DNA from: Thermofilum sp. NZ13
GTDB taxonomy: Archaea > Thermoproteota > Thermoprotei > Thermofilales > Thermofilaceae
Assembly: GCA_002855745.1 (NCBI GenBank)
Contig: NDWX01000002.1
Coordinates: 124,001 to 188,000, forward strand
Direction of reading: 5' to 3'
DNA length: 64,000 nt
Below, in pieces: positions 1 to 64,000 of the stretch. Both the position numbers and the translations under genes were made by a program. Numbering within the stretch: position 1 is the stretch's first letter; every line of letters starts with the position of its first letter. The notes below the pieces were generated by a model, which was not told where the DNA came from, did no database searches, and saw only the letters and a list, made by a program, of their open reading frames with translations.

Positions 1-1263
1 GAGAGAATCAGCCCAGAGGAAATATACAGGAAAACGGGTCTAGTCGTCGACGCAACGTTCACCGCAACGAAGCTCTTGTGGTTCAAGGAAAATCAGCCCG
101 AGCTTCTTAAAAGGGCTAAGGTGGGCCTGCAGCCTAAAGACTACATCATTTACAGATTTACCGGGGTAACCGTCACAGATCACACTGTAGCGTCGCGAAC
201 TATGCTTTTCAACATACACTCCCAGCGCTGGGATGACGAGCTGATAAGAGACCTCGGGCTCGGCGAGTACGCTGACCTCCTCCCGGAGTCGCTACCCAGC
301 TGGGAAGTCGCCGGCGAAGTCACACCCGAAGCTGCCTCCTTGACCGGCTTGAGAGCAGGCACGCCGGTGCTGGCCGGGACGGGGGACAGGACCGCTGAGA
401 TCCTCGGGGCGGGTATCCTTGACCCAAGCAGAGTGGAGGAGTCTACGGGCACTGGTTCGACTACGGCAACCCTGCTCAGGGAGCCGCGCCTAGATCCAAA
501 GATGAGGTTCTCTGTGGGGGTTGGGCCTATACCTGGCACGTGGGCCCTAGAAGCGGGTATGTCGACTGCTGGGGCTATACTGAGGTGGTTCCGGGACAAC
601 CTCGCTGAGGGCGTTAACCTGCTGGCTAGCTCAACCAAGCGCAGAGCCTACGAGTACCTAGATATGGAGGCCGAGTACGTTCCACCCGGATCCAACGGCT
701 TAATAGTCCTACCGTTTTTCTCCGGTGCTCGGAGTCCGCGTTGGAACCCCTACGCTAGGGGCGTCATCTTCGGGTTAACGGTGTTCCACACGAGGGCCCA
801 CATCTTCAGAGCCATGATGGAGGGGGTCGCCTACGAGTTGAGGAAGATCCTAGAGGTTCTGAGAGAGCTCGAGATAAAGCCGTCGGAGCTCGTGCTGATG
901 GGCGGGGGTGCGAAGTCGCCCACGTGGGCTCGGATTAAGTCGAACGTCACAGGCCTGGAGGTGGTTTTGCCGGAGCTACTGGACGCCGCTCTCGGCGGCG
1001 ACGCCATGCTGGTGGCGGTTGCTAGCGGGGCCGTCGGTAGCTACGGAGAGGCGGCGAAGTTGTTCTTCAAGGAGAGAGTGAGGATAAAGCCCGAGGCGGG
1101 CGCTGTGGAGATTTACAACCGCTACTACTCTCTCTACGAGAGGCTCGCCGAGGCCCTCAACGATTATTTTAAGGAAGTCTCGCAGTTGGCCGAAGTACCG
1201 GTGGTCACCCCACCGTGGGACATCGAGAAGCTCGTCCACCTGTTGCTAAAGCTCGAGTCATAA
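1..1263 (+). CDS. FGGY-family carbohydrate kinase, 5' end cut by the window
   Basis: The reading frame is open from base 1, so the true start lies outside the window; about 420 residues are visible. The protein phosphorylates a sugar or polyol with ATP, most likely as a xylulokinase- or gluconokinase-type enzyme. The FGGY fold shows in the N-terminal region with RTMLFNI, the phosphate-binding GTGDRTAEILGAG and STGTGSTT stretches, and the C-terminal lobe with FFSGARSPRWNPYARG, MMEGVAYELR and the ATP-site LMGGGAKSPTWARI. Substrate cannot be told from sequence. The stop overlaps the 3' end of the convergent winged-helix gene by 6 bp. Confidence 0.88.
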   Translation, partial: ERISPEEIYRKTGLVVDATFTATKLLWFKENQPELLKRAKVGLQPKDYIIYRFTGVTVTDHTVASRTMLFNIHSQRWDDELIRDLGLGEYADLLPESLPSWEVAGEVTPEAASLTGLRAGTPVLAGTGDRTAEILGAGILDPSRVEESTGTGSTTATLLREPRLDPKMRFSVGVGPIPGTWALEAGMSTAGAILRWFRDNLAEGVNLLASSTKRRAYEYLDMEAEYVPPGSNGLIVLPFFSGARSPRWNPYARGVIFGLTVFHTRAHIFRAMMEGVAYELRKILEVLRELEIKPSELVLMGGGAKSPTWARIKSNVTGLEVVLPELLDAALGGDAMLVAVASGAVGSYGEAAKLFFKERVRIKPEAGAVEIYNRYYSLYERLAEALNDYFKEVSQLAEVPVVTPPWDIEKLVHLLLKLES

Positions 1264-1515
1264 CTTACCCACGTACTCTTTGAGCCAGACAACAACCCTC
1301 TCGTAGCTTTCCCTACCCTTCTGCGTCAGCTCTACGTATTCCCCGTCATCCCCTTCAACAACGCGCAGAAGCCCCTTTTCCTCCAGCCAGCCGAGGTATC
1401 TGGTAAAAGCCGGGTAGTTGAGCCTGCTCGCCATCTGGAGGTGGGTCTTCTTCATCCTACCCTCACTGTAGAGCGCGTCGAGTATACGGGCGATCACTAT
1501 GAGATCGACTCGCAT
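1258..1515 (-). CDS. Small winged-helix DNA-binding protein
   Basis: An 85-residue protein that is essentially one winged-helix domain of the archaeal HTH_45/PadR-like kind. Helix 1 holds VIARILDALYSEG, the recognition region holds LNYPAFTRYLGWLEEKGLL, and a wing follows (VVEGDDGEYVELTQKG). I chose the ATG at 1515; a TTG two codons upstream would add two residues. An AT-rich box (aaatatttatc on this strand) lies about 30 bp upstream. It sits between the sugar kinase and acs genes, so a role in regulating one of them is possible but unproven. Confidence 0.7.
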   Translation of the reverse strand: MRVDLIVIARILDALYSEGRMKKTHLQMASRLNYPAFTRYLGWLEEKGLLRVVEGDDGEYVELTQKGRESYERVVVWLKEYVGKL

Positions 1516-1557
1516 TATCAACTAAAAGAGAGGAGAAGCAAGAGAAGATAAATATTT

Positions 1558-3483
1558 TCATTGACTTCTCGAGTTCCCAACAATCATCTTCAGCTCCTCG
1601 ATAGCGGAGGGGTCTTCGATGGTGGTGACATCACCCAGATTCTGCTCCCCCTTCACGATCGCCTTTATGACCCTCCTCATTATTTTACCGCTCCTGGTTT
1701 TAGGGAGCTTTCGCACGAAGAAGATGTTAGCGGGTTTTGCTATAGGCCCTATGGTCTCTGAGACGAGGTTCATTAGCTCCTCTTCGAGCTTAACGCTCGG
1801 CGTAAACCCCTCCCGCAGTACCACGAACGCTACCGGGACTTCTCCCTTAATAGGGTCAGGCTTCCCGACTACAGCGGCCTCAGCCACGGCCGGGTGCAAG
1901 ACTAGAGCGCTCTCCAGCTCCATCGTCCCTATCCTGTGCGCTGCAACCTTCAGAACCTCGTCTGCCCTGCCGAGAATCCAGAAGTACCCGTCTTCGTCTC
2001 TCATGGCGTAATCGCCCGGGTAGTAGAAGCCCGGGAACCTGCTCCAGTACGTTTCGACGTAGCGCTTAGGGTCGCCCCAAACGCCTAGCAGCATGCCGGG
2101 CCAGGGCTTCCTCACCACCAGGTAGCCCTGAATGTTTGGGGGGGCCACCGCGCCATCTTCCGTTAGAACCTCCGCATCAACGCCCGGGAGTGGTAGAGTG
2201 CAGGAGCCCGGCTTTAAGGGTACTAGGTCGATGCCCGCTGTAGGAGCTATCATGAAGCCTCCGGTCTCCGTCTGCCACCACGTGTCGATGATGGGGCACT
2301 TGCCCCTACCAACCACCTTGAAGTACCATTCCCAGGCCTCGGGGTTTATTGGCTCCCCGACGCTGCCGAGTATCCTGAGCGACGATAAATCATGCATCTC
2401 AACCCAGTGGTTGCCGTAGCGCATGAACATCCTGATCGCGGTTGGCGAAGTGTAAAACGCAGTGACCCCGTGCTTCTCGATGATGCTCCACGTCCGATCG
2501 GGGGCCGGGTAGTCCGGAGCCCCCTCGTACATCACGGTTGTTAGGCCGTGCATTAAAGGACCGTAAACCACGTAGCTGTGACCTGTGATCCACCCGATGT
2601 CGGCTGTGCACCACCACACGTCTTCATCGTTGGGGTTGAAGGCCCACTTTAGCGTCCAGTAGACCCAGACTAGGTAGCCCCCAGTGCTGTGGTAGATTCC
2701 CTTAGGAGCGCCAGTAGTGCCGGACGTGTAGAGGATGAACAGCGGATGGTTTGCGTCCAGCTTCTCGGGCTCAACGTACGCGCTCCTGCTTATGCCCTCC
2801 ATCAGGGTGTGGAACCAGAAGTCCCTCCCCTCAACCATGTTCACGTTCACCCCTGCGCGCTTAACAACGATCACGTTCTCGACCGAGAACGTCTGCTCCA
2901 ACGCCTTGTCGGCTATCTCCTTAAGCGGCACCACTTTCCCCCGTCTGAACCCCCCGTCGGCTGTCACGAGGAGCTTGGCCCTCGAGTCGTTGATCCTTCG
3001 GGCCAAGGAGTCGCTGCTGAACCCCGAGAACACCACAGTGTGCACAGCGCCGATCCTGGCGGCAGCGAGCATGAAGATCGGAAGCTCTGGGATCATCGGC
3101 AAGTAGAGGGCTATCCTGTCACCAGGCTTAACTCCGAAGTTCTTGAGGAGAGCGGCCACCCTGTTAACTTCCACATACAAGTCCCTGTACGTGTACTTCC
3201 TCACCTCGCCATCCTCACCCTCCCACACTAGCGCAACCTTGTTCTTCCTCCAGGTCCTGACGTGCCTATCCAGTGCGTTGTAGCTGGCGTTGATCTTCCC
3301 CCCGACGAACCACCTGTAGAAGGGCTTCTGGGAGTCGTCCAGCACCTTGTCCCAAATCCTGAACCACTCCAGCGCGCGGGCGTGCTCGTCCCAGAACTCT
3401 TCCGGGTTTTCAAGCGCCTTAGCCCTGAGCTCTTCGAGCCTAGTCGTAAGGACCTTCCTCTGCTCTACCGGAAGCACACCCAT
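1558..3483 (-). CDS. acs: Acetyl-CoA synthetase (AMP-forming)
   Basis: Activates acetate (or a short acyl acid) with ATP and CoA to the acyl-CoA, AMP and PPi. The 641-residue length is normal for the family. The adenylation core motif [11 protein letters not shown] lies near residue 250, WWQTETGG near residue 400, YPGDYA and the hinge-region [15 protein letters not shown] in the C-terminal part, and the catalytic lysine motif [11 protein letters not shown] near residue 605. The ATG start has a TATA-like element (tcttaatt) about 22 bp upstream, as expected for a leaderless transcript. In archaea that ferment peptides the usual energy-conserving enzyme is ADP-forming ACD, so this copy may serve acetate assimilation or propionate activation (inference). 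Confidence 0.93.
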
Positions 3484-3632
3484 CGTTGATCAACAAACAC
3501 AATTAAGACAGCCACTGAATAACATTCCCGCGTATTCATCATTACAAAACTATGGGGACAGAAACCCGTATGTGAGTGCGCGAGCATAAGAGGTGGAGCC
3601 AGCGTAAGCCATTACAAAAATTTTCGGTGAAG

Positions 3633-3724
3633 TGGACCGGCCGGGATTCGAACCCGGGACCTCCGCCGCTCTCGGGGTGCGGAGCCCTTGCAAGGGCGAC
3701 ATCCTCCCGCTAGACGACCGGCCC
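3633..3724 (-). tRNA. tRNA-Ala(TGC) with a 20-nt intron
   Basis: The 92-nt gene folds as a cloverleaf once about 20 nt (3669-3688) are removed between positions 37 and 38. The anticodon TGC lies at 3690-3692, the anticodon stem is TCGCC/GGCGG, the T arm is CCGGG-TTCGAAT-CCCGG and the discriminator is A. The acceptor stem has G3:U70, the universal alanine identity pair, which settles the assignment. No CCA is encoded. A TATA-like box (gttatttatt on the plus strand, 3748-3757) lies about 28 bp upstream. The exact splice boundary could shift by a base. Confidence 0.88.
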
Positions 3725-3775
3725 TCGAGCTGCTCAAAAGAGTTAACGTTATTTATTCTTTACCTGAGAGATATC

Positions 3776-3834
3776 CTCGATGATGACAGCACGTCAGTTT
3801 GAAAGATGATATTATTGGTCTTTGCTGACGCGAG
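3776..3834 (+). ncRNA. Candidate C/D box sRNA
   Basis: A perfect C box ATGATGA (3780-3786) and a perfect D box CTGA (3825-3828) lie 38 nt apart, flanked by a short terminal inverted repeat CTCG (3776-3779) and CGAG (3831-3834). A weaker TTGA (3799-3802) and ATGATAT (3806-3812) sit where D' and C' boxes belong, leaving guides of about 12 nt. The 3' half overlaps the end of the amidohydrolase gene on the other strand, which is common for archaeal C/D sRNAs. I could not match either guide to a known rRNA site. Confidence 0.45.
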
Positions 3835-5290
3835 TTAGACCGGTTGGGAGTAAAGCCACTTCAGCTCTCACCTCCTGAAACTCCTGAAGAGACCGCGGCG
3901 TGCTCCTGACGTTAAGGACGACCAGCGATCTACGCGCCGACGGATCCGAGACGTAGAGGGTTAATGCCTCCTCGAAGCTCAGGCTCTCGAACCACGTGTA
4001 GTCATGTATCGCTAATCCTTCGATCGCGCCCCGGTGCACCGCGGCGTAGATCCCGAGCCACGGGTTTATTGGCTCCACGGGGGAGTCGGAGGACCCCATT
4101 ACGGTGGCCCCAGTGCTGAGCAGGGATTTGTACGCGTAAACCCACTTTGTCCGCTCCCCCAGCCTCTCAGCGATCCACGTGTCGCTAAGCACGAAGTGCG
4201 GCTGAACTGAAAGCCTTGGTCTCAACTCTGCCACGACTTCAAGGAGGTCGGGGGGCGTCACCGAGGCGTGCTCTACTCGGAGCTTGCCCGCGGCACGCCG
4301 GGAGGCCTTCAGGGCTTCTTCAACAGCTCGGTCGCCTATAGCGTGTACGGCGGTCTCCAGCCCCTCTCCCGCCGCCTCGGCGGCTATTTCGGCTATTTTC
4401 TCAGCGGTCAGCAGTAGGCTCCCGGAGGTCTCGCCGTCGCTGTAGCGCTCCCGAAGGGCGGCCGTCCTGGCGCCTAAGCTTCCGTCGGCAAAGATTTTCA
4501 CTCCCTGAACAAGGTCAGGGTAATGCCTGTGGACGCCTTCGAGGAACGACTGGTAGTCTATGTACGCCCTGTACTCCTGGATAAATTCTCCACTCTCCTT
4601 CAAGCTTTTTACCAGCTCGAGCTCGGATCGCGAGCTGGACATCGAGTGAAGCGAAGTGACCCCATAGGAAAGGTACTCAGAGAGCAAAGTTTTCACCAGG
4701 CTCTTTACTCTCTCCGCCGGGGGTGGCGGAATCTTGGATAAAGCGTACCCGACAAGGTCCTCGAAGATTATCCCCGTGGGTTTACCGTCCTCAACGTGGA
4801 TAAATTTCCCGCCCTCCACGCTTGGCTCGAGAAGCCCGAGGATCTTCATGGCCTTTGTGTTGAGAAGGGCCGCGTGCCCGCACACCCTCACCAGGAGTAC
4901 TGGGTTGTCTCTCGAGACGTCGTCGATGTCGTGGCGCGTAGGGAAGCGCTTCTCGGACATCTTGTCTTGGTCCCAGCCCCTACCTACCACCCACTCCCCC
5001 TTGCCAGCCGATAATACTGCTCTCCTTACTTGCTCCCTCAGCTCCTCCAGGGATCGAACACCCCGGAGGTCTAGCCTACCGCGGCTTATAGCGGTGGAGT
5101 AAAGGTGCATGTGAGCGTCCGTCATGCCGGGAACAACCAACCTCTGATCTACATCAAGCACCTTGACCGGCTCGAACCTCCTCACACCCTCTTCTCGACC
5201 CGCGTAGAGGACCCCTTTCCCCGGGGAGAAAACGATGCTGTCTACGTCCTCGTTGAGGGGGTAAGACACGTTAACCAGGGCTAGGCGCAT
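3812..5290 (-). CDS. Amidohydrolase of the YtcJ / Amidohydro_3 group
   Basis: A 492-residue metal-dependent hydrolase of unknown substrate. The first metal ligands are in VVPGMTDAHMHLYS (the DAHMH pair near residue 58), further conserved features are VGRGWDQDKM, FADGSLGARTAALRERYSD, HAIGDRAV and GSDSPVEPINPWLG. These are the marks of the YtcJ-like branch (PF07969), which has few characterised members. The ATG at 5290 is preceded by a minus-strand TATA-like box (ttttatatg) about 27 bp upstream. The gene is divergent from trm5 with only 36 bp between starts. Confidence 0.88.
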   Translation of the reverse strand: MRLALVNVSYPLNEDVDSIVFSPGKGVLYAGREEGVRRFEPVKVLDVDQRLVVPGMTDAHMHLYSTAISRGRLDLRGVRSLEELREQVRRAVLSAGKGEWVVGRGWDQDKMSEKRFPTRHDIDDVSRDNPVLLVRVCGHAALLNTKAMKILGLLEPSVEGGKFIHVEDGKPTGIIFEDLVGYALSKIPPPPAERVKSLVKTLLSEYLSYGVTSLHSMSSSRSELELVKSLKESGEFIQEYRAYIDYQSFLEGVHRHYPDLVQGVKIFADGSLGARTAALRERYSDGETSGSLLLTAEKIAEIAAEAAGEGLETAVHAIGDRAVEEALKASRRAAGKLRVEHASVTPPDLLEVVAELRPRLSVQPHFVLSDTWIAERLGERTKWVYAYKSLLSTGATVMGSSDSPVEPINPWLGIYAAVHRGAIEGLAIHDYTWFESLSFEEALTLYVSDPSARRSLVVLNVRSTPRSLQEFQEVRAEVALLPTGLTRVSKDQ

Positions 5291-5326
5291 GGTAGGGTAT
5301 TTAGCGCAAGCTCATCATATAAAACT
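5291..5326. promoter_or_regulatory. Interleaved divergent promoters of amidohydrolase and trm5
   Basis: Only 36 bp separate the two start codons. The plus strand shows gtatttag (5297-5304) about 26 bp before the trm5 GTG. The minus strand shows ttttatatg (5316-5324) about 27 bp before the amidohydrolase ATG. Each TATA-like box therefore lies inside the other gene's initiation region, so both transcripts should be leaderless and may compete. Confidence 0.55.
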
Positions 5327-6184
5327 GTGCCGTCCCTCAGAGAGCTACTCAAGGATCTGATACCCGAGGATCTTTTGAACCTCGTTCCATCGAGCTTCGA
5401 CATAGTAGGCTCTAGGGCTGGAGCCGTCGCGATCGTCGAGATACCTGAGGAGCTTGAGCCGTACAAGAGGGTTATCGCGGAGAAGATAATGGAGCTGCAC
5501 AAGAACGTTAGAGCGGTGTACAGGAAACTCGGGGAGAGGACCGGCGAGTACAGGGTACGGGAGCTGGAGCTTATCGGCGGAGAAAGAGTGAGGGAGGTCC
5601 TGCATAAGGAGCACGGCTACCTGCTTAAACTCGACGTGACGCAAGTTTACTTCTCCCCCCGCGAGGCTACCGAGAGGCAGAGGGTCGCTAGCAAGGTTAA
5701 GCCCGGAGAATTCGTTGTCGTGATGTTCGCTGGGGTAGGCCCCTTCGCAATCGCCATCGCGAAAAAGCAGCCGCTGGTCGATAAAGTGGTTGCCATCGAG
5801 CTCAATCCCGTCGCATACAAGTACATGGTGGAGAACATCCGGCTTAACAGGCTCGATGGGAAGGTTGTGCCGGTTCTAGGCGATGTCCGCGAGGAGGCAC
5901 CGAAGTTCGCTGGCAAGGCTGATAGAGTCGTGATGCCTCTACCGAAGGGCGCCTACATGTACCTCCGCGAGGCCTTCACGTGCTTCAAGCGCGAAGGGGG
6001 TGTCCTTCACTTTTACTACTGGGACCGTGAAGACGATCTGTTCAAAAGAGGGTTCGAGATCGTTAAGGAGGCGGCAGAGGAGCACGGCTTCAAAGCAGAG
6101 TTGCTGGAGGCGCGCATAGTCTCCCCATACGCGCCGAGAGTGTACAAGCTGGCTTTTGACGTTTTGCTGAGCCGAAGAATATAA
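5327..6184 (+). CDS. trm5: tRNA (guanine37-N1)-methyltransferase Trm5
   Basis: Transfers methyl from S-adenosylmethionine to N1 of G37 in tRNA, which guards reading frame. The 285-residue protein opens with the archaeal Trm5b-type sequence LIPEDLLNLVPSSFDIVG, supporting the GTG start. The Rossmann-fold methyltransferase core has FAGVGPFAIAIAKK (SAM loop, near residue 135), VVAIELNPVAYKYM, and the Trm5 motif VMPLPKGAYMYL near residue 203. A Taw22-type activity in wyosine synthesis cannot be excluded from sequence. No overlap with the next gene. Confidence 0.9.
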   Translation: MPSLRELLKDLIPEDLLNLVPSSFDIVGSRAGAVAIVEIPEELEPYKRVIAEKIMELHKNVRAVYRKLGERTGEYRVRELELIGGERVREVLHKEHGYLLKLDVTQVYFSPREATERQRVASKVKPGEFVVVMFAGVGPFAIAIAKKQPLVDKVVAIELNPVAYKYMVENIRLNRLDGKVVPVLGDVREEAPKFAGKADRVVMPLPKGAYMYLREAFTCFKREGGVLHFYYWDREDDLFKRGFEIVKEAAEEHGFKAELLEARIVSPYAPRVYKLAFDVLLSRRI

Positions 6185-6234
6185 AGCCGCGATAAGCTAT
6201 TGCCGCGCAATGCTCAGTTTTAAGGGTGAACTAG

Positions 6235-6525
6235 GTGTTTAAGACCGGTATGAAGTTGAGGATCGGCGCGGTAGTGCTAAGCGATTTAGAGAAGGCTATG
6301 CTCAAGAGTGGCGTGGACAAGGTGTACGTGGTCTCAGGAGCTCAGGAAGCCCTCAAGGTGATAGACGAGGTCGTTAGGAAAATGGACGTGGACCTTTTGC
6401 TAGTCGATGACGTCATTGCCAATCAGATAGGAAAGAGCAAGCTCTCCGAGATAAAATACCGGAATCCTCTCCCAGCGATCGTCGAGCTTGAGACAAACCG
6501 AGTTCCGAAGCCCGTGAACTCTTAG
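6235..6525 (+). CDS. Second A-ATPase subunit F-like protein
   Basis: A 96-residue protein with the ATP synthase subunit F pattern: a first strand IGAVVLSD, the motif SGVDKVYVVSGAQEAL, a strand DLLLVDDVIANQI and the loop PLPAIVELE. It lacks the C-terminal helix that inserts into the central stalk in typical F subunits, and it is coded on the strand opposite the F-G/H-E cluster, with a 4-bp tail-to-tail overlap with subunit E. The GTG start has an SD-like gggtga five bases upstream; an ATG at 6250 is an alternative. Whether it works in the ATPase or is a free-standing relative is open. Confidence 0.65.
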   Translation: MFKTGMKLRIGAVVLSDLEKAMLKSGVDKVYVVSGAQEALKVIDEVVRKMDVDLLLVDDVIANQIGKSKLSEIKYRNPLPAIVELETNRVPKPVNS

Positions 6526-7166
6526 CGGAGCTTTAGGAGAGCGCTTAGAAGCTCTGGGAACGTTTTCTCCCTGATTTCAGTCAACTTCGCCTCAAGCGTT
6601 CCGTTATAGTACTCCCTCCCGTCGCTGGAGACCACGACTACCCCCCCGCTACACTCCACCTCCTCTCCTAGCGACACCTCGAGGTCAGGTTTCAGCTTTG
6701 ATAGAGCGGTCAACTTCTCTCTAATTATCTTCTGGACTTTCTGGGAGTCGCCGGTACACGGGTGTACGACCAGCTTGGAGGCACGCATACTCTGAATCGC
6801 CTCCTCGAGCCTGCGAGAAAGGAAGATGTCGTAGTACTCGGGGTTCTGCTTGAGTTCGCGCACCACTTGGGACAGCATGCTCTCAAGATAGTTGAGGGCG
6901 TAACTGTACCTCTCTGCCAAATACTTACGCCTTATCTCAAGCCTCCTCGGCGCTAGCTCGCTCTCAGCTTTCTGGCGCGCCTCAGCGATGAGCTGCTTAA
7001 TCCTCTGAGCCTTTATCTCCTCTGCTCTCGTAGCGGCTTCCTGGAGTATTTTCTGGGCCTGCTCCTCGGCCTCCTTTAAAATTCTGCGGCTCTCTTCTTC
7101 GGCTACGGCCCTGAGCTCCTCGATCAGCACCTCCATTAGGCTTTTGTTCGTGCTCATGTGCATCAC
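6522..7166 (-). CDS. atpE: A-type ATP synthase subunit E (peripheral stalk)
   Basis: A 214-residue protein made of a long N-terminal coiled coil rich in E, A, K and R (about residues 8-75) and a C-terminal mixed domain with LVVHPCTGDSQ and VECSGGVVVVSSDGREYYNGT, the usual signature of archaeal V/A-ATPase subunit E. With the G/H subunit it forms the heterodimeric peripheral stalk that holds the catalytic head. It overlaps the upstream coiled-coil gene by 4 bp. Several Met codons cluster at the start; the one at 7157 (MSTNKS) is equally possible. Confidence 0.85.
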   Translation of the reverse strand: MMHMSTNKSLMEVLIEELRAVAEEESRRILKEAEEQAQKILQEAATRAEEIKAQRIKQLIAEARQKAESELAPRRLEIRRKYLAERYSYALNYLESMLSQVVRELKQNPEYYDIFLSRRLEEAIQSMRASKLVVHPCTGDSQKVQKIIREKLTALSKLKPDLEVSLGEEVECSGGVVVVSSDGREYYNGTLEAKLTEIREKTFPELLSALLKLR

Positions 7167-7513
7167 CTAAGGAGAGCTTCAAGCAGGGCTTTCCGCACCT
7201 CGTTCTCATTCTTCGCCAGGGCGATCTTCACCATCTCCAGCTTTTCGCGCTCAGCTCTCTCAAGGGCATCCAGGCTCTCCTGAACCCTGCGTAACTCCTC
7301 CTCGAGCATTCTCTTCACGCTCTCGTCGAGGGCTACGTCTTGGGCCTTAGAAAGCATCAGTTTAGCCTGCTCGCGCGCCTTTGCGATAATTTCGTCAGCG
7401 ATCTTCTTGGCCTCAGCCACACGGGCTTCGGCTTTCCTCTGCTCCTCCAGTATTACCCTGATGTCTAGCTCATCCGTCAACGACGCGGCATTTCTTAACC
7501 TTTCGTGACCCAT
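7163..7513 (-). CDS. Coiled-coil stalk subunit of the A-type ATPase (G/H-like)
   Basis: A 116-residue protein that is nearly all charged coiled coil (VAEAKKIADEIIAKAREQ and on). Its size and place between subunits F and E mark it as the partner of E in the peripheral stalk (AhaH or V-type G). No other domain is visible. The start overlaps the end of subunit F by 19 bp and the stop overlaps subunit E by 4 bp, so the three genes form one tight transcription unit. The family assignment rests on context and composition more than on specific motifs. Confidence 0.65.
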   Translation of the reverse strand: MGHERLRNAASLTDELDIRVILEEQRKAEARVAEAKKIADEIIAKAREQAKLMLSKAQDVALDESVKRMLEEELRRVQESLDALERAEREKLEMVKIALAKNENEVRKALLEALLR

Positions 7514-7824
7514 TTAAGCCTCACCCCTACGGCTAGCGAAAGCCTGCTATATAACTCTTCCAGGCGGTTAGTGGACGCTTTATCGGATGATGGGATTACC
7601 ACGACTAGCGGCGGTTCCTTCATTATCGAGGTGACCTGGTTGAGGCGTTCTCTAACAGCGGAGTAGATCTCGCCCTCCAGGAGTGCCACCCTGTTCTCGA
7701 GGATCTTCGAAACTATACTCTCGACCTCTTCGGCATTCGGCTTCTTGCTCACCTTGATAACCTCGAAGCCCAGAAGCCTCAAAGGGTCCACGGTCTCTGT
7801 CGCGCCAATGGCGACTATGCTCAA
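7495..7824 (-). CDS. atpF: A-type ATP synthase subunit F
   Basis: A 109-residue protein matching archaeal subunit F along its whole length: N-terminal strand MSIVAIGATETVDPLRLLGF, then helix IVSKILENRVALLEG, the strand PPLVVVIPSSDK, and the C-terminal helix LSLAVGVRLKW that reaches into the head. It links the central stalk to the catalytic head and regulates it. First gene of the F-G/H-E cluster; the other head and membrane subunits are not in the window. Confidence 0.75.
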   Translation of the reverse strand: MSIVAIGATETVDPLRLLGFEVIKVSKKPNAEEVESIVSKILENRVALLEGEIYSAVRERLNQVTSIMKEPPLVVVIPSSDKASTNRLEELYSRLSLAVGVRLKWVTKG

Positions 7825-7853
7825 GGGCGATCCCGATAACGTAAAACACGTCG

Positions 7854-9191
7854 TTATTTATCTTTTCCTTTGATCAGCTCCTCGATATCTCTCAGTACCT
7901 TTCTCTCAATGAGCTCGAGATCCTCCGGCTTGTATGCCTCTATAGTGACCCTTATTACCGGCTCCGTGTTTGAAGCCCTTACGAGGAACCAGCCCTTATC
8001 GGTGTCCACGCGCACTCCATCTATTGTGGTAACTTTATCGTATTCCGCAGAGTACTTGTTCTTCAAGGCTTCTACGACTCTGAACTTCTCCTCGTCGGGA
8101 ACATCCACCTTGAGCTTCTTGGTAGGGGGCATCGGCACGCGGTATCTTGAGACGGGGCCCCCCAGCTTCTCGACCGCCTCAAGCATGAAGAGCAGAGACA
8201 GCACACCGTCGTCCAAGTTGATGCCGTTGTAAGTCACGAAGTGCCCGCTACTCTCCACGCCCAGCTCAGCCCCGGATTTAACCGCGTCGAGGATCATGAA
8301 TATCCTGCCTACGGGGACGCGTATGACCCTGCCCCCCATCTCGGCTACAACCCTGTCAACCACGCTTGAACACTCAACGTTAGCGGCGACGTTTGCCCTG
8401 CCCATCGCGCGGAGCATCACCACAGCTGCCTGCTCGGGCGCCAAGGGCGACCCTGCCTCATCGAAGAATATCACCCTGTCCCCATCTCCGTCGAATGAGA
8501 CCCCTATGTCCGCCTTTAGGTCCCTGACCAGAGCCGACATGTACGCAGTGTTTTCAGGTGTGGGCTCGCTACCTCTAACCGGGAAACGTGGGTCTACGTC
8601 GCAGTTCACCGTGGCGACTTCATAGCCCAAGTCTCTGAGGAGCCTTGGGACCACCAGAGAGGCCGAGCCGTTCCCGCAGTCGACGAGCACCCTAAGCCCT
8701 CCGGAGTGGCTTCCAACCTTGTGAAGGAACTCGATGTACTCTGGGAGAATCTCCCTTGCACGCAGCGAGCCATAGCCGCTCAAGCCGGCCCACGTCACCC
8801 CCGAGTCAACCAAGCTTTTTATCCTCTCTATGTCCCCCAGGCATATCGGCTCTCCGCCAGGCCTGAACATCTTTATGCCGTTCCACTCAGGGGGGAGGTG
8901 TGAGGCCGTGATGTAAGCAACGTGGTAGCTCAAGTGCTTCGAGGCGTAAATAGCCATTCCAATGGGCCCGACACCTGAGTCGACGACATTCGACCCCGCA
9001 CCCATCAGACCGCTCGCCAGTGCCCGCGCGAGTATGGGAGAGCTGAATCTGACGTCGTGGCAGACGCAGTAGTCCCCGCGTTCCAGGTTGGAAAGAGCGG
9101 CCCCTATTAGGGCAACAACGTCCGGTGTGAGGTCCTTCCCGAATACTCCTCGAATGTCGTATGCCCTGAAGATATTAGTGGGTAACGCCAC
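7854..9191 (-). CDS. Phosphohexomutase (phosphomannomutase / phosphoglucomutase)
   Basis: Interconverts the 1- and 6-phosphates of glucose, mannose or glucosamine through a phosphoserine. The 445-residue protein has FRAYDIRGVFG at the N terminus, the phosphoserine loop TASHLPPEWNGIK near residue 96, the magnesium loop DGDGDRVIF near residue 235, the sugar-binding GVESSGHF near residue 315, and the phosphate-binding RASNTEPVIRV near residue 410. This is the full four-domain alpha-D-phosphohexomutase set. The GTG start has ggatatta on this strand about 28 bp upstream. It would supply glucose 1-phosphate to the glycogen genes elsewhere in the window. Confidence 0.92.
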   Translation of the reverse strand: MALPTNIFRAYDIRGVFGKDLTPDVVALIGAALSNLERGDYCVCHDVRFSSPILARALASGLMGAGSNVVDSGVGPIGMAIYASKHLSYHVAYITASHLPPEWNGIKMFRPGGEPICLGDIERIKSLVDSGVTWAGLSGYGSLRAREILPEYIEFLHKVGSHSGGLRVLVDCGNGSASLVVPRLLRDLGYEVATVNCDVDPRFPVRGSEPTPENTAYMSALVRDLKADIGVSFDGDGDRVIFFDEAGSPLAPEQAAVVMLRAMGRANVAANVECSSVVDRVVAEMGGRVIRVPVGRIFMILDAVKSGAELGVESSGHFVTYNGINLDDGVLSLLFMLEAVEKLGGPVSRYRVPMPPTKKLKVDVPDEEKFRVVEALKNKYSAEYDKVTTIDGVRVDTDKGWFLVRASNTEPVIRVTIEAYKPEDLELIERKVLRDIEELIKGKDK

Positions 9192-9266
9192 AGGAAAGCC
9201 TACGGTGACTCGACCTAATATCCGTTTCTGAGCAGGTAACCGTGGTAAAAGTTACTGCATCATCTT

Positions 9267-9362
9267 TTAGTTGCTTCTCCCCCGTGTCGACCTGCATTGT
9301 TGCAACCGTTCGTTGCCCCTCCCCAGCCACTCCTCAGGGGGCAGGCCAACGGGGCAGTACAT
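9267..9362 (-). CDS. Possible 31-residue small protein
   Basis: An ATG-started frame of 31 codons reads MYCPVGLPPEEWLGRG and ends in QQCRSTRGRSN. A TATA-like tctttattc on this strand lies about 30 bp upstream, as for a leaderless transcript. It fills part of the 274-bp gap between the phosphohexomutase and the Trm112-like gene. I do not recognise it, and a chance frame is possible. Confidence 0.25.
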   Translation of the reverse strand: MYCPVGLPPEEWLGRGNERLQQCRSTRGRSN

Positions 9363-9465
9363 TACACTGTGGAGCGAGGCCGAGGCCGAATAAAGATGAC
9401 TAAGAGTTTAGGAAGCTTGTGGGAACCAAAATATCTATATAGCCTGTGCGACCTGCAGGAGGTGT

Positions 9466-9870
9466 ATGAAGTTCCGCTTAATGGATCTGTTGGCGTGTCC
9501 CTACGACAAGCATTTTCCCCTTGAGCTCTACGTGATCGAGAAAGTCCGGTACGAGAGGACTTTCACCTTCAAGAGCAAGCCCGCCTGCGAGCTTTACTGC
9601 GCGTTTAAGGGAGTAAAAGTTGAGGAGCTTAAGGGTTCTGACCCAGGGTGCGACGAGTGCATCAAGTACGAGGTGAAGACCGGCGTCCTATACTGCCCTG
9701 AGTGCGGCAGGTGGTGGCCGATCAAAGACGAGATCCCGATAATCCTCCCGGATAACCTTCGTAAAAAGGAGAGTGACTTGAAGTTCCTCGAGAGCGTGAG
9801 AGAGAAGCTACCCGAGAAAGTAGTGATGGGTGGAAAGCCCTGGAACCTCTCTCAACCTAGTCATGAGTGA
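9466..9870 (+). CDS. Trm112-like zinc-ribbon protein
   Basis: A 134-residue protein that begins MKFRLMDLLACPYDK, like the Trm112/UPF0434 family, whose members activate methyltransferases that act on tRNA, rRNA and release factor. Cysteines lie in LACPYDK, GCDECIKYE and LYCPECGRWWPIKDEIPIIL; the last stretch is the family hallmark. A central insertion (about residues 25-65) makes it longer than minimal Trm112. A TATA-like aaaatatctatata lies about 30 bp upstream. The 3' end overlaps gltX tail to tail by 14 bp. Confidence 0.75.
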   Translation: MKFRLMDLLACPYDKHFPLELYVIEKVRYERTFTFKSKPACELYCAFKGVKVEELKGSDPGCDECIKYEVKTGVLYCPECGRWWPIKDEIPIILPDNLRKKESDLKFLESVREKLPEKVVMGGKPWNLSQPSHE

Positions 9871-11584
9871 AGATGTAGAGTCCGGGCTCCTCCACTCTGA
9901 TGAAGCCTATCCTCACGAACTGGATTCTGTCTTCCTTTTTGAGCTGTCGGGTCGCCGGCTCTCCCAAGCCTTTTATAACTTTTACAGTGTCGCCCTCAAC
10001 CTTCAGGATGCGACCAGGATTGTTGTCCTCCTGGGGGACCCACTGGATAATCTGAAGATCTCTCTCTTTAGCGTACCCAATATCGTTGTTTAAGAACTCT
10101 AGAGTGCTCCCTCCGTCAACGACCCGGAAGTTTCCAAGGCCCATTAACCTAACCTCGTCCCTCCCGGCGAGCGAGTCGCCCTCCACCACGACGCGCGGCT
10201 CGCTAAACTGGATCCTGCGCTTGCCGCGTTCGGGGTACGATGGGTGGACCACGACCTCCGCTGTAACGGGGGTTTGCAGCCCTCTGAGCTCTACTTCGCG
10301 GAGAGGCTCTCGAACAAACATGTACCTGTTTGATATCGGCTCGAGGTACTTCTTGTTCAGGGCGTGGATCTTCTCGATGCTTATAGTTGCGGTTGAAGGC
10401 TTGATTCCAACCTCGAAGACCATGTCCCATATTGTCTGAGGCAGTATTCCCCTCCTTCTGAGAGCTATGAGGGTCCCAAGCCTCAGGTCATCCCACCCGT
10501 CGTAGAGCCCTTTCTCGATGCCCTTTCTTATGACGGACTTGCTCAGAATCATGCCCTCAAGGTTGAGCCTGCCGAAGTGTATACCTACTGGCGGCTTCCA
10601 CCCGAGGTGCTTGTACACGTACTCCTGCTTAAGCGTATTGACGGCGTGCTCCTCTCCTCTCAGGATGTGGGTAACCCCCATCAGGTGGTCGTCCACCGCG
10701 CAGGCAAAGTTGTAGGTTGGCCAGACGATGTACTTGTCTCCGACCAACGGGTGCGGGTACTTCTTCGTGTCTATGATGCGGAAGGCAATCCAGTCCCTGA
10801 CAGAGGGGTTCGGGTGGGCGGGGTCTGTCTTTACCCTGAGAACCGCTTCCTCTTCACCGTACTCCCCGGCGAGCATCTTTTCCCACCTTTCAAGGTGCTC
10901 ATCCGGAGGTAGCGTCGAGCAGGGGTCGGGCAAGCCAGCGTCCCGATACCTCTTTATCTCGTCTTTGGGGTGCGTGCAGACGTACGCCCCGCCTCTCTCG
11001 ATGAGCATTTTCGCGTGAGCGTAATAGATCTCCATCCTCTGGCTCTGCACGTACTCTTCGTCCCAGCTAAGCCCAAGCCACCTCAGATCCTCCTTGATGA
11101 GGTCGTATGCCTCAGGCATCGGACGCTTCGTCTTCGGGTCCGTGTCCTCGAAGCGCAGGATGAACTTGCCCTTGTACATAACCTTCGCGTAGTAGTAGCT
11201 CAGGATCGCTGGCCTAGCGCTACCGAGGTGAAGCACGAAGTCAGGGTTTGGGGCAAACCTAGTAACGACGACTCCTCCAACCTCATCCACCCCAGGCAAC
11301 GGGGGTAGACCCCTCCTCTCCTCCCTCCTCCCCCCGGCAAAGGCCTCAGGCCACACGTCCCTTAACTCTCTCTCCTGCTCTTCCAGGGTCATCGAGTTAA
11401 CTCTCTCCACGACCTCCCTGACCACTGCGACGACGTCCCTAGCCCTAGCCTTCAGCTCTGGAACCTCCGCGAAGACCTTGCTTGCAACGGCCTTTACATC
11501 GGCCTTCCCACCGTACTTCACGGCGTTAGCTAGAGCGTACTTAAGGGCAATCCGGTGAATATCGAGCTCCATGAGCCTTCGCAC
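9857..11584 (-). CDS. gltX: Glutamyl-tRNA synthetase (archaeal type)
   Basis: Charges tRNA-Glu, and in archaea often also tRNA-Gln for later amidation. The 575-residue protein has the long alpha-helical N-terminal extension of archaeal and eukaryal GluRS (residues 1-100), the class I entry TRFAPNPDFVLHLGSARPA with an HLGS version of the HIGH motif near residue 118, the KMSKS equivalent MILSKSVIRKG near residue 348, and a C-terminal beta-barrel anticodon domain. It is complete. Confidence 0.93.
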   Translation of the reverse strand: MRRLMELDIHRIALKYALANAVKYGGKADVKAVASKVFAEVPELKARARDVVAVVREVVERVNSMTLEEQERELRDVWPEAFAGGRREERRGLPPLPGVDEVGGVVVTRFAPNPDFVLHLGSARPAILSYYYAKVMYKGKFILRFEDTDPKTKRPMPEAYDLIKEDLRWLGLSWDEEYVQSQRMEIYYAHAKMLIERGGAYVCTHPKDEIKRYRDAGLPDPCSTLPPDEHLERWEKMLAGEYGEEEAVLRVKTDPAHPNPSVRDWIAFRIIDTKKYPHPLVGDKYIVWPTYNFACAVDDHLMGVTHILRGEEHAVNTLKQEYVYKHLGWKPPVGIHFGRLNLEGMILSKSVIRKGIEKGLYDGWDDLRLGTLIALRRRGILPQTIWDMVFEVGIKPSTATISIEKIHALNKKYLEPISNRYMFVREPLREVELRGLQTPVTAEVVVHPSYPERGKRRIQFSEPRVVVEGDSLAGRDEVRLMGLGNFRVVDGGSTLEFLNNDIGYAKERDLQIIQWVPQEDNNPGRILKVEGDTVKVIKGLGEPATRQLKKEDRIQFVRIGFIRVEEPGLYIFTHD

Positions 11585-11686
11585 TTAGGGGGACCAGCAT
11601 CTACTAAACATTTTCGCATGCTCCTCGTCGGTTTACGGCGAAAAGCCTATAAAGCAACGCATAACCATAACTCCTTGGGTCTGCAA

Positions 11687-11758
11687 GGGCCGGTAGCTCA
11701 GTGGGAGAGCGTCCGCTTGGCATGCGGGAGGTCCCGGGTTCGAATCCCGGCCGGTCCA
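11687..11758 (+). tRNA. tRNA-Ala(GGC)
   Basis: A 72-nt cloverleaf without intron: acceptor GGGCCGG pairing CCGGTCC with the alanine G3:U70 pair, D arm GCTC/GAGC, anticodon loop TTGGCAT with GGC at 11719-11721, T arm CCGGG-TTCGAAT-CCCGG, discriminator A, no encoded CCA. A TATA-like gcctataaag lies at 11645-11654. Its acceptor stem is the same as in the intron-bearing tRNA-Ala(TGC). Confidence 0.95.
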
Positions 11759-11769
11759 CCTCCACTCTG

Positions 11770-12642
11770 CTATTTTACCTCGCTTAAGGCGAAGATACCC
11801 TTCAGCGTTAGCTCCACCTGCGCCTGTCTGAAAACCACATAACCGTACAACAGTAACCGTCGAGCAATGCCTCTACTGCTGGGACCCAAGCTCGACGCTG
11901 TGTCCATGAACGCTCTGTGGCTCATCACGCCCCCACTCGCCTCCAGCTCGCTCAGTAGGGCCACGGCCAGCTCCGACTCGTCCCCAAACGCATACTTGAC
12001 GAGGCTCTGCTCTCGGAAAATCACCGGAGGCTTAAAGGGCGGCACATCAGCGCCGAGCGCTTCGTTCTCTCGGAGATTATATCTGCTCCTGCTGAGAGCA
12101 CCCAACTGGAGCGCGCGGGGGAGAGCCAGGCGCCTAGCAAACGAGTAACCAGTGACACCCGAAGTTCTGAGCTTTTGCCACAGGCTGAACTGCGGCGGGT
12201 TCACCAAGACGAGGCGTTCCGTGCCCGAAGAGGAGAGAGCGTGAATGAGCGAGTGGAGGTAGTCGGCTGTAAGGCTTTCTGCGTGGATACACGCCTCTTT
12301 TTGCCCAAGCGCGGCCAGCGCGGACGTGGCGGGTGCGAAGGGTAAGAGCTGCACGCTCTTGCTCGGCTTCGGCTTAGCCATGTAAAGGGCTATTCGCAGG
12401 ACTTCCCACCAGTCATCTGGCTCGACTGCAGCGGCCTTGTGGACGGTGTGCGGCCCTGGGGCATCGGCTAGGAGCACAGTCAATCTCCCAGGCTTGCGCA
12501 AGCCCACGTCGTGCTTGAGGGCCTCTGAGATAAGCCACTCAGGCGCGTAAGCCCAGGGAGGGGTTTCCCCCCATGGGGTAATCGAGAACACGTTCCCGGG
12601 ACAAGTCTCGCCGTAAACGGCTTCGATGAGCATGGGGTTCAC
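11770..12642 (-). CDS. Uncharacterised 290-residue protein
   Basis: I do not recognise a family. The N terminus is rich in aromatic and proline residues (TPWGETPPWAYAPEWL), a central region has LLADAPGPHTVHKAA and RLVLVNPPQFSLW, and the C-terminal part (about 220-285) looks like a helical, possibly winged-helix segment (ASGGVMSHRAFMDTASS, GIARRLLLYGYV). No signal peptide or membrane segment is seen. The start overlaps the stop of the upstream SecB-like gene by 4 bp, so the two are probably co-expressed. Confidence 0.7.
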   Translation of the reverse strand: MNPMLIEAVYGETCPGNVFSITPWGETPPWAYAPEWLISEALKHDVGLRKPGRLTVLLADAPGPHTVHKAAAVEPDDWWEVLRIALYMAKPKPSKSVQLLPFAPATSALAALGQKEACIHAESLTADYLHSLIHALSSSGTERLVLVNPPQFSLWQKLRTSGVTGYSFARRLALPRALQLGALSRSRYNLRENEALGADVPPFKPPVIFREQSLVKYAFGDESELAVALLSELEASGGVMSHRAFMDTASSLGPSSRGIARRLLLYGYVVFRQAQVELTLKGIFALSEVK

Positions 12643-13043
12643 AGAGGCCGGAAGGTGTCGGGAGGCTGCTGTGATGGCTGCTGGGGCGGGGTGATCGGTA
12701 GCATGGGTGGGATCCCCAGCTCCTTCAGTAGGAGCATCACTTCGAAGAAAACCATTGATGTTACGAGCTGCAGGAGCTGAGGGTCAGGGGGGCCGCGCAG
12801 GAGCTTGGAGCTCAGCTCCTCCAGCTCGGACCTGTCACCGACTGCTGAGAACTTTCCCTTCACCTTCACCGAGAAGACGGGGGGTGCGCTCTCGACGCTG
12901 GCTATGAACTCCGCCGTAAGCTGGTTTCCGGTGGCTGTAACGTTTAATGGGAAGTTGAGCTGCATGTTGACGTTTAGCGGCCCCTGGGGTGGCTCTGTGA
13001 TTTTTTCAGCCTGTAGGTAGGTGAAAGCTATGGATGTTTGCAC
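12639..13043 (-). CDS. SecB-like small protein
   Basis: A 134-residue protein with alternating short beta strands (VNMQLNFPLNVTATGNQ, FSVKVKGKFSAV), a helix ELEELSSKLL and a long C-terminal helix VTSMVFFEVMLLLKELGIPP, ending in a proline- and glutamine-rich tail. The order and sizes resemble the SecB/MJ0357-like chaperone fold; this is a pattern judgement only. The GTG start lies in a promoter region shared with the divergent iorA, whose upstream ATG would overlap it. It forms a likely operon with the downstream unknown gene. Confidence 0.5.
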   Translation of the reverse strand: MQTSIAFTYLQAEKITEPPQGPLNVNMQLNFPLNVTATGNQLTAEFIASVESAPPVFSVKVKGKFSAVGDRSELEELSSKLLRGPPDPQLLQLVTSMVFFEVMLLLKELGIPPMLPITPPQQPSQQPPDTFRPL

Positions 13044-13047
13044 GAAT

Positions 13048-13060
13048 AGGTTTAATTCTC
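13048..13060 (+). promoter_or_regulatory. TATA-like box that fixes the iorA start
   Basis: The element aggtttaattctc is centred about 26 bp upstream of the GTG at 13079. That spacing fits a leaderless mRNA and argues for GTG 13079 over the upstream ATG at 13034, which would lie before the promoter and overlap the divergent gene. Read on the other strand the same AT-rich stretch lies about 10-15 bp before the SecB-like gene. Confidence 0.5.
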
Positions 13061-13078
13061 AGCCTCGACTTAAAGATT

Positions 13079-14944
13079 GTGGCGAAAGCTGTTATTTCCG
13101 GTGGCCCCGGCGAGAGGAGGCTTCTGCTGGGGAACGAGGCGATCGCCAGGGGTGCGCTGGAGGCCGGGATCTCGGCAGCTACAGCTTACCCGGGAACTCC
13201 CTCGACAGAGATAGTCGAGTCTCTGGCAGAGGTTGCAAGGGACTATGGGATCTACGTTGAGTGGAGCACGAACGAGAAGGTGGCGCTCGAGGTCGGTATA
13301 GGTGTGTCGATGATGGGCCTGAGGGCGCTCGTCGCCATGAAGCACGTAGGGTTGAACGTGGCGTCTGACCCCCTCATGAGCCTCGGGTACACAGGAGTCG
13401 TGGGCGGCCTCGTGATAGTCAGCGCAGACGACCCGAACGCCCATAGTAGCCAGAACGAGCAGGATAACAGGATATACGGGATTCACGCCAACATCCCCGT
13501 CTTCGAGCCCTCCACGGTGCAGGAGGCCAAGGACCTTACAAGGGAGCTCTACGAGCTATCGGAGAAGTTCCGGTTGAGCGTGATCCTCAGGACAACGACG
13601 AGGCTCGCCCACAGCAGATCCCCCGTGGTCTTCGGCGAGTTAGTGAGGCATGGTAGAGGGGCTTCGTTCCACAGAGACCCTGAGAGGTGGGCGCTACTAC
13701 CTCCCTACAATTTGGCGAAGCACAGAGAGGTTCTTGAGAGGCTTGAAGAGCTTTCCAAGCACCTCTCTGACTTCAAGTTCAACTCAGTCGAAGAAGGTGA
13801 GGAAGACACCGCCATCGTGGTCTCAGGCGTCGCCTACAACTACGTTAAGGAAGCTCTTGAGGAGCTGGGCGTCAGGCTACCTGTATTCAAGTTTGCCTCG
13901 GTTTTCCCTCTACCCCGCGCCCTCGCGCTGAAGGCGCTCTCCTACAAGCAGGTTGTCGTGGTGGAAGAGCTCGAGCCTGTGTTGGAGTGGCAGTTGAAGA
14001 TTCTCGCATACGATGAAGGCATGCCAGCGAGGATTCACGGTAAGGATGTCTTCCCGCGGGTCGGGGAGCTAAACAAGGAGATTGTTAAAGCGGGCATCTC
14101 GAGGATCCTGGGCATACCCTACGAGGCTCCTCCAGCACCAGTCCCGCTGGTGGAGCTCCCGAGGCGGCCGCCCGTCCTATGCCCGGGCTGCGGCCACAGG
14201 TCCACCTACTACGCTGTTAAGCTGGCTGCTCAGCGTGCAGGCGTGAAGCCGGTGTACGCTAACGACATTGGTTGCTACACTCTGGGCTTTTACCCGCCCT
14301 ACCAGATGGCCGACTTCACGTGGAGCATGGGGTCATCTATAGGGATAGGGCTCGGGATCGCGAGGTTCGGCAGCGAGCCTGTTATAGCGTTCATTGGCGA
14401 CTCTACATTCTTCCATGCGGGAATCCCGGCGCTGATCAACGCCGTTTACAACAAAACACCCCTGCTCGTCGTCGTCATGGACAACGGCGTGACTGCTATG
14501 ACGGGCCACCAGCCCCACCCTGGCTCTGGAGTAGGGGCAATGGGCGAGCAGAGGCCTACCGTGCGTATCGAGGACATCGCGAGAGCCGTGGGGGTGAGGT
14601 TTGTGGAGGTGGTCGACGCGTACGATATTACCGCTGTGAGAGACTCGGTTCGGCGTGCCCTCAAGTTCTTGAAAGAGACGGGTGAGCCAGCAGTGGTGAT
14701 CTCCAGGCGGCCCTGCGCACTTCTCGTGCTACGCGAAAGGAGGCGTAGAGGAGAGTCCTTCAAGCGTTACACCGTTGTGGAGGAGAAGTGCATCAACTGC
14801 GGGATATGCGTTGACAGGTTTGCGTGCCCAGCTATCGTGCGAGATACTGATGGGAAAGTCGCGATATTGCAGGACATGTGTACCGGTTGCGGGGTCTGCG
14901 CTGCGATATGCCCGGCTAAAGCCATTCAGCCGAAGGAGGGGTGA
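13079..14944 (+). CDS. iorA: Indolepyruvate:ferredoxin oxidoreductase, alpha subunit
   Basis: Oxidatively decarboxylates aryl 2-oxo acids from aromatic amino acids to aryl-acetyl-CoA, reducing ferredoxin. The sequence has LLLGNEAIARGALEAG and AYPGTPSTEI at the N terminus, the substrate-domain DDPNAHSSQNEQDNR, the thiamine-diphosphate site CPGCGHRSTYYA and GDSTFFHAGIPAL with DNGVTAMTGHQPHPG, and a C-terminal double ferredoxin domain with CINCGICVDRFACP and CTGCGVCAAICP. With the GTG start the length is 621 residues, normal for IorA. The stop overlaps iorB by 4 bp. Confidence 0.93.
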   Translation: MAKAVISGGPGERRLLLGNEAIARGALEAGISAATAYPGTPSTEIVESLAEVARDYGIYVEWSTNEKVALEVGIGVSMMGLRALVAMKHVGLNVASDPLMSLGYTGVVGGLVIVSADDPNAHSSQNEQDNRIYGIHANIPVFEPSTVQEAKDLTRELYELSEKFRLSVILRTTTRLAHSRSPVVFGELVRHGRGASFHRDPERWALLPPYNLAKHREVLERLEELSKHLSDFKFNSVEEGEEDTAIVVSGVAYNYVKEALEELGVRLPVFKFASVFPLPRALALKALSYKQVVVVEELEPVLEWQLKILAYDEGMPARIHGKDVFPRVGELNKEIVKAGISRILGIPYEAPPAPVPLVELPRRPPVLCPGCGHRSTYYAVKLAAQRAGVKPVYANDIGCYTLGFYPPYQMADFTWSMGSSIGIGLGIARFGSEPVIAFIGDSTFFHAGIPALINAVYNKTPLLVVVMDNGVTAMTGHQPHPGSGVGAMGEQRPTVRIEDIARAVGVRFVEVVDAYDITAVRDSVRRALKFLKETGEPAVVISRRPCALLVLRERRRRGESFKRYTVVEEKCINCGICVDRFACPAIVRDTDGKVAILQDMCTGCGVCAAICPAKAIQPKEG

Positions 14945-15537
14945 GGGGCGTGGTCAAGAGAAGCGTCATAATTGCGGGTGTCGGCGGCCAGGGCTTGATC
15001 ACCATTGGGAGTATTCTCGGCGAGGCGCTAGCGGCAAGAGGCTACAACATCAGCGTTGGAGAGGTTCACGGCCTCTCTCAGCGAGGAGGGTCGGTAGTCG
15101 TTTTCCTCAAGTACGGCGACGGGGCTGTGTCTCCTATAGTCACGCAGAGCGAGGGAGACGTCCTGGTGGGGCTTGAGCTGATCGAAGCTGTTAGACGCCT
15201 GCCCTTGATGAAAAAAGATGGGGTTGTAGTAGTCAACGACTTCCTCCTCCCACCCCCGGGTTCGAAGACCGTGCCAGCGCGCGACGAGCTTCTGGCCGCT
15301 CTTCCGCGCGGGAACACCTACGTTCTGGACGCCCGGGAGCTAGCGCTTAAAGCTGGGTCAGACATAGCTTTGAACATGGTCATGCTCGGAGCCGTTGTCG
15401 CCACCGGGGTGCTCGACTTAGAGTCTTCTGAGGTAGAGGGGGTCCTTTCGAAGAGGTTCAAGGGGGAATTCCTGAAAATTAATCTCCAAGCGCTCAGGCT
15501 AGGATACGATAGCATAAAAAAGGGACCTAAGTATTGA
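14941..15537 (+). CDS. iorB: Indolepyruvate:ferredoxin oxidoreductase, beta subunit
   Basis: The gamma-domain partner of IorA, 198 residues. It shows the family motif IAGVGGQGLITIGSILGEAL and HGLSQRGGSVVVFLKYG. The GTG start overlaps the iorA stop (4-bp overlap), so translation is coupled. The 3' end runs 39 bp into the convergent geranylgeranyl reductase gene, a rather long tail-to-tail overlap. Confidence 0.92.
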   Translation: MRGVVKRSVIIAGVGGQGLITIGSILGEALAARGYNISVGEVHGLSQRGGSVVVFLKYGDGAVSPIVTQSEGDVLVGLELIEAVRRLPLMKKDGVVVVNDFLLPPPGSKTVPARDELLAALPRGNTYVLDARELALKAGSDIALNMVMLGAVVATGVLDLESSEVEGVLSKRFKGEFLKINLQALRLGYDSIKKGPKY

Positions 15538-16650
15538 CAGGTAGAGCTCAGGCCTCTTTCTCAGAATCTCCCACCCGAGGTTCAGCATCACGCGCATCTG
15601 TTCATCCATGTGACCGTGGCGCGAGATAATCTCCTCACCACCGATCTCCTTAACGCTCATCAAAATGTAGTCCAGCTGCCCATCAGGTATCCTGTTAAGG
15701 ACTCTCCTCAAGAACCGCTGACCTGAGATCTCCATCCCAAGCGCTCTCTTCACGCCAGCAGAGTATGCGCGCGGCTCACCCGCTTTGAGGGCCTTAGCCA
15801 GTATCAGAGCCGCTGTGGAGTGGTATACCAGCCCCCCTCCGGTTGTGGGTTTTGTCTGCCCAGCCGAGTCCCCAATGTAGATAACATTACCCTTAACCTG
15901 CTCTGCTAGGCCTCCCGTGTAGACTCCCCCTCCTATAACTTTCTGCAACGCTCTGGGGCGGACTTCCCCGTTCGTGAGCCGCTCTAAGCGACGTAGGAGG
16001 TACCTTATCCTCGTAAGCACCTTGCCTTTTGATGCTACCCCGATCCTATATCTCTCCTCGTCGAGGGGGACGGCCCAGGCGAAGAAGCCGTGCGAGAGCT
16101 TCGAGCCCAGAAAGATATAAACGTAGTCGGTCTCCGCGCTGTAAACTTGTATATCGTACTGGAGGGCTGGTAGAACCCATCTGCGAGCATCAGGCTTCCG
16201 AGATACGAGGCTCCTTAAACCTCTGGCATCTACAAGGTACCTCGCTCTCAGCCGTTTAGAGCCGATTTTTACAGAGACATCGTCTATTTCAGCCTTAACC
16301 CCTAGCACGACGTCGGCTCTTCTGGAGACGATGTCGAAGAGTTTCTGCTCGTAGAGGGGCCGGTCGACAACCGCAGCTACGCGCGCTTCCTTCTCAACAG
16401 TCAGTCTAAAACCGCTCGGCGAGACTATGTGTGCCCCGCGAACGTAGTTCATGGCTACTTGCTCCGGGTTTAGCCGCAGGGCTTTCTCGATGCCGCTGAG
16501 GCTGACGAGGCCCGTGCAGTGCTCCGGGAAGCCTACCTTTGCGTCTTCCTCAATTAGCAGGACGCTGAGCTGCCCCGCGATTTCAGCTATGCTCCTTGCC
16601 GCTTGGAGGCCTGCGGAGCCCCCGCCAAGTATAATTACGTCGTAGTCCAT
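15499..16650 (-). CDS. Geranylgeranyl reductase family flavoprotein (lipid saturation)
   Basis: A 383-residue FAD enzyme that most likely reduces the geranylgeranyl chains of archaeal membrane lipids. The N terminus has the dinucleotide fold VIILGGGSAGLQAARSIAE, followed by PEHCTGLVS (family cysteine motif), YDIQVYSAETDYVYIFLG, and the second FAD motif VIYIGDSAGQTKPTTGGG near residue 270. Plant-type chlorophyll reductases share the fold, but an archaeal host points to digeranylgeranylglycerophospholipid reductase. Tail-to-tail overlap with iorB. Confidence 0.85.
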   Translation of the reverse strand: MDYDVIILGGGSAGLQAARSIAEIAGQLSVLLIEEDAKVGFPEHCTGLVSLSGIEKALRLNPEQVAMNYVRGAHIVSPSGFRLTVEKEARVAAVVDRPLYEQKLFDIVSRRADVVLGVKAEIDDVSVKIGSKRLRARYLVDARGLRSLVSRKPDARRWVLPALQYDIQVYSAETDYVYIFLGSKLSHGFFAWAVPLDEERYRIGVASKGKVLTRIRYLLRRLERLTNGEVRPRALQKVIGGGVYTGGLAEQVKGNVIYIGDSAGQTKPTTGGGLVYHSTAALILAKALKAGEPRAYSAGVKRALGMEISGQRFLRRVLNRIPDGQLDYILMSVKEIGGEEIISRHGHMDEQMRVMLNLGWEILRKRPELYLSILRSLFYAIVS

Positions 16651-16668
16651 CCCATTTCTCCTACCCTG

Positions 16669-17316
16669 TTAAAAGTAAGTTTCACGCGTCAGCAGCTTTA
16701 AGTCGCGCGAAAGCTGCTTGGCGATTCCTAGGACAAGTTTCTCCTGCCTTTCGCTCTGAAGCCTGAAGCGCTTAACGAAAGCTTCTCCCTCCGACTCCGC
16801 TTTTGACGCCAAGACTTTGAGGAGCTCGAGCGGGGATTTGTCGTTGTAGGTCTTCTTGAGGGCTTCAAGCTCCGCGATCACGTCTGCCCCCTTTCTCAAA
16901 ACAAGGCCGTTCAGAAGAACCCAGCTGTTCGAGAACGCCGAATAGACCTTCCTCGCCTCAGCTACCCCCCTGTCCGTCAAGCGGATGGAGTTGACGTATC
17001 TCCCGCTCCTGAACTCCATTTTCTCCTCGATGAGGCCCTTCTCTTTCAGGGAGGCAAGGGACCGCTCGATGTCGGAGGAAAACGGGATGAAAACCGAGGG
17101 GGACGCGGAGAGGGGAACATAGGGGTAGAGGAACAGGATGACGTGCAAAACCTCTTCCCCGTAAGAGGGGGTTCGTCCGTCGAGGTACAGCAAGAGAAGT
17201 GTAAAGTCCTCGTGGGTGGGCGCGAAAACCGGCGTTAGGCCAATCTCTTTCGCCACCTCTAGCCGCCAGTCCTGAGACAAGGCTTCACACCTCAACGATG
17301 GCCGCGCCTGGCTCAT
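16669..17316 (-). CDS. Winged-helix protein beside the IS element
   Basis: About 215 residues; function unknown. Visible parts are a helical stretch DFTLLLLYLDGRTPSYGEEVL, a hydrophobic segment HVILFLYPYVPLSASPSVFIPF, a winged-helix core (SSDIERSLASLKEKGLIEEKMEFRSG split around residues 85-110) and a long C-terminal helix region (ELLKVLASKAESEGEAF). I chose the ATG at 17316, about 30 bp after a cttaaagg box; a GTG at 17328 also exists. The first codons lie inside a 67-bp repeat shared with 46.7 kb, so the natural 5' end may have been replaced by the neighbouring insertion. Confidence 0.6.
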   Translation of the reverse strand: MSQARPSLRCEALSQDWRLEVAKEIGLTPVFAPTHEDFTLLLLYLDGRTPSYGEEVLHVILFLYPYVPLSASPSVFIPFSSDIERSLASLKEKGLIEEKMEFRSGRYVNSIRLTDRGVAEARKVYSAFSNSWVLLNGLVLRKGADVIAELEALKKTYNDKSPLELLKVLASKAESEGEAFVKRFRLQSERQEKLVLGIAKQLSRDLKLLTRETYF

Positions 17317-17364
17317 CCACCCCTTCACTTATCCGGGGCCCCCTTTAAGGGTTTTCATGGGCTC
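17299..17364. repeat. Copy 1 of a diverged 67-bp repeat (IS right-end candidate)
   Basis: This stretch aligns with 46706-46773 with roughly three quarters identity: both read TGGCCGCGCC, TGGCTCA, ACCC, TCACTT, CCCC and CATGGG in the same order and spacing. Here it begins about 70 bp beyond the tnpB stop, where the right end and guide-RNA region of an IS605-type element would lie. Confidence 0.55.
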
Positions 17365-17434
17365 CGCGCCTTCGGCCAACCCCGCCAGCTTGCTTGGGGC
17401 TGTGCGGCGGGGCTTGCCTCGGCGCCTCTTCGCC

Positions 17435-18901
17435 TCATCGCGCCGCGCGCGGCACCCGGCGGGCGGCCGTGGGGCCGTGCCGGGAACTGGGGCCGGGGCC
17501 CGCTGGCCTTTCTCTAGTGCCGTGGGTCGGGGCTCTCGGGTGGTTCTGTAGCCAGCTCTGTAGCGTTTCGAGGTGCCTTTCTGCCCTGCATGCCTTTAGG
17601 AAGAGCTTCGCGGCGTTGTAGCACGCTGCCCAGTCCCTGGTCCACTCCAAGCCGCACTTTGGGCAACGGTAGTAGCGCCTCCTCACTTCCACGCCCCAGG
17701 CTCCGCACAGTGGACACTGCTTCCCGCTGACGTTGTTTTCCGGCTGGAACCACTTAGCCCCCTCGTAGAGCGCTAGGTTCTCCAGCCTCTCCGCCACCCT
17801 GAGCAGCGTCCTCTGTAGCTGTGAGCCCCTCAGGGACTAGGCCCAAGGCACGTCCACTACGAGTACGACTGTGTAGCCCTGATCCCGTAGCTTTCTCACC
17901 AGCGCCCTCACCTCCCTGAGCACGCCTCTGATCCAGTCCTCGTTAAGCTTCTTCACCTTCCTGAGGGTCTGACTAGCTATGCGCTCTGCTCTCTCGGGCG
18001 TCAGGTTCATCTTTGATCTCAGCCTCTCAGCGAGCCTCAGCGCCTCCTCAACCGCGTAGCCCCTCCCTTCCCTTTGTAGCCTCCCGACGTCTCTCCTTTG
18101 CTTGAACCTCTGGACGGCCTCACTCCAGCACTTAACCTTGGAGTAGCTACGCATAACAGCGGCGAGGAGCCTCAGCATGGTGGTATTGGGTGGCCCAAAG
18201 ATGCGCTGAGCCAGCAACTTAGCGTCGCTGTCGAATACGAAGGCCACCACGTAGAGGCCGTGGTTGCTATTCACGTCCACAGCAATAACCGCGAGCCTGC
18301 TGTTGCCGTCCCACCACACCTGCTTTGCCACGCGGTGCGCAACGAGGCGAAGCCTGCCCCTCGCGGTGAGCTGCAGCGTCAGCTTCACATCGCCGAACCT
18401 CCGGACGTCCTCGAGCACAGTCCTGATTAATGATGGCTTCAGCCTCAATGCGACGCCAGCGCTGGGGACGCGCAGCTCGCCACTGGAGGCGTCGAGCACT
18501 GCAGCTGTGTTAGCAGTGCCATGAAGCCTGTCGTTGCCGCTGACCACCCTTACGAGTAGCGGCGCTGGCGGCGGTGTGAACTTGACGCGAAGCTTCGACT
18601 TCCCCCTGGCCTCCGCGAGCATCCTCTGCCACTCCACGGCGTACCAGAAGAGGTTCTTCGGTAGCCCTGACGTCTTTGAGGCTTCCTCGATCAGCTCTCT
18701 GCCGAACCTCTCCGGCTCCCTCCTGAACGCGTCGCCGTACTTACTCTCGAGCTCCTCGCTGGCGCGCTCAACCGCAGAGGCAACGCTGAAGTAGAGGCTC
18801 CGGAGCCGAAGCCTCACCTCCCTGCTCGTTTCAACTCTCCAGACCCTGTAGGCGTCAATGGCGTTGTTGCCGTTTTTACTCCCCTTACCCTTCTCACCCA
18901 T
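17435..18901 (-). pseudogene. tnpB: tnpB (RNA-guided nuclease of IS605 type) with one in-frame amber stop
   Basis: From the ATG at 18901 (SD-like ggggtga just upstream) the frame runs 354 codons, meets TAG at 17837-17839, and continues in the same frame for about 133 more codons to 17435. The first part holds the RuvC-I aspartate in IAVDVNSNHGLYVVAF and the region before RuvC-II ending VVLVVDVPWA. The part after the stop holds SLRGSQLQRTLL, the zinc ribbon CPLCG and CPKCG, and the RuvC-III motif TRDWAACYNAA. All else is intact, so a single base change explains the break. Neighbouring genes use TAG as a normal stop, so recoding is unlikely. Confidence 0.75.
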
Positions 18902-19314
18902 AGTCTCACCCCTTTTACTGGGGAGCCGGGCCTCTAGCCGCGGCCCCCGTCCGCCCCCACCCCCGGAGGCGTGAGGTGCGGGGGAGCCGCAGCACAGCCC
19001 AGCCCCCCACAGAGGTGAGATGCGCGGTGTCTCACACCCTGTGAGCCCTGCTGGCAACTGACGCAGTCAAGTCGGCTCGCAACTCAGCGTGTAGTAGCCT
19101 GCAGAGCGCTAGGCGCGTCGGTCAGCATCAGCGTCCACAAGCGCAGTCTCACTTGCTGTGAAGCCCCGGCCTGCCGCGCGCGGCCCCAGGCGCGGGGCGT
19201 CAACGCGGCCCTCCCGCCGAGCCCGCCCAGGCCCGGCGGCGCTTTTGTTGCGGTTGCGGCCCGTCCACCCCCGAGGGCAGGGGGCCGGCTGCCAGGGGGC
19301 GGGGAGCAGCCGAG

Positions 19315-19643
19315 GGCCGCCGAAATCCAACCCCTCCCCCGGGGAGCCTTATCCCCGGTCGCGCGATCCGGGACCTCGGCCCCCAGGCGAGCCGGCTTGC
19401 GGGCGGGCACTACCGGCCCAGCACCCCGCTCGCCCGAGCGGGGGCCGAAGCCGGCACCTTCACGCCTCCGCGTCGCGGCCGGTGGCTCGCGCGAGCCCCG
19501 CTCGCCGCGGCGCCTCACCGGCGTAGCCCGCCGCCCCCTTGCGGGGCCCGGCCTCCCCCTCTAAGCCCAGTCCCGCCACGTCCCGAAGGAGCGTGAGAGG
19601 GTGGGCTTAGAGGGAGAAAAAAGGGGGTTGGTTTTCGGCGGCC
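19315..19643. repeat. 20-bp inverted repeat enclosing 289 bp of GC-rich DNA
   Basis: The left arm GGCCGCCGAAATCCAACCCC (19315-19334) is the reverse complement of the right arm (19624-19643) with a single mismatch, and weaker complementarity extends a few bases outwards. The arms could be terminal inverted repeats of a small MITE-like element or the closing helix of a large RNA. No flanking direct repeat stands out. Confidence 0.6.
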
Positions 19644-19895
19644 CCGGCCCTCTGGCTCCGCCGCCTCTCCCCCCTAAGCGCTAGCGCGCTGGAGGCGGTG
19701 CAGCCTAGGTGCCCGGGGCCTCTGACTTGATTCGAGCTGTTTTGCCCCCCCCGTCCCACTATCTTTTCCCCGAGAGTGCAGACGCCCCTCTTCCCCCTTT
19801 GACGGGCGCCAGTTTTCTCGGGGAAGCACGGTGTAGCCCGCGCCTCCCTGGCCGGGTCACAGCTCACCGGCCAATGCCTACGGCAACGGGCCTCC
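19617..19895 (-). ncRNA. Candidate structured RNA gene of about 280 nt, family not identified
   Basis: On the minus strand a TATA-like aaatattaac (19918-19927) precedes, and a T6 tract (19617-19622), a normal archaeal terminator, follows. Between them lie strong helices: GGCCGG/CCGGCC (19850-19855 with 19867-19872); a 10-bp perfect stem TTCCCCGAGA/TCTCGGGGAA (19766-19775 with 19816-19825) with an inner 7-bp stem (19781-19787 with 19804-19810) that has a G:U pair only if read from the minus strand; and an 80-nt arm stacking 19640-19647/19713-19720, 19654-19657/19702-19705, 19661-19667/19692-19698 and 19677-19681/19686-19690. I looked for RNase P and SRP signature sequences and did not find them. 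Confidence 0.45.
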
Positions 19896-20027
19896 ATACC
19901 CACCTTGGACAAAGAGGTTAATATTTGTTCCGATGATTACGCCGAAAGTATAACACTGTTACAGTAACCATCGCGATTTCAGGGGTTTTCCAGCAAGCAA
20001 CTGCGGCTGCTTCTTCCGCGCCTAAGG

Positions 20028-20399
20028 CTACGTCCGCAGGGCTAGGATATGCTCGCACATCGCCACCGTCATGCTGTGGCGGAGGTTAGCTCCGGCTGCG
20101 CGCCGGATAAGCCTCAAGGCAGTATCGCCGCACACCACCTCCTCGAGGCTGTAGCCGAGCAGGGCGAGGAGGCCGCAGGCCCTCTCGGTGAGGTAGACGT
20201 AGCGCGTGTCGCCGACCGCAGCTTCTTTGACGAAGCCGGCTGAGCGAAGCCTCTCCAAAGCGGAGGCTATGTACTTTGTGTTCCTCATGGCGAAGGCCCT
20301 GCTGAGGGGCTTCGGCTGCCTCAGGCGCCACAGAGCCTTTGCGAGGCCGGTCAGCTCAAGCCGCCTCGCCACGCCCCCAGATCTCGCTGTTGACCTCAA
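20028..20399 (-). CDS. Small winged-helix regulator
   Basis: A protein of up to 123 residues with one winged-helix domain: LTGLAKALWRLRQPKPLSRA, MRNTKYIASALERLRSAGFV as recognition region, and wing KEAAVGDTRYVYLTERACG, followed by a helical tail with LSLEEVV-like sequence. It resembles archaeal MarR/ArsR-type regulators. The first 44 bp overlap the end of the upstream surface-protein gene in another frame; a GTG at 20372 would reduce the overlap to 17 bp. The pair is probably co-transcribed. Confidence 0.65.
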   Translation of the reverse strand: MRSTARSGGVARRLELTGLAKALWRLRQPKPLSRAFAMRNTKYIASALERLRSAGFVKEAAVGDTRYVYLTERACGLLALLGYSLEEVVCGDTALRLIRRAAGANLRHSMTVAMCEHILALRT

Positions 20400-22275
20400 C
20401 GATGTGTGGTGACTCTTTCTTAAAACCTTTAGCTACTCTCCTCACGGCAAGCACGACGAACAGTATGAAGAGAATAAGGAGCGCGAACTCCACGTGGCTT
20501 GTCGTTATCGTGAGGCCGGAGAGGCAGGCGATCACATCCAGCTCGACGAGCTTGAAGGAGTCAGACTCAATGGTCAGGTTGAGCGTGCGTTCCCCGATAG
20601 CAAGCTTGTACGAGCCCCTAGGGATGAGGCCAAAGTCTGCGCGCCCTGAGCTATCTGTGACCGCTTCTCTCCTTACACCCGCACCTGTCAGCGAGACCTT
20701 AAACCCGCTGAGAGGCTGGTTGAGCGCTCCTACTAACTGCACTCTCAGGCGGTACACCGGTATCGAGAGGACGAAGGTGTTTTGCAAGTCGGACACCTCA
20801 ATCACACCTGTGAAGACCTTGTCGCCAGACACGTATACCTCGTAAGTGTAAACGCCCGGGAGAACCCCTTCGATCCTTGCCTTCCCACTTAAACCCTCAG
20901 CGGAGTAGTTCACCGCGCCGCTTCGAAGGAACAGCGTGAAGTTTTCTATCAGTTCCCCGCTTCCAGTGCGGAGCAATGTCACCTGTACACCAGTCGTATT
21001 GGTGATTATGGGTAGGTAAGCATCGCCAGTCATTTTTACGCTGGTCTTAGCTATGACGCTGTTTGCCAGGTAAGCCACGATAATGTACTCCCCCGGAGGT
21101 AACGGGCACACCAGGCCCTCTCCGTCCTTGACTGCTCCCGCGGTGACGACCCTCCCGCTTGAGTAGACTGTGAAGTAGGCGTTACGGACGCGCCCGCCCG
21201 TCTTATCGTAGAGGGTGAAGCCGAGCGTATATAGTGGCGGTGACACCGAGAGCGTGGGCGGGGGAGTCGTCACCACCACGTCCACCAGCGAGACTCCTCT
21301 AGCGAAGAATCTGAACGTCAAGGTGGTGTTGTCACCGCTCAGGGTTACAGCTCGCCCAGAGGGGCCTAGCTTTAGCGACTGCCCCAACACACGGTAGGTG
21401 AGGTCCGTAGCTCCGCACAGGCTACTCGGCTGCTTCACATCGAGGCTCACGCTGTAAGATACCCTCGGGAACTCTACCTCGGATGAGTTTACCGCCGCGA
21501 GGATGACCTTGAGAGGGTTTCCTTTGAGAATGTTGATGACCTGCGTGGCATTCATAGGAGCAGGGCTACTGGCGAAGACATACTCCTCGGGGTAGGGGGG
21601 AAGAGGGATCTTGAAGCCGAAGAGCCCCTGCAAACCGTAGAGGTAAGAGTACCGAACGCTTATAAAGCCCCCCTTGAGGCTCACGTTCTCGAACGGCACC
21701 AGGACCTCAAGAACTGTCAGCGTTTCACCTTGGACAGTGATCGTCGACAAGTTCACGGTGAAGTACGGCTTGTCCATTATTCCACTCGTATTGCCTCCGA
21801 GTATTATCACCTCAGCCTTGATGCCTAAAGACACAAAGCCGGGGACACGTGGCACGGTGATGTTAATAGGCCTGGTTGTCGACCCACCTGGGACAGTAAA
21901 GAACGCCAGTACTGGTGTTCTCGACTGCGTATCCGCGTAACGCACGCTCACAGTGTGCGGCAGGCCATCTAACTGCAGGACCACTGTGTACCACAACACT
22001 CCGGTACCCGGGGGTGGAACGTAGCTATAACCGTCGACTTGAACATCCACGGGCTGCTTCCCGGAGGAGGGGTCGTTGCGCACCACAACGATCTTTCCGC
22101 TTGTCGTGAAACTGAGTGTCTCGCCGCTGAAGGACATGTAGGTACTTCGCCACGAGTTTCCATTCCACTCGAGTACTTCAGCGTAGTTTATGTAGAGGAC
22201 TGGAAGAGCTTTTAAAGTAGCCACAATTAGCAGTAAGGAGAGGGCAAAGAGTAGTGCAGTGCGCATGCAAGACAT
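20356..22275 (-). CDS. Membrane-anchored extracellular protein with Ig-like repeats
   Basis: About 639 residues. An N-terminal signal segment (ALLFALSLLLIVATLKA) is followed by a large beta-rich exterior with several prealbumin- or carboxypeptidase-regulatory-like modules (for example GEYIIVAYLANSV, GVYTYEVYVSGDKVF, GRADFGLIPRGSYKLAIG), many Asn-X-Ser/Thr sites, and a C-terminal transmembrane helix HVEFALLILFILFVVLAV followed by basic residues. This is a cell-surface protein with a cytoplasmic tail; ligand unknown. I prefer the ATG at 22275, which has ggggaa just upstream, over a GTG at 22293. Confidence 0.75.
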   Translation of the reverse strand: MSCMRTALLFALSLLLIVATLKALPVLYINYAEVLEWNGNSWRSTYMSFSGETLSFTTSGKIVVVRNDPSSGKQPVDVQVDGYSYVPPPGTGVLWYTVVLQLDGLPHTVSVRYADTQSRTPVLAFFTVPGGSTTRPINITVPRVPGFVSLGIKAEVIILGGNTSGIMDKPYFTVNLSTITVQGETLTVLEVLVPFENVSLKGGFISVRYSYLYGLQGLFGFKIPLPPYPEEYVFASSPAPMNATQVINILKGNPLKVILAAVNSSEVEFPRVSYSVSLDVKQPSSLCGATDLTYRVLGQSLKLGPSGRAVTLSGDNTTLTFRFFARGVSLVDVVVTTPPPTLSVSPPLYTLGFTLYDKTGGRVRNAYFTVYSSGRVVTAGAVKDGEGLVCPLPPGEYIIVAYLANSVIAKTSVKMTGDAYLPIITNTTGVQVTLLRTGSGELIENFTLFLRSGAVNYSAEGLSGKARIEGVLPGVYTYEVYVSGDKVFTGVIEVSDLQNTFVLSIPVYRLRVQLVGALNQPLSGFKVSLTGAGVRREAVTDSSGRADFGLIPRGSYKLAIGERTLNLTIESDSFKLVELDVIACLSGLTITTSHVEFALLILFILFVVLAVRRVAKGFKKESPHIVEVNSEIWGRGEAA

Positions 22276-22391
22276 ACGTTCCCCACGGCCCACACTAATT
22301 TGAAAGTAACGTGCGCCTACCTCCTTCTCGCCTAAGCTTTTCCTTCGACCGCCAAGCCAGCTTCATGGCGCATTCATCCCTGCGCCGGGGC

Positions 22392-22532
22392 TCAGGCGTA
22401 TGTAATCTTTAGCTCCTGGAGCATCGCCGAAATCCATTCTTCTGGGTGCCCGAGGGGGTACACAGGAGGGGGTGGTGCCAGTCTCGAAGCTGAGTTGAGG
22501 AGAGATCGTAACTTGTCAACTAGAGAGCACAT
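22392..22532 (-). CDS. Small 46-residue protein divergent from lysS
   Basis: An ATG-started frame of 46 codons: MCSLVDKLRSLLNSASRLA, a proline run, then YPLGHPEEWISAMLQELKIT and YA. The composition is protein-like: an amphipathic helix, a proline linker and a second helix. A TATA box, gttataaac on this strand (22549-22557), lies about 21 bp upstream and is shared with the lysS promoter. I do not recognise the family. Confidence 0.45.
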   Translation of the reverse strand: MCSLVDKLRSLLNSASRLAPPPPVYPLGHPEEWISAMLQELKITYA

Positions 22533-22548
22533 GCTTTAACGCACCATG

Positions 22549-22557
22549 TTTATAACT
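22549..22557. promoter_or_regulatory. lysS: Bidirectional TATA box between lysS and a small gene
   Basis: The sequence gtttataac reads as a TATA box on both strands. It lies about 30 bp before the ATG at 22585 on the plus strand, which decides the lysS start against the ATG at 22546 that overlaps the box, and about 21 bp before the small-protein ATG at 22532 on the minus strand. Confidence 0.55.
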
Positions 22558-22584
22558 CGCCACTTTTTCTCCGTTAGTGATCCC

Positions 22585-24219
22585 ATGAGCGGTGCCCACT
22601 GGCTGGAGTCCGTGGCGAAGCGTGTTGTATCAGAGTATGCTGACAGCGATCTGATAGTCGGGAACGGTGGTCTATCGGTTTCGGGTCTACAGCATGTGGG
22701 TAGGCTTAGGGGAGAGATAACAATAGTCGATACCGTTCTGAGACTTGCTAAGAAAAGCGGCAAGGAGACAAAACACCTTCTGACTCTATATACTGTAGAT
22801 GCGTGGAAGGGTAAAGAAGGGCAGCTGAGGCAGTTTAAGGACGTCGAGGAGGCGCGTGGATACATAGGGTGGCCGCTGTATAGGGTCCCAGACCCTCACG
22901 GATGCCACTCGAGCTGGGTTGATCACTACTGGGAGGACTTCGGCTCCTACCTTGAGAGGTTCGCGGAGAAAGTCGAGGTCGTCACGACGAAAGACCTTTA
23001 CGAGAGGAACGAGAAGATGCGGGAGTTCGTGCTCTTATCTATGACAAGTCTACGCGAGAAGGTTATCAGCACAATCAATAAGTATAGGGGGGAAAAGAAG
23101 CTCAGCGCAGATGCTATCCCCTTCCAGCCCATCTGCGAGCGGTGCGGCCGCATTGATACGACGGAAGCCCTTGAAGTGGATCCTGTCAATTTCCGGGTTC
23201 GATACGTGTGCAAGAACTGCGGGCATGAAGGCTGGCAGAGCCTCAGCGCCGGGAAGCTCAACTGGAGAGTCGAGTGGGTGGGAGTGTGGTACTCCCTTGG
23301 AGTCATGTTCGAGCCTTACGGGAAAGACCACGCCACCCCTGGTGGCTCAAGGGACAGTTGCAACGACCTTGCTACTAACGTGTACGGGTTCAAGCCGCCC
23401 GTAGGCCTGGCATACGAGTGGGTTGGGTACAGGGTTGGAGGAAGAGACGTAGGAGACATGGGTTCGAGCGACTTCATAGGCTTTTCCCCGAGGCAGTGGG
23501 TTGAGGTCGCTGAACCAGAGGTTCTGAGGTTCCTCTACCTCCTCACACCGCCCATGAGACGGGTTGTCCTGAGCCTAGAGGAGATTCCAAGCTATTACGA
23601 CGCCTTCGACAAGGCGGAGCGCGTGTTCTACGGGTTGGAAGAAGGGGACGAAGACGCATCAAAGAGCTACGAACTGGCTTTGCTCGGAAAACCCTACCCA
23701 AGCCCCCCGTTCCAGCTACGCTACATGAACGCGATGATACTCTCGCAGGTTCTCCCGAGCAGGGGAGAGGATGTAAACGAGGTTGTTGAGAGGCTTCGAG
23801 AAACCAAGCAGCTCACGCGTGAGTTGGAGCCCTGGGAGCTTGAGAGAGTGAAGACCAGGATTGCGCTGGCTAAGAGGTGGCTCGAGCTTTACGCTCCGGA
23901 GCACTACAGGATATCTATTGTGGAGAAGCCACCGATGGAGGAGTTGGCTAAAGTTCTGGATGAGCGTGTAGCGGGGCTTTTGAGAGACCTCTCAGCCTCC
24001 CTGGAGGCCCTAGAGCGGTGGGATGAGGAGGCCATTAAAAATGCCATGATGTTGCTTAAGAAGGACAAGGAGGAGGAGAGAAGATTCTTTCAGGCACTTT
24101 ACCTGCTGTTCTTCGGCAGAAGTAGTGGGCCAAGAATCGCCCCCTACCTCGCTATGCTTAATAAAGACTTCGTGATTAGGAGGTTAGCCGAAGCTTATTC
24201 GTTGACTGAGGTGGTGTAA
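22585..24219 (+). CDS. lysS: Class I lysyl-tRNA synthetase
   Basis: Attaches lysine to tRNA-Lys. Archaea and some bacteria use this class I enzyme, unrelated to the class II LysRS of most bacteria and eukaryotes. The 544-residue protein starts MSGAHWLESVAKRVV; the HIGH-type motif is in GGLSVSGLQHVGRLRGE, the central zinc region has CERCGRIDTTEA and CKNCGHEGWQSL, and the KMSKS-type loop is DMGSSDFIGFSPRQW. The C-terminal half is the all-helical anticodon cage. Length is typical. Confidence 0.93.
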   Translation: MSGAHWLESVAKRVVSEYADSDLIVGNGGLSVSGLQHVGRLRGEITIVDTVLRLAKKSGKETKHLLTLYTVDAWKGKEGQLRQFKDVEEARGYIGWPLYRVPDPHGCHSSWVDHYWEDFGSYLERFAEKVEVVTTKDLYERNEKMREFVLLSMTSLREKVISTINKYRGEKKLSADAIPFQPICERCGRIDTTEALEVDPVNFRVRYVCKNCGHEGWQSLSAGKLNWRVEWVGVWYSLGVMFEPYGKDHATPGGSRDSCNDLATNVYGFKPPVGLAYEWVGYRVGGRDVGDMGSSDFIGFSPRQWVEVAEPEVLRFLYLLTPPMRRVVLSLEEIPSYYDAFDKAERVFYGLEEGDEDASKSYELALLGKPYPSPPFQLRYMNAMILSQVLPSRGEDVNEVVERLRETKQLTRELEPWELERVKTRIALAKRWLELYAPEHYRISIVEKPPMEELAKVLDERVAGLLRDLSASLEALERWDEEAIKNAMMLLKKDKEEERRFFQALYLLFFGRSSGPRIAPYLAMLNKDFVIRRLAEAYSLTEVV

Positions 24220-24240
24220 ACGTCCGGCTGGTCAGACTAC

Positions 24241-24567
24241 ATGGGGGAGAAGACGAAGCCTAGCACGCTGCTCATAATCGTGACATTCGTCCCGCTCTTC
24301 CTTAACGCCGGGATATTCGTGATCACCGAGGGGTTTAACGTAAACCCTCACAGCTCGCCCCTCATTTACGCTATAGGATCGCTGATCCTGGCTGCAGTAG
24401 CAGTGCTGGCCGCAGTAATCGGACTCACGATGGCTAGAGACGAAGAGCCAGAGTGGGGGTCCAAGCTACCGTTCAAGGTTATTGAGGGGGTGAACATCTT
24501 CTCCATCCTACTATCGGCTATGTTCGCGCTACTCGTGCTCCTCGTATACTTCCTTAAAGGAGCGTAG
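24241..24567 (+). CDS. Small three-helix membrane protein
   Basis: A 108-residue protein with three predicted membrane helices: STLLIIVTFVPLFLNAGIFV, LIYAIGSLILAAVAVLAAVI and IFSILLSAMFALLVLLVYFL. No family is recognised. It starts 21 bp after lysS on the same strand and could be co-transcribed. It ends directly against the convergent coiled-coil gene. Confidence 0.6.
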   Translation: MGEKTKPSTLLIIVTFVPLFLNAGIFVITEGFNVNPHSSPLIYAIGSLILAAVAVLAAVIGLTMARDEEPEWGSKLPFKVIEGVNIFSILLSAMFALLVLLVYFLKGA

Positions 24568-26079
24568 CTAGCCCAGTAGCTTTTTCAGGTTCTGGATTTC
24601 TTCGTCCCGCTTCCTTATCTCCTCCCTCAGTGCCGCGTTTTCGCGCTCCAGCTGCTGTACCTTGGCCTCGAGCTCGGACAGCCGCTTCAGCTTTTCCTCT
24701 AGGGCTTTCTCGCGTGAGTCAAGTTCGAGTTTCCTGGCCTCAAGCCGTTCCCTCAGCTCTATTAGGGCACTTTCCTTTGACGCAACCATGCGCTGGTAGC
24801 CTACCAGCTCCCTCTCCTTGTCGAGGAGGCGCTTCTCCCACTCGATGAGCCTCTCCTGCTCCTTCATCAGCTTCTCGCGGTACGGTTCTAGCTCCTCCTT
24901 GATCAGGCGCTCTTTAGCCGCTACTTCCTCGCTGAGCTTTTTGAGCTGGGCTTCTTTCTCGGCGACCTGCTTGGACAGCTCCTCGTACCTGCTCATCAAA
25001 GCGCTGACGCGGCGCTCCTTCTCTGAGAGCTCACGCTCAATCCTAGCGAGCTCCTCCATTTTCTCCGCGTAGCTCTTCTCCCGCTTCATCAGATCCTCTT
25101 CCCAAGCCTTGAGCTTCTTCTCAAGCTCCGCCAGCTCAAGCCTTAATTTCCTCAGCTCATCACTCTCGCCCGCAACTTTAGTGGCAAAGGCCTTGAGCTC
25201 CGCTTCTCTCCTCTCGATCTCTACCTGCTTGGTATTTAGCTCCGCCTCCTTTTGCCTAAGGAACTCTATATACTTGACCAGCTCACCTACCTCCGGGATC
25301 CTCGACACTGCCTTGGTCAATTGCTCAAAGAGGGGGGTTAAAGCCCGCTCGCGCTCAAGCAGGTCTTTTTCCTTCTGCTCTAGAGCCGCACGTAGCTCTT
25401 CCAGCTCTTTGACCTGCCTTGACAAGCTCTCTGCCTTGGCCGACAGCTGAGCGTACTCGTCGACCAGCTTTGTGTACTTTTGAGTTTCCTCGGTCAGGGT
25501 CTTGACTAGGGCCTCGGCGTTCTCGAACGTTGTGCTGAAACCCTCGATGAGCTTAGCCATGTTGTCTAGGGAGTCTCGCAATAAATTGTGAGTCTCCGAG
25601 ATCCCACGGAGCTCATCCACAATTTTCTTTAGCTCCTCTAGACCCGACGTCTTAGTAGATAATTCATTTAGCTTAGCAGATAATTCATCTAGTTGAGACT
25701 TGATGGATGGAATGCTAGAGAGGCTTAGCTCGTTTTTTTGCAGTGTACTAAGTATCGCTTCTACATTGTCTAGAATCACTCCAAGCGAAGATTTAAGCTC
25801 TTCCAGCGCGCTCAGGTTCCTCCGGATTTCAGGCAAAGTCTCTAGCGCTAAGTGCTGCTTCTGAATCATCTCCACGGTGTCTGCGATCATCCCACGTAAC
25901 TCCTCAAGAGATGCCTGAAGTTGCGCTTGAAGAGTTCTCAGATTTGTTCTCAAAGGTTCCTGTAACGTCTCCGGCAGTGCAGAGAGTTTACGGTCGATGC
26001 TTGAAAGAGCAACCTGTAGCTGGGCGACTACGTCTTCCTCTCGGGCCTCCTTTTCTTTTGCTTTGCGCAGAAAAGACAC
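24568..26079 (-). CDS. Long coiled-coil protein
   Basis: A 503-residue protein that is almost entirely coiled coil with heptad-like E, K, L and R patterns and no ATPase domain. The N-terminal 200 residues are lower in charge (VALSSIDRKLSALPETLQEP, SLSSIPSIKSQLDELSAKLNE), the rest is strongly charged. It resembles the arms of SMC, Rad50 or ClpA-like proteins but has no hinge or Walker motifs. With the next gene upstream (another coiled-coil protein, 56 bp away, same strand) it may form a scaffold. Function unknown. Confidence 0.75.
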   Translation of the reverse strand: MSFLRKAKEKEAREEDVVAQLQVALSSIDRKLSALPETLQEPLRTNLRTLQAQLQASLEELRGMIADTVEMIQKQHLALETLPEIRRNLSALEELKSSLGVILDNVEAILSTLQKNELSLSSIPSIKSQLDELSAKLNELSTKTSGLEELKKIVDELRGISETHNLLRDSLDNMAKLIEGFSTTFENAEALVKTLTEETQKYTKLVDEYAQLSAKAESLSRQVKELEELRAALEQKEKDLLERERALTPLFEQLTKAVSRIPEVGELVKYIEFLRQKEAELNTKQVEIERREAELKAFATKVAGESDELRKLRLELAELEKKLKAWEEDLMKREKSYAEKMEELARIERELSEKERRVSALMSRYEELSKQVAEKEAQLKKLSEEVAAKERLIKEELEPYREKLMKEQERLIEWEKRLLDKERELVGYQRMVASKESALIELRERLEARKLELDSREKALEEKLKRLSELEAKVQQLERENAALREEIRKRDEEIQNLKKLLG

Positions 26080-26135
26080 ACCGACACCCCACCTACACTA
26101 GTGGATCTGTGCTATAATTTAGTATCGCTTGTCAT

Positions 26136-26792
26136 TCACCCCTCTGTTGCGCCATCTTCAGATCGAGCTAACTCTGAGAGGCGTTTCTCAATGTTAAGCA
26201 TCCTGAGTGAGAGATCCTGGTTAGATATCCGGAGCTCGCTGAGTGCGGCGAGTAGCGTCTCTTCAAGCCTGCTTACCCGTTGCGCGAGATCGCTTAGAAG
26301 AGCTTCGGTGTCTTGGTACTTAGCCCGGAGCGTGCTGGATTCCGCCTTTATCGATGTCGTTGTGTCTGTCATCACGAGCTCAACTTCCTTTAACTGCGAG
26401 AGAATAGTGTTCACATCCGCATTTACGCCTTGGATGGAGTTGTATAGCTTCTCCATCTCTTGAGAAAGCCTTTCAAGGAAAACGTCCATTGAGAGCTTGA
26501 TTTCTCTAGTCATGTTCTGGGACTCTTGTCTCAGCTCGTCAAGCGTTCTTTTACTCTCGTTCGAGAATTTCTCCCTTTCGCTCCTGAAGCCCTCCAGATG
26601 GCTTTCTAGAGATTTCTCCAAATCCTTTATGTTGTCGAGAAGCGCACCAACGCGGGAGTTCAGGAAATCGACCGTTACCTTTAAGGCGTAAACACCGTTG
26701 TTGAGTCTGCGTAGAGCGGCAAGCAGGACCGCAATGTCCCCTTCTCCGACCTCCACTATCTCTACTTCGTCTCCTGATTCAGGATCAGACAT
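26136..26792 (-). CDS. Coiled-coil protein, partner of the downstream one
   Basis: A 218-residue protein. An acidic start (EIVEVGEGDIAVLLAALRRL) is followed by coiled coil (about residues 25-205) with methyl-accepting-protein-like spacing (DINTILSQ-type heptads, TTTSIKAESSTL) and an acidic end. No membrane segment and no catalytic motif. It lies between the winged-helix YwgA-like gene and the 503-residue coiled-coil gene on one strand, suggesting a three-gene unit. Confidence 0.7.
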   Translation of the reverse strand: MSDPESGDEVEIVEVGEGDIAVLLAALRRLNNGVYALKVTVDFLNSRVGALLDNIKDLEKSLESHLEGFRSEREKFSNESKRTLDELRQESQNMTREIKLSMDVFLERLSQEMEKLYNSIQGVNADVNTILSQLKEVELVMTDTTTSIKAESSTLRAKYQDTEALLSDLAQRVSRLEETLLAALSELRISNQDLSLRMLNIEKRLSELARSEDGATEG

Positions 26793-26828
26793 ACCTCTGT
26801 TCAGAGGTACGCGTACATGGATAAATTG

Positions 26829-27239
26829 CTATTGCTGATCCATGGGCCCCGTGGTCGCTAAACGCTCGCTGGATCTCGAAGCTCGGATTTCGTTTACCAT
26901 TTTCTCTATAAGCTCCTTGTCCGTCTTCGAGAACTCCGTCTTCTCGATTACGCGTGCACCCTTCTCGGTGAGCTTGTAGTACGGCTTGTATAGGTTAAGG
27001 TAGCTGCGGCCCACGGAGTACACGACTTTAAGCAACCCCCTCTCAGCTAAGCTTTGAACCTTTTCGTCGAGCTCCTTGGAGAACGGTGGTTGTCCTGAAA
27101 ACTCGAAGCCTAGGTCAACTCCGTAATCTTTCTGAAGCCTGAATGCCAGCTCGTGGAGCCTCCGCCTGGATACCGCTTTCCCGTAAGAGTAAAGTAGGTA
27201 GAGAAGCCTCTTATCGGCCTGGTCCAGTTTCACCGGCAA
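26829..27239 (-). CDS. YwgA-like winged-helix protein
   Basis: A 136-residue protein with the layout of YwgA/DUF4065-like small proteins: an N-terminal helix KRLLYLLYSYGKAVSRRRLH, the phrase FEFSGQPPFSKELDEKVQSL that matches the family turn before a helix, then AERGLLKVVYSVG and a short wing plus helix. These proteins are often regulators or antitoxin-like. Here it heads a likely operon with two coiled-coil proteins. Confidence 0.6.
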   Translation of the reverse strand: MPVKLDQADKRLLYLLYSYGKAVSRRRLHELAFRLQKDYGVDLGFEFSGQPPFSKELDEKVQSLAERGLLKVVYSVGRSYLNLYKPYYKLTEKGARVIEKTEFSKTDKELIEKMVNEIRASRSSERLATTGPMDQQ

Positions 27240-27301
27240 TAAAAACCACCAACTTCGCTCTTAAACAGAAATTATTAAAAAGTTTGTGCGAGGCGATAGG
27301 C

Positions 27302-27577
27302 GTGGAGTATCTTGGGAAGTGCGAGATCTGCGGGAAGGAAAACGTAGAGCTTTACAAGTGCAGGGTTTGTGGTAGGAGAGTTTGCCGGGAGCACTTTAGG
27401 TGGGATAAGGGTATATGCGTCACATGCGAGGAGACAATGTGCGAGGTCTGCGGCAGGAAGCTCGCGGTAGGCTACTGCGCGCGGTGCGGCAGACTCGTAT
27501 GCGAGGACTGTAGCGTTGAGCGAGGTCCAGCTCTGCTTTGCATCGATTGCTATCGGAAGCTCGGAACTACTCCCTAA
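27302..27577 (+). CDS. Small multi-zinc-finger protein
   Basis: About 91 residues with many paired cysteines and histidines: CEICGKENVELYKCRVCGRR, CREHFRWDKGICVTC, CEVCGRKLAVGYCARCGRL and CEDC with a final CIDCYRK. The spacing suggests B-box or treble-clef type zinc sites in tandem, as in archaeal zinc-binding adaptor proteins. I place the start at GTG 27302, with gaggcgat as SD and attattaaaaag about 25 bp upstream; the longer frame from 27143 runs antisense through the YwgA-like gene. The 3' end overlaps the next gene tail to tail by 11 bp. Confidence 0.65.
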   Translation: MEYLGKCEICGKENVELYKCRVCGRRVCREHFRWDKGICVTCEETMCEVCGRKLAVGYCARCGRLVCEDCSVERGPALLCIDCYRKLGTTP

Positions 27578-28181
27578 GCCTCATTTTGTATACTCCTCTT
27601 TTCGCCTCAACAACGACCAGGCCGGAGTAGTCGCTGTTGTATAAGTTGAACTTAACCTGCCGCGCGTCGATACCGGCTTTTTTCAGCTCGCCCCTGAGCC
27701 GTGAAATTAGGCTATCTGTCGCTCTCTTAAGGAGCTCGCCGTGAGCCTTCACGGTGCTGGAATTAGACAGGTAGATGCCCCTTAGCTTGACGCTGACGTA
27801 GAACTTAAGCAGGTATGAGATGTTCAGCGCTATCAGGGAGAGAAGAAGCGCGAAGTACGATACTAAAGGCTCGTAGTTGAGCAGGACCAGGATTAAGGCG
27901 CCTACCATGGAGGCGAAAGATGCTATGAACATTGCGTCGGAGATAGAGTCTATTCTCTTGAGCCTTGGGTAGGATTTATCCCGTGACGGGATCAAGGCTA
28001 TTCTTGTAAGCGCTTCACAGAGCTCCTTCCACAGATCTCCCTCCAAGCCGAGCTCCGACAGGTTGCGCAAAGCTCTTGAGGGGTTAAAAAGCCGTAAAGC
28101 ACGTATAGCGTCCAGGTCTTCTATCACTTCCTTTAAAAGCTTGGCCCTCTTTCTTGCTCTTTCCCGAGGAGTAAGAGACAC
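27567..28181 (-). CDS. Uncharacterised membrane protein, two helices
   Basis: A 204-residue protein. A basic cytoplasmic N-terminal region (about residues 1-78) is followed by two membrane helices, AMFIASFASMVGALILVLL and SYFALLLSLIALNISYLLKF, and a C-terminal soluble domain with VVVEAKRGVYKMRLRE. No family recognised. It ends in the convergent zinc-finger gene. Confidence 0.65.
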   Translation of the reverse strand: MSLTPRERARKRAKLLKEVIEDLDAIRALRLFNPSRALRNLSELGLEGDLWKELCEALTRIALIPSRDKSYPRLKRIDSISDAMFIASFASMVGALILVLLNYEPLVSYFALLLSLIALNISYLLKFYVSVKLRGIYLSNSSTVKAHGELLKRATDSLISRLRGELKKAGIDARQVKFNLYNSDYSGLVVVEAKRGVYKMRLRE

Positions 28182-28293
28182 GATTTTTTACACGCTACAA
28201 CGCCATATATTTTCCTATCCTTTATTCCCGTGAACATATGGGCAGCGATGCCCTCAGGAAACAGAATATAGGTGAGAAAGCTAACGCTATTCT

Positions 28294-28947
28294 TTAACGG
28301 AAGAACATGTCTAGCGAGCTCTGACCTTGGCTTGCCTGAGATTTAATCAGCGTTGAAATGCGCTGGAAGTCCTCTTCAAGTAGTGCTTTTAGGCGTGGGT
28401 TATAGAGAGCCGCAGCAGGGTGCAACGTCGGGTAGATTGTTAGCTGTCCCCACTTCGATTCAGCCTTGAAGACTTTCCCCCTTACGGACATTATGGATTC
28501 AGCCCTGTATCCGTACAAGCTTAGGAGCGTTCTCGTGCTGTGCCTGCCAAGGGTTACTATTAGGCGCGGCTTTATGAGCTCCAGCTGCCTGACGAGGTAA
28601 GGTAGGCAGGCCTGTATTTCCTCATCGCGGGGATCCCGGTTTGCTGGAGGTCTGCACTTCACGACGTTGGTTATGAAGACACTTTCTCGTGGCACGCCGA
28701 TCGAGTGGAGTAGGGAGTTTAGGAGCTGGCCTGCAGAGCCGACGAAGGGCCGGCCTTGCTGGTCTTCGTTAGAGCCCGGAGCCTCACCGATAAAGACGAT
28801 GCGGCTGCACGGGTCGCCTTCACCGGGTACAGCGTTAATCCTGGTGGTGGAAAGGGGGCAGCGCGAGCACTTTCTTATCTCTTCAGCTACTCTTTTGAGC
28901 TCCTCGCGTACTCTAGCACACTCACTCGTTGATTCTGAGCTCTGCAT
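28294..28947 (-). CDS. Uracil-DNA glycosylase, family 4, with PCNA-binding tail
   Basis: Removes uracil from DNA to start base-excision repair. The 217-residue protein has motif 1 GEAPGSNEDQQGRPFVG near residue 54, the C-terminal motif HPAAALYNP, and the four [4Fe-4S] cysteines C27, C30, C98 and C114 in family 4 spacing. The last residues, QSSLDMFF, match the PIP box (Q-x-x-h-x-x-F-F) that docks proteins to the PCNA clamp. The start overlaps the end of the aconitase X small subunit gene by 26 bp, linking repair and lipid genes in one strand run. Confidence 0.92.
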   Translation of the reverse strand: MQSSESTSECARVREELKRVAEEIRKCSRCPLSTTRINAVPGEGDPCSRIVFIGEAPGSNEDQQGRPFVGSAGQLLNSLLHSIGVPRESVFITNVVKCRPPANRDPRDEEIQACLPYLVRQLELIKPRLIVTLGRHSTRTLLSLYGYRAESIMSVRGKVFKAESKWGQLTIYPTLHPAAALYNPRLKALLEEDFQRISTLIKSQASQGQSSLDMFFR

Positions 28948-29329
28948 GGTCTCGCCCCACGCGCAGTTCTCCTAGCGCTCCCGAGGGTATCTCGCCCAGA
29001 GCCTCCTCACTTATGCCGGTCATGGACGGGATGCCAGCTATTATGCACCCTATTATCACAACTTCGTCGGGCTTAACCGTGACGATGCCTGCTGGAGCTA
29101 GGCCGCGCTTGGCTAACCTGAGCAGGATGTAGGAGCCAACCGTGCTACCCTTCGAGTGAGGGAAAACAAGCACCTTGCCAGCAAGCTTCACCCCCTTGAG
29201 AGGGTGTGAGGGCTCGATGACCTCAGAGGTTGCCGGATCGACACCGCCGAAGAAGGTTAGAGGCTCCTTTGATACCAGCACCTCGCCTCTCCCTACTCCC
29301 TCCGAAACGGGACGCCCCACAACTCTCAC
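28922..29329 (-). CDS. Aconitase X small (swivel) subunit, DUF126
   Basis: A 135-residue protein of the DUF126/aconitase X swivel family: VGRGEVLVSKEPLTFFGGVD, FPHSKGSTVGSYILLRLA and AIIGCIIAGIP-like text (VVIIGCIIAGIPSMTG). With the large subunit next to it, it forms the archaeal phosphomevalonate dehydratase that makes trans-anhydromevalonate 5-phosphate in the modified mevalonate pathway, as shown for Aeropyrum. Overlaps the large subunit by 4 bp. Confidence 0.88.
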   Translation of the reverse strand: MRVVGRPVSEGVGRGEVLVSKEPLTFFGGVDPATSEVIEPSHPLKGVKLAGKVLVFPHSKGSTVGSYILLRLAKRGLAPAGIVTVKPDEVVIIGCIIAGIPSMTGISEEALGEIPSGALGELRVGRDHAELRINE

Positions 29330-30525
29330 TCGCCGCCACCTGCAGCGTACTCCAGCGCTTCTCTTCGGGACTTCAGAACGACCTTATAGCCTTGCGCCTT
29401 CAGGTAGAAGGCCGCCTTACCTGAGTCCGTCACAACCTCTCTCCCCGCGTACATGGAGAGGGGTGAAACAACCATGCATGTATCCGCGAAAACGTACAGG
29501 TTCTTTGCCCTGAGCTTCTCAACGTGCCCGCTGATCGCCTCATACACTTCTCTGCTTGTGTAGAGTATTACTCTTCGCCTTGCCGGCCCTCTATCAGAGA
29601 AGAAGCTAACTACATCCATAACTTCTTCGAGAGATAAGTGGGGGCAGCCAAGCACCACCACCGCACTTTCGGTGAGGCCCCCCTGGTACTCTTCGAGAGT
29701 CTCATACAAAGACTTCGCATCCACAGGCACTCTCTCCAAGTCACGCGCCTCGTAGCGCTCAGGGGAGATGCCTTCGATCAGAACGAGCCCCGTCCCGCCC
29801 GCTGCTCCAACAGCCGCCAAAAACAACTTTATCTCTGGCACGTTCTCCCGCCTTAGCGGTAAGCCCCTGACCAGCGGCACCCTGTCGCCAGCAGTCCTGC
29901 CCACTACGAGGCCTGCAACGTGGTAGAGCCCCCTCTCAGCTACAAGCGATCCCACTTCTCCGAAGTCTATTATGAGCTGGGGTCTCCTGTTCGACTCCAG
30001 GTGGAGGCCAGCAAGGGGGGCTCTCCCAGATATGGCCTCGAGGAGGGCGAGCGGGCCCCCGTCCCTGTTTGTCCTAGCCCCGATAACGCTGTTGGCGTAG
30101 AGCACCGCGTTGCTCTCAGACCACGCTATGTGATCCCCGTAGCTCACCTTTTCGTACAGGTACGGGGTGCAGGTGAGAGTGGGCCTAACGCCGATCTCGG
30201 ATAGAGCCTTGATTATTCTGTTCTGCTTCTCGATGAAATCGGCAGAAACTCTCATGTACGGCCAAAGCGCCGTGTCAAAACCACCCGGGTTCATCGTCGC
30301 CGGGACGCTTACCCGCGCGCCACTCCGAGCAAGCTCCTCGAGGAATTCCAACCCCTCGTCCCCGATGTTCTTGTAGGAAACCCCCGACACGTGGGCGTGC
30401 TTGATCCTAACCAGGCGCTCAGCCCCCAGCGCCTCACCCACCTTAACAACCGCCTTAAGCGCAAGGGCCTTACCCTGCCCGAACTCACCGTCCAGAATCT
30501 TCTCCTCTTCAGGCTCCAGGTACAC
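29326..30525 (-). CDS. Aconitase X catalytic (large) subunit, DUF521
   Basis: A 399-residue protein of the aconitase X catalytic family. Features seen are KIGEALGAERLVRI-type N-terminal text, HVSGVSYKNIGDEGLEFLE, TCTPYL, SNAVLYANSVIGARTNRDGG and VVLGCPHLSLEE, with cysteines placed to bind an iron-sulfur cluster. Together with DUF126 it dehydrates mevalonate 5-phosphate. A ctttaaaag box about 32-41 bp upstream could be its promoter, though a small frame overlaps the start by 17 bp. Confidence 0.88.
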   Translation of the reverse strand: MYLEPEEEKILDGEFGQGKALALKAVVKVGEALGAERLVRIKHAHVSGVSYKNIGDEGLEFLEELARSGARVSVPATMNPGGFDTALWPYMRVSADFIEKQNRIIKALSEIGVRPTLTCTPYLYEKVSYGDHIAWSESNAVLYANSVIGARTNRDGGPLALLEAISGRAPLAGLHLESNRRPQLIIDFGEVGSLVAERGLYHVAGLVVGRTAGDRVPLVRGLPLRRENVPEIKLFLAAVGAAGGTGLVLIEGISPERYEARDLERVPVDAKSLYETLEEYQGGLTESAVVVLGCPHLSLEEVMDVVSFFSDRGPARRRVILYTSREVYEAISGHVEKLRAKNLYVFADTCMVVSPLSMYAGREVVTDSGKAAFYLKAQGYKVVLKSRREALEYAAGGGE

Positions 30526-30676
30526 GTCTCCCTCTTTCTAGGCCCTTATCAGTTCCCTTTAAAAGTGTCGCCAGCAGGAGCTCAGCTACCAACCTAGCCG
30601 CGATGGGAGTGAAGTCTGGCGCCGTGAAAAGACTTAACTCCGCCGTTGCCAAGTGAAAAACGGCCCCAGGGCTCAT
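30509..30676 (-). CDS. Possible 55-residue protein upstream of aconitase X
   Basis: An ATG-started frame of 55 codons with protein-like parts: MSPGAVFHLATAELSLF, PIAARLVAELLLATLLKG and a basic end. Its stop falls 17 bp inside the aconitase X gene, an overlap typical of coupled translation, and ggtga lies directly before its ATG. Against it, the AT-rich promoter-like stretch of aconitase X lies inside this frame. I do not recognise it. Confidence 0.3.
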   Translation of the reverse strand: MSPGAVFHLATAELSLFTAPDFTPIAARLVAELLLATLLKGTDKGLERGRRVPGA

Positions 30677-30711
30677 TCACCGCGAGAGATTAGGAAAGGG
30701 AAGAGCTCGTT

Positions 30712-33486
30712 TCAGCGGAAAAGCACTAAATAAATTCCCAAAGAGATCAGGAGCAGACCGAGTACAAGCTCGGTCCACCTCCGCAAAGCATTCAAATGCA
30801 CTGTGACTGCATCGACCATTAATAGTAGCCTCCCGCCGATGATCGTGCCCGCCGCTATCGCAATGAGAGGTAGAACGAAGACGAGGTTGTAAAGCAGCAG
30901 AAGGAGGAGTGCGACCGCAGGGCTCTCGCCTGCGAGCATGTAGGTAGCTACGATGTATGGTCCGCTACTGCAGGGCAGAAGGGTAAAGCTCACAGCGGCT
31001 CCGGCGAGAAACGCGGCGGCGACGCTACCCTTCTGAGCCCTTGTGAGAAATAGATGCGACGCGCTGTTGAGTTTGTGGGAGATAAGGTCGAAGTATCGGC
31101 GAATGTTGGAGAAATAGGCTTTCTGCCCCGCATACCCGTCTCTGCAGCCCTCCTGCCACGTGAAAGTCGACTGAACCACTGCGTAAGCACCTGCCGCCAC
31201 TGTAACCACAGCAACAAAGTACTTCAGCCAGCTGAAGAGAGACATGAACCTTATCAACCCCAGTCCTAAAAGCAGATAGCAGACGTACACCGCCGAAATG
31301 AACGCGACGGAGGCCGACACGGCCTTCCTTCTCCCACTAATCCCCAAGACGGCCATGACCAAAGCCGCGAACACCATGAAAGTGCAGGGGTTAATGGAGT
31401 CCGCAGCCGCTAAGGCTAGGATCGTAGGCAGAAGCTCGCTTGCCTTTGTTGTTGGAGTGGGGCTTGGAGATAGAGCCCCCTGCAGGGCAATTCTGTACAC
31501 TTCGGTTGAGTTGATTGTGCGGTACACCCACTCACCCTGGTAGGTGACTATTAACGTGGCGTTGGCCGGGTTTAAGCTCAGGATTTTGATCCAGCTTGCC
31601 TCGTCCTGGGGACCAACAACGACAGCCAGCAACCGTTCTCCCTTAAACACGAGCGTCAGGGGGACTACCCTGGGAAACTCTCTTAGGGCAAGCTGGTACA
31701 GGTAGTTGTACTCCGCGAGGAACGTTTGGTTGGAGATATCCTTGAAGACCAAGCGATCTACAGCTCTGCTGAGCAGCTCTCTTGTCTGCCTGCAGTCGGG
31801 GCACGTCTCCTCTCCGTACACGACGGCCGTAATGCTGGAATTTCCCTCGAGCGGGGTGTTAGGTCCTGGGGCATCGAGGCCCTGCTGAGTGTAGGTGCTG
31901 TTTACCATGATTCTTATCTCTGTTCTGCCACGGAGGCTGACGGCTCTGGTTTGAGTAAAGTTGCCGTAGGATACGACTACGGTGTAATTACCCTCGGGAA
32001 GTAGCACTTCGAGGTATCCTATGCCACGAGCCAGGCTCGCATTCCCTCTGTAGACGATAATCTCAGGCTGGCCACCGGTCGTCGATGACGCGTAGACGAT
32101 GAGGGGGTACTTCACCCTTTGCAGTACTACCGTGTACCTCGCGTTGCTGGTTAGGTTCACCGGGACTGTTACAGCCACGTATCCTGGAGCTGTGATGGTG
32201 ACGTTGTAGAATCCGCTGGGCAAAGTCAGGTTGAAGCGGCCTGCAAAACTGCCTACCGTTGCACCGTTCACGATCACGGTGAGATTGCCTATACTCCCTC
32301 CTTGCTCGGGGACCACCTCAAAGGTCAAAGTGTAGTTGTTACTCGCTGGGGCTCTTTGAAAAATCTCCAGATTCTTACCGCCTACAACGTATAACTTCCC
32401 GTTAGTGTAGTGAGCATCTCTGACCGCGAATCCAGCGTCAATGATACCCGTTATCCCGCTGAGGTTACCCAACACGACGATATCGTTGTCCCACGCGAGA
32501 TAGGTTCCGTCATCGTACACCCTTAAACCGATCTGATCGCCCTTCGAGTAGGGCAACGGAATCTGAAGCTCCCTTAGAGCCCTATCCGCGAAGCTGTATA
32601 CGGAGAGCCTCACCTCCAGGCCGTTGAGGGCGAGCGAGTACAGGAGCCTGTAGCTAGGCTCGGAAACCCCCTGTAGCGGTAAAGGTAGTTTGAGTTTTCT
32701 AAGTGGCTTGATGCCTGCTCCTGATAGTGTGATTTCCTCAACGGTCGAGTTGTCGTAGACGATGCCCAGGTTGCCTGTGGGTAGCCTTACCAGCGAGAGG
32801 GCATGACAGATCGTGTAGGAGTTCTCACCTCGCGGCGTAAGTAGAGTGATTACTTTCTCGTTTTGCATGAGGCAAATGTGGCACAACGTCTCTACAGACA
32901 GCACGACCACGCTGTCACCCAGCGGCAGCACCTGTAAACCAGTGTTAACGAAGGGTTTCAGGTACGTTCTACGGCTCAGGTCCAGAGTAAATCCCACTAG
33001 GTACTTGCCCGTCAGTATGTACAGTGTTGACCCTGCTACAACGGCTTTCCTAACGCCGCTCAGATCGGTGCCGGGAACTCTAGGGGACTGAAGATGTATT
33101 TTCCTAATGATGTCGACGAGGTGGACGTAAGAGTAAGGAACCTCGGCGTTTTTCACGAACTCGGTTACCACTAATGTCGAGTTATCCAGAAATATGGGGG
33201 ATACGTCGGAGAAGCTGTTGAGCTGGAGCCTGTAAACCAGCGATAGATTCGACGCGTAAACGTCGACAAAGCGCTGGTAGTACCTGTTGTCTCCGTAAGC
33301 CACGGCTACAAAACTGCCATCCTGGCTTACCGCAACTGAGAGTATGTTAAACTGGTCAAACGAGACCCTCGACGAAGACCAGTGCTCTGAATCAGCAATC
33401 AGCAAGAGGCTGGATAGTGCAATGAGAAAAACTAGAGGAAGGCTCAGGATCCTTTTCGCGATCATCCAGCTCTTCCTTCTTTTCAC
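30712..33486 (-). CDS. Giant membrane protein: beta-propeller, PEGA modules, thioredoxin domain and CcdA/DsbD membrane domain
   Basis: A 924-residue protein. A signal anchor (SLPLVFLIALSSLLLIA) leads to an exterior beta-propeller (about residues 40-370) with a CHIC pair (C202, C205). PEGA-like modules follow (FNLTLPSGFYNVTITAPGY, LEVLLPEGNYTVVV). A thioredoxin-like domain has C562-PD-C565 in GEETCPDCRQTRELL. The C-terminal third is a polytopic CcdA/DsbD domain with its two signature cysteines, C701 in DSINPCTFM and C839 in LLPCSSGPY. By analogy with DsbD, electrons would pass from a cytoplasmic thioredoxin through the membrane cysteines to the outer thioredoxin site, all in one chain. A diverged relative lies at 47.1-49.7 kb. 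Confidence 0.85.
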   Translation of the reverse strand: MKRRKSWMIAKRILSLPLVFLIALSSLLLIADSEHWSSSRVSFDQFNILSVAVSQDGSFVAVAYGDNRYYQRFVDVYASNLSLVYRLQLNSFSDVSPIFLDNSTLVVTEFVKNAEVPYSYVHLVDIIRKIHLQSPRVPGTDLSGVRKAVVAGSTLYILTGKYLVGFTLDLSRRTYLKPFVNTGLQVLPLGDSVVVLSVETLCHICLMQNEKVITLLTPRGENSYTICHALSLVRLPTGNLGIVYDNSTVEEITLSGAGIKPLRKLKLPLPLQGVSEPSYRLLYSLALNGLEVRLSVYSFADRALRELQIPLPYSKGDQIGLRVYDDGTYLAWDNDIVVLGNLSGITGIIDAGFAVRDAHYTNGKLYVVGGKNLEIFQRAPASNNYTLTFEVVPEQGGSIGNLTVIVNGATVGSFAGRFNLTLPSGFYNVTITAPGYVAVTVPVNLTSNARYTVVLQRVKYPLIVYASSTTGGQPEIIVYRGNASLARGIGYLEVLLPEGNYTVVVSYGNFTQTRAVSLRGRTEIRIMVNSTYTQQGLDAPGPNTPLEGNSSITAVVYGEETCPDCRQTRELLSRAVDRLVFKDISNQTFLAEYNYLYQLALREFPRVVPLTLVFKGERLLAVVVGPQDEASWIKILSLNPANATLIVTYQGEWVYRTINSTEVYRIALQGALSPSPTPTTKASELLPTILALAAADSINPCTFMVFAALVMAVLGISGRRKAVSASVAFISAVYVCYLLLGLGLIRFMSLFSWLKYFVAVVTVAAGAYAVVQSTFTWQEGCRDGYAGQKAYFSNIRRYFDLISHKLNSASHLFLTRAQKGSVAAAFLAGAAVSFTLLPCSSGPYIVATYMLAGESPAVALLLLLLYNLVFVLPLIAIAAGTIIGGRLLLMVDAVTVHLNALRRWTELVLGLLLISLGIYLVLFR

Positions 33487-33704
33487 CTTCGACCTTAAAA
33501 ACGATATCTTTCAGGCTACATACATCCCTTTGCTTTTACGACATACTCTCTTTCACCCTCACGTTCAACCCTACTCCTATGCCCATCAGGTACGGCGATA
33601 AATGATTGATAAGCCGATCATAAGAGAGTCGGGTGATCCTCGCAACGGGGAAACACTAAACCGCTAGCTTAGAGCAACCAGCTACTTGATGCAAGAGAAC
33701 GGTA

Positions 33705-34619
33705 TCACGGTGAACCTACGATGGTGAGGGGGGTTAGGTACATTTCTGCGAGAAGAAAACCGGACGAAACGATTAAGAGTTGCACAGCCGAGTGGATTAA
33801 CCCCGCAGAAGCCCTTCCGTGCTTCATCTTGCCTACAATTAACCCTCCGGACAGGGCTGTTATCGCACCGGAGTACAGCATTATGGTCTCGTAGAGTGGT
33901 GGGTCGAGGGCCCCGAAGAAGCCTCCTGTTCTCTGCAGCGCGCCTAGGGGTATCACGAACACGTAGAGTATCGTCAGCGCTAAGACGAGGTAAATTATCG
34001 TTGATATGTAAACCGTTATCGCATGTGGGTTTATCGTGGTGGACTTCTCATCCTCGTAGGTTTTTAAAGCCGCGAAGATGTTGGCGGCAGACTCGAGAAC
34101 GTCGATTACCCTGCCACCGCTTTCGTTAGCCGTTACCAGTATGGTCACAGCTTTCTTAACGTTTAAGTCTCTGACCCTCACAGGTATCCTTCTAAGAGCA
34201 ACGTTTAGGGGCTCTCCCAGCTCTACCTCTACGAGCGCCTTCTTGATCTCGGAGCTGAGCGGGCCTGGGACCGTCTCCGCGACCGACCGCAGGGCCTCGT
34301 GTAGCGTTAAACCAGACCTCACGGCTTCCGCTACGGACTTGAAGAAGTGCGGGAGTATGCTCGTTATCCTCGATACGTACATCCTGTTAAGGGTGTCCAC
34401 AATAGCGTAGGGGAGAAAGACCAGGATCAGTGCGGTGAGCAACAGCACGTTGACGCGCGTAGACGTCACCACTATCAGTGCACCGCCTACCAGCTTCAAG
34501 CTCGAAAGAAGCTCGTAGCGTAGCCCCACTAGTACATACGCAACCGGAATTACGGCCAGCGCGAGCCCGAGGGATAGTAGGACCGCCGTGCGCCTAGAGT
34601 TGAGCATGAAGTAAGGCAT
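33705..34619 (-). CDS. Archaeal pilus/secretion membrane platform protein (T2SSF/TadC type), second copy
   Basis: A 304-residue multi-pass protein with the T2SSF core HFFKSVAEAVRSGLTLHEAL and RIPVRVRDLNVKKAVTILVTANESGG, followed by C-terminal membrane helices (TVYISTIIYLVLALTILYVF, LLIVSSGFLLAEMYL). It is one of two tandem platform proteins, 3 bp after the first, as in many archaeal type IV pilus loci. It closes the three-gene cluster; no pilin or prepilin peptidase follows. Confidence 0.82.
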   Translation of the reverse strand: MPYFMLNSRRTAVLLSLGLALAVIPVAYVLVGLRYELLSSLKLVGGALIVVTSTRVNVLLLTALILVFLPYAIVDTLNRMYVSRITSILPHFFKSVAEAVRSGLTLHEALRSVAETVPGPLSSEIKKALVEVELGEPLNVALRRIPVRVRDLNVKKAVTILVTANESGGRVIDVLESAANIFAALKTYEDEKSTTINPHAITVYISTIIYLVLALTILYVFVIPLGALQRTGGFFGALDPPLYETIMLYSGAITALSGGLIVGKMKHGRASAGLIHSAVQLLIVSSGFLLAEMYLTPLTIVGSP

Positions 34620-34622
34620 GGC

Positions 34623-35480
34623 CTACACCCGCGACATCAGTCCATCTATAGCCACGTAAATGCCAACAGCAGAAAACGGGATGACTATGAAAGTCAGCAC
34701 GAGGATCAGGATGTCTGGAGAGAGGACGAGGACGCCCCCGCCGAGGATGTTCATCACGATCAACATGGTTATGAACATTAGCGGCGCGGCAACCATCATC
34801 GTTGTGTACACCTCTGCAAGCATGGACAGAGTGTTTACGAGGTTGCGTAGCCTTTGGGTTTTCTCGTCCAGCATCAGCTTCGCGTAGTGCATCAGCACGC
34901 TCTTCAAATCGCCGCTAGTCATGTATGCTTCTCTCAGGGCGAGAGCGAAGGACGAGAGGGCTGCGCTCGGTGATCGGGCTGACAGCCTGGCTAGAGCAGT
35001 GACAGTGTCGAGGCCTAGAGCCTTGATGTCCCTCAACACCAGGAAAAACTCTCTGCGTAGCTCCTTATTCGTCTCATAGACCGCAACCCTCTCCAGGAGC
35101 CTTTCAAGACCCATGCCTGAGGACGCTAGCGACGCCATGTATGCCACCGTAAACGGGAGGTCTTTCTCGATGCTTACGCGCCTTGAGTATGCCCTGTAGA
35201 CAGGGTAGTACAGCATAAATCCCGTGAAGATGAGTAGAACCGCTAAAGTGAGGGTGAGAGAGGCTGACACGGCGAAAACCGGGGCGATTTTAAAGATGTA
35301 GGAGTGGACGAACAGGAGGACCGAGAACGTTGAGGCAGCCGCTAGGACAAGGGCTTTCACGATGCTTTCAACATACGCTTCAAAGGAGATGCTGAAGCCC
35401 GCTCTCTCGTAGTACCTCCTAAAAGGCTCCGCTATTTGCAGGAATCTAGCCGTAAAGGCTTCAAGCGACAGGGGACTCAC
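34623..35480 (-). CDS. Archaeal pilus/secretion membrane platform protein (T2SSF/TadB type), first copy
   Basis: A 285-residue integral membrane protein. Two N-terminal helices (VLLFVHSYIFKIAPVF, LTLTLAVLLIFTGFMLYY) precede the T2SSF core (PFTVAYMASLASSGMGLERL, FALALREAYMTSGDLKSVLMHYAK) and two C-terminal helices (VAAPLMFITMLIVMNIL, LILVLTFIVIPFSAVGIYV). Its start overlaps the stop of the ATPase gene by 4 bp. Confidence 0.82.
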   Translation of the reverse strand: MSPLSLEAFTARFLQIAEPFRRYYERAGFSISFEAYVESIVKALVLAAASTFSVLLFVHSYIFKIAPVFAVSASLTLTLAVLLIFTGFMLYYPVYRAYSRRVSIEKDLPFTVAYMASLASSGMGLERLLERVAVYETNKELRREFFLVLRDIKALGLDTVTALARLSARSPSAALSSFALALREAYMTSGDLKSVLMHYAKLMLDEKTQRLRNLVNTLSMLAEVYTTMMVAAPLMFITMLIVMNILGGGVLVLSPDILILVLTFIVIPFSAVGIYVAIDGLMSRV

Positions 35481-37009
35481 CCTTGCTTAACCTCTTCCCT
35501 CGCGTAGTAGCCGTCCATCAGGAGCCGGTAGGTCACCTCCGGGTTTCTGTAGTAATCCCTAACAACCCGGCTTATCTGCTCGTATGAAGTCATACCAGCC
35601 TTAGCCATGTACTCTATTACGGATACTCTTCTCTCCAGCTCCTCCTGGACCTCGCTCAGGGTCGTGAACTTTTCCTCCGCTATTCTTCTAATGTGCTCGC
35701 TCTCCGCTACCTGCTCGATCCTGTCCAGCACCGGGTTAACCCTGAAGACCTCGCGTGAAACAACTGTTTTCCCCTCCTCGTCTACCCCCAGCAACTCCTG
35801 TACGCTAACAACACGCCTGACGATCCTCTCGCCTATCTTCAGCCTTCTCACAAGTATGACGACGTTCATCATGGGTAACAGGAAAATAGGGACGTTCATG
35901 GGGGGCGAGATCAGCCTCTTCACAGCGTAATCGATGTTCTCCGCGTGGAGGGTGCACATCCCAGCGTGACCGGTCGCTATAGCCTGGAAAAGCGTAAATG
36001 CCTCCTCTCCGCGGACCTCGCCGATAATTATGTAATCTGGCCTCATCCTCATAGCGCTTTTGAGGAGGTCGAAGAGGCCGACGTTCCTGACCCACTCCTC
36101 GTAGCTGGGCCTGGTTACAAGCGGGACCCAGTTCTCGTGGGGGAGGCGTAGCTCGGGGGTGTCTTCGATAGTCACAACCTTAGCTTCGGGCCTAATGAAA
36201 GTTGCCACGGCGTTGAGCGTCGTGATCTTCCCGCCCGCGGTAGCGCCGACCACCATCAAGCTCCTGTTATTCTCGATCAGGTACCAGAGGTAGGCTGCAA
36301 GGTTCGGTGAAATGGTTCCGAGCTTCACGAGGTCTACTAGGGAGAAGGGGACCTCGCGGAACTTCCTGATCGTGAATGTTCCTCTGCGTCTCGAAACCTC
36401 GTCTAGGGTTACGTGGAGACGGTATCCCATGGGCAGAGTGCCCTCGACGATGGGTTGAGCGACGGAGACCTGCTTGCCGGCTCTGTAGGTCAGCTTTAAA
36501 AGCAGGCTCGCCAGCTCCTCCCGATCCTCAAACACCACGTTCGTTGGAATTGACTCGTAGCGCTTGTGCCACACGTACACGGGGACGCCAACGCCATCGC
36601 AAGAGATATCCTCTATCTCCTTGTCTTTTAAAAGCGCGTCTATGCGACTGTAGCCTATAGTGTCCCGCTTAATGTAGTAGAGGTACTTGTCGAGCGACTC
36701 GCTCGAGACGCTTATTTTATATTGCTTTATAACGCGTTTTACCTCCTCTTCGAGAAAGGACTCGGGATCACTTGTCAGCTTCCTGAGCGCCTGGTCATAC
36801 CGTTCGGTCGATGATACCAGAAGGTTCCTCTTTATTCTCTCGAGAACCCTGACATCCTCGGGTGTAAGAGGGGGCTCCACTAACCGGTACTCGAGCGCCC
36901 CGTCGCGCTTCCTGACGATGAGAGCATATGCGTAGGGAGGAGCTATCTCGTAGAACTCGAGTAGAATCTCACCCCCGTCCACTCGGGTGTTGATAAGTTG
37001 CGCGCACAT
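35477..37009 (-). CDS. Archaeal GspE/TadA-type secretion ATPase with an altered Walker A
   Basis: A 510-residue motor ATPase for pilus assembly or secretion. The N-terminal domain is followed by GTFTIRKF, the P-loop GATAGGKI (residues 255-262), the Asp box TIEDTPELRLPHENW, Walker B YIIIGEVRG and the His box GHAGMCTLHAEN. The residue after the P-loop lysine is isoleucine (codon ATC at 36224-36226) where the family has Thr or Ser that binds magnesium; a threonine follows directly. The start is ATG with gagg upstream. It is divergent from the TackOD1 gene across a 110-bp AT-rich gap. Confidence 0.88.
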   Translation of the reverse strand: MCAQLINTRVDGGEILLEFYEIAPPYAYALIVRKRDGALEYRLVEPPLTPEDVRVLERIKRNLLVSSTERYDQALRKLTSDPESFLEEEVKRVIKQYKISVSSESLDKYLYYIKRDTIGYSRIDALLKDKEIEDISCDGVGVPVYVWHKRYESIPTNVVFEDREELASLLLKLTYRAGKQVSVAQPIVEGTLPMGYRLHVTLDEVSRRRGTFTIRKFREVPFSLVDLVKLGTISPNLAAYLWYLIENNRSLMVVGATAGGKITTLNAVATFIRPEAKVVTIEDTPELRLPHENWVPLVTRPSYEEWVRNVGLFDLLKSAMRMRPDYIIIGEVRGEEAFTLFQAIATGHAGMCTLHAENIDYAVKRLISPPMNVPIFLLPMMNVVILVRRLKIGERIVRRVVSVQELLGVDEEGKTVVSREVFRVNPVLDRIEQVAESEHIRRIAEEKFTTLSEVQEELERRVSVIEYMAKAGMTSYEQISRVVRDYYRNPEVTYRLLMDGYYAREEVKQG

Positions 37010-37119
37010 GAATTAATCCTCTGTGTAAGTCGATGAGTTCAGTTAAAAACGTAGTGCCGTGATTAATTAAAGGTAAAAGTATAATAGCTGTATTTTCACA
37101 TTGTATATTAGGTGTCATC

Positions 37120-38085
37120 GTGGCCGGGCCTGGGGCGCTTCAGCGCAGCGAGGCGGTGTACCTTAAGTCCCTAGCGGGCGCTCTTCAGGAGCTGGTAGTT
37201 TGCCTCTTCGAAAGCGGGGTCAGTGAGGTTCTTTCGAACTCAGCTGGTACTAGCCCCTGCTCCAGGATCGCAGAGAAGTACGGGTTGTCCCAGGACGTTC
37301 TCCTCGAGGAGGCAGTTAAAAGGGGCATTTTGAAGCCGCTTGTGGCCGATAGGCTTGTCTTCTGCCCGAAGTGTGGTCACACGGGCTTTAAGGTGAGGTA
37401 CAGCTGCCCCAGCTGCGGGTCCCAGGACGTTGAGAGAAACACTCTTTTCAGCCATGTACCGTGTGGTTATATCGGCGTACTGGAGGGCGCCCCAAAGGAC
37501 ACGAGGGGGAACAGGCTGTGCCCCAAGTGCTCAAGGCCCCTAGGCGCTCAGGGGAGAGATTGGGTCATAATCGGCGTAACCTACAGGTGCAGGAGCTGCG
37601 GCCTCACGTTCAACGTTCCCTCAGCCTCCCTTGAGTGCCTTTCCTGCGGCGCCGTTTTCGACCATAAGGAGGCCGTTTACAGGGAGGTGTACAGGTACTC
37701 CGTCGAGAGGACCGTCTTAGCGGAGATCTACGGGCAGATCCTCAGCAGGAAGATTGCAGACGCCGCGGCGTCGCAGGGATACAAGGTGCATATTGATGCT
37801 GAAGTAACGAGCCTCAGTGGTTTGAAGAAGAGGGTTCCGATGCTATTGGAGAAGGGCTCGCAGAGGTTCGTGGTTTACACAGTCTACCCCCGTGACGCTG
37901 ACCCCGCGAAGGTGTGTGAGGAAGTGCTGAGCACTTACGGGAAAACCCTGGACACAGGCGAGAAGCACCTGATCGTCGGCGTAAGGGTGCCTACTGACCT
38001 CTCGAGGAAGCCGGAGCACGTAGAGGTTATAAGTGGAGAAAGCAGCGAGGAGGCTATGAGGAAGCTTAGGGAGAGGCTGAAGTGA
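37120..38085 (+). CDS. TackOD1-domain metal-binding protein
   Basis: A 321-residue protein. The middle (about residues 80-190) is the TackOD1 output domain described in TACK archaea: FCPKCGHTGFKVRYSCPSC, HVPCGYIGVL, LCPKCSRPL, YRCRSCGLTFNV and CLSCGAVF, that is, several zinc ribbons. The N-terminal part is helical (SLAGALQELVVCLFESG) and the C-terminal part alpha/beta. TackOD1 domains are thought to sit at the output end of signalling pathways. The GTG start follows gtatatta by about 15 bp and gtataata by about 30 bp. Its stop overlaps the maltokinase-like gene by 4 bp. Confidence 0.8.
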   Translation: MAGPGALQRSEAVYLKSLAGALQELVVCLFESGVSEVLSNSAGTSPCSRIAEKYGLSQDVLLEEAVKRGILKPLVADRLVFCPKCGHTGFKVRYSCPSCGSQDVERNTLFSHVPCGYIGVLEGAPKDTRGNRLCPKCSRPLGAQGRDWVIIGVTYRCRSCGLTFNVPSASLECLSCGAVFDHKEAVYREVYRYSVERTVLAEIYGQILSRKIADAAASQGYKVHIDAEVTSLSGLKKRVPMLLEKGSQRFVVYTVYPRDADPAKVCEEVLSTYGKTLDTGEKHLIVGVRVPTDLSRKPEHVEVISGESSEEAMRKLRERLK

Positions 38086-39392
38086 GCTTGCTCCTCCTTG
38101 AGAATAAGAGATGGTTACGAGCAAAGGAGCCAGTACGCGTTGATCCTCGCCATGTGGCGGCGTGCAACGGCGTGCATATCCTAGAGTTTAGCATAGGTGG
38201 TGTGAACTACGTACTACCGCTCGAAAAGTGCGCGTGCTCTCCAAGGAATAGCGCTATCTACAACGGGGAGCGATACTGTGAAGCAGAGTACTGCCCAGAG
38301 TTCCTAGAGAAAATAATCAACTGCGATTCCATCAAAGTCAAAGGACGCGTGCTAGGCCAAGCCTTAAGGGTGCGCGGCTCGATAGCGGAGGACGCTACAA
38401 ACCCGCACGCGCTTGTGTCTTCCGAGAGCGGCGAGAGATTCGTTCTCAAGGGGTACAGGTTGGCTTCGCGCTTCAACCCCGAGCCGGCGTTCCTGGAGTA
38501 CTTGAGCGATACGGGTATTGCACCCCAGCTCATCCTCTCCTACTTTGTCGGCGACCAGCCGCTTGGCGTTATGACCCGGTACATCGAGGGGGGCATCGAC
38601 CCCGGCTCAGTACTCTACAATTCCCTTATCAGCACGCTTGGCGGGGATTGCGAGATCCCGGCGGACTTGCTTGAGCGCGTAGCCGCAACCGTCTCCTCTT
38701 TCCACAACAGAATGCTCGAGTGCCGGGAAGAGTGGTGCTACCCTCGTGAAGCGGGGCCGCGCGATATTGAGAAATGGGCGCGGCGAGTAAACACTTACCG
38801 ACAGAGACTCCGCGAGCTCGGGTGGAGTAACTGGCTCACAGGAGATTTTGAGCGCCTCGTTGAAGATGGTTATCGAGGAATGCTGGGACGCAAGATCATT
38901 AGAACGCACGGTGACCTGCACTTCTCCCAGATGCTGATGCAGAAGGATAGGTTCTTCCTCGTGGACTTTGAGGGGGAGCCTGGCAGGCCGCCGGAGTTTC
39001 AACGGGACCTTGAGCCAGCTGTGCGCGATATAGCTTCAATGCTGAGAGGAGTCTCTTACATTGCCTTCTTCGCCCTGTCGAGTAGCTTGCGGCTAGATCG
39101 TGAGGAAACATTCAATTTAATCGTTAGAGGTAGCGACCCTCGCGTCCGGCTCGCGCGCGAGTGGTCGCGTGAGGTGAGTGAGAGGCTCGTGGAGGCCTAC
39201 CGGAGAAGTGTGGACAAAAGGCTTCTGCCCGGGTCGTCGCAGACGGACATCTTTAGGCTAGTGGTTCCTTGGTTCATCGAGAGGTCTCTCTACGAGGCCT
39301 ACTACGAGGCGATGTACCGCGCTGAAAACGTGAAGGTTGCTCTTGCAACTCTTTACAATCTCATTCCGCCACTTATCGAACAAATCCGGTAA
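38082..39392 (+). CDS. Maltokinase-like sugar kinase (APH fold)
   Basis: A 436-residue kinase of the aminoglycoside phosphotransferase fold. The catalytic loop RTHGDLHFSQMLM and the metal site FLVDFEGEPGRPPEF with VRDIASMLRGVSY match maltokinase (Mak/Pep2), which makes maltose 1-phosphate for alpha-glucan synthesis in bacteria. An ATP-lobe precedes (RFVLKGYRL). The N-terminal 110 residues are extra and hold several cysteines (CACSPRN, CEAEYCPEF) that may bind a metal. It is translationally coupled to the TackOD1 gene and lies 1.3 kb from glycogen synthase and GH57. Confidence 0.72.
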   Translation: MSLLLLENKRWLRAKEPVRVDPRHVAACNGVHILEFSIGGVNYVLPLEKCACSPRNSAIYNGERYCEAEYCPEFLEKIINCDSIKVKGRVLGQALRVRGSIAEDATNPHALVSSESGERFVLKGYRLASRFNPEPAFLEYLSDTGIAPQLILSYFVGDQPLGVMTRYIEGGIDPGSVLYNSLISTLGGDCEIPADLLERVAATVSSFHNRMLECREEWCYPREAGPRDIEKWARRVNTYRQRLRELGWSNWLTGDFERLVEDGYRGMLGRKIIRTHGDLHFSQMLMQKDRFFLVDFEGEPGRPPEFQRDLEPAVRDIASMLRGVSYIAFFALSSSLRLDREETFNLIVRGSDPRVRLAREWSREVSERLVEAYRRSVDKRLLPGSSQTDIFRLVVPWFIERSLYEAYYEAMYRAENVKVALATLYNLIPPLIEQIR

Positions 39393-39440
39393 AAAAGGTT
39401 TAATATTTTGGGCAGAGAAAGAATACTTGGGTGATTGTAA

Positions 39441-40214
39441 ATGAGTGTTATTGAAAAAATAAAAACCGGTATTCCTGGCTTCGACGAGCTCCTCTACGGC
39501 GGCATACCGAAACGAAACATAGTTCTGCTCTCGGGGGGACCTGGAACAGGTAAAACCATATTCTCCCAGCAGTACCTGTTCTACGGGTTGTCAAACGGGG
39601 AGGCAGGCGTGCTAGTAGCGTTAGAAGAGCACCCTGTTCAAATACGGAGAAACATGGCCTCGTTCGGCTGGGACGTGCGAAGATTCGAAGACGAGGGTAA
39701 GTTCGCGATCGTTGACGCTTTCACTGGAGGGATCGGCGAGGCGGCGAAAAGGGAGCGCTACGTCGTTAAGAGCGTGGATGACGTTGGTGAGCTGATAGAC
39801 GTGGTGAGGCAGGCGATACGCGACGTTAAAGCTGAAAGAGTTGTGGTTGATTCGGTTTCCACGCTGTACCTCACGAGACCTGCGATGGCGCGCTCCGTTC
39901 TCATGCAGCTTAAGAGGGTCCTCTCAGGCTTAGGGGCAACATCCCTGTTCGTCTCGCAAGTGAGCGTCACTGAAAGAGGGTTTGGAGGGCCAGGCGTAGA
40001 GCACGCCGTAGATGGCATCGTTAGGCTCGACCTCGACGAAATCGACGGGGAGCTAGTTCGATCTCTCATCATATGGAAGATGCGCGGAACAAAGCATGAT
40101 ATGAGGCGGAGGCCCTTCGAGATAACGGATAAAGGGATCGTCGTGTACAGTGACAAAATAGTTAAATTGAGGGGCGCTACCTATAAGGTGGAGGCGGGAG
40201 GTTCGTATGAGTGA
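39441..40214 (+). CDS. Single-domain KaiC/RadA-like ATPase
   Basis: A 257-residue RecA-fold ATPase. It begins with the KaiC-type [19 protein letters not shown], has Walker A GGPGTGKT (residues 32-39), the catalytic glutamates in [10 protein letters not shown], Walker [12 protein letters not shown] and the DNA- or subunit-facing [16 protein letters not shown] near residue 211. Archaeal single-domain KaiC proteins are linked to signalling and motility control. A gtttaatatttt promoter and a gggtga SD precede the ATG. The stop overlaps the next gene by 8 bp. Confidence 0.87.
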
Positions 40215-40650
40215 AATACCCCTCAAGCCTGTTGGAAAAGAGGACGTGAGGAGGCTCGAGCTATCCCTTATCCTCGGCACTCTGCTTAGACCTGAAGTCA
40301 TCGACGCCATCAGGAATGCTGAGGACAAACTCACGTGGCTTGACAGCCTCGTGGTTGCCGCAGGAGCTCTTGCCCGGGAGCGCGCAGGCTACTCCATAGT
40401 TAAAATCGCGGAGGAACTTGGGAGAACCGAGGCGACTATAAGAAACCACCTCGCGGCCAAAACGGAGGCCGGTAAGCTGGTGAAGGAAACATACGAGAAG
40501 CTCTTACAAAGCGGAGGCAGGCTCGACATCCCGATCCTAGGAGCAGCGTCTCAAAGCCAGGTTGAAGAGCTGAGGAAGAGAGTTGAAGAGCTTGAGAGGA
40601 AGCTTGAGAACGTGCGGAAGGCTCTCGAGGAGATTCTCCGCTCTATCTAG
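40207..40650 (+). CDS. HTH protein coupled to the KaiC-like ATPase
   Basis: A 147-residue protein: an N-terminal helical part ([20 protein letters not shown]), a helix-turn-helix [20 protein letters not shown] with [11 protein letters not shown], and a C-terminal coiled coil ([18 protein letters not shown]). Such proteins accompany KaiC-like ATPases in many Thermoproteota. The 8-bp overlap supports a functional pair. The stop overlaps the glycogen synthase stop on the other strand by 4 bp. Confidence 0.78.
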
Positions 40651-42278
40651 CGGAGCACCTCCTTGTAAACTGCCAGTAGTTTCTCTGCGGATTTCTCCCA
40701 GGTGAAGTAGGATTCAACCCTGTCTATCGCGTTCTTCCGAATTATTTCACCAGCATCTATGTAGTTTTCAAGCAGGTCTGCGAGCCTTCCGTCACCGATC
40801 TTTCCGAGGTACTTTTCGAGCTGGCCTTGATTGGATGCCTCCATGAACGCCAGCATGTCTCGCAGAGAATCTGCTAACTCGTAAGGATCCCCGGGCTCAA
40901 CGTGCAACCCTGTGCCTTTGATCCCGAACTTCCGTATATCGGTAACAGTCTCCTTCAAACCTCCAACTCTTGAGGCAACGACTGGACATCCGGCAGCCAT
41001 CGCCTCCACAGCCATGATGCCGAAGGGTTCCCATCTCGACGGGGCCGCGAAGACATCCGCTGAAAGATGGGCGAGTTTGTAAATCGAGGGGGCGACGCCG
41101 AAGATCACTCTGACGTTTCCAGGATACTCCCGAGAGAGGTTAACCAAGAGGTCTACGTAGCTTTCACCGCCCCAGATAGGTAGCACCAAGAAGATTACCC
41201 TAGTCTCGCCCAAGTCCTTCAGTAGGAGCTCCACTGCCTCGGCAAGCACGTCAAAGCCCTTCTGGCGCGAGAGCCTGCCGGTGGTTATCAGCAGAGGCCC
41301 GTCGAAACGGAACGCCTCGACCCTGAGGTCGTCTCTTAAAGGTGGGGCAACCCTCTCAGCGATATAGTTTCTCAGCCTGTCGTCCTGGAGCTTTGGTTCG
41401 CCTGTCGGCAAGTTGCCCATAGCATGGAGAAGCAGGTATCTGCGTAGCTCAAGCCTGCTGAGGCTCGACCCGTAGAGCTCGCGGAGCTTCTCCCCATGCA
41501 GGGATAGAACCTCGCGGTATAGTGACTCGTAGCTCCAGTCCGTACCATTGTAAACGAATGTTCCTCGGCTTAGGACGTCCTCCCCGAGAGCTGACTGAAG
41601 GTCTTCCTCAAGGAACGATTTACTCACGGTCACCAGCTTATCTGCCTCCGCTAATCCTATCCTTTCAGCGACTCCATTTGCCCTCTCGTAAACCTCGCGT
41701 AGAGGGAGCTCTATATACCTACCATTCAGGTAGACTGTGTGAGGCCAGTCGAGGTGGAGGCCCACCTTTTCAAAGAGAGTCTTATCCAGCTTTTTCCTCA
41801 CTAGCAGGTGAACATGATAGATGAGCGCAGGCTTCGCTCGGGTCCCGCGGTGCTCCTTCGCCTTAAGGAGCGGGAGTACGGAGTGCCAGTCGTGGAAGTG
41901 TATGATGTCGGGCTCCGCTAACCCCAGCCTTTCCTTCTCTGCAAGGAGGAGCGAGAAAGCAGTGGTGAAGTCTATAATTTTGCCCTCTAATACGTCGTCC
42001 GCGTAGACGCGCGGGTCGTCCAAAAAGCCGCCGTGAACCTTAATGAAAGAAACGTTACCATGCGCTGTTTTCTCAAACACATAGCTTTTCCCTTGGACGT
42101 TCAGCTCTGCGGTCTCTGACGCTGGGTCGATGCTGGGCGAGTGGGCAGGCAGAATTATGACGGGGCTAACCCCTTTCCCCGCCAGGGATGCGCAGAGGTT
42201 TGTAGGAACCTCAGCTAGCCCTCCAACCTTGACGAAGGGTGTGGCCTCAAATGTGAGCATCCAGACGTTTAGAGCCAA
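40647..42278 (-). CDS. Glycogen synthase (GT5 family)
   Basis: A 543-residue glycosyltransferase that extends alpha-1,4-glucan from a nucleotide sugar. The GT5 N-terminal domain shows MLTFEATPFVKVGGLAEVP (the K-x-G-G-L motif) and IHFHDWHSVLPLL; the C-terminal Rossmann domain shows TTGRLSRQKGFDVL and the donor-binding APSRWEPFGIMAVEAMAAGCPVVAS split around residue 410. It overlaps the GH57 gene upstream by 10 bp, so the two are one unit. Confidence 0.9.
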   Translation of the reverse strand: MALNVWMLTFEATPFVKVGGLAEVPTNLCASLAGKGVSPVIILPAHSPSIDPASETAELNVQGKSYVFEKTAHGNVSFIKVHGGFLDDPRVYADDVLEGKIIDFTTAFSLLLAEKERLGLAEPDIIHFHDWHSVLPLLKAKEHRGTRAKPALIYHVHLLVRKKLDKTLFEKVGLHLDWPHTVYLNGRYIELPLREVYERANGVAERIGLAEADKLVTVSKSFLEEDLQSALGEDVLSRGTFVYNGTDWSYESLYREVLSLHGEKLRELYGSSLSRLELRRYLLLHAMGNLPTGEPKLQDDRLRNYIAERVAPPLRDDLRVEAFRFDGPLLITTGRLSRQKGFDVLAEAVELLLKDLGETRVIFLVLPIWGGESYVDLLVNLSREYPGNVRVIFGVAPSIYKLAHLSADVFAAPSRWEPFGIMAVEAMAAGCPVVASRVGGLKETVTDIRKFGIKGTGLHVEPGDPYELADSLRDMLAFMEASNQGQLEKYLGKIGDGRLADLLENYIDAGEIIRKNAIDRVESYFTWEKSAEKLLAVYKEVLR

Positions 42279-44200
42279 CGCAGAACCACCTGCGTCTCAA
42301 AGGACTCGCCAGGGTTCAAGGCCACAGCATGGTTGAACACTATGCCTAGACCTTGTATCTCGCTTTTCAGGCCTCTCTCAGTCCTGGACGTGCTCTCAAT
42401 GGGTGCTATCCATACTTCAGCGTGCTTGGAGCTCTCGATGACTATCTCGGGCGCACCGTCCGATTGCACCCTTATAGTCCTGGACCAGGGGCTCTCGAAC
42501 CTCTCGCTCACACTTCTCCTCGAAACATCGTCCACAGTGTACGCAGGCACCTTGTCCTCAGCGTAGGAAAGCCGTGGCATTATCGACAGTTCTATCGATA
42601 TTCTCGGATCGATGAACTTTTTCTCTAGGTTTCTCCAATAGTAGGAAACCTTTAGAGCGCGGCCCTCGTTATCCGCTTCATACACCTTCGTAACGTGTAT
42701 CCGTGCAGGCTGGCTTTTCACGCTCCAGTCCCGACCCACTGCGGAGAGGACGACCTTCCCCTCCCCAACGTACTCTACTATGTACCTTCTCAGTGCGAGG
42801 TCGCTCACGTCGACGAATGGAGCGTTGCTAATCCAGTCCGACAGCTTAGTATCCCGTCTCCAGATGTGCTCTCTGAACGAGACGCGGCGATACCAGTCGG
42901 GGTTCGCGCCCTGAACGCCTTGGAGATAGGGCTCCGCGTAGCGAGTCATAGTGTTTATCAGGTTGTGCTCCTTTCCGTCCGCCTTGAGGTCCAGTTCGAA
43001 GAGCGTTCCGCCGTCGTCCGGCTTCAGGTACAGGTTAGAGTGCGGTGTTTCCAATATGAGCTCGTCTTTGCCGTCGTAATCGAAGTCCAGCTCCTTTACG
43101 CGGTACCACGAGCCAACGAAGTATGCTCCCATCTCCTCAGCTATACGCTCGGCCCTGATCAAGTGCTCGAACACAGCCTGTCTGAGAGCCGGGATGTAGG
43201 TGCCGCCGAAGAGCCCGTGCCAGTACGCGTCGTTGCACTGCGCCAAGTAGTAGCTCTCCCACGCCTCCTGGGGTGCTTTAAGCTTTGACAGCTTTTCCTT
43301 AACATACAGCATTTTCTTGTGCATGTTGTTGGACTCTCGGTACTTTCTGAGGAAGTTGGGAAAGTACCCTCCACTCCACTCCATCATCTTGTCGTAGCTC
43401 CAAGGCCCCAAGTAGGCCAGCCCGGAGTACCCGTGCCTCTTCAGGTACATGGAGGGGGTGAGTGTCTGTATGGAGTTGTCTTGCATCAGGTACGTGAGGA
43501 ATAATCTTAGCCAGGGTTCCGCCTGATCGCGGGGCCACCACTCCCCGAACTTCTCCGCGTCGCTCCCCCAGAGCACGTACCTTGACCCACCGCTATCCTG
43601 AAAACTTCTTATGTAGTCGAGGACCTCCGCGTGGGGGCGCCAAGGCAGTATGTACCTGATCTTCGTGTCTATGAAGAACACACCGACCTTTTGACCCGCG
43701 TACTCCGTTAAAAGCGCTACATGCGTATCGTCCTTCCATAAGCCAGACCTGTAGCCGACTTCATCGTCGAGGATGACGTACTGGTAGCCGGCTTCCCTAA
43801 TTGCTGGTGGAAGAGTGGGATCCCAAACCCGCTCAGCGAGCCATGCGCCCTGGGGCTCCACCCCCAGAGTCTCTATCACAAGCGCTCTTCCCCGCTTCAG
43901 CTGCTCTACTCTGTCCTCCCAGGGGAGTAAAGCGAGTATGCTTTCGGAGTATGTCCCTCCGAGAACTTCAAACCTGCTTGACTCCAGAACTTTCCTCAAC
44001 CTCTCGAGAAAGTCTGGGTAGAGGTTCCGCCAGTGCATTAGAAGCGGGCCGCTAAAGTGCAGGGTCAGCGGCAGATCCCGAAAGGCTTCCAGGACCTCTA
44101 GGAGCATCTCATAGCTGTTGCTCTGAACTCTGTGCATAATGCTGTGCTTCTGCCCCACAGGCTGGTGGAAGTGCAGGACGAAGATGAACGAAGACTTCAC
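42269..44200 (-). CDS. GH57 family glucanotransferase or amylase
   Basis: A 643-residue glycoside hydrolase of family 57, most like 4-alpha-glucanotransferase or alpha-amylase. It starts FIFVLHFHQPVGQ, carries the catalytic nucleophile glutamate in GAWLAERVWDPTLP near residue 120 and the acid aspartate in LWGSDAEKFGEWW near residue 210, and has a C-terminal beta-sandwich domain. I set the start at GTG 44200: a longer frame exists but runs through the tRNA-Thr gene, and GH57 proteins of this group begin a few residues before FIFVLHFHQ. Together with GT5 it would remodel storage glucan. Confidence 0.87.
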   Translation of the reverse strand: MKSSFIFVLHFHQPVGQKHSIMHRVQSNSYEMLLEVLEAFRDLPLTLHFSGPLLMHWRNLYPDFLERLRKVLESSRFEVLGGTYSESILALLPWEDRVEQLKRGRALVIETLGVEPQGAWLAERVWDPTLPPAIREAGYQYVILDDEVGYRSGLWKDDTHVALLTEYAGQKVGVFFIDTKIRYILPWRPHAEVLDYIRSFQDSGGSRYVLWGSDAEKFGEWWPRDQAEPWLRLFLTYLMQDNSIQTLTPSMYLKRHGYSGLAYLGPWSYDKMMEWSGGYFPNFLRKYRESNNMHKKMLYVKEKLSKLKAPQEAWESYYLAQCNDAYWHGLFGGTYIPALRQAVFEHLIRAERIAEEMGAYFVGSWYRVKELDFDYDGKDELILETPHSNLYLKPDDGGTLFELDLKADGKEHNLINTMTRYAEPYLQGVQGANPDWYRRVSFREHIWRRDTKLSDWISNAPFVDVSDLALRRYIVEYVGEGKVVLSAVGRDWSVKSQPARIHVTKVYEADNEGRALKVSYYWRNLEKKFIDPRISIELSIMPRLSYAEDKVPAYTVDDVSRRSVSERFESPWSRTIRVQSDGAPEIVIESSKHAEVWIAPIESTSRTERGLKSEIQGLGIVFNHAVALNPGESFETQVVLRWL

Positions 44201-44255
44201 GCGCTTTATTAGGCTAGGCCTCAAAAAAACGTTTTCGTAGTAACGCGCGCAGAAA

Positions 44256-44349
44256 AGCCCCGGCCGGGATTCGAACCCGGGACCTTCGGCTCCCCCGGAA
44301 CACCTAAACCTTACGAGGCCGACGCTCCACCAGTCTGAGCTACCGGGGC
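44256..44349 (-). tRNA. tRNA-Thr(CGT) with a 20-nt intron
   Basis: A 94-nt gene. After removal of about 20 nt (44292-44311) between positions 37 and 38 it folds with acceptor GCCCCGG/CCGGGGC, D arm GCTC/GAGC, anticodon stem TCGGC/GCCGA, anticodon CGT at 44313-44315, T arm CCGGG-TTCGAAT-CCCGG. The discriminator is U, as usual for archaeal tRNA-Thr. A ctgataag box lies about 26 bp upstream. No CCA is encoded. Confidence 0.88.
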
Positions 44350-44484
44350 TACCCACTATCATTCCGGGGGCTCTTATCAGCTTTTCGCCTTCTTAGAGGC
44401 GCGAGGCGGGGCTTTCCGTCGGTTGTCTACATGATCGGCTACGGCGACTTCACGTAACAGGTAGCAATCAAGTGCGGGGTGGAG

Positions 44485-44601
44485 TGCCCCGGCCGGGATT
44501 TGAACCCGGGATCTTTGGCTCGAGAGGCCAATTTGAGGCCGGCCGTTCACGCCGTATCCTCTCGGCCCTCGTGCAGGCTGACCGGGCTAGACGACCGGGG
44601 C
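44485..44601 (-). tRNA. tRNA-Glu(CTC) with two introns
   Basis: A 117-nt gene, about 42 nt longer than a mature tRNA. The acceptor GCCCCGG/CCGGGGC, anticodon arm TTGGC-CTCTCGA-GCCAA with CTC at 44522-44524, T arm CCGGG-TTCAAAT-CCCGG and discriminator A are intact. The excess lies upstream of the anticodon arm: about 19 nt in the D loop (near 44559-44577) and about 23 nt between D and anticodon stems (near 44532-44554). Removing both restores GTCTAGCCCGGTCAGGAT and then the anticodon stem. A gttaataaac box lies about 26 bp upstream. Confidence 0.85.
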
Positions 44602-44738
44602 TCAACCTGTGTTTGCGTGATGGGTTTATTAACTTTTCCCAGGGAGTGCGAGAGCAAAGCCCGGCCCCGCGGTGAGCATTTTTATAAGCTGGGGCTCGTA
44701 TTCTTCGCGTCCATGCATGGCGATCCGGTGTTCAAGAT

Positions 44739-46010
44739 ATGGCTAAGCTCAGGATGCTCGCGGTCTCTGATGTCCACGGCAAGGAGGACATTGTGGACCA
44801 GTTCATAGAATGGGCGAGGAGAGATAATGTTTCCTATGACGTGGTTGTCGCCGCTGGAGACATCGGGAACCCTCAAAGGCCTGGAAGCATGTGCAGGATA
44901 CTCAGCAAGGTATCTAAGAGCTTACAGAAACCTGTATACTACGTTAAGGGTAACTGGGACGTTGAGCGGGAGTGTAACGCGCAACAGGTGTTCGACCTCG
45001 ACGCTACAGGCCCTGTTTACTTCGGCGACATAGCATTGGTGGGGCACGGGAGAAGGGTGGAGCCGTTCAAGCTCGAGAGGCAGACGAGGGTTGTTGTGCT
45101 CGTGACGCATTACCCCCCTTTCAGCATTCTGGACCGCGGGAAGGTTATTGACAGCTACCACCACTCGCCCCATGCGGGTGTGGTGGAGATAAATTACCTC
45201 ATCGACCACTACCGACCCCGCGTCCACATCTTCGGTCACAGCCATAGCTTCGGAGGCCTTGAGGTGGAGCATAACGGCACCGTCTACGTCAACGTGGCTA
45301 GGCTTGACAGGCTCCTTAAGACCGGTGAGCCGATAGGCAACTACGCGTACATAGACGTCTCGGGCAACGGAGATGTAAGGGTCGAGTGGAGGTTCATCAA
45401 CGGTGTCTGGAAGAAGTGCAGCGGGTGCGGCCGAGTAGTCCACATTCCTGAGAAGTGGGCTCTTTGCAGAAAGTGCGCGCACAAAGCCGATTTGAAGTTC
45501 GCAAGGGTTAGTGGCGTGCCCTACAGGGCTCTTCTGTCTTTCAGGGACGCGTCAACAGGGGCTCTTGTCGAGAGGAGGGAGGTGAAGATTCCCTTTTACA
45601 CACTCAAGGACAACCTTACCCTTGAAGACTTCCTGGACATTATCGTCACAAGGGTCTTTAAGGACGTGTTCTCATCAGGCGGGTCGAAGATCCTCGAGGT
45701 TCCTAAGGACAGGGTCATAGAGTTCTACGGCTCCAGGAGGAACGAGGCGCTCACCCCATTTAGCGAGTACCTTTTCTCGTGCAACGACGCTGTGGGGAGC
45801 CATAGGCTATGCCTCATCATGAAAATCTTCTCAGTTGATAAGAAAGCCCACGTGTTCTGGGAGATAACCTCCGGCGGGGCGGATTCGATGAAGATAAGCG
45901 CAGAGTACGTGCTCTACAAAGAAGGTTCTCTAAACATGGATTCGCAGCTCGTGAAAAAGTTGGTCAGCTCGGGTTTCAAAGCTATATCCTACACTCTCGA
46001 GGCGGTTTAG
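44739..46010 (+). CDS. Metallophosphoesterase with zinc ribbon and C-terminal domain
   Basis: A 423-residue calcineurin-like phosphoesterase. The metal motifs are in order: VSDVHGKEDIV, AAGDIGNPQ, VKGNWDVE, VTHYPPF and FGHSHSFGG. A zinc ribbon (CSGCGRVVHIPEKWALCRKC) follows near residue 230, and a further domain of about 170 residues of unknown role ends the protein. The extra domains are unusual for the single-domain YfcE type. A tttttataagc box lies 54 bp upstream of the ATG. The lipid-kinase gene begins 2 bp after the stop. Confidence 0.82.
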   Translation: MAKLRMLAVSDVHGKEDIVDQFIEWARRDNVSYDVVVAAGDIGNPQRPGSMCRILSKVSKSLQKPVYYVKGNWDVERECNAQQVFDLDATGPVYFGDIALVGHGRRVEPFKLERQTRVVVLVTHYPPFSILDRGKVIDSYHHSPHAGVVEINYLIDHYRPRVHIFGHSHSFGGLEVEHNGTVYVNVARLDRLLKTGEPIGNYAYIDVSGNGDVRVEWRFINGVWKKCSGCGRVVHIPEKWALCRKCAHKADLKFARVSGVPYRALLSFRDASTGALVERREVKIPFYTLKDNLTLEDFLDIIVTRVFKDVFSSGGSKILEVPKDRVIEFYGSRRNEALTPFSEYLFSCNDAVGSHRLCLIMKIFSVDKKAHVFWEITSGGADSMKISAEYVLYKEGSLNMDSQLVKKLVSSGFKAISYTLEAV

Positions 46011-46011
46011 T

Positions 46012-46701
46012 TTGTCCTTCGTGGAGCGTGAGCTCTACCGTAAGCTCGTGCACCTGGCTCTGAGCTTCCTGCTTCTTTACCCGTTCTTCTTCCCGCTACC
46101 GAGCTTCCTAAGTGTTTACATCTATTATTCCCTAGGGTTGCTGGCAGCGGCCCTCCTCAACAGCATCGTCGTGAAAAGGTTCAAGCCCAAAACCGAGCTG
46201 GAAGATTTTTCAAGAGAACTCCACAGGTTCATCGACAGCTTTGGTGAAAGGGTTCGAACGCCCTTCACGGTGCTCGAGGAGGCAATAGACGAGTTCCACA
46301 GCTTCATCGAGAAGCAACTCTCCCTGCTTGAGAGAGATTACGAGAAGAGAGAGGGCTACGTCGGTCTGCTGTACGGTATGATAGGTGCCGTTGTGAGCCT
46401 CCTAATAGACCCTTGTCACACCTTCTACGGTATCGTTGCCTTGGCAGCCGTTGACGCGGTGGCGTCGATCTCAAGCCTCCTTCTCTGGAGAAAAGGTAAA
46501 ACTCTAGAAGGAGAGGTCATAGCCCTTCTCGTGTACCTTTCACTCCTGCTTTTATTCGGAGGCGGCACTATGCAAGCAGTTGCGACGTCAATCATTGTAA
46601 CAGTAACAGAGTTCATCTCGCCGGAAGATAACTTAACTGTCCCTGTTGTAGCAACCGTCATCACTGCAGCGCTGGGCCTACCCTTAAGATGCCCCGTCTG
46701 A
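46012..46701 (+). CDS. CTP-dependent polyprenol/archaeol-type kinase (DgkA-like, SEC59/VTE5 family)
   Basis: A 229-residue membrane protein. The family marks are RKLVHLALSF at the N terminus, VDAVASISSLLLWRKGKTLEGE and TEFISPEDNLTVPVV near the C terminus, as in dolichol and phytol kinases and cytidylyltransferases. It has about six membrane helices. A soluble, helical insertion of about 60 residues (FKPKTELEDFSRELHRF and on) sits after the second helix, which is not usual. Starts at TTG 46012 or GTG 46021. Likely makes or recycles polyprenyl phosphate. Confidence 0.72.
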   Translation: MSFVERELYRKLVHLALSFLLLYPFFFPLPSFLSVYIYYSLGLLAAALLNSIVVKRFKPKTELEDFSRELHRFIDSFGERVRTPFTVLEEAIDEFHSFIEKQLSLLERDYEKREGYVGLLYGMIGAVVSLLIDPCHTFYGIVALAAVDAVASISSLLLWRKGKTLEGEVIALLVYLSLLLLFGGGTMQAVATSIIVTVTEFISPEDNLTVPVVATVITAALGLPLRCPV

Positions 46702-47117
46702 CAGCTGGCCGCGCCTTGGCTCAGCTACCCTCCTCACTTTTCGAGATCCCCTCTTCGAGGTGTCATGGGTTCCCCTGTGAGTGGTTGCCCCAGCGGACTT
46801 CAGCATGTGACGCCGCGGTCACACTCCCTACTCGCGCTGTGCTCGAGTAGGTTTGCCAAAAAGGAGCGGCTGAGAAAGAGAGGTATTAGAGAGGAGCGGA
46901 GCTACTCAGCCTCAAGCTCTTAGGCTGAAAGCAGTAAAGCCTTTTTCGCTCTCCAGCTTACCTTAACATCAAACATGCTGCGATTATAGCAAGCTCGAGT
47001 CCCAAACGCTTGTCTAGACACTCTCCCGTAACCTCTTCCTTCACCGGTTGGGAGTAAGGAAGCCGTGAGTCGAGCAGGGCAAGAAATGAGGGGAAACTAA
47101 GAAGGGAGCATTCTTAG
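46702..47117. other. Non-coding gap with a repeat copy and hairpins
   Basis: About 415 bp without a convincing gene on either strand. It holds the second copy of the 67-bp repeat (46706-46773), a perfect hairpin TGTGAC/GTCACA (46807-46824), a short hairpin AGCCT/AGGCT near 46907-46925, and the terminator hairpin of the gene to the right. It may be the remains of an inserted element. Confidence 0.5.
46706..46773. repeat. Copy 2 of the diverged 67-bp repeat
   Basis: Aligns with 17299-17364 in the same orientation, including TGGCCGCGCC, TGGCTCA and GTCATGGGTTCC. It begins 5 bp after the stop of the lipid-kinase gene. No tnpB remnant lies beside it. Confidence 0.55.
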
Positions 47118-47119
47118 TT
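47095..47119 (-). terminator. Hairpin terminator after the propeller-thioredoxin gene
   Basis: A perfect 9-bp stem AACTAAGAA/TTCTTAGTT with a 7-base loop lies 6 bp past the stop of the 47125-49656 gene and is followed on that strand by TTTCCCC. The T run is short, so it could also be an mRNA-end hairpin. Confidence 0.5.
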
Positions 47120-47231
47120 ACGGTTTAAGTGTAATCGCCACGTAGGCCAGTATGGAGAGAATGAATATGGCTACTATAAGGCCAGATATCACTCTCTTCA
47201 ACTTGTCCTTTCTCCTTGGCACCTCCACCAC
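47118..47231 (-). CDS. Possible 37-residue single-pass membrane protein, or shifted end of the neighbouring gene
   Basis: In another frame than the 843-residue gene, the same bases encode PRRKDKLKR followed by a clean membrane helix VISGLIVAIFILSILAYVAI and a short tail TLKP. GTG codons at 47231, 47228 and 47222 could start it. The end of the 843-residue frame over the same bases looks unlike protein (SDIWPYSSHIHSLHTGLRGD). Either this is a small overlapping gene or a frameshift (real or sequencing) separates the big protein from its last helix. Confidence 0.45.
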   Translation of the reverse strand: MVEVPRRKDKLKRVISGLIVAIFILSILAYVAITLKP

Positions 47232-49656
47232 CTACTGCAAGAGTGACAAGGATGAGTGCACAGCCGAGTATTATTAAGGTTTCTGGGGCCACCAAACTCT
47301 CAAGGCTAATCAAGCTCGGTGCACGCGCTAACTCTTCGAGCTCGCGCTTCGAACCCACACCCATAAAGACGATACTCCCCTCCTTGACTACTAGAACTGT
47401 TGGAAAAGACGTAGCGTTGACCTGGCTCGCGAGCTGCACGTCGTCCCTGCCGATGTACCATGTGATGTTGTTGTCGAGCATGTACCTCCTCAGGATTTCG
47501 GGTGTATCAGAGGGCGAAACCGTAAGGGAGATCACGACGGTGTCGTTTCTCTGCGACAGGCTTCTGAGGAGCGGTATCATGTACTTGCACCCCGTGCACT
47601 GCGTGTAGAAGAGCTCGACGACGAGCGTTCTCTCCCGGGATAGTGAAGCGAGGTCGAGCAGCTGGCCGTTGTACAGAGTGATGGTGCCAAGGGATATGGT
47701 TTTTGATACGTTGCGGCTTAGTTGCACCTCGCTCCTGACACTCTCGATGATTTCCGCCAAGCTTGCCCTGTTTTCAGCTTTCACGGGAGAACAGTTTACC
47801 AGCAGGGCCTGATCGGTGGTATCGCGCCACTCGACAGTGGTAGTGTTCAAGCGGCAACTGTAGCCCTTAGGCGAGTCGATCAGCGTTACAATGTAGCTTC
47901 CGGCCGCAAGCTTTATACGAGTTACAGGTTCTCCCTTCGTCTTAACCTCGATGGCGCTATCTGCGGCGCCGACCCCTACGAGTTTCAGCGTAACGGATAA
48001 GTTTGCCTCCGAGATGACTGTCAGGTTAAAGAATTTCTTCTTCAATACTAACGTCAGATTTCCACCCTGCTCTTTGAGCTCGAAGCGGATAGTCTGAGGA
48101 GTATAGAGGGGGGCTTCGGCCTTCACGGTATAGTTCCCCCTCAGCAACTCCACGGAAAGGGTTCCTGATGCCGGTGTTAGCAACTCGTAGGACTCTGGGC
48201 CTTCAATCGTGACCCTTGCTCCGGGTAACGGTTTCCCGTTGTCGCCTACGACGTTTACAGTCAAAGTATACCTTTTCGGTGGTTCCTTCACCATCCTCGT
48301 CTCCAGAAACATTGTCGGCTGATTGATCGTGAGCGGGAAATTATTCTCCGAGAACCCCTTTCGGAGTATCTCCACAGAGTAGTTACCCGGGAGAACTTTA
48401 AGGCTTGCCCACCCTGAGGAGTTTGTGACCGCGCTATAGGTACCCGAGCTACCAACCAAGGTCACGCTTGCGCCGTCGAGAGGGTTCCCGTCCTGATCCA
48501 GAACCCTGAGGTGGATCGTGGAGGTGCGAAGCGGGTATACGACCGCAAGGAAGCTGTTCCCGTACTTAGCCGCACAAATGCTACCCGAAGCCTTTCCATC
48601 TACAGGATCCCAGGAGACACTGGGCCACTCAATGCGGTAGCTGGCGGTAAGCGTAGGCGGGTTTTTGTAGTCAGTAGCGTAGACGAAAACACTGCTCACC
48701 GTGAAAACAGCTATAGTGTCCCGCGCGAAAACCCCTATACTGCGTTGAGTCGGGACCTTCAACACCTGAGAGCAGCTCAGAGATACATCACAGTAGTTCA
48801 CAGAGCCGTCCTGGAATACGACCACGAACCTGCTCCCGATAGGGGTTATCTGCACTGCTTGCTGCGCCATCTTCTCTGAAACCACCTTCAGATCAGGCAG
48901 TGACAGGACGAGGGTTCTGTGCTGGCCGTTTTCAGACTTCACCTGTTGCGCCAGCACGTAGCCCTCACCAACGGCTTTGATGGTCAAACCCGTCTGAAAC
49001 GAAGCTACTTTCACAACCCCGTTAGGCGAAACACTATAGACTTCGATTTTGTTGTCTGTGAGCTGGCATAGCTCGCATAGAGTATCGATTGTCTCGGCTA
49101 CCAGGTAGTTCCCATAGAAGTCTAAGGAGAAAACCTTGCACAGGACGTCGTTGGAGTTGACATCTCTTTCAAATATCCTCGACCCCTTGAGGAGGTCTAC
49201 GATCACAAGCCTTTCTAGCCTAGCGCCTTTGTAGGTGTACATTACGTCTAGTGCTAGAAATCGGCCGTCCCCGCTTAATGCCGCGCGGAGGACATACATC
49301 TCGTCGCTTCTCGAAATGGCGCTCATAGAGGAAAGTACGTTCAGCGTGGAGGGGTCCAAAATGGCTATGAGGCCCAATGAGTCCACGACCACCAGAGAGG
49401 AGCCGCTGTAGAACATCCCAACGCTATCCAGCCCTGTAGGCTTGATCACCCCTGAGGTGACCCGCCCCGTGCTGTAGTCGATCAGCGCCACTGTGCCGTT
49501 TGAGAACGCGACGTAGACGCTCTCTCCCGCCGGCAGAAAGGACTCTATCACTGACCTGAACGTTCTTACCTCGTAATTGTACACGGGGGCTGAGATTGCG
49601 GGACGAAGAGCGAGGAAAACCAGTAGCAGTGTTGATATAAGCAGGAGCCTTCTCAT
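47125..49656 (-). CDS. Large extracytoplasmic propeller / Ig-like / thioredoxin protein
   Basis: An 843-residue protein: signal peptide (LLLISTLLLVFLALRPAISA), beta-propeller (about 25-350) with a CELC pair near residue 193, Ig-like or PEGA-like modules (GWASLKVLPGNYSVEILRKGF, GTLSVELLRGNYTVKAEAP), a thioredoxin domain with CTGC near residue 687 in YTQCTGCKYMIPLLRSL, and a C-terminal membrane helix PETLIILGCALILVTLAV. It shares architecture and propeller cysteine position with the 30.7-33.5 kb protein but lacks the CcdA domain. The frame after the membrane helix may be shifted (see the overlapping small frame). Confidence 0.82.
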   Translation of the reverse strand: MRRLLLISTLLLVFLALRPAISAPVYNYEVRTFRSVIESFLPAGESVYVAFSNGTVALIDYSTGRVTSGVIKPTGLDSVGMFYSGSSLVVVDSLGLIAILDPSTLNVLSSMSAISRSDEMYVLRAALSGDGRFLALDVMYTYKGARLERLVIVDLLKGSRIFERDVNSNDVLCKVFSLDFYGNYLVAETIDTLCELCQLTDNKIEVYSVSPNGVVKVASFQTGLTIKAVGEGYVLAQQVKSENGQHRTLVLSLPDLKVVSEKMAQQAVQITPIGSRFVVVFQDGSVNYCDVSLSCSQVLKVPTQRSIGVFARDTIAVFTVSSVFVYATDYKNPPTLTASYRIEWPSVSWDPVDGKASGSICAAKYGNSFLAVVYPLRTSTIHLRVLDQDGNPLDGASVTLVGSSGTYSAVTNSSGWASLKVLPGNYSVEILRKGFSENNFPLTINQPTMFLETRMVKEPPKRYTLTVNVVGDNGKPLPGARVTIEGPESYELLTPASGTLSVELLRGNYTVKAEAPLYTPQTIRFELKEQGGNLTLVLKKKFFNLTVISEANLSVTLKLVGVGAADSAIEVKTKGEPVTRIKLAAGSYIVTLIDSPKGYSCRLNTTTVEWRDTTDQALLVNCSPVKAENRASLAEIIESVRSEVQLSRNVSKTISLGTITLYNGQLLDLASLSRERTLVVELFYTQCTGCKYMIPLLRSLSQRNDTVVISLTVSPSDTPEILRRYMLDNNITWYIGRDDVQLASQVNATSFPTVLVVKEGSIVFMGVGSKRELEELARAPSLISLESLVAPETLIILGCALILVTLAVGGGGAKEKGQVEESDIWPYSSHIHSLHTGLRGDYT

Positions 49657-49658
49657 CG

Positions 49659-50102
49659 CTACTCAGTCTCCTTCAAAAGTATCCTGACAGGTATTCCGTT
49701 GAGTGTCTGAACGAGTATCGAGATCCCAGCCAGCTCTTCACCAGATGACAGGGAGCTCCCGAGCTTGTGAAGCACTTCCCTAATGCGTGCGAGAGCTTCC
49801 AGCGACTCCCTCTGCGACTCTATAGTCTCCTCGAGCACGTTCAGCTCGTCAACGGCCCGCGCGTTAACCACAACCTTTAATCCCATGTAGTCGATCTCGT
49901 TGAGCGAGGACAGCTTCTCCCCCAGGAGGTCCTCCAGCACTCTCTCCAGGGCTTTCATGCGCTCCGCCCTGACGCGCACCACTTCGTACCTTTGCTCAAG
50001 TTGCTGAAGCGTGTCCTGTATGCTCGCTATCTGGGCTTCAACGTATTTTAGTAAATCTTCAAAGCTGTTGAACTGGTATATGTTGTACGACACATCCACC
50101 AC
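49659..50102 (-). CDS. Coiled-coil protein upstream of the propeller-thioredoxin gene
   Basis: A 147-residue soluble protein with two coiled-coil helices (FEDLLKYVEAQIASIQDTLQ, then LEETIESQRESLEALARIRE) around a short beta segment MGLKVVVNARAVDEL. No family recognised. It ends 2 bp before the start of the 843-residue gene and is surely in the same operon. Confidence 0.65.
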   Translation of the reverse strand: MVDVSYNIYQFNSFEDLLKYVEAQIASIQDTLQQLEQRYEVVRVRAERMKALERVLEDLLGEKLSSLNEIDYMGLKVVVNARAVDELNVLEETIESQRESLEALARIREVLHKLGSSLSSGEELAGISILVQTLNGIPVRILLKETE

Positions 50103-50154
50103 CTTCTAGCCCCACTCAGCGTTTAAAAAAACTAACGTGTACGAGTGCCCGCGA

Positions 50155-50943
50155 TCACTTACCAAACCTGCGTTGCCTCGACTGGTACACCCTTATGGCG
50201 CGAAGAAGGTCAATCTTCCTGAATTCCGGCCACAGGACGTCTAGGAAAACCAGCTCCGAGTAAGCTATCTGCCACAGCAGGAAATTGCTTATCCTCTCCT
50301 CCCCACTCGTCCTGACCACTAAGTCTGGGTCAGGGTAAGGCAGGTCGCCTGTATAGAGGTACCTTTGGAAGACCTCCTCGTTTATGTCCTCCACCGACAA
50401 CTTACCTGCCTGCACGTCCATGATGAGCCTTCTCACAGCATCGACGATCTCTCTTCTTCCACCGTACGCCACCGCGATGTTTAAGAACCTCTCTGAAAAC
50501 TCCGCTGTGTATCTTTCCAGCTCCTCAATCTTAGATAGGAGGCTTGGGGGCAGGGAGGCCTTGTCACCGATGAACTTCACGCGGACGCGGCGCTTCTCAA
50601 CCTCCCCGGAGGTCTTCAGCTCCTCGATTTTCTCCTCTAGCAACTTGATTATCTCCTCAACCTCCTCCCTGCTCCGCCTCATCAGGTTCTCCGTCGATAG
50701 CACGTAGAGCGTTACAGTCTTCACCCCTAAGTCGTAGCACCACCTGAGAACCTCCTCAGCTTTCTCGGCGCCGTAGCGGTGCCCCAGCCAAGGTGGAAGC
50801 CCTCTCGATTTAGCCCACCTTCTGTTGCCATCAAGGATGAATGCAACGTGCCTTGGGATGTCGCCGCTTTTCACTTCCTTCTCGAGCAGGTACTCGTACA
50901 ATCTGTAGACGCCAAGCACCCTTGCAAGCACTCGCCACAGCAA
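50155..50943 (-). CDS. uppS: cis-Prenyltransferase (polyprenyl diphosphate synthase)
   Basis: Makes the long-chain polyprenyl diphosphate that carries glycans for surface protein glycosylation. The 262-residue protein has the pyrophosphate-binding FILDGNRRWAKSRGLPPWLGH-type start (residues 34-54), LYVLSTENLMR, and the C-terminal RTSGEERISNFLLWQIAYSE with FLDVLWPEF. Complete. It is divergent from deoC with 45 bp between the starts. Confidence 0.92.
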   Translation of the reverse strand: MLWRVLARVLGVYRLYEYLLEKEVKSGDIPRHVAFILDGNRRWAKSRGLPPWLGHRYGAEKAEEVLRWCYDLGVKTVTLYVLSTENLMRRSREEVEEIIKLLEEKIEELKTSGEVEKRRVRVKFIGDKASLPPSLLSKIEELERYTAEFSERFLNIAVAYGGRREIVDAVRRLIMDVQAGKLSVEDINEEVFQRYLYTGDLPYPDPDLVVRTSGEERISNFLLWQIAYSELVFLDVLWPEFRKIDLLRAIRVYQSRQRRFGK

Positions 50944-50988
50944 GGCGTATCACTAAATTTATGATCGAAAGCGAGGTATTAACCACTT

Positions 50989-51711
50989 ATGCAGAGGATT
51001 CTCGCCAGAAGTGTACGTGACGTTGAAGATGTTGTTGAGACCGTGGCTAGGGTGATTGACCACACAAATCTAAGGCCCGAGGCTACTCTCCAGGATTTAG
51101 AGAGGACGTGCCTGGAGGCAGTTCAGTACGGCTTCTACGCTTGCTGCGTTCCACCTTTTTTCGTCAGCAGGGCTAGACGCGTCGTGGGTGAGAGTGTAAA
51201 GGTGGCAACGGTGGTTTCCTTCCCGCACGGGAACTCGCCCGCCGAAGTCAAAGAAAGGGAGGCTAGGAAGGCCTTCGAAAGCGGCGCTGACGAGGTTGAT
51301 GCCGTTATTAACGTCTCCATGCTGAGGAGTGGTATGGTGGCGGAGGCCGTGGAAGAGGCTAAACGCCTCCTGGAAGTAACCAGAGAGTATGGTGGGGTTC
51401 TCAAGGTGATCATCGAGACAGGTTTCCTCGACAGCAAAACGATATACGATGTCTCCAGGGAGCTTGCTAAAGTAGGTGTGCACTTTGTTAAGACGTCTAC
51501 GGGTTTCGGACCACGAGGTGCTACACCCGAGGATATCTTGATTATTCGGAAAGCCGTCTCTGGGACATCGACGCGCATAAAAGCTGCAGGAGGTATTAGG
51601 ACTGGTCTACAAGCTTTGTACTTCTACCTCCTGGGGGCAGACCGGATAGGAACAAGCAGTAGCATACAGATAATCGAGGATCTCCGGAGAATTTCGTCAA
51701 ACAACGTATAG
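50989..51711 (+). CDS. deoC: Deoxyribose-phosphate aldolase
   Basis: Cleaves 2-deoxyribose 5-phosphate to glyceraldehyde 3-phosphate and acetaldehyde. The 240-residue TIM barrel shows DHTNLRPEATLQDLE, VATVVSFPHGN, ADEVDAVINVSML, KVIIETGFL and the Schiff-base lysine in FVKTSTGFGPRGAT, then IKAAGGIRT. Class I DeoC, complete, ATG start. Confidence 0.93.
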   Translation: MQRILARSVRDVEDVVETVARVIDHTNLRPEATLQDLERTCLEAVQYGFYACCVPPFFVSRARRVVGESVKVATVVSFPHGNSPAEVKEREARKAFESGADEVDAVINVSMLRSGMVAEAVEEAKRLLEVTREYGGVLKVIIETGFLDSKTIYDVSRELAKVGVHFVKTSTGFGPRGATPEDILIIRKAVSGTSTRIKAAGGIRTGLQALYFYLLGADRIGTSSSIQIIEDLRRISSNNV

Positions 51712-51770
51712 AAGAACAACAAGCGTAAAAATTATTATACCACCCCCGTCTTCTACCCCTCTGACGCGAA

Positions 51771-52817
51771 ATGAAAGGACTGGCGTCAATCTACGGCTAC
51801 GGGGCGTACATCCCCATTTACAGGATTGAGGCAAAAGAGATTGCGAGGGTGCACACCAAGGGTGGGGAGAAAGCCCCTGTGAAGGCTAAAAGCCTCCCAG
51901 GACCCGACGAGGACTCATTAACCATCGCGTACGAGGCCGCGAAAAACGCTTTGAAGAGGGCAGGCATCGAACCCTCCCTCATAGAGGCGCTCTACATCGG
52001 ATCTGAGAGCCCGCCCTATGCCGTTAAACCGTCGGCCACGGTGATAGCCGAGGCCCTGGGATTCTCGAGGAAGCTCTACGGCATAGACATGGAGTTCGCC
52101 TGCAAGGCGGGAACCACTGCTGTGATCAGCGTTGCAGCCCTAGTTTCAGCTGGAGTGATAAAGTACGGCATGGGCATTGGCACCGACACAGCCCAAGGCA
52201 GACCCGGGGACGAGCTCGAGTACACAGCTGCCGCCGGGGCAGCAGCCTACGTCCTAGGTCCTCTCTCGAGGGAGTCGGTAGCGACAATCGAGCATGTTTA
52301 CAGCTACGTGACCGATACACCGGATTTCTGGCGTCGGGAGGGTGAGAGGTTTCCAATGCACACCTTCCGGTTCACCGGTGACCCGGCGTATTTCCACCAC
52401 ATAGAGAGCGCCGCTAGAGGCTTAATGGAGGAGACGGGGTTAAAGCCCAGCGACTTCAACTACGTTGTGTTCCACCAGCCCAACGTGAAGTTCCCGCAGA
52501 GGACGGCGCAGATGCTGGGGTTCACGGAGGAACAGCTGCGACTGGGCCTGCTCTCAGGGGAGATCGGCAACACTTACGCTGCCGCGTCGCTGATCGGCCT
52601 AGCAAACGTGCTGGATCACGCTAAACCAGGCGAGAGGATACTCGTAGTTTCCTTCGGCAGCGGTGCAGGCTCCGACGCCCTTAGTATAGTCGTAGAGGAG
52701 GGCATTGAGGCTAGAAGGAACCTGGCGCCCAAAGTTTCCCACTACCTTTCAAGGAAAAAGCTCGTAGATTACGCCTACTATCTGAGGTACAGGAGGTATA
52801 TCCACGGGGTGGTCTAA
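51771..52817 (+). CDS. Hydroxymethylglutaryl-CoA synthase
   Basis: Condenses acetyl-CoA and acetoacetyl-CoA to HMG-CoA, the second step of the mevalonate pathway. The 348-residue archaeal form has the nucleophilic cysteine in MEFACKAGTTAV near residue 112, VFHQPNVKFPQ with the catalytic histidine near residue 235, and the C-terminal VSFGSGAGSDALS. Directly followed by thiolase (no gap) and DUF35; in archaea these three proteins form one complex that channels acetoacetyl-CoA. A tattattata-like box lies about 35 bp upstream. Confidence 0.93.
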   Translation: MKGLASIYGYGAYIPIYRIEAKEIARVHTKGGEKAPVKAKSLPGPDEDSLTIAYEAAKNALKRAGIEPSLIEALYIGSESPPYAVKPSATVIAEALGFSRKLYGIDMEFACKAGTTAVISVAALVSAGVIKYGMGIGTDTAQGRPGDELEYTAAAGAAAYVLGPLSRESVATIEHVYSYVTDTPDFWRREGERFPMHTFRFTGDPAYFHHIESAARGLMEETGLKPSDFNYVVFHQPNVKFPQRTAQMLGFTEEQLRLGLLSGEIGNTYAAASLIGLANVLDHAKPGERILVVSFGSGAGSDALSIVVEEGIEARRNLAPKVSHYLSRKKLVDYAYYLRYRRYIHGVV

Positions 52818-53987
52818 ATGGGTAACAGAGTATTTATCGTTGGCATTGGTGCCACAAAAATAGACGAACACTGGGACCTCTCACTCCGCGACTTAATGAC
52901 CGATGCCTCGAGGAAAGCCATCCAGGACGCCGGCCTCTCAAAACGCGACATTGAGGCGGTGTTCGTGGGCAACATGTCATCCGGCTACCTTCAAGGGCAG
53001 GAGCACCTTGGCTCCCTGCTCGCAACGTGGCTTGGAATACCGGGTGTTGCTGCGCATAAAGTCGAGGCAGCCTGCGCCAGCGGCGGGGCAGCCGTTCATA
53101 GCGCCTACCTAGCGGTAAAGTCAGGTGTCTACGACTGCGTGCTGGCGGTTGGAGTGGAGAAGCTCACAGATGCCACAACCAGTGACGCTACGAGCGCACT
53201 GATAATGGCTGAAGACCAGGAGTACGTGGCTTTCGCGGGTTTCTCGTTCGTAGCCCTTAACGCCCTCGTCTACAGAACGTACATGAAGAAGTTCGGCGTT
53301 AAGCAGGAAGACATCGCTCTCTTCGCAGTCCACGACCACAGGTACGCAGCGAACAATCCTCTAGCCCAGTTCCCCAAGCCTGTGACCCTCGATGAGGTCC
53401 TGAGGTCGCCCCCCGTCGCAGACCCGATAAGGCTCTTGGAGAGCGCTCCTCTCGGGGACGGGAGCGCGGCGCTGGTTCTATGCTCCGAGGAAAAGGCCAA
53501 GAGAATCGGGAAAGACGTACTCATCGAGCTCGCGGGGAGCGGGTTAGCCACAGACATACTTAGCCTTCACGACAGGCCCGACCTCACAACCCTGGCGGCA
53601 ACGGTGAAGGCCAAGAGCTCCGCTTTTAAGCAAGCCGGCATTGAATCCAAGGATGTGGACTTGCTCGAGGTCCACGATGCCTTCACAGTGCTAGGCGTGA
53701 TACACTTGGAGGATCTTGGATTCGCCCGTAAAGGCGAGGGGTGGAAACTCCTCAAGGAGGGTCAACTCGAGAGGGATGGTGACCTCCCCACGAACACTAT
53801 GGGAGGTTTGAAGGCTAGAGGTCACCCGGTCGGCGCGACTGGGGTTTACCAGGTATACGACCTAGTCACCCAGCTAAGGGGGGAGGCGGGAGCCAACCAG
53901 GTCCCCGACGCGGAAGTGGGCTTAGCTCAGAACGTCGGGGGTGTTGGGGGGACGGTTGTGGTTAACATCGTGAGAAGGGTGAGGTAG
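52818..53987 (+). CDS. Acetyl-CoA acetyltransferase (archaeal thiolase)
   Basis: Forms acetoacetyl-CoA from two acetyl-CoA for the mevalonate pathway. The 389-residue protein has the acyl-accepting cysteine in VEAACASGGAAVHSAY near residue 85, the catalytic histidine regions EVHDAFTVLG and GLKARGHPVGATG, and the end VGGVGGTVVVNIV. The ATG follows the HMG-CoA synthase stop directly, and DUF35 starts 1 bp after its own TAG stop. Confidence 0.93.
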   Translation: MGNRVFIVGIGATKIDEHWDLSLRDLMTDASRKAIQDAGLSKRDIEAVFVGNMSSGYLQGQEHLGSLLATWLGIPGVAAHKVEAACASGGAAVHSAYLAVKSGVYDCVLAVGVEKLTDATTSDATSALIMAEDQEYVAFAGFSFVALNALVYRTYMKKFGVKQEDIALFAVHDHRYAANNPLAQFPKPVTLDEVLRSPPVADPIRLLESAPLGDGSAALVLCSEEKAKRIGKDVLIELAGSGLATDILSLHDRPDLTTLAATVKAKSSAFKQAGIESKDVDLLEVHDAFTVLGVIHLEDLGFARKGEGWKLLKEGQLERDGDLPTNTMGGLKARGHPVGATGVYQVYDLVTQLRGEAGANQVPDAEVGLAQNVGGVGGTVVVNIVRRVR

Positions 53988-53988
53988 A

Positions 53989-54402
53989 GTGGCGTACATG
54001 AGGAGTGTTCCAAGGGTTTGGCGTGAAAGGGTAACGAAGTACAGGTTGATAGGGGGTGCTTGCAAGGACTGCGGGAAGACCTTCTACCCGTACAGGCGAA
54101 GCTGCCCTGTCTGCGGCTCTGATAACGTCGAGCCGAGGAAGCTGCCGGAGACCGGGGTCATCGAGACGTTCAGCATTGTGAGGTCGCCGCCCGCGGAGTT
54201 CGTGGGCCAAGCGCCCTACGTCGTTGCTTTAGTGAGGCTAGACGATGGAACACTCGTTCCCGCGCAGATAACTGACGTTGAGCCGGATGAAGTACACGAG
54301 GGGATGAGGGTAGAGGCTGTCTTCAGAAGATACAGAGAACAGGGAGAGAAAGGGATAATAGAGTACGGCATTAAGTTCAGACCTGTGATCAATAACGAGT
54401 GA
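53989..54402 (+). CDS. DUF35 OB-fold zinc protein, scaffold of the thiolase / HMG-CoA synthase complex
   Basis: A 137-residue protein with an N-terminal zinc ribbon (CKDCGKTFYPYRRSCPVCGS) and an OB-fold domain (GVIETFSIVRSPPAEF, PYVVALVRLDDGTLVPAQ). In archaea DUF35 binds thiolase and HMG-CoA synthase together and shares a CoA-binding pocket with them. Third gene of the operon; the GTG start lies 1 bp after the thiolase stop. Confidence 0.92.
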   Translation: MAYMRSVPRVWRERVTKYRLIGGACKDCGKTFYPYRRSCPVCGSDNVEPRKLPETGVIETFSIVRSPPAEFVGQAPYVVALVRLDDGTLVPAQITDVEPDEVHEGMRVEAVFRRYREQGEKGIIEYGIKFRPVINNE

Positions 54403-54427
54403 GGAAAAGACAGCTCGCGAGAAACTA

Positions 54428-54721
54428 GTGGAGATTTTTCTCAGTAACCCTGGCGTAGAGTTCACTCTCCACGATCTTCTCCAAATGCTCTCCCTCAGGA
54501 GCTCCGACGCGAAAAGGCTACTCGACGACATAAACCACGCGGCTAAGACTATCAGAAGAGCAACAAATAACAGCGCCTTTATCGCCATGAAACCCCCCGT
54601 TTGCCGCGACTGCGGGTACGTTTTCACAAGCCTCGAGAGCGCGCGCAAGCCTAGCAGGTGTCCCCGATGCAAAAGCGAGCGGATATTACAGCCAAGCTTC
54701 ATTCTAGTCAAGCGAAAGTAA
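54428..54721 (+). CDS. Small HTH and zinc-ribbon protein
   Basis: A 97-residue protein: an N-terminal helical HTH-like part (FTLHDLLQMLSLRSSDAKRL) and a C-terminal rubredoxin-type zinc ribbon CRDCGYVFTSLESARKPSRC with CPRCKSERI overlapping. It is a conserved archaeal type of likely transcription regulator. The frame stays open upstream to 54389 but without a standard start, so I use GTG 54428. Same strand and 25 bp after DUF35, probably co-transcribed. Confidence 0.72.
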   Translation: MEIFLSNPGVEFTLHDLLQMLSLRSSDAKRLLDDINHAAKTIRRATNNSAFIAMKPPVCRDCGYVFTSLESARKPSRCPRCKSERILQPSFILVKRK

Positions 54722-54729
54722 GTCGTGGA

Positions 54730-55803
54730 TCAGTCATTACTCTCCTCCGCGAGGACCCCCGCAATGGCCGTCAAAATAGACGGCGCGGCTACGTCGGTCG
54801 CTAAGGTGACTCCCGGCAGGACGTCTATCACTAAGTCCGAGAAGCGGAGCACGCCTGTCGGGAGTCCTTCACGCGACCCGATCAACACTAGGACCTTGTC
54901 GCTATTCTCGAAAATTCTCCGCACATCTCGCTTGACCTCGCCGACGTACCTGCCTTTGGTGGACGTGGCGATGATAGGAATGTTCCGCTCGCGGTAATCC
55001 CTTACTAGCTGGTAAAGGTCGAAGAGGTTCACCGGCACCCTATGGACTTTCCTACTGTAGCTGCGCGTCTGTATGCTGTAACGAGAATCTATGCCTTCAA
55101 GCACACCTCTGATGAAGCCAGCTAGCGGCCGGGCATCGACAGGAGTATATGGTGTGATGACGAGTTCCTTTACCTCGAAGGACTGAACAGCCCTACCTAT
55201 GCGGACTCCGACCTTGTAGGAGGCTTCGGCGTCAGCGAGGTACGGGACTTGACCTATCACTATTTTTCTAAGGTGCACTAGAACGTTCGGTTTCCTATCG
55301 TAGCTTTTCCTGAAGACTACTGACCCCGGGGTTACGGAGACGTAGGCGGTATCTCCCAGTACTTCAACCCAGAAGATCTTGTCGGGGTTTTCGAGATCGA
55401 CGGGGTTGCCTCTCACGCTCTGCACGCACGCCCCCGCTTTGACATTCACATCTATAGAGGTGAAGCTATGATGCCCTCTGCGTTCGGTGCGAACCGCGAA
55501 GGACTCCGACTCACCCAGCACCTGTGGAGCAAGGCTCCTCACAGCCTCGCATATCTCTTCCAAGTCTGCCTTTACAGCCCGGTAAATCGGGAGAACTCTT
55601 TCGGCCTCTACTACTCGCGACGAGAGCTCTTTCGTCAACAGGTCCACATCGAATCCCTGGCAGTACACGATGATGAGCCCTTGAAAACCTCCGGGCATGG
55701 GCTCAGCCTCGACGCCGAACTCCTCCTTTATCCGGCTTGCGGCCACTCTCTCGAGGCCTAGGTGGGTCGTTACTACCAGGCAAGGCTTAAGTTCCACGAC
55801 CAC
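54730..55803 (-). CDS. THUMP-domain protein fused to a SPOUT RNA methyltransferase
   Basis: About 357 residues. The N-terminal part (LVVTTHLGLERVAASRIKEE, then FAVRTERRGHHSFTSIDVN) is a THUMP-type RNA-binding module; the C-terminal part (residues about 200-350) ends in a SPOUT knot with VLVLIGSREGLPTGVLRFSD and VIDVLPGVTLATDVAAPSIL. It probably methylates tRNA or rRNA; target unknown. I set the start at GTG 55803, 27 bp after a cttttaaac box; the longer frame overlaps the next gene. Confidence 0.8.
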   Translation of the reverse strand: MVVELKPCLVVTTHLGLERVAASRIKEEFGVEAEPMPGGFQGLIIVYCQGFDVDLLTKELSSRVVEAERVLPIYRAVKADLEEICEAVRSLAPQVLGESESFAVRTERRGHHSFTSIDVNVKAGACVQSVRGNPVDLENPDKIFWVEVLGDTAYVSVTPGSVVFRKSYDRKPNVLVHLRKIVIGQVPYLADAEASYKVGVRIGRAVQSFEVKELVITPYTPVDARPLAGFIRGVLEGIDSRYSIQTRSYSRKVHRVPVNLFDLYQLVRDYRERNIPIIATSTKGRYVGEVKRDVRRIFENSDKVLVLIGSREGLPTGVLRFSDLVIDVLPGVTLATDVAAPSILTAIAGVLAEESND

Positions 55804-55828
55804 ACACCCTCTGATGGCGTGCGGGCTT

Positions 55829-57136
55829 TTAAACTGTCCTTGTGATTGTTGAGAAAAAGAAGCCGTCTGTCCGGTGGAGGTGGGGGTAAAGCCTGTAGCA
55901 CCCATCGCAGGGCTTGATCAGCCTGCTCTCGAGGCTCGGAGGGAGCATGGGCTTCAAGGGCTTGAAGGTTTTCTCCAGCTTTGCCAAAACCTTTTCACCC
56001 TCCTCTGGAAAGATCGAGCACGTAGAGAAAAGTATTGGGGCGCGAGGTTTAGATAACTTCAGAGCATTCCTAAGCAAGAGAACCTGGGTCTGGCTTATTT
56101 TCTCCAGATCGCTCCGGCTCAGATCCCAGAGGGCGAGCCTAAGACCCGGGTCCCGCGGGATTGCGCCGCTGTTAGTACACGGTGCGTCTACGACGACGCC
56201 GTCGAAAAGCTTCCTCGACTGGAAGAACCTCCCGTCGGAGCACACGAGGTCGTACACGCAACGAGATGAGTCCATGAAGCTCCTGCATGATGGCAATCTC
56301 TTCTGAGACACATCTACGGCTATGATCTCAGCCTCTCTTGCCTTGTTGCAGACGATAGAGGACTTAAGGCAGGGAGCTGCAGCTAAGTCGGCAATGAGGC
56401 CGCGGGGGTTGAGCGATAGAAACGCTTCCACGGCGATTACACTGGCCTTATCCTGGTAGACCGCGCCCTTTGGGAGCTGCGGTAAGGGATCATCCGCATT
56501 CAACTCTACTGACAGCAGTGATTGGGTATCCTCGTCTATCTTCACAGAAAAACCGCGCCCCGACAAGTACTCTTTGACGCGGTCGATCAAGCCGGGTTCA
56601 GCCACCCTTATCCACACGTGCCTTCGATTTAACGACCTCAAGACATTCCTCGAAGCCTTTTCTCCGAACGTCGCTAGGGCAGTCTCAGCTACCAACGGAG
56701 GTATGCTTTCTTCGTAGGCTAAGCGTTGAGCGGTGGGCAACTCCTTGATTTCAAGCGTAGCCTGCTCGATAGCGCGCTCAGACAGTAGAGACATGAGACT
56801 GTCGCTGAGCAAACCACCTCTTACAGCTTTTAGCTTGAGGCGGGTCTCCCAATTTTCCCGTACGAGGTAGAAAGCTACTAGGAAAGCCATTCCCCTGCGC
56901 AGAGGCAGAGACTCTTTACCGTGCTTCCTCAGAGTAAACATTGCAGGACCGATATTTTCAAGCGTGCGTTTGGAAAGCAGGTAGACAGCTTTTCGCTCAC
57001 CTGGCTTCAAGCTGAACTCCCCAAGAGCCTCTTGGAAAGCCGAGTCCAGCGACAGCGAGTGTCTCGATATAAGCTCTAGGACTCTAACGCTAGCCCTAAA
57101 CACTACTGGCGTAAGGTTTTCGAGTACAATCTCCAT
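55829..57136 (-). CDS. RNA m5C methyltransferase (NOL1/NOP2/Sun, RsmB-like)
   Basis: About 435 residues. An N-terminal all-helical NusB-like domain is followed by the Rossmann methyltransferase domain: LIADLAAAPCLKSSIVCNK (SAM loop), VVVDAPCTNSGAIPRDPGLR (catalytic cysteine motif IV) and LFSTCSIFPEEGE (motif VI cysteine). The SAM loop lacks the usual glycine-rich PGGK text (here APCLKSS), which is a deviation. I use ATG 57136; an upstream TTG would add 67 residues that are basic and unlike the family. Confidence 0.82.
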   Translation of the reverse strand: MEIVLENLTPVVFRASVRVLELISRHSLSLDSAFQEALGEFSLKPGERKAVYLLSKRTLENIGPAMFTLRKHGKESLPLRRGMAFLVAFYLVRENWETRLKLKAVRGGLLSDSLMSLLSERAIEQATLEIKELPTAQRLAYEESIPPLVAETALATFGEKASRNVLRSLNRRHVWIRVAEPGLIDRVKEYLSGRGFSVKIDEDTQSLLSVELNADDPLPQLPKGAVYQDKASVIAVEAFLSLNPRGLIADLAAAPCLKSSIVCNKAREAEIIAVDVSQKRLPSCRSFMDSSRCVYDLVCSDGRFFQSRKLFDGVVVDAPCTNSGAIPRDPGLRLALWDLSRSDLEKISQTQVLLLRNALKLSKPRAPILFSTCSIFPEEGEKVLAKLEKTFKPLKPMLPPSLESRLIKPCDGCYRLYPHLHRTDGFFFSTITRTV

Positions 57137-57439
57137 GTGAAGCAATGGTACGTCTTGGCTTTTTCTTCGTTTCGTCCCTGCGTTCGCCCTCGGTCTTTTT
57201 CTTCTTATCCTAAGGCTTGAGTGAAAGTTTGGGGGCTGCTCGATCTCGGAATAGATTTCCAGGCGCAACCATAGAGGAGCATACCGGGCAGGTGAACCGT
57301 GCTTGATCAGGAGCAAGGCGGCAAGGTCACTTAGCACAATTGTCGCCTTTACTGGGTCAAAAGCAAAGAGCTTTCAAGGGGGCTCTTTAGACAGAGGGGG
57401 CGGATGTGTCGGGCGGGGACGTTGCGCGCGATGTGATCA
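57137..57439. other. Gap of about 300 bp between methyltransferase and membrane regulator genes
   Basis: No independent gene is convincing. The methyltransferase frame stays open to a TTG at 57337 and would encode a basic segment (RIRRKRPRANAGTKRRK), which could be a real N-terminal extension or a separate small basic protein. I see no RNA gene or terminator. Confidence 0.4.
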
Positions 57440-58261
57440 TTAGAAGAATCTTTGAATAATAAAGGCGATATTGTAGCTTACATACGTTGCTGTGAACACG
57501 GCTATGAACGCTCTCTCCGTCGGCAAACGCTTGTATACCTTTAGGGTAGCTGTAAGCAACCCGATGACGAGAATCTGAGTTATGCGGAAAAGTACGTTGA
57601 GGTACAGGATGTCTAGTGGCAGCAAGGCTAGGATGCTCAAGGGGAGCGTGGCGGCGAGTACCGTGGCGATGTACTCGATGCTAATTCTCTTCTCGCCTCC
57701 CATAAGCCTAGATGGAGCTTCAAGCGCTGTTAAGAGAACTACGAGGCCTGCTAGCGCGGGAAGCAACCTGTAGACGCCCGTGACGGGCAGGAAGAGCTGG
57801 TCAAGCCCAAAACACACGTATGCACCGTAAATTGAGGACACCCCCGTCAGTAGCGAGTAAGCCGCAAGCATGAGAAGCGACAGCTTGGGATCAGAGTACA
57901 GAAACGATACCAGGCTCTCCGGGACCAGCACTGGGAGGATGTACTTTTCTACCCATGCAGCGGCGCCTCTTTTTTCCGAGATTAAAGTCCTTATGCGGGA
58001 CTCGTTCTCCAGCATAAAGCGGTAGAGCCTAAAGCCCTTCTCCGTCAACACGTACTTACGCTTCTCGTTTTTAGCTATAAACCCCTCAAGCTTGTCGAGA
58101 TTATAGTAGAGGTTGCCGGTACTGGTCCCGACGGCTGACTTCAGCTCACTGAAGGAGGCCTCGCCTCTCTCACCCAGCGTCCTCAGTATGGCCCTCATGT
58201 AGGGGTTACCTATTATCGCGTAAACCTGCTCGAGGTCTGCGTCGCGCTGAGGCTCCTGCAT
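57440..58261 (-). CDS. Membrane-bound winged-helix regulator
   Basis: A 273-residue protein. The N-terminal 90 residues form an ArsR-like winged helix (NPYMRAILRTLGERGEASFS, TSTGNLYYNLDKLEGFI, KRKYVLTEKG). The rest has about five membrane helices (LLMLAAYSLLTGVSSIYGAY, LLPALAGLVVLLTALEA, YIATVLAATLPLSILALLPL and others). Such HTH-membrane fusions may sense envelope signals; the target is unknown. Confidence 0.75.
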   Translation of the reverse strand: MQEPQRDADLEQVYAIIGNPYMRAILRTLGERGEASFSELKSAVGTSTGNLYYNLDKLEGFIAKNEKRKYVLTEKGFRLYRFMLENESRIRTLISEKRGAAAWVEKYILPVLVPESLVSFLYSDPKLSLLMLAAYSLLTGVSSIYGAYVCFGLDQLFLPVTGVYRLLPALAGLVVLLTALEAPSRLMGGEKRISIEYIATVLAATLPLSILALLPLDILYLNVLFRITQILVIGLLTATLKVYKRLPTERAFIAVFTATYVSYNIAFIIQRFF

Positions 58262-58379
58262 AGTGCGTGTCTAGCAACATGTTTTGTGGTAAATATAGCT
58301 TTAGGGCAACGCTTCGAGCCAGGTCTCAGACCGTAAGCGCGAGCTATATTAGGCTCCTGAACTTACTTTTTCTTGCAGA

Positions 58380-59117
58380 ATGCCGAGAATAATACCCGTG
58401 GCAGGGCTAGCTGTCTTTAGCGAGAGCGATTTCGAAGAGCTTGACAGGAGGCTTTCGCTAATGGAGGGTACGGGAGCGTGGATACAGATCGTGACCACGT
58501 GGAACACCCTTGTAGCTGAGAGCGTGGGCGAGGTGGTCGACGCGTTTTACGACCGCAATCTCTATCTCGCGTCCCTAAGGTTCGGTTACGTCGCAGGTAT
58601 CGACGTTGAAGACTTCGAGAAAATCTGCATGATGGCAGACGAGTCGGCGGGTAGGACTATAATTATCTTGAGGCCCGGCGAGATCTCGAGTAGGGAGCTT
58701 GAGCGGATGTACGACGTAGCCGCGACATACAAAGTGAAGGTTCTCCTGGAGCCAGGGAATCCCTCTGAGCTCAGGAGAGTGAGCAGAGCTATTGGCTCCT
58801 TCGCCGGGGGAGTTATGGGCCTTTCAATGACCGAGGAAGACTACCCGTCGACAGATTCTTTCGCGGAAGCTCTGAGGAACAACCTGCAGATAACTAGGAA
58901 TCTTAACATCTCGAATTACGAGGAGGGTCAACCAGCATCCATTCTCATCCCTTCGCAGTACAACAACCCAAAGCTGCTTCGATTTCTCGTCAAGCAGAGA
59001 TTTGAGGGCTTCCTGACCCTCTTCTACGGGAGGGGAAGCGTCGACGACGCCTGGCTCATCCGGCAAATTCTAAGCCTAAAGGAGCAGCTCGCATCGCTCG
59101 AGGAGGGGGAGGATTAA
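58380..59117 (+). CDS. Uncharacterised alpha/beta protein
   Basis: A 245-residue soluble protein with alternating strands and helices (GAWIQIVTTWNTLVAES, RTIIILRPGEISSRELERM, KVKVLLEPGNPSELRRV, FEGFLTLFYGRGSVDDAWL). The pattern suggests a TIM-barrel, perhaps of the sugar-isomerase-like kind, but I cannot name a family or an active site. The stop overlaps the convergent zinc-ribbon gene by 4 bp. Confidence 0.65.
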   Translation: MPRIIPVAGLAVFSESDFEELDRRLSLMEGTGAWIQIVTTWNTLVAESVGEVVDAFYDRNLYLASLRFGYVAGIDVEDFEKICMMADESAGRTIIILRPGEISSRELERMYDVAATYKVKVLLEPGNPSELRRVSRAIGSFAGGVMGLSMTEEDYPSTDSFAEALRNNLQITRNLNISNYEEGQPASILIPSQYNNPKLLRFLVKQRFEGFLTLFYGRGSVDDAWLIRQILSLKEQLASLEEGED

Positions 59118-59506
59118 AGAACCACTTCCAATACGAGCGCGCCGTGATACCCACAGTTTTCGCACACGTAAAGCGGCGGAGTGAGGCCGACTACCCCGAT
59201 TTCAACTATCCTAGTGCTCCCGCACACCGGGCACACTTTCACCGTGGGCTCTCTGCCCCTCTCTGCTTTGATTGCGAGAGGACTACCCTCAACGGCTATC
59301 CTCTCTTCAGGAACGCCATTAGCAACCAAGAACTCTATGGCTTCGTCTTTGCTCGAGTACGGAAGACTGGAGAAGCACACCTCCCCTGCGCTTTCAACGC
59401 GAAGATTTAACTTCTCCTCGACCCATCGCCTTGCCGAGCAGTCAAACTCGACACACAGTACCTCCCCGCACCTAACTACGTTGTAGAACGTTTCAGGATA
59501 GTGCAT
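59114..59506 (-). CDS. Zinc-ribbon protein
   Basis: A 130-residue protein with a C-terminal zinc ribbon CPVCGSTRIVEIGVVGLTPP closing with CENCGYHG, and an N-terminal domain with paired cysteines (CGEVLCVEFDCSARRWVEEK). I place the start at ATG 59506, which has a strong SD (gaggagtga) five bases upstream; a longer frame to 59527 exists. Function unknown. Confidence 0.65.
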   Translation of the reverse strand: MHYPETFYNVVRCGEVLCVEFDCSARRWVEEKLNLRVESAGEVCFSSLPYSSKDEAIEFLVANGVPEERIAVEGSPLAIKAERGREPTVKVCPVCGSTRIVEIGVVGLTPPLYVCENCGYHGALVLEVVL

Positions 59507-59568
59507 TGAATCACTCCTCGCGGGCACACAAATTTATGCTTTTCACTATAACCTGGGAGGGGAGTCGT

Positions 59569-60084
59569 ATGGGCGAGTGGGGGCTCAGAGCCTTGTTTTT
59601 GGCTGTAGCCGCACTAACGCTGGTCTCCCTCATTGCGCTCGGGTACTTTCAAGAGATAAACCCCTCCGAGGCAAAACAGCTCTACGAGTCAACAGAGCGG
59701 TACTTCGAGAGCTTACTGGTCCCAGGGGATTTCGAAGCTACGGCGACGAACGTGCTGGTAGATTTCGCGCTACTGGTTCTGTCGTGTAACATCCCCATTA
59801 TTGGACCGGTCGTGGCAGGAGCCACATCCTACTACGCTGGCTACACTCTTAAAGCTCAGCATGTGGTCACTGGTCGAGGTGATCTCACTGTCATCGCAAC
59901 CGATGTCGTAAACCTTCTCCAGATCATGGCCATTACTGTCGCTTGTGCAGAGGGATTATTCCTTACATACAAGGTCGTAAGGCGGGAAAAGGCAGAGGTC
60001 CTCGGTACACTAGCGGTTATCACAGTCGAGCTGGGGTTGATCGTCCTCTCAGTCGTAATAGAGGCCCTGCAAGCACTCGCTTAG
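59569..60084 (+). CDS. SpoIIM-like membrane protein
   Basis: A 171-residue protein with about four membrane helices (ALFLAVAALTLVSLIALGYF, VLVDFALLVLSCNIPIIGPV, VVNLLQIMAITVACAEGLFL, LAVITVELGLIVLSVVIEAL). Order and the central N-x-P-type turn (SCNIPIIGPVVAG) resemble the SpoIIM/DUF95 family of stage II sporulation M-like proteins, which is widespread in archaea. The ATG at 59569 has ggaggggag directly upstream. Confidence 0.6.
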   Translation: MGEWGLRALFLAVAALTLVSLIALGYFQEINPSEAKQLYESTERYFESLLVPGDFEATATNVLVDFALLVLSCNIPIIGPVVAGATSYYAGYTLKAQHVVTGRGDLTVIATDVVNLLQIMAITVACAEGLFLTYKVVRREKAEVLGTLAVITVELGLIVLSVVIEALQALA

Positions 60085-60095
60085 CGGGCCCTCCT

Positions 60096-60118
60096 GCCAT
60101 TCTCGAATGGCGCTTTTT
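60096..60118 (+). terminator. Intrinsic-type terminator after the SpoIIM-like gene
   Basis: A perfect 6-bp stem GCCATT/AATGGC with loop CTCG, then GC and TTTTT, 11 bp past the stop at 60084. Confidence 0.65.
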
Positions 60119-60279
60119 GCATCCGCTTCATTGAGATTTTCTAGGTTTGGTGAACTTCACAGAGGAGCGGCCCAAGCCGAGGAACCCCCGCTGGCTTAGC
60201 GGGAAAAATATCGTAATTAGACCTCGTTATTGCTAAATTTTAAAATATTAACGCAGTGTGATAGATAACGGGTGAACGC

Positions 60280-61512
60280 ATGCTGGAGGGCTTTGGCATA
60301 AAAACGCTCGACGACGTGGATGTAAAAGGTAAAGTTGTAGGCGTAAGGGTCGACTTCAACTCGCCTGTAGACGCTAAAACCGGAAAACTTCTGGACTACA
60401 ACAGGATTATCGCCCACGCCGAAACGACGCTAAGGGAACTCGTGACCAAGGGAGCGCGGGTGGTTGTCCTTTCCCATCAGGGCCGTAAAGGTGACCCGGA
60501 TTTCACGAACCTGCGCGAGCACGCCGAGGTACTTAACAGGTATCTGGAGGGGAGAGTGAAGTTCGTAGACGATATATTCGGCGAGAGAGCAGTCCAAGCG
60601 ATAAAGAGCCTTCGAGAGGGCGAGGTTTTGGTCCTGGAGAACGTTAGGTACTGGGATGGGGAGACTAAGGCTGCTAGCCCCGAGGAGCACGCCAAGTCGG
60701 AGCTTGTGTCTCGGCTCGGCCCTCTCATGGACGTTTACGTTGTAGACGCGTTCTCTGCCGCTCACCGCCCTCATGCTTCACTTGTCGGCTTCGCCCCGGT
60801 CGTGAGGCACTTCGTCGCTGGTAGGGTCATGGAGAAGGAGCTTAGGGCGCTTTACAGGGTCCGCAACAACCCTGAGAGGCCGTGCATCTACGTGATCGGT
60901 GGTGCTAAGGCCGAGGACACTGCCGACATAATCAGGAGCGTGCTAGGCGGAAACATCGCAGACAGGGTACTTACAGGGGGGCTTGCGGCGAACCTGCTTT
61001 TGCACAGCGCTGGCTTCAACATAGGAGAGAAGAACTTGAAGGTTCTGGAGGAAAAGGGGTTCCTGAGTCTGGAGAAAGAGCTCAAAGACCTTCTATCGGC
61101 GTACAAGGACAGGATCGTCCTGCCTGTCGACTTAGCCGTGGAAAAAGACGACAGAAGGGTCGAAGTCGAGGTTTCGAAACTACCCACTGATGGCTTGATT
61201 AAGGACATCGCGTCTCGGACGGCTAAACTCTACTCAGAGCTCATCAAGGGCTCGAAGACTGTTGTGATGAACGGACCCTTGGGTGTTTTCGAGGACGAGA
61301 GGTTCGCCCAGGGAACTAGGGCGGTGTTTGAGGCTATGGCATCCTCTGGCGCTTTCACGCTAATCGGCGGAGGCCACACGCTAGCAGCTGCCTCGAAGCT
61401 CGGCCACATTGACAAGGTGTCCCACGCCAGCACCGGGGGAGGAGCTCTAATAGAGTACCTCATAAAGGGCACCCTTCCCGTAGTCGAGGTGCTGAAGAAA
61501 TACTCGAGGTAG
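60280..61512 (+). CDS. pgk: Phosphoglycerate kinase
   Basis: Transfers phosphate between 1,3-bisphosphoglycerate and ADP. The 410-residue protein shows VGVRVDFNSPVD, ARVVVLSHQGRKGDP, VLVLENVRYWDGE, VYVVDAFSAAHRPHAS, YVIGGAKAEDTADI, VVMNGPLGVFEDERFAQGTR and TLIGGGHTLAAASKLG, the complete PGK set. An AT-rich promoter (aattttaaaatatt) and an SD gggtga precede the ATG. Confidence 0.95.
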   Translation: MLEGFGIKTLDDVDVKGKVVGVRVDFNSPVDAKTGKLLDYNRIIAHAETTLRELVTKGARVVVLSHQGRKGDPDFTNLREHAEVLNRYLEGRVKFVDDIFGERAVQAIKSLREGEVLVLENVRYWDGETKAASPEEHAKSELVSRLGPLMDVYVVDAFSAAHRPHASLVGFAPVVRHFVAGRVMEKELRALYRVRNNPERPCIYVIGGAKAEDTADIIRSVLGGNIADRVLTGGLAANLLLHSAGFNIGEKNLKVLEEKGFLSLEKELKDLLSAYKDRIVLPVDLAVEKDDRRVEVEVSKLPTDGLIKDIASRTAKLYSELIKGSKTVVMNGPLGVFEDERFAQGTRAVFEAMASSGAFTLIGGGHTLAAASKLGHIDKVSHASTGGGALIEYLIKGTLPVVEVLKKYSR

Positions 61513-61553
61513 CGGAAACATATAATACGCTCTTTTTCCACTAAAGCCACGGT

Positions 61554-62312
61554 ATGAAAACAGTCTGGTCTATTTCTCTCACCGAGGAAGTCCCCCAGGG
61601 GAGCATAGCCGTAATGGGGCTACCCGACGTGGGGCTTGTGGGACCAATAGCGACGTCACACCTTGTGAGGCAATGGGATCTCAGGAGCATCGGCTACATC
61701 GACTCGCCCAGCATGCCTCCTGTAATACTCTTCCATGAGGCGTCCCCCCTACTTCCGCTTCGGATTTACGGTGGGTACAAGGGCAACGACTTCATACTGG
61801 TGGTGCACTCGGATGTCGCTATTCCTCCGCAGTCAATACATGGGCTCGCAGCATTCCTAACCTCTAAGCTACTTGAGAAGGGGGTTAAAAGGCTCTTCCT
61901 GCTCGGCGGTATAGCGGTGCAGGACAGGCTGAACATCGATGTTCCACGCACCTACGCGGCTTCCATAGAGCCTGAGATGCTGGACTACGCTAAGAGGATG
62001 GGCATCGAGCCTTTAAGGGAGGGCTTCATCGGGGGCGTCTACGCGCAGATTCTGAAGGAGGGTTACAAGAAAAAACTGGGAGCTCTAGCTCTGCTCTCCG
62101 AGTGCTTTCTGAACTACCCAGATCCGGGTGCTTCTGCCTCCACCCTGCAAGCGCTTTCCAAGCTCATTGGAAAAGACGTCGACGTCAAACAGCTCATCGA
62201 GCAAGAGGAGGAGATCAGGCTTAAACTCCGCGAGCTAATGAAGAGAACTATGGAGACTATGAAAGGTTCAGGTAAGGAATACGAGTACACTATACCTGCT
62301 CTGTACGTTTAG
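61554..62312 (+). CDS. PAC2 family protein (proteasome assembly chaperone-like)
   Basis: A 252-residue protein of the archaeal PAC2 family: MGLPDVGLVGPIATSHLVRQ near the start, VHSDVAIPPQSIHGLAAFL and a region with YPDPGASASTLQALSKLIG, then an acidic C-terminal helix. Relatives help assemble the 20S proteasome or act as ATP-grasp-associated proteins; the exact role here is unknown. ATG start about 30 bp after ataatac. The next gene starts 9 bp downstream. Confidence 0.8.
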   Translation: MKTVWSISLTEEVPQGSIAVMGLPDVGLVGPIATSHLVRQWDLRSIGYIDSPSMPPVILFHEASPLLPLRIYGGYKGNDFILVVHSDVAIPPQSIHGLAAFLTSKLLEKGVKRLFLLGGIAVQDRLNIDVPRTYAASIEPEMLDYAKRMGIEPLREGFIGGVYAQILKEGYKKKLGALALLSECFLNYPDPGASASTLQALSKLIGKDVDVKQLIEQEEEIRLKLRELMKRTMETMKGSGKEYEYTIPALYV

Positions 62313-62321
62313 GTGAACGGC

Positions 62322-62756
62322 ATGGAGTCCTGGGTAAGGAAACAACTCGAGGAGATCATGAAGGAGTTCCAGAGAATCAGAGAAGAAGTCGCCAGATTCG
62401 AGGAAGAACTCTTTCAACCCTTCGCCGCTCAGGAGGAGAAAACGGTCGTCCCCCTCTACGAGGTCCGGCGATCATCCGACAAGATAAAAATCTGCGCTGA
62501 CCTCGCAGGTGTTAAAGATAAGGAGAGCATAGACGTAAGGGTAGAAGGGAATGTTTTGAGGATCGAGGCCGTCTTCTCTAAACCTTTTGCCTTAGAGGAG
62601 TTCGCGTTTCTAAGAAGGGGGATTTCGAGGTACAAGCTCGAGATACCCCTCCCGGACAATGCCGACGTTAACAACATCAAGGCCACCTTCAAGAGAGGCA
62701 TACTTGAGGTCGAGGTTCCTCTACGGGTAGAGAAGTTTAAGGTTAAAGTCGAGTGA
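62322..62756 (+). CDS. Small heat-shock protein (Hsp20)
   Basis: A 144-residue protein. An N-terminal helix (VRKQLEEIMKEFQRIREEVA) precedes an alpha-crystallin domain (IKICADLAGVKDKESIDVRV, ISRYKLEIPLPDNADVNNIK, FKRGILEVEVP) and a short tail FKVKV that matches the V-x-V anchor used in oligomer assembly. The ATG at 62322 has aggtga as SD five bases upstream; a GTG at 62313 is possible. Likely co-transcribed with the PAC2 gene, giving a protein quality-control pair. Confidence 0.9.
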   Translation: MESWVRKQLEEIMKEFQRIREEVARFEEELFQPFAAQEEKTVVPLYEVRRSSDKIKICADLAGVKDKESIDVRVEGNVLRIEAVFSKPFALEEFAFLRRGISRYKLEIPLPDNADVNNIKATFKRGILEVEVPLRVEKFKVKVE

Positions 62757-62760
62757 AAAA

Positions 62761-63519
62761 CTACTTAATCGACCTCAGCTTGTTTATCAGCTCATTTAAG
62801 TCCTCCACACGGGTCACAGCAAGGGGGATATTTTCCCTCTTCGCTATCTCCAGACCCAGCTCATCGACCTTCTTAACTCCGTGCAGGACCACTAGTGCTG
62901 GGCGCAGGCCGCCCATTCCAGCCTGCATAGACTTAACAGCGACCATAGGGCTCCTGCCGTAAGACACACGGGTGAATATCGCGGCTCTTTGGGTTGTAGC
63001 ACCGTACAGCTTTACGTAGTCGTACGATGGGACGTCTAGAACAAGCTTGATGCTGTCGACGAGGGTGTAGCCTAGCAACGGGGTCGAGACGAAGGCTGAG
63101 CCTACTATCAGGTCTGCCTCTATGGCCTCGCAAAAGCGAGCGATCGATATGGGGATGCTGAACTCGCGCATGTCTATCACCGCTTCCCTCAGGAGGTCGG
63201 AGCCTAGCAGTATGCGCCTGAGCCCCGAGAGAATTATGCCACCTCTTTCGATATCCTTAAGGATCAGGCTCTTCACGAACCTCGCAACGAACTTGGCTCC
63301 GGGAGACTTCCTCCTACCGCTTTCGTAGTCGCTTAGGACAGATGCGGAGACTCCCATCTGGGCCGCGACTTCAACTTGCGTTAGGCTGAACTTCTCGCGC
63401 CACTTCCTCATTTCTCCTCCAGGGTTCTCGGACATAATAATTTCCCCGGCGATTTTCGCGGCGATCTCCCGGAGGGAGGGGTCGCTGAACCACTCATTAG
63501 CGCCTTTGCTTCGATTCAT
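62761..63519 (-). CDS. XRE-type transcription regulator with C-terminal sensor domain
   Basis: A 252-residue protein with an HTH of the XRE/Cro kind near residue 45 (SLTQVEVAAQMGVSASVLSD, then YESGRRKSPG) and a C-terminal alpha/beta domain (IEADLIVGSAFVSTPLLGYT, RPALVVLHGVKKVDELGLEI). The family is a typical archaeal putative regulator; ligand unknown. I use ATG 63519 with an atttataac box about 30 bp upstream, rather than the longer frame. Tail-to-tail with hsp20 and 4 bp apart. Confidence 0.82.
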   Translation of the reverse strand: MNRSKGANEWFSDPSLREIAAKIAGEIIMSENPGGEMRKWREKFSLTQVEVAAQMGVSASVLSDYESGRRKSPGAKFVARFVKSLILKDIERGGIILSGLRRILLGSDLLREAVIDMREFSIPISIARFCEAIEADLIVGSAFVSTPLLGYTLVDSIKLVLDVPSYDYVKLYGATTQRAAIFTRVSYGRSPMVAVKSMQAGMGGLRPALVVLHGVKKVDELGLEIAKRENIPLAVTRVEDLNELINKLRSIK

Positions 63520-63612
63520 CGTGGATGGAGTTTGTACATCTGTTATAAATGCTTTAGCGATTTGTCGAATGCTCAACGGGCATTTTTATTAGGAGTTCAG
63601 GTAGTGTAGTAT

Positions 63613-63670
63613 CGGCTGTGAAGAAGCTCGGAAGGCCCGAATGATGGGGAGCTCGTGCAGGGCGGAGCCG
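63613..63670 (+). ncRNA. Weak candidate C/D box-like sRNA
   Basis: An inverted repeat CGGCT (63613-63617) / AGCCG (63666-63670) encloses GTGAAGA (C-like, 63618-63624), CCGA (D'-like, 63637-63640), ATGATGG (C'-like, 63641-63647) and CGGA (D-like, 63663-63666) with guides of 12 and 15 nt. A tttttatt box lies about 25 bp upstream. Every box deviates by one base from consensus, so this is only suggestive. Confidence 0.25.
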
Positions 63671-63753
63671 CTATGTAAAGCAAATAATTATTGGGTGTGC
63701 TTAAAACTTCTTTATATCCCTATTCTGCAAAAATAACACTTGGGGACTAGACC

Positions 63754-64000
63754 ATGACTTACCGTGTTGGAATAAACGGTTTTGGAAGGATAGGTAGAAA
63801 CTTTCTGAAAGCTGCCCTGCAGAACGAGAAGTTCTTGAAGACCTTCGACGTAGTAGCCGTGAACGACCTAGCTGATGCAAAGACCCTCGCCCACCTCTTC
63901 AAGTACGACAGCGTGTTCGGCAGGTACAAGGGGAGGGTGGAGGTTCAGGGGAATAAGCTTGTCATCGAGAACTACGAGATAGAGGTTCTGAGCGTGAAAG
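63754..64000 (+). CDS. gap: Glyceraldehyde-3-phosphate dehydrogenase, class I (bacterial type), 3' end cut by the window
   Basis: The first 82 residues are visible. The NAD-binding start RVGINGFGRIGRNFLKAAL and the stretch VAVNDLADAKTLAHLFKYDS followed by VFGRYKGRV are those of class I phosphorylating GAPDH of bacteria and eukaryotes, not the class II enzyme usual in archaea. A tttatatccc box lies about 40 bp upstream of the ATG; aaaataacac is nearer. It follows pgk by 2.2 kb. Confidence 0.9.
   Translation, partial: MTYRVGINGFGRIGRNFLKAALQNEKFLKTFDVVAVNDLADAKTLAHLFKYDSVFGRYKGRVEVQGNKLVIENYEIEVLSVK

Follow-up and report, generated by a model that had tools for sequence, protein, structure and literature searches.

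A pre-16S rRNA leader-like RNA in TnpB-bearing mobile elements of Thermofilum

The mobile element and its genes

The window analysed is a stretch of 64,000 nucleotides from the draft genome of Thermofilum sp. NZ13 (contig NDWX01000002.1, positions 124,001 to 188,000), referred to as G000 in comparisons with other genomes; coordinates are those of the window. On its minus strand lies a mobile element of approximately 3.1 kb, in which a probable wHTH gene and a promoter precede the leader-like RNA; after this come a T-run, another structured RNA domain, tnpB and finally a 3' end that is conserved. The element, its flanks and its genes are as follows.

20393..20403 (to 20404), minus strand: left copy of the direct repeat ATCGTTGAGGT, 11 bp (11-12 bp with the preceding C)
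17301..20392, minus strand: TnpB-bearing mobile element, 5'-truncated relative to fuller copies (homology to seven other copies, shared right end at approximately 17300)
20028..20399, minus strand: small probable wHTH ORF with truncated N-terminus; intact elsewhere at approximately 114 aa
19147-19162 and 19030-19043, minus strand: palindromes TTCACAGCAAGTGAGA and CACAGGGTGTGAGA, respectively, possible operators
17435..19057, minus strand: tnpB of a divergent family (family A), with an in-frame stop at 17837-17839
17300..17434, minus strand: conserved 3' end, the place expected for a TnpB guide RNA
17289..17299 (to 17300), minus strand: right copy of ATCGTTGAGGT

When the flanks of the element are joined, the host gene ends naturally as ...SPHIVEV-stop. 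The repeat ATCGTTGAGGT is possibly a target-site duplication formed at a 5'-truncated insertion; a flanking repeat (11 bp) was found at the window copy and at the ends of none of four other copies. The left end of fuller copies (L022, L023, L027 and L034) was seen to carry a palindrome, GTAGCAATGCTAC, a T-run and a conserved block, TTCCCGTGTTCGA. From its sequence, the small ORF probably encodes a winged helix protein; its orthologues in L027 and L023 gave no significant Pfam match. The pattern CACAGNNTGTGAGA (CACAG..TGTGAGA type) occurs fourteen times in the genome, against zero for the control.

Sister copies of tnpB are intact and encode proteins of 468-483 aa. The window gene and its copies match PF07282; for family A, the match to the Cas12f1-like TNB domain is no more than weak. 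The profile match of this family is confined to the C-terminal zinc-ribbon/TNB part, and the usual RuvC-II ED motif is absent, the sequence reading VADVPxAESLxGSxLQRTL (17837-19057; alignment A3). The element possesses the tnpB gene characteristic of the IS200/IS605 type; inspection of the ORFs between its ends revealed no tnpA (Y1 transposase), which could act in trans. Elements of this type create no target-site duplication, a point on which the window copy, with its repeat, and the four copies without one diverge.

A structured RNA on the minus strand

The original prediction described an RNA-like gene of approximately 280 nt at 19617-19895, and its stems, TATA-like box and T6 tract were all located at the minus-strand positions named there. 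The feature extends beyond these limits, as both the flanking promoter and a second structured domain (19392-19616) belong with it to one element. In the list below, R1 is a covariance model whose input sequences include the window copy and most of the 16S leaders discussed later, so that the R1 scores of these are not independent; R2 is a model of the second domain built from alignment A4.

19916..19960, minus strand: promoter region, conserved in the alignment; its TATA-like AAATATTA stands 34 nt 5' of hairpin 1 (spacing)
19918-19927, minus strand: TATA-like box CAAATATTAA
19835..19892, minus strand: hairpin 1 of the leader-like RNA (fold; matched in position by a hairpin in each of the inspected 16S leaders)
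19752..19837, minus strand: hairpin 2 core, in common with the pre-16S leader (R1, 85.3 bits; covariation; survey)
19816-19825 with 19766-19775, minus strand: 10-bp stem TTCCCCGAGA/TCTCGGGGAA
19640..19720, minus strand: lineage-specific 3' arm of four stacked helices (G-U-preserving changes)
19713-19720 with 19640-19647, minus strand: 8-bp stem GGCCCCGG/CCGGGGCC
19678-19687, minus strand: palindrome GCGCTAGCGC
19617..19627, minus strand: C5T6 tract, candidate archaeal terminator (T-run in most G000 copies, in G004 copies and in G011)
19617-19622, minus strand: T6
19553..19615, minus strand: hairpin directly after the T-run (compensatory changes between copies)
19392..19616, minus strand: second structured, GC-rich domain of approximately 225 nt (R2, ten matches in this genome)

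For the minus strand the folding energy is -142 kcal/mol, with a z of -2.9 relative to dinucleotide shuffles; the plus strand reaches a better z of -4.9. As energy is low on both strands, the strand was not chosen by folding energy alone but by comparison of copies. Among eleven genomic copies, pairing in the 3' arm (19640-19720) is kept through one-sided changes in twenty-eight cells, nearly all of them giving G-U on the minus strand where the plus strand would have A-C. With R1, the minus strand likewise reaches 85.3 bits, compared with 18.7 for the plus strand. The minus strand, as originally proposed, is favoured by both comparisons, and the predicted RNA fold is maintained by compensatory and G-U-preserving changes.

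A T6 tract arose in 24 of 5000 composition shuffles of a 401-nt stretch. A T-run of at least five is kept at this position in nine of the twelve copies listed, and T-runs occur 3' of the module in three lineages (G000, G004 and G011). The length of approximately 280 nt had been based solely on this tract, and conserved structure goes on beyond it. R2 found no match outside this genome; the second domain is therefore either lineage-specific or too diverged to be recognised elsewhere. The leader-like RNA lies approximately 560 nt 5' of the tnpB ORF.

A search with the covariance models of all Rfam families gave tRNA matches only, and none in the feature region. Archaeal RNase P RNA (RF00373) has no match in the window, and the genome's copy lies at G000:C28:40080-40350 (E 4.5e-18). 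Archaeal SRP RNA gave no Rfam match at gathering level or at E values up to 5. The feature is like these two RNAs in size only and differs from them in having no covariance-model match. A protein-coding reading was also rejected, as the ORF at 19607-19912 has no family match and indels among copies break its frame; a K-turn or bulge-helix-bulge in hairpin 2, judged by eye, was unsupported. No described counterpart of the leader-like RNA was found in Rfam or in the openly readable literature searched. The original proposal of a structured minus-strand RNA without a match among described families is supported.

Relation to the pre-16S rRNA leader

The core of hairpin 2 has the form ACAnnGUGC, helix, AAAC/GnAC internal loop, apical helix, AAGA. 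The only 16S rRNA match in G000 (C4:31377-32877) is preceded by an R1 match ending 44 nt upstream of the gene, with the hairpin itself ending 60 nt upstream. In G004 and G005, weak matches in a DNA search include places directly 5' of 16S rRNA. Ten Thermofilaceae leaders share one plan, namely TATA, hairpin 1, ACAnnGUGC, hairpin 2 with its AAAC internal loop, AAGA and a stem. Pairing of this stem with the 16S trailer was verified in four genomes; in G000 it is a 21-bp processing stem, at the start of which the module stops. The element RNA is alike in the two successive hairpins, in the order ACAnnGUGC-helix-AAAC-helix-AAGA and in the spacing from TATA to hairpin 1 (29-36 nt in elements, 30-35 nt in rRNA operons), so that TATA-like boxes stand at rRNA-operon distance before the module. 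Hairpin 1 occupies the rRNA-type place but has hardly any likeness to the rRNA type in sequence.

Across twenty sequences, leaders and element copies taken together, compensatory or double changes occur in twelve of fifteen pairs and 97.6% of cells are paired. Covariation scores 0.448, compared with 0.142 in shuffles, which leave relatedness in; the signal is lost on sliding by one base, and the structure finds support in this control and in its occurrence in several genera. R1 was matched independently of its input in G009, G014 and G015 and by the second copy of G011; for the window copy the independent test is provided by the DNA search and a pattern search. Covariance model, alignment and identity to the host leader support homology, and by these comparisons the hairpin 2 core is a homologue of the module that, in every Thermofilaceae leader inspected, borders the 16S processing stem on its outer side. 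The original prediction had looked to paired columns conserved in relatives; they are conserved, with compensatory changes. The 5' half of the RNA is homologous to the pre-16S leader. The element RNA is unlike that leader in what follows (the 3' arm, T-run, second domain and tnpB) and in being dispersed and mobile.

A DNA search of the genome located seventeen matching places of 74-100% identity, the window included, many of them at contig ends. With R1, fifteen well-formed dispersed copies were counted in G000, leaving out the 16S leader, one antisense match and a palindromic contig end. The last (L130, G000:C5:48436-48519) gave matches on both strands, which arise from a long perfect palindrome that closes the contig and has the leader hairpin at its centre; it is probably an assembly artefact and was not counted. 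R1 matches were found in 13 of 101 related genomes, exclusively Thermofilaceae, with one copy in most of these, six in G004 and a second in G011 and G009. Dispersed copies are thus present in four genomes (fifteen in G000, five in G004 and one each in G011 and G009). Exact-pattern scans of genome and viral contig collections, a TnpB family search in the genome contig collection and blastn against plasmid and phage records each gave zero matches, in sets possibly without close relatives.

Rather than a gene in single copy, the feature is a repeated module of a mobile element, usually with tnpB after it. Among the dispersed copies of G000 and G004 with downstream sequence, tnpB (intact or broken) lies 3' on the same strand in twelve of fourteen; L031 and L129 have none behind them. 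Six copies stand at contig ends of the G000 assembly. These tnpB genes belong to several unrelated families. In G004, tnpB stands behind four of the five dispersed copies; its genes represent at least three families, and the noncoding region of approximately 700 nt before them is almost the same throughout, which argues that the RNA is kept and not a particular nuclease. The TnpBs of L125-L128 in this genome partly have an N-terminal low-complexity tail in common, as though one tnpB had been exchanged for another behind an unchanging leader.

The 16S leader most like a dispersed copy tends to be that of the same genome. For each of the eight G000 copies compared, the closest leader, alone or in a tie, is that of G000 or of its close relatives; for seven it is G000's own (74-93% identity to it), or this in a close tie with that of G004, L036 and L027 being within one percent of the latter. 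One of two G004 copies compared is nearest its own leader (91%), whereas the second lies at a similar distance from those of G005 (86%) and G004 (84%). L053 of G000 has an apical loop identical, letter for letter, to the one in this genome's 16S leader. In G009 and G011, dispersed copies have 48-61% identity to all leaders and helices unlike those of the 16S leader in the respective genome, with structure and loop bases kept. Host-like copies and diverged copies of kept structure together imply that exchange with the host leader and structural constraint both seem active.

Possible roles of the leader-like RNA

As the element has no 16S processing stem and no 16S rRNA after the leader-like RNA, it is not an rRNA operon; nor does the RNA lie at the 3' end of tnpB and run into the right end of the element, as a TnpB omega-RNA does. 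By definition the predicted RNA is neither of these, yet it is a homologue of a known rRNA leader. To our knowledge, little is known of the function of archaeal rRNA leaders outside the processing stem. An element that retains the leader module alone, without 16S or processing stem, is a natural experiment and suggests that the leader is a portable unit. It offers a testable entry to archaeal rRNA transcription control and possibly a new kind of host dependence for TnpB elements.

The preferred reading, to which a probability of roughly 0.4 is given, is that the feature forms the 5' leader of a non-coding RNA transcribed from the TnpB element and that its 5' half mimics the host pre-16S leader in cis. 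Once transcribed, the module would mark the elongating RNA polymerase or recruit early rRNA-processing factors, as the rRNA leader may do. It would aid the making of the element's GC-rich structured RNA, and might let transcription pass the neighbouring T-run in the direction of tnpB, or make the RNA more stable. In pre-rRNA the module is outside the stem enclosing 16S, so that it more likely serves transcription or early assembly than 16S excision; as the element keeps just this module, it probably uses it in cis, to bring the host factors of the rRNA leader to the element's transcript. The arrangement suggests that the elements borrow the rRNA transcription or early-processing machinery of the host. 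We know of no archaeal rRNA antitermination factor or leader-binding protein for the module, and none was found in the literature searched.

In bacteria, rRNA leader signals are known to be shared by mobile elements, lambdoid nut sites resembling the rrn leader signal. Bacterial rRNA operons carry a boxB-boxA-boxC signal in their leader (PMC10250234). The Thermofilaceae module is comparable as an rRNA-operon leader signal with relatives on mobile elements; it differs in consisting of archaeal structured hairpins and not a short box, and the likeness put forward is one of analogy and not of sequence or factors. A broader version, doubtful but possible, is that the Thermofilaceae leader signal marks rRNA transcription complexes, as a functional counterpart of bacterial rrn antitermination sites, and that elements copied it several times, in host-specific versions, to drive a large non-coding RNA together with the downstream genes.

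The main rival of a role in cis is a decoy RNA in trans, an RNA of approximately 280 nt ending at the T-run whose leader fold binds or titrates factors of ribosome biogenesis or rRNA transcription, or is packaged by them. It would account for the RNA having its own promoter, a defined T-run end and a high copy number, for a leader fold with neither 16S processing stem nor 16S, and for the copies L031 and L129; the T-run could simply terminate the transcript. It is nonetheless unlikely, given the conserved, covarying structure directly 3' of the T-run and tnpB behind most copies. A leader fragment may instead have been captured passively, its likeness kept by recombination with the rRNA operon and the RNA having no function of its own. 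The resemblance of copies to the host leader, with apical loops sometimes nearly identical, could stem from such recombination, and several elements are decayed (the stop in the window tnpB, truncated copies). Passive capture is rather improbable, as in three genera (g1, g5 and g7) the helices have diverged with paired structure and loop bases kept, as promoter spacing and T-run are kept, and as the 3' arm, which the rRNA operon could not homogenise, is maintained by pair-preserving changes.

Like the omega-RNA/reRNA of TnpB (IS200/IS605) and the HEARO/omega-RNA of IscB, the feature is a highly structured RNA beside a gene for an RNA-guided nuclease, in close association and the same orientation, and an IscB-like guide or scaffold RNA located 5' of its gene might be envisaged. 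This is very unlikely: unlike known omega-RNAs, one near-identical RNA precedes unrelated TnpB families, and it is related to the rRNA leader, the same core occurring before 16S rRNA where there is no TnpB. It also carries no guide at the element end, the expected place being occupied by the conserved 3' end. Least probable is a DNA-level feature (subterminal hairpins or a recombination site), to which the position inside a mobile element and the abundance of inverted repeats might point, since G-U forms keep pairs on one strand, the core has its homologue within the pre-16S transcript and a promoter precedes it. The possibility of a transposon end, raised in the original prediction, holds in part, in that the RNA lies inside a transposon-like element but not at its end.

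In three G000 copies (L032, L036 and L124), a HerA-type ATPase gene takes the place of the small ORF 5' of the RNA. A HerA/DUF87-type ATPase directly 5' of the RNA was likewise observed in L126 of G004 as well as in these three copies, and in L126 a small ORF, possibly a SWIM zinc finger, lies beside it. Such neighbours in two species hint at a larger plasmid-like or conjugative parent element. Lastly, there is a likeness between the 3' end of the G000 elements, GGCCCCGGATCAGTGAAGGGG (17300-17340), and the apex that hairpin 1 has in the G011 leader-like RNA, GGCCCCCGATCAGTGAAGGGGGC (L131, approximately 2400-2450).
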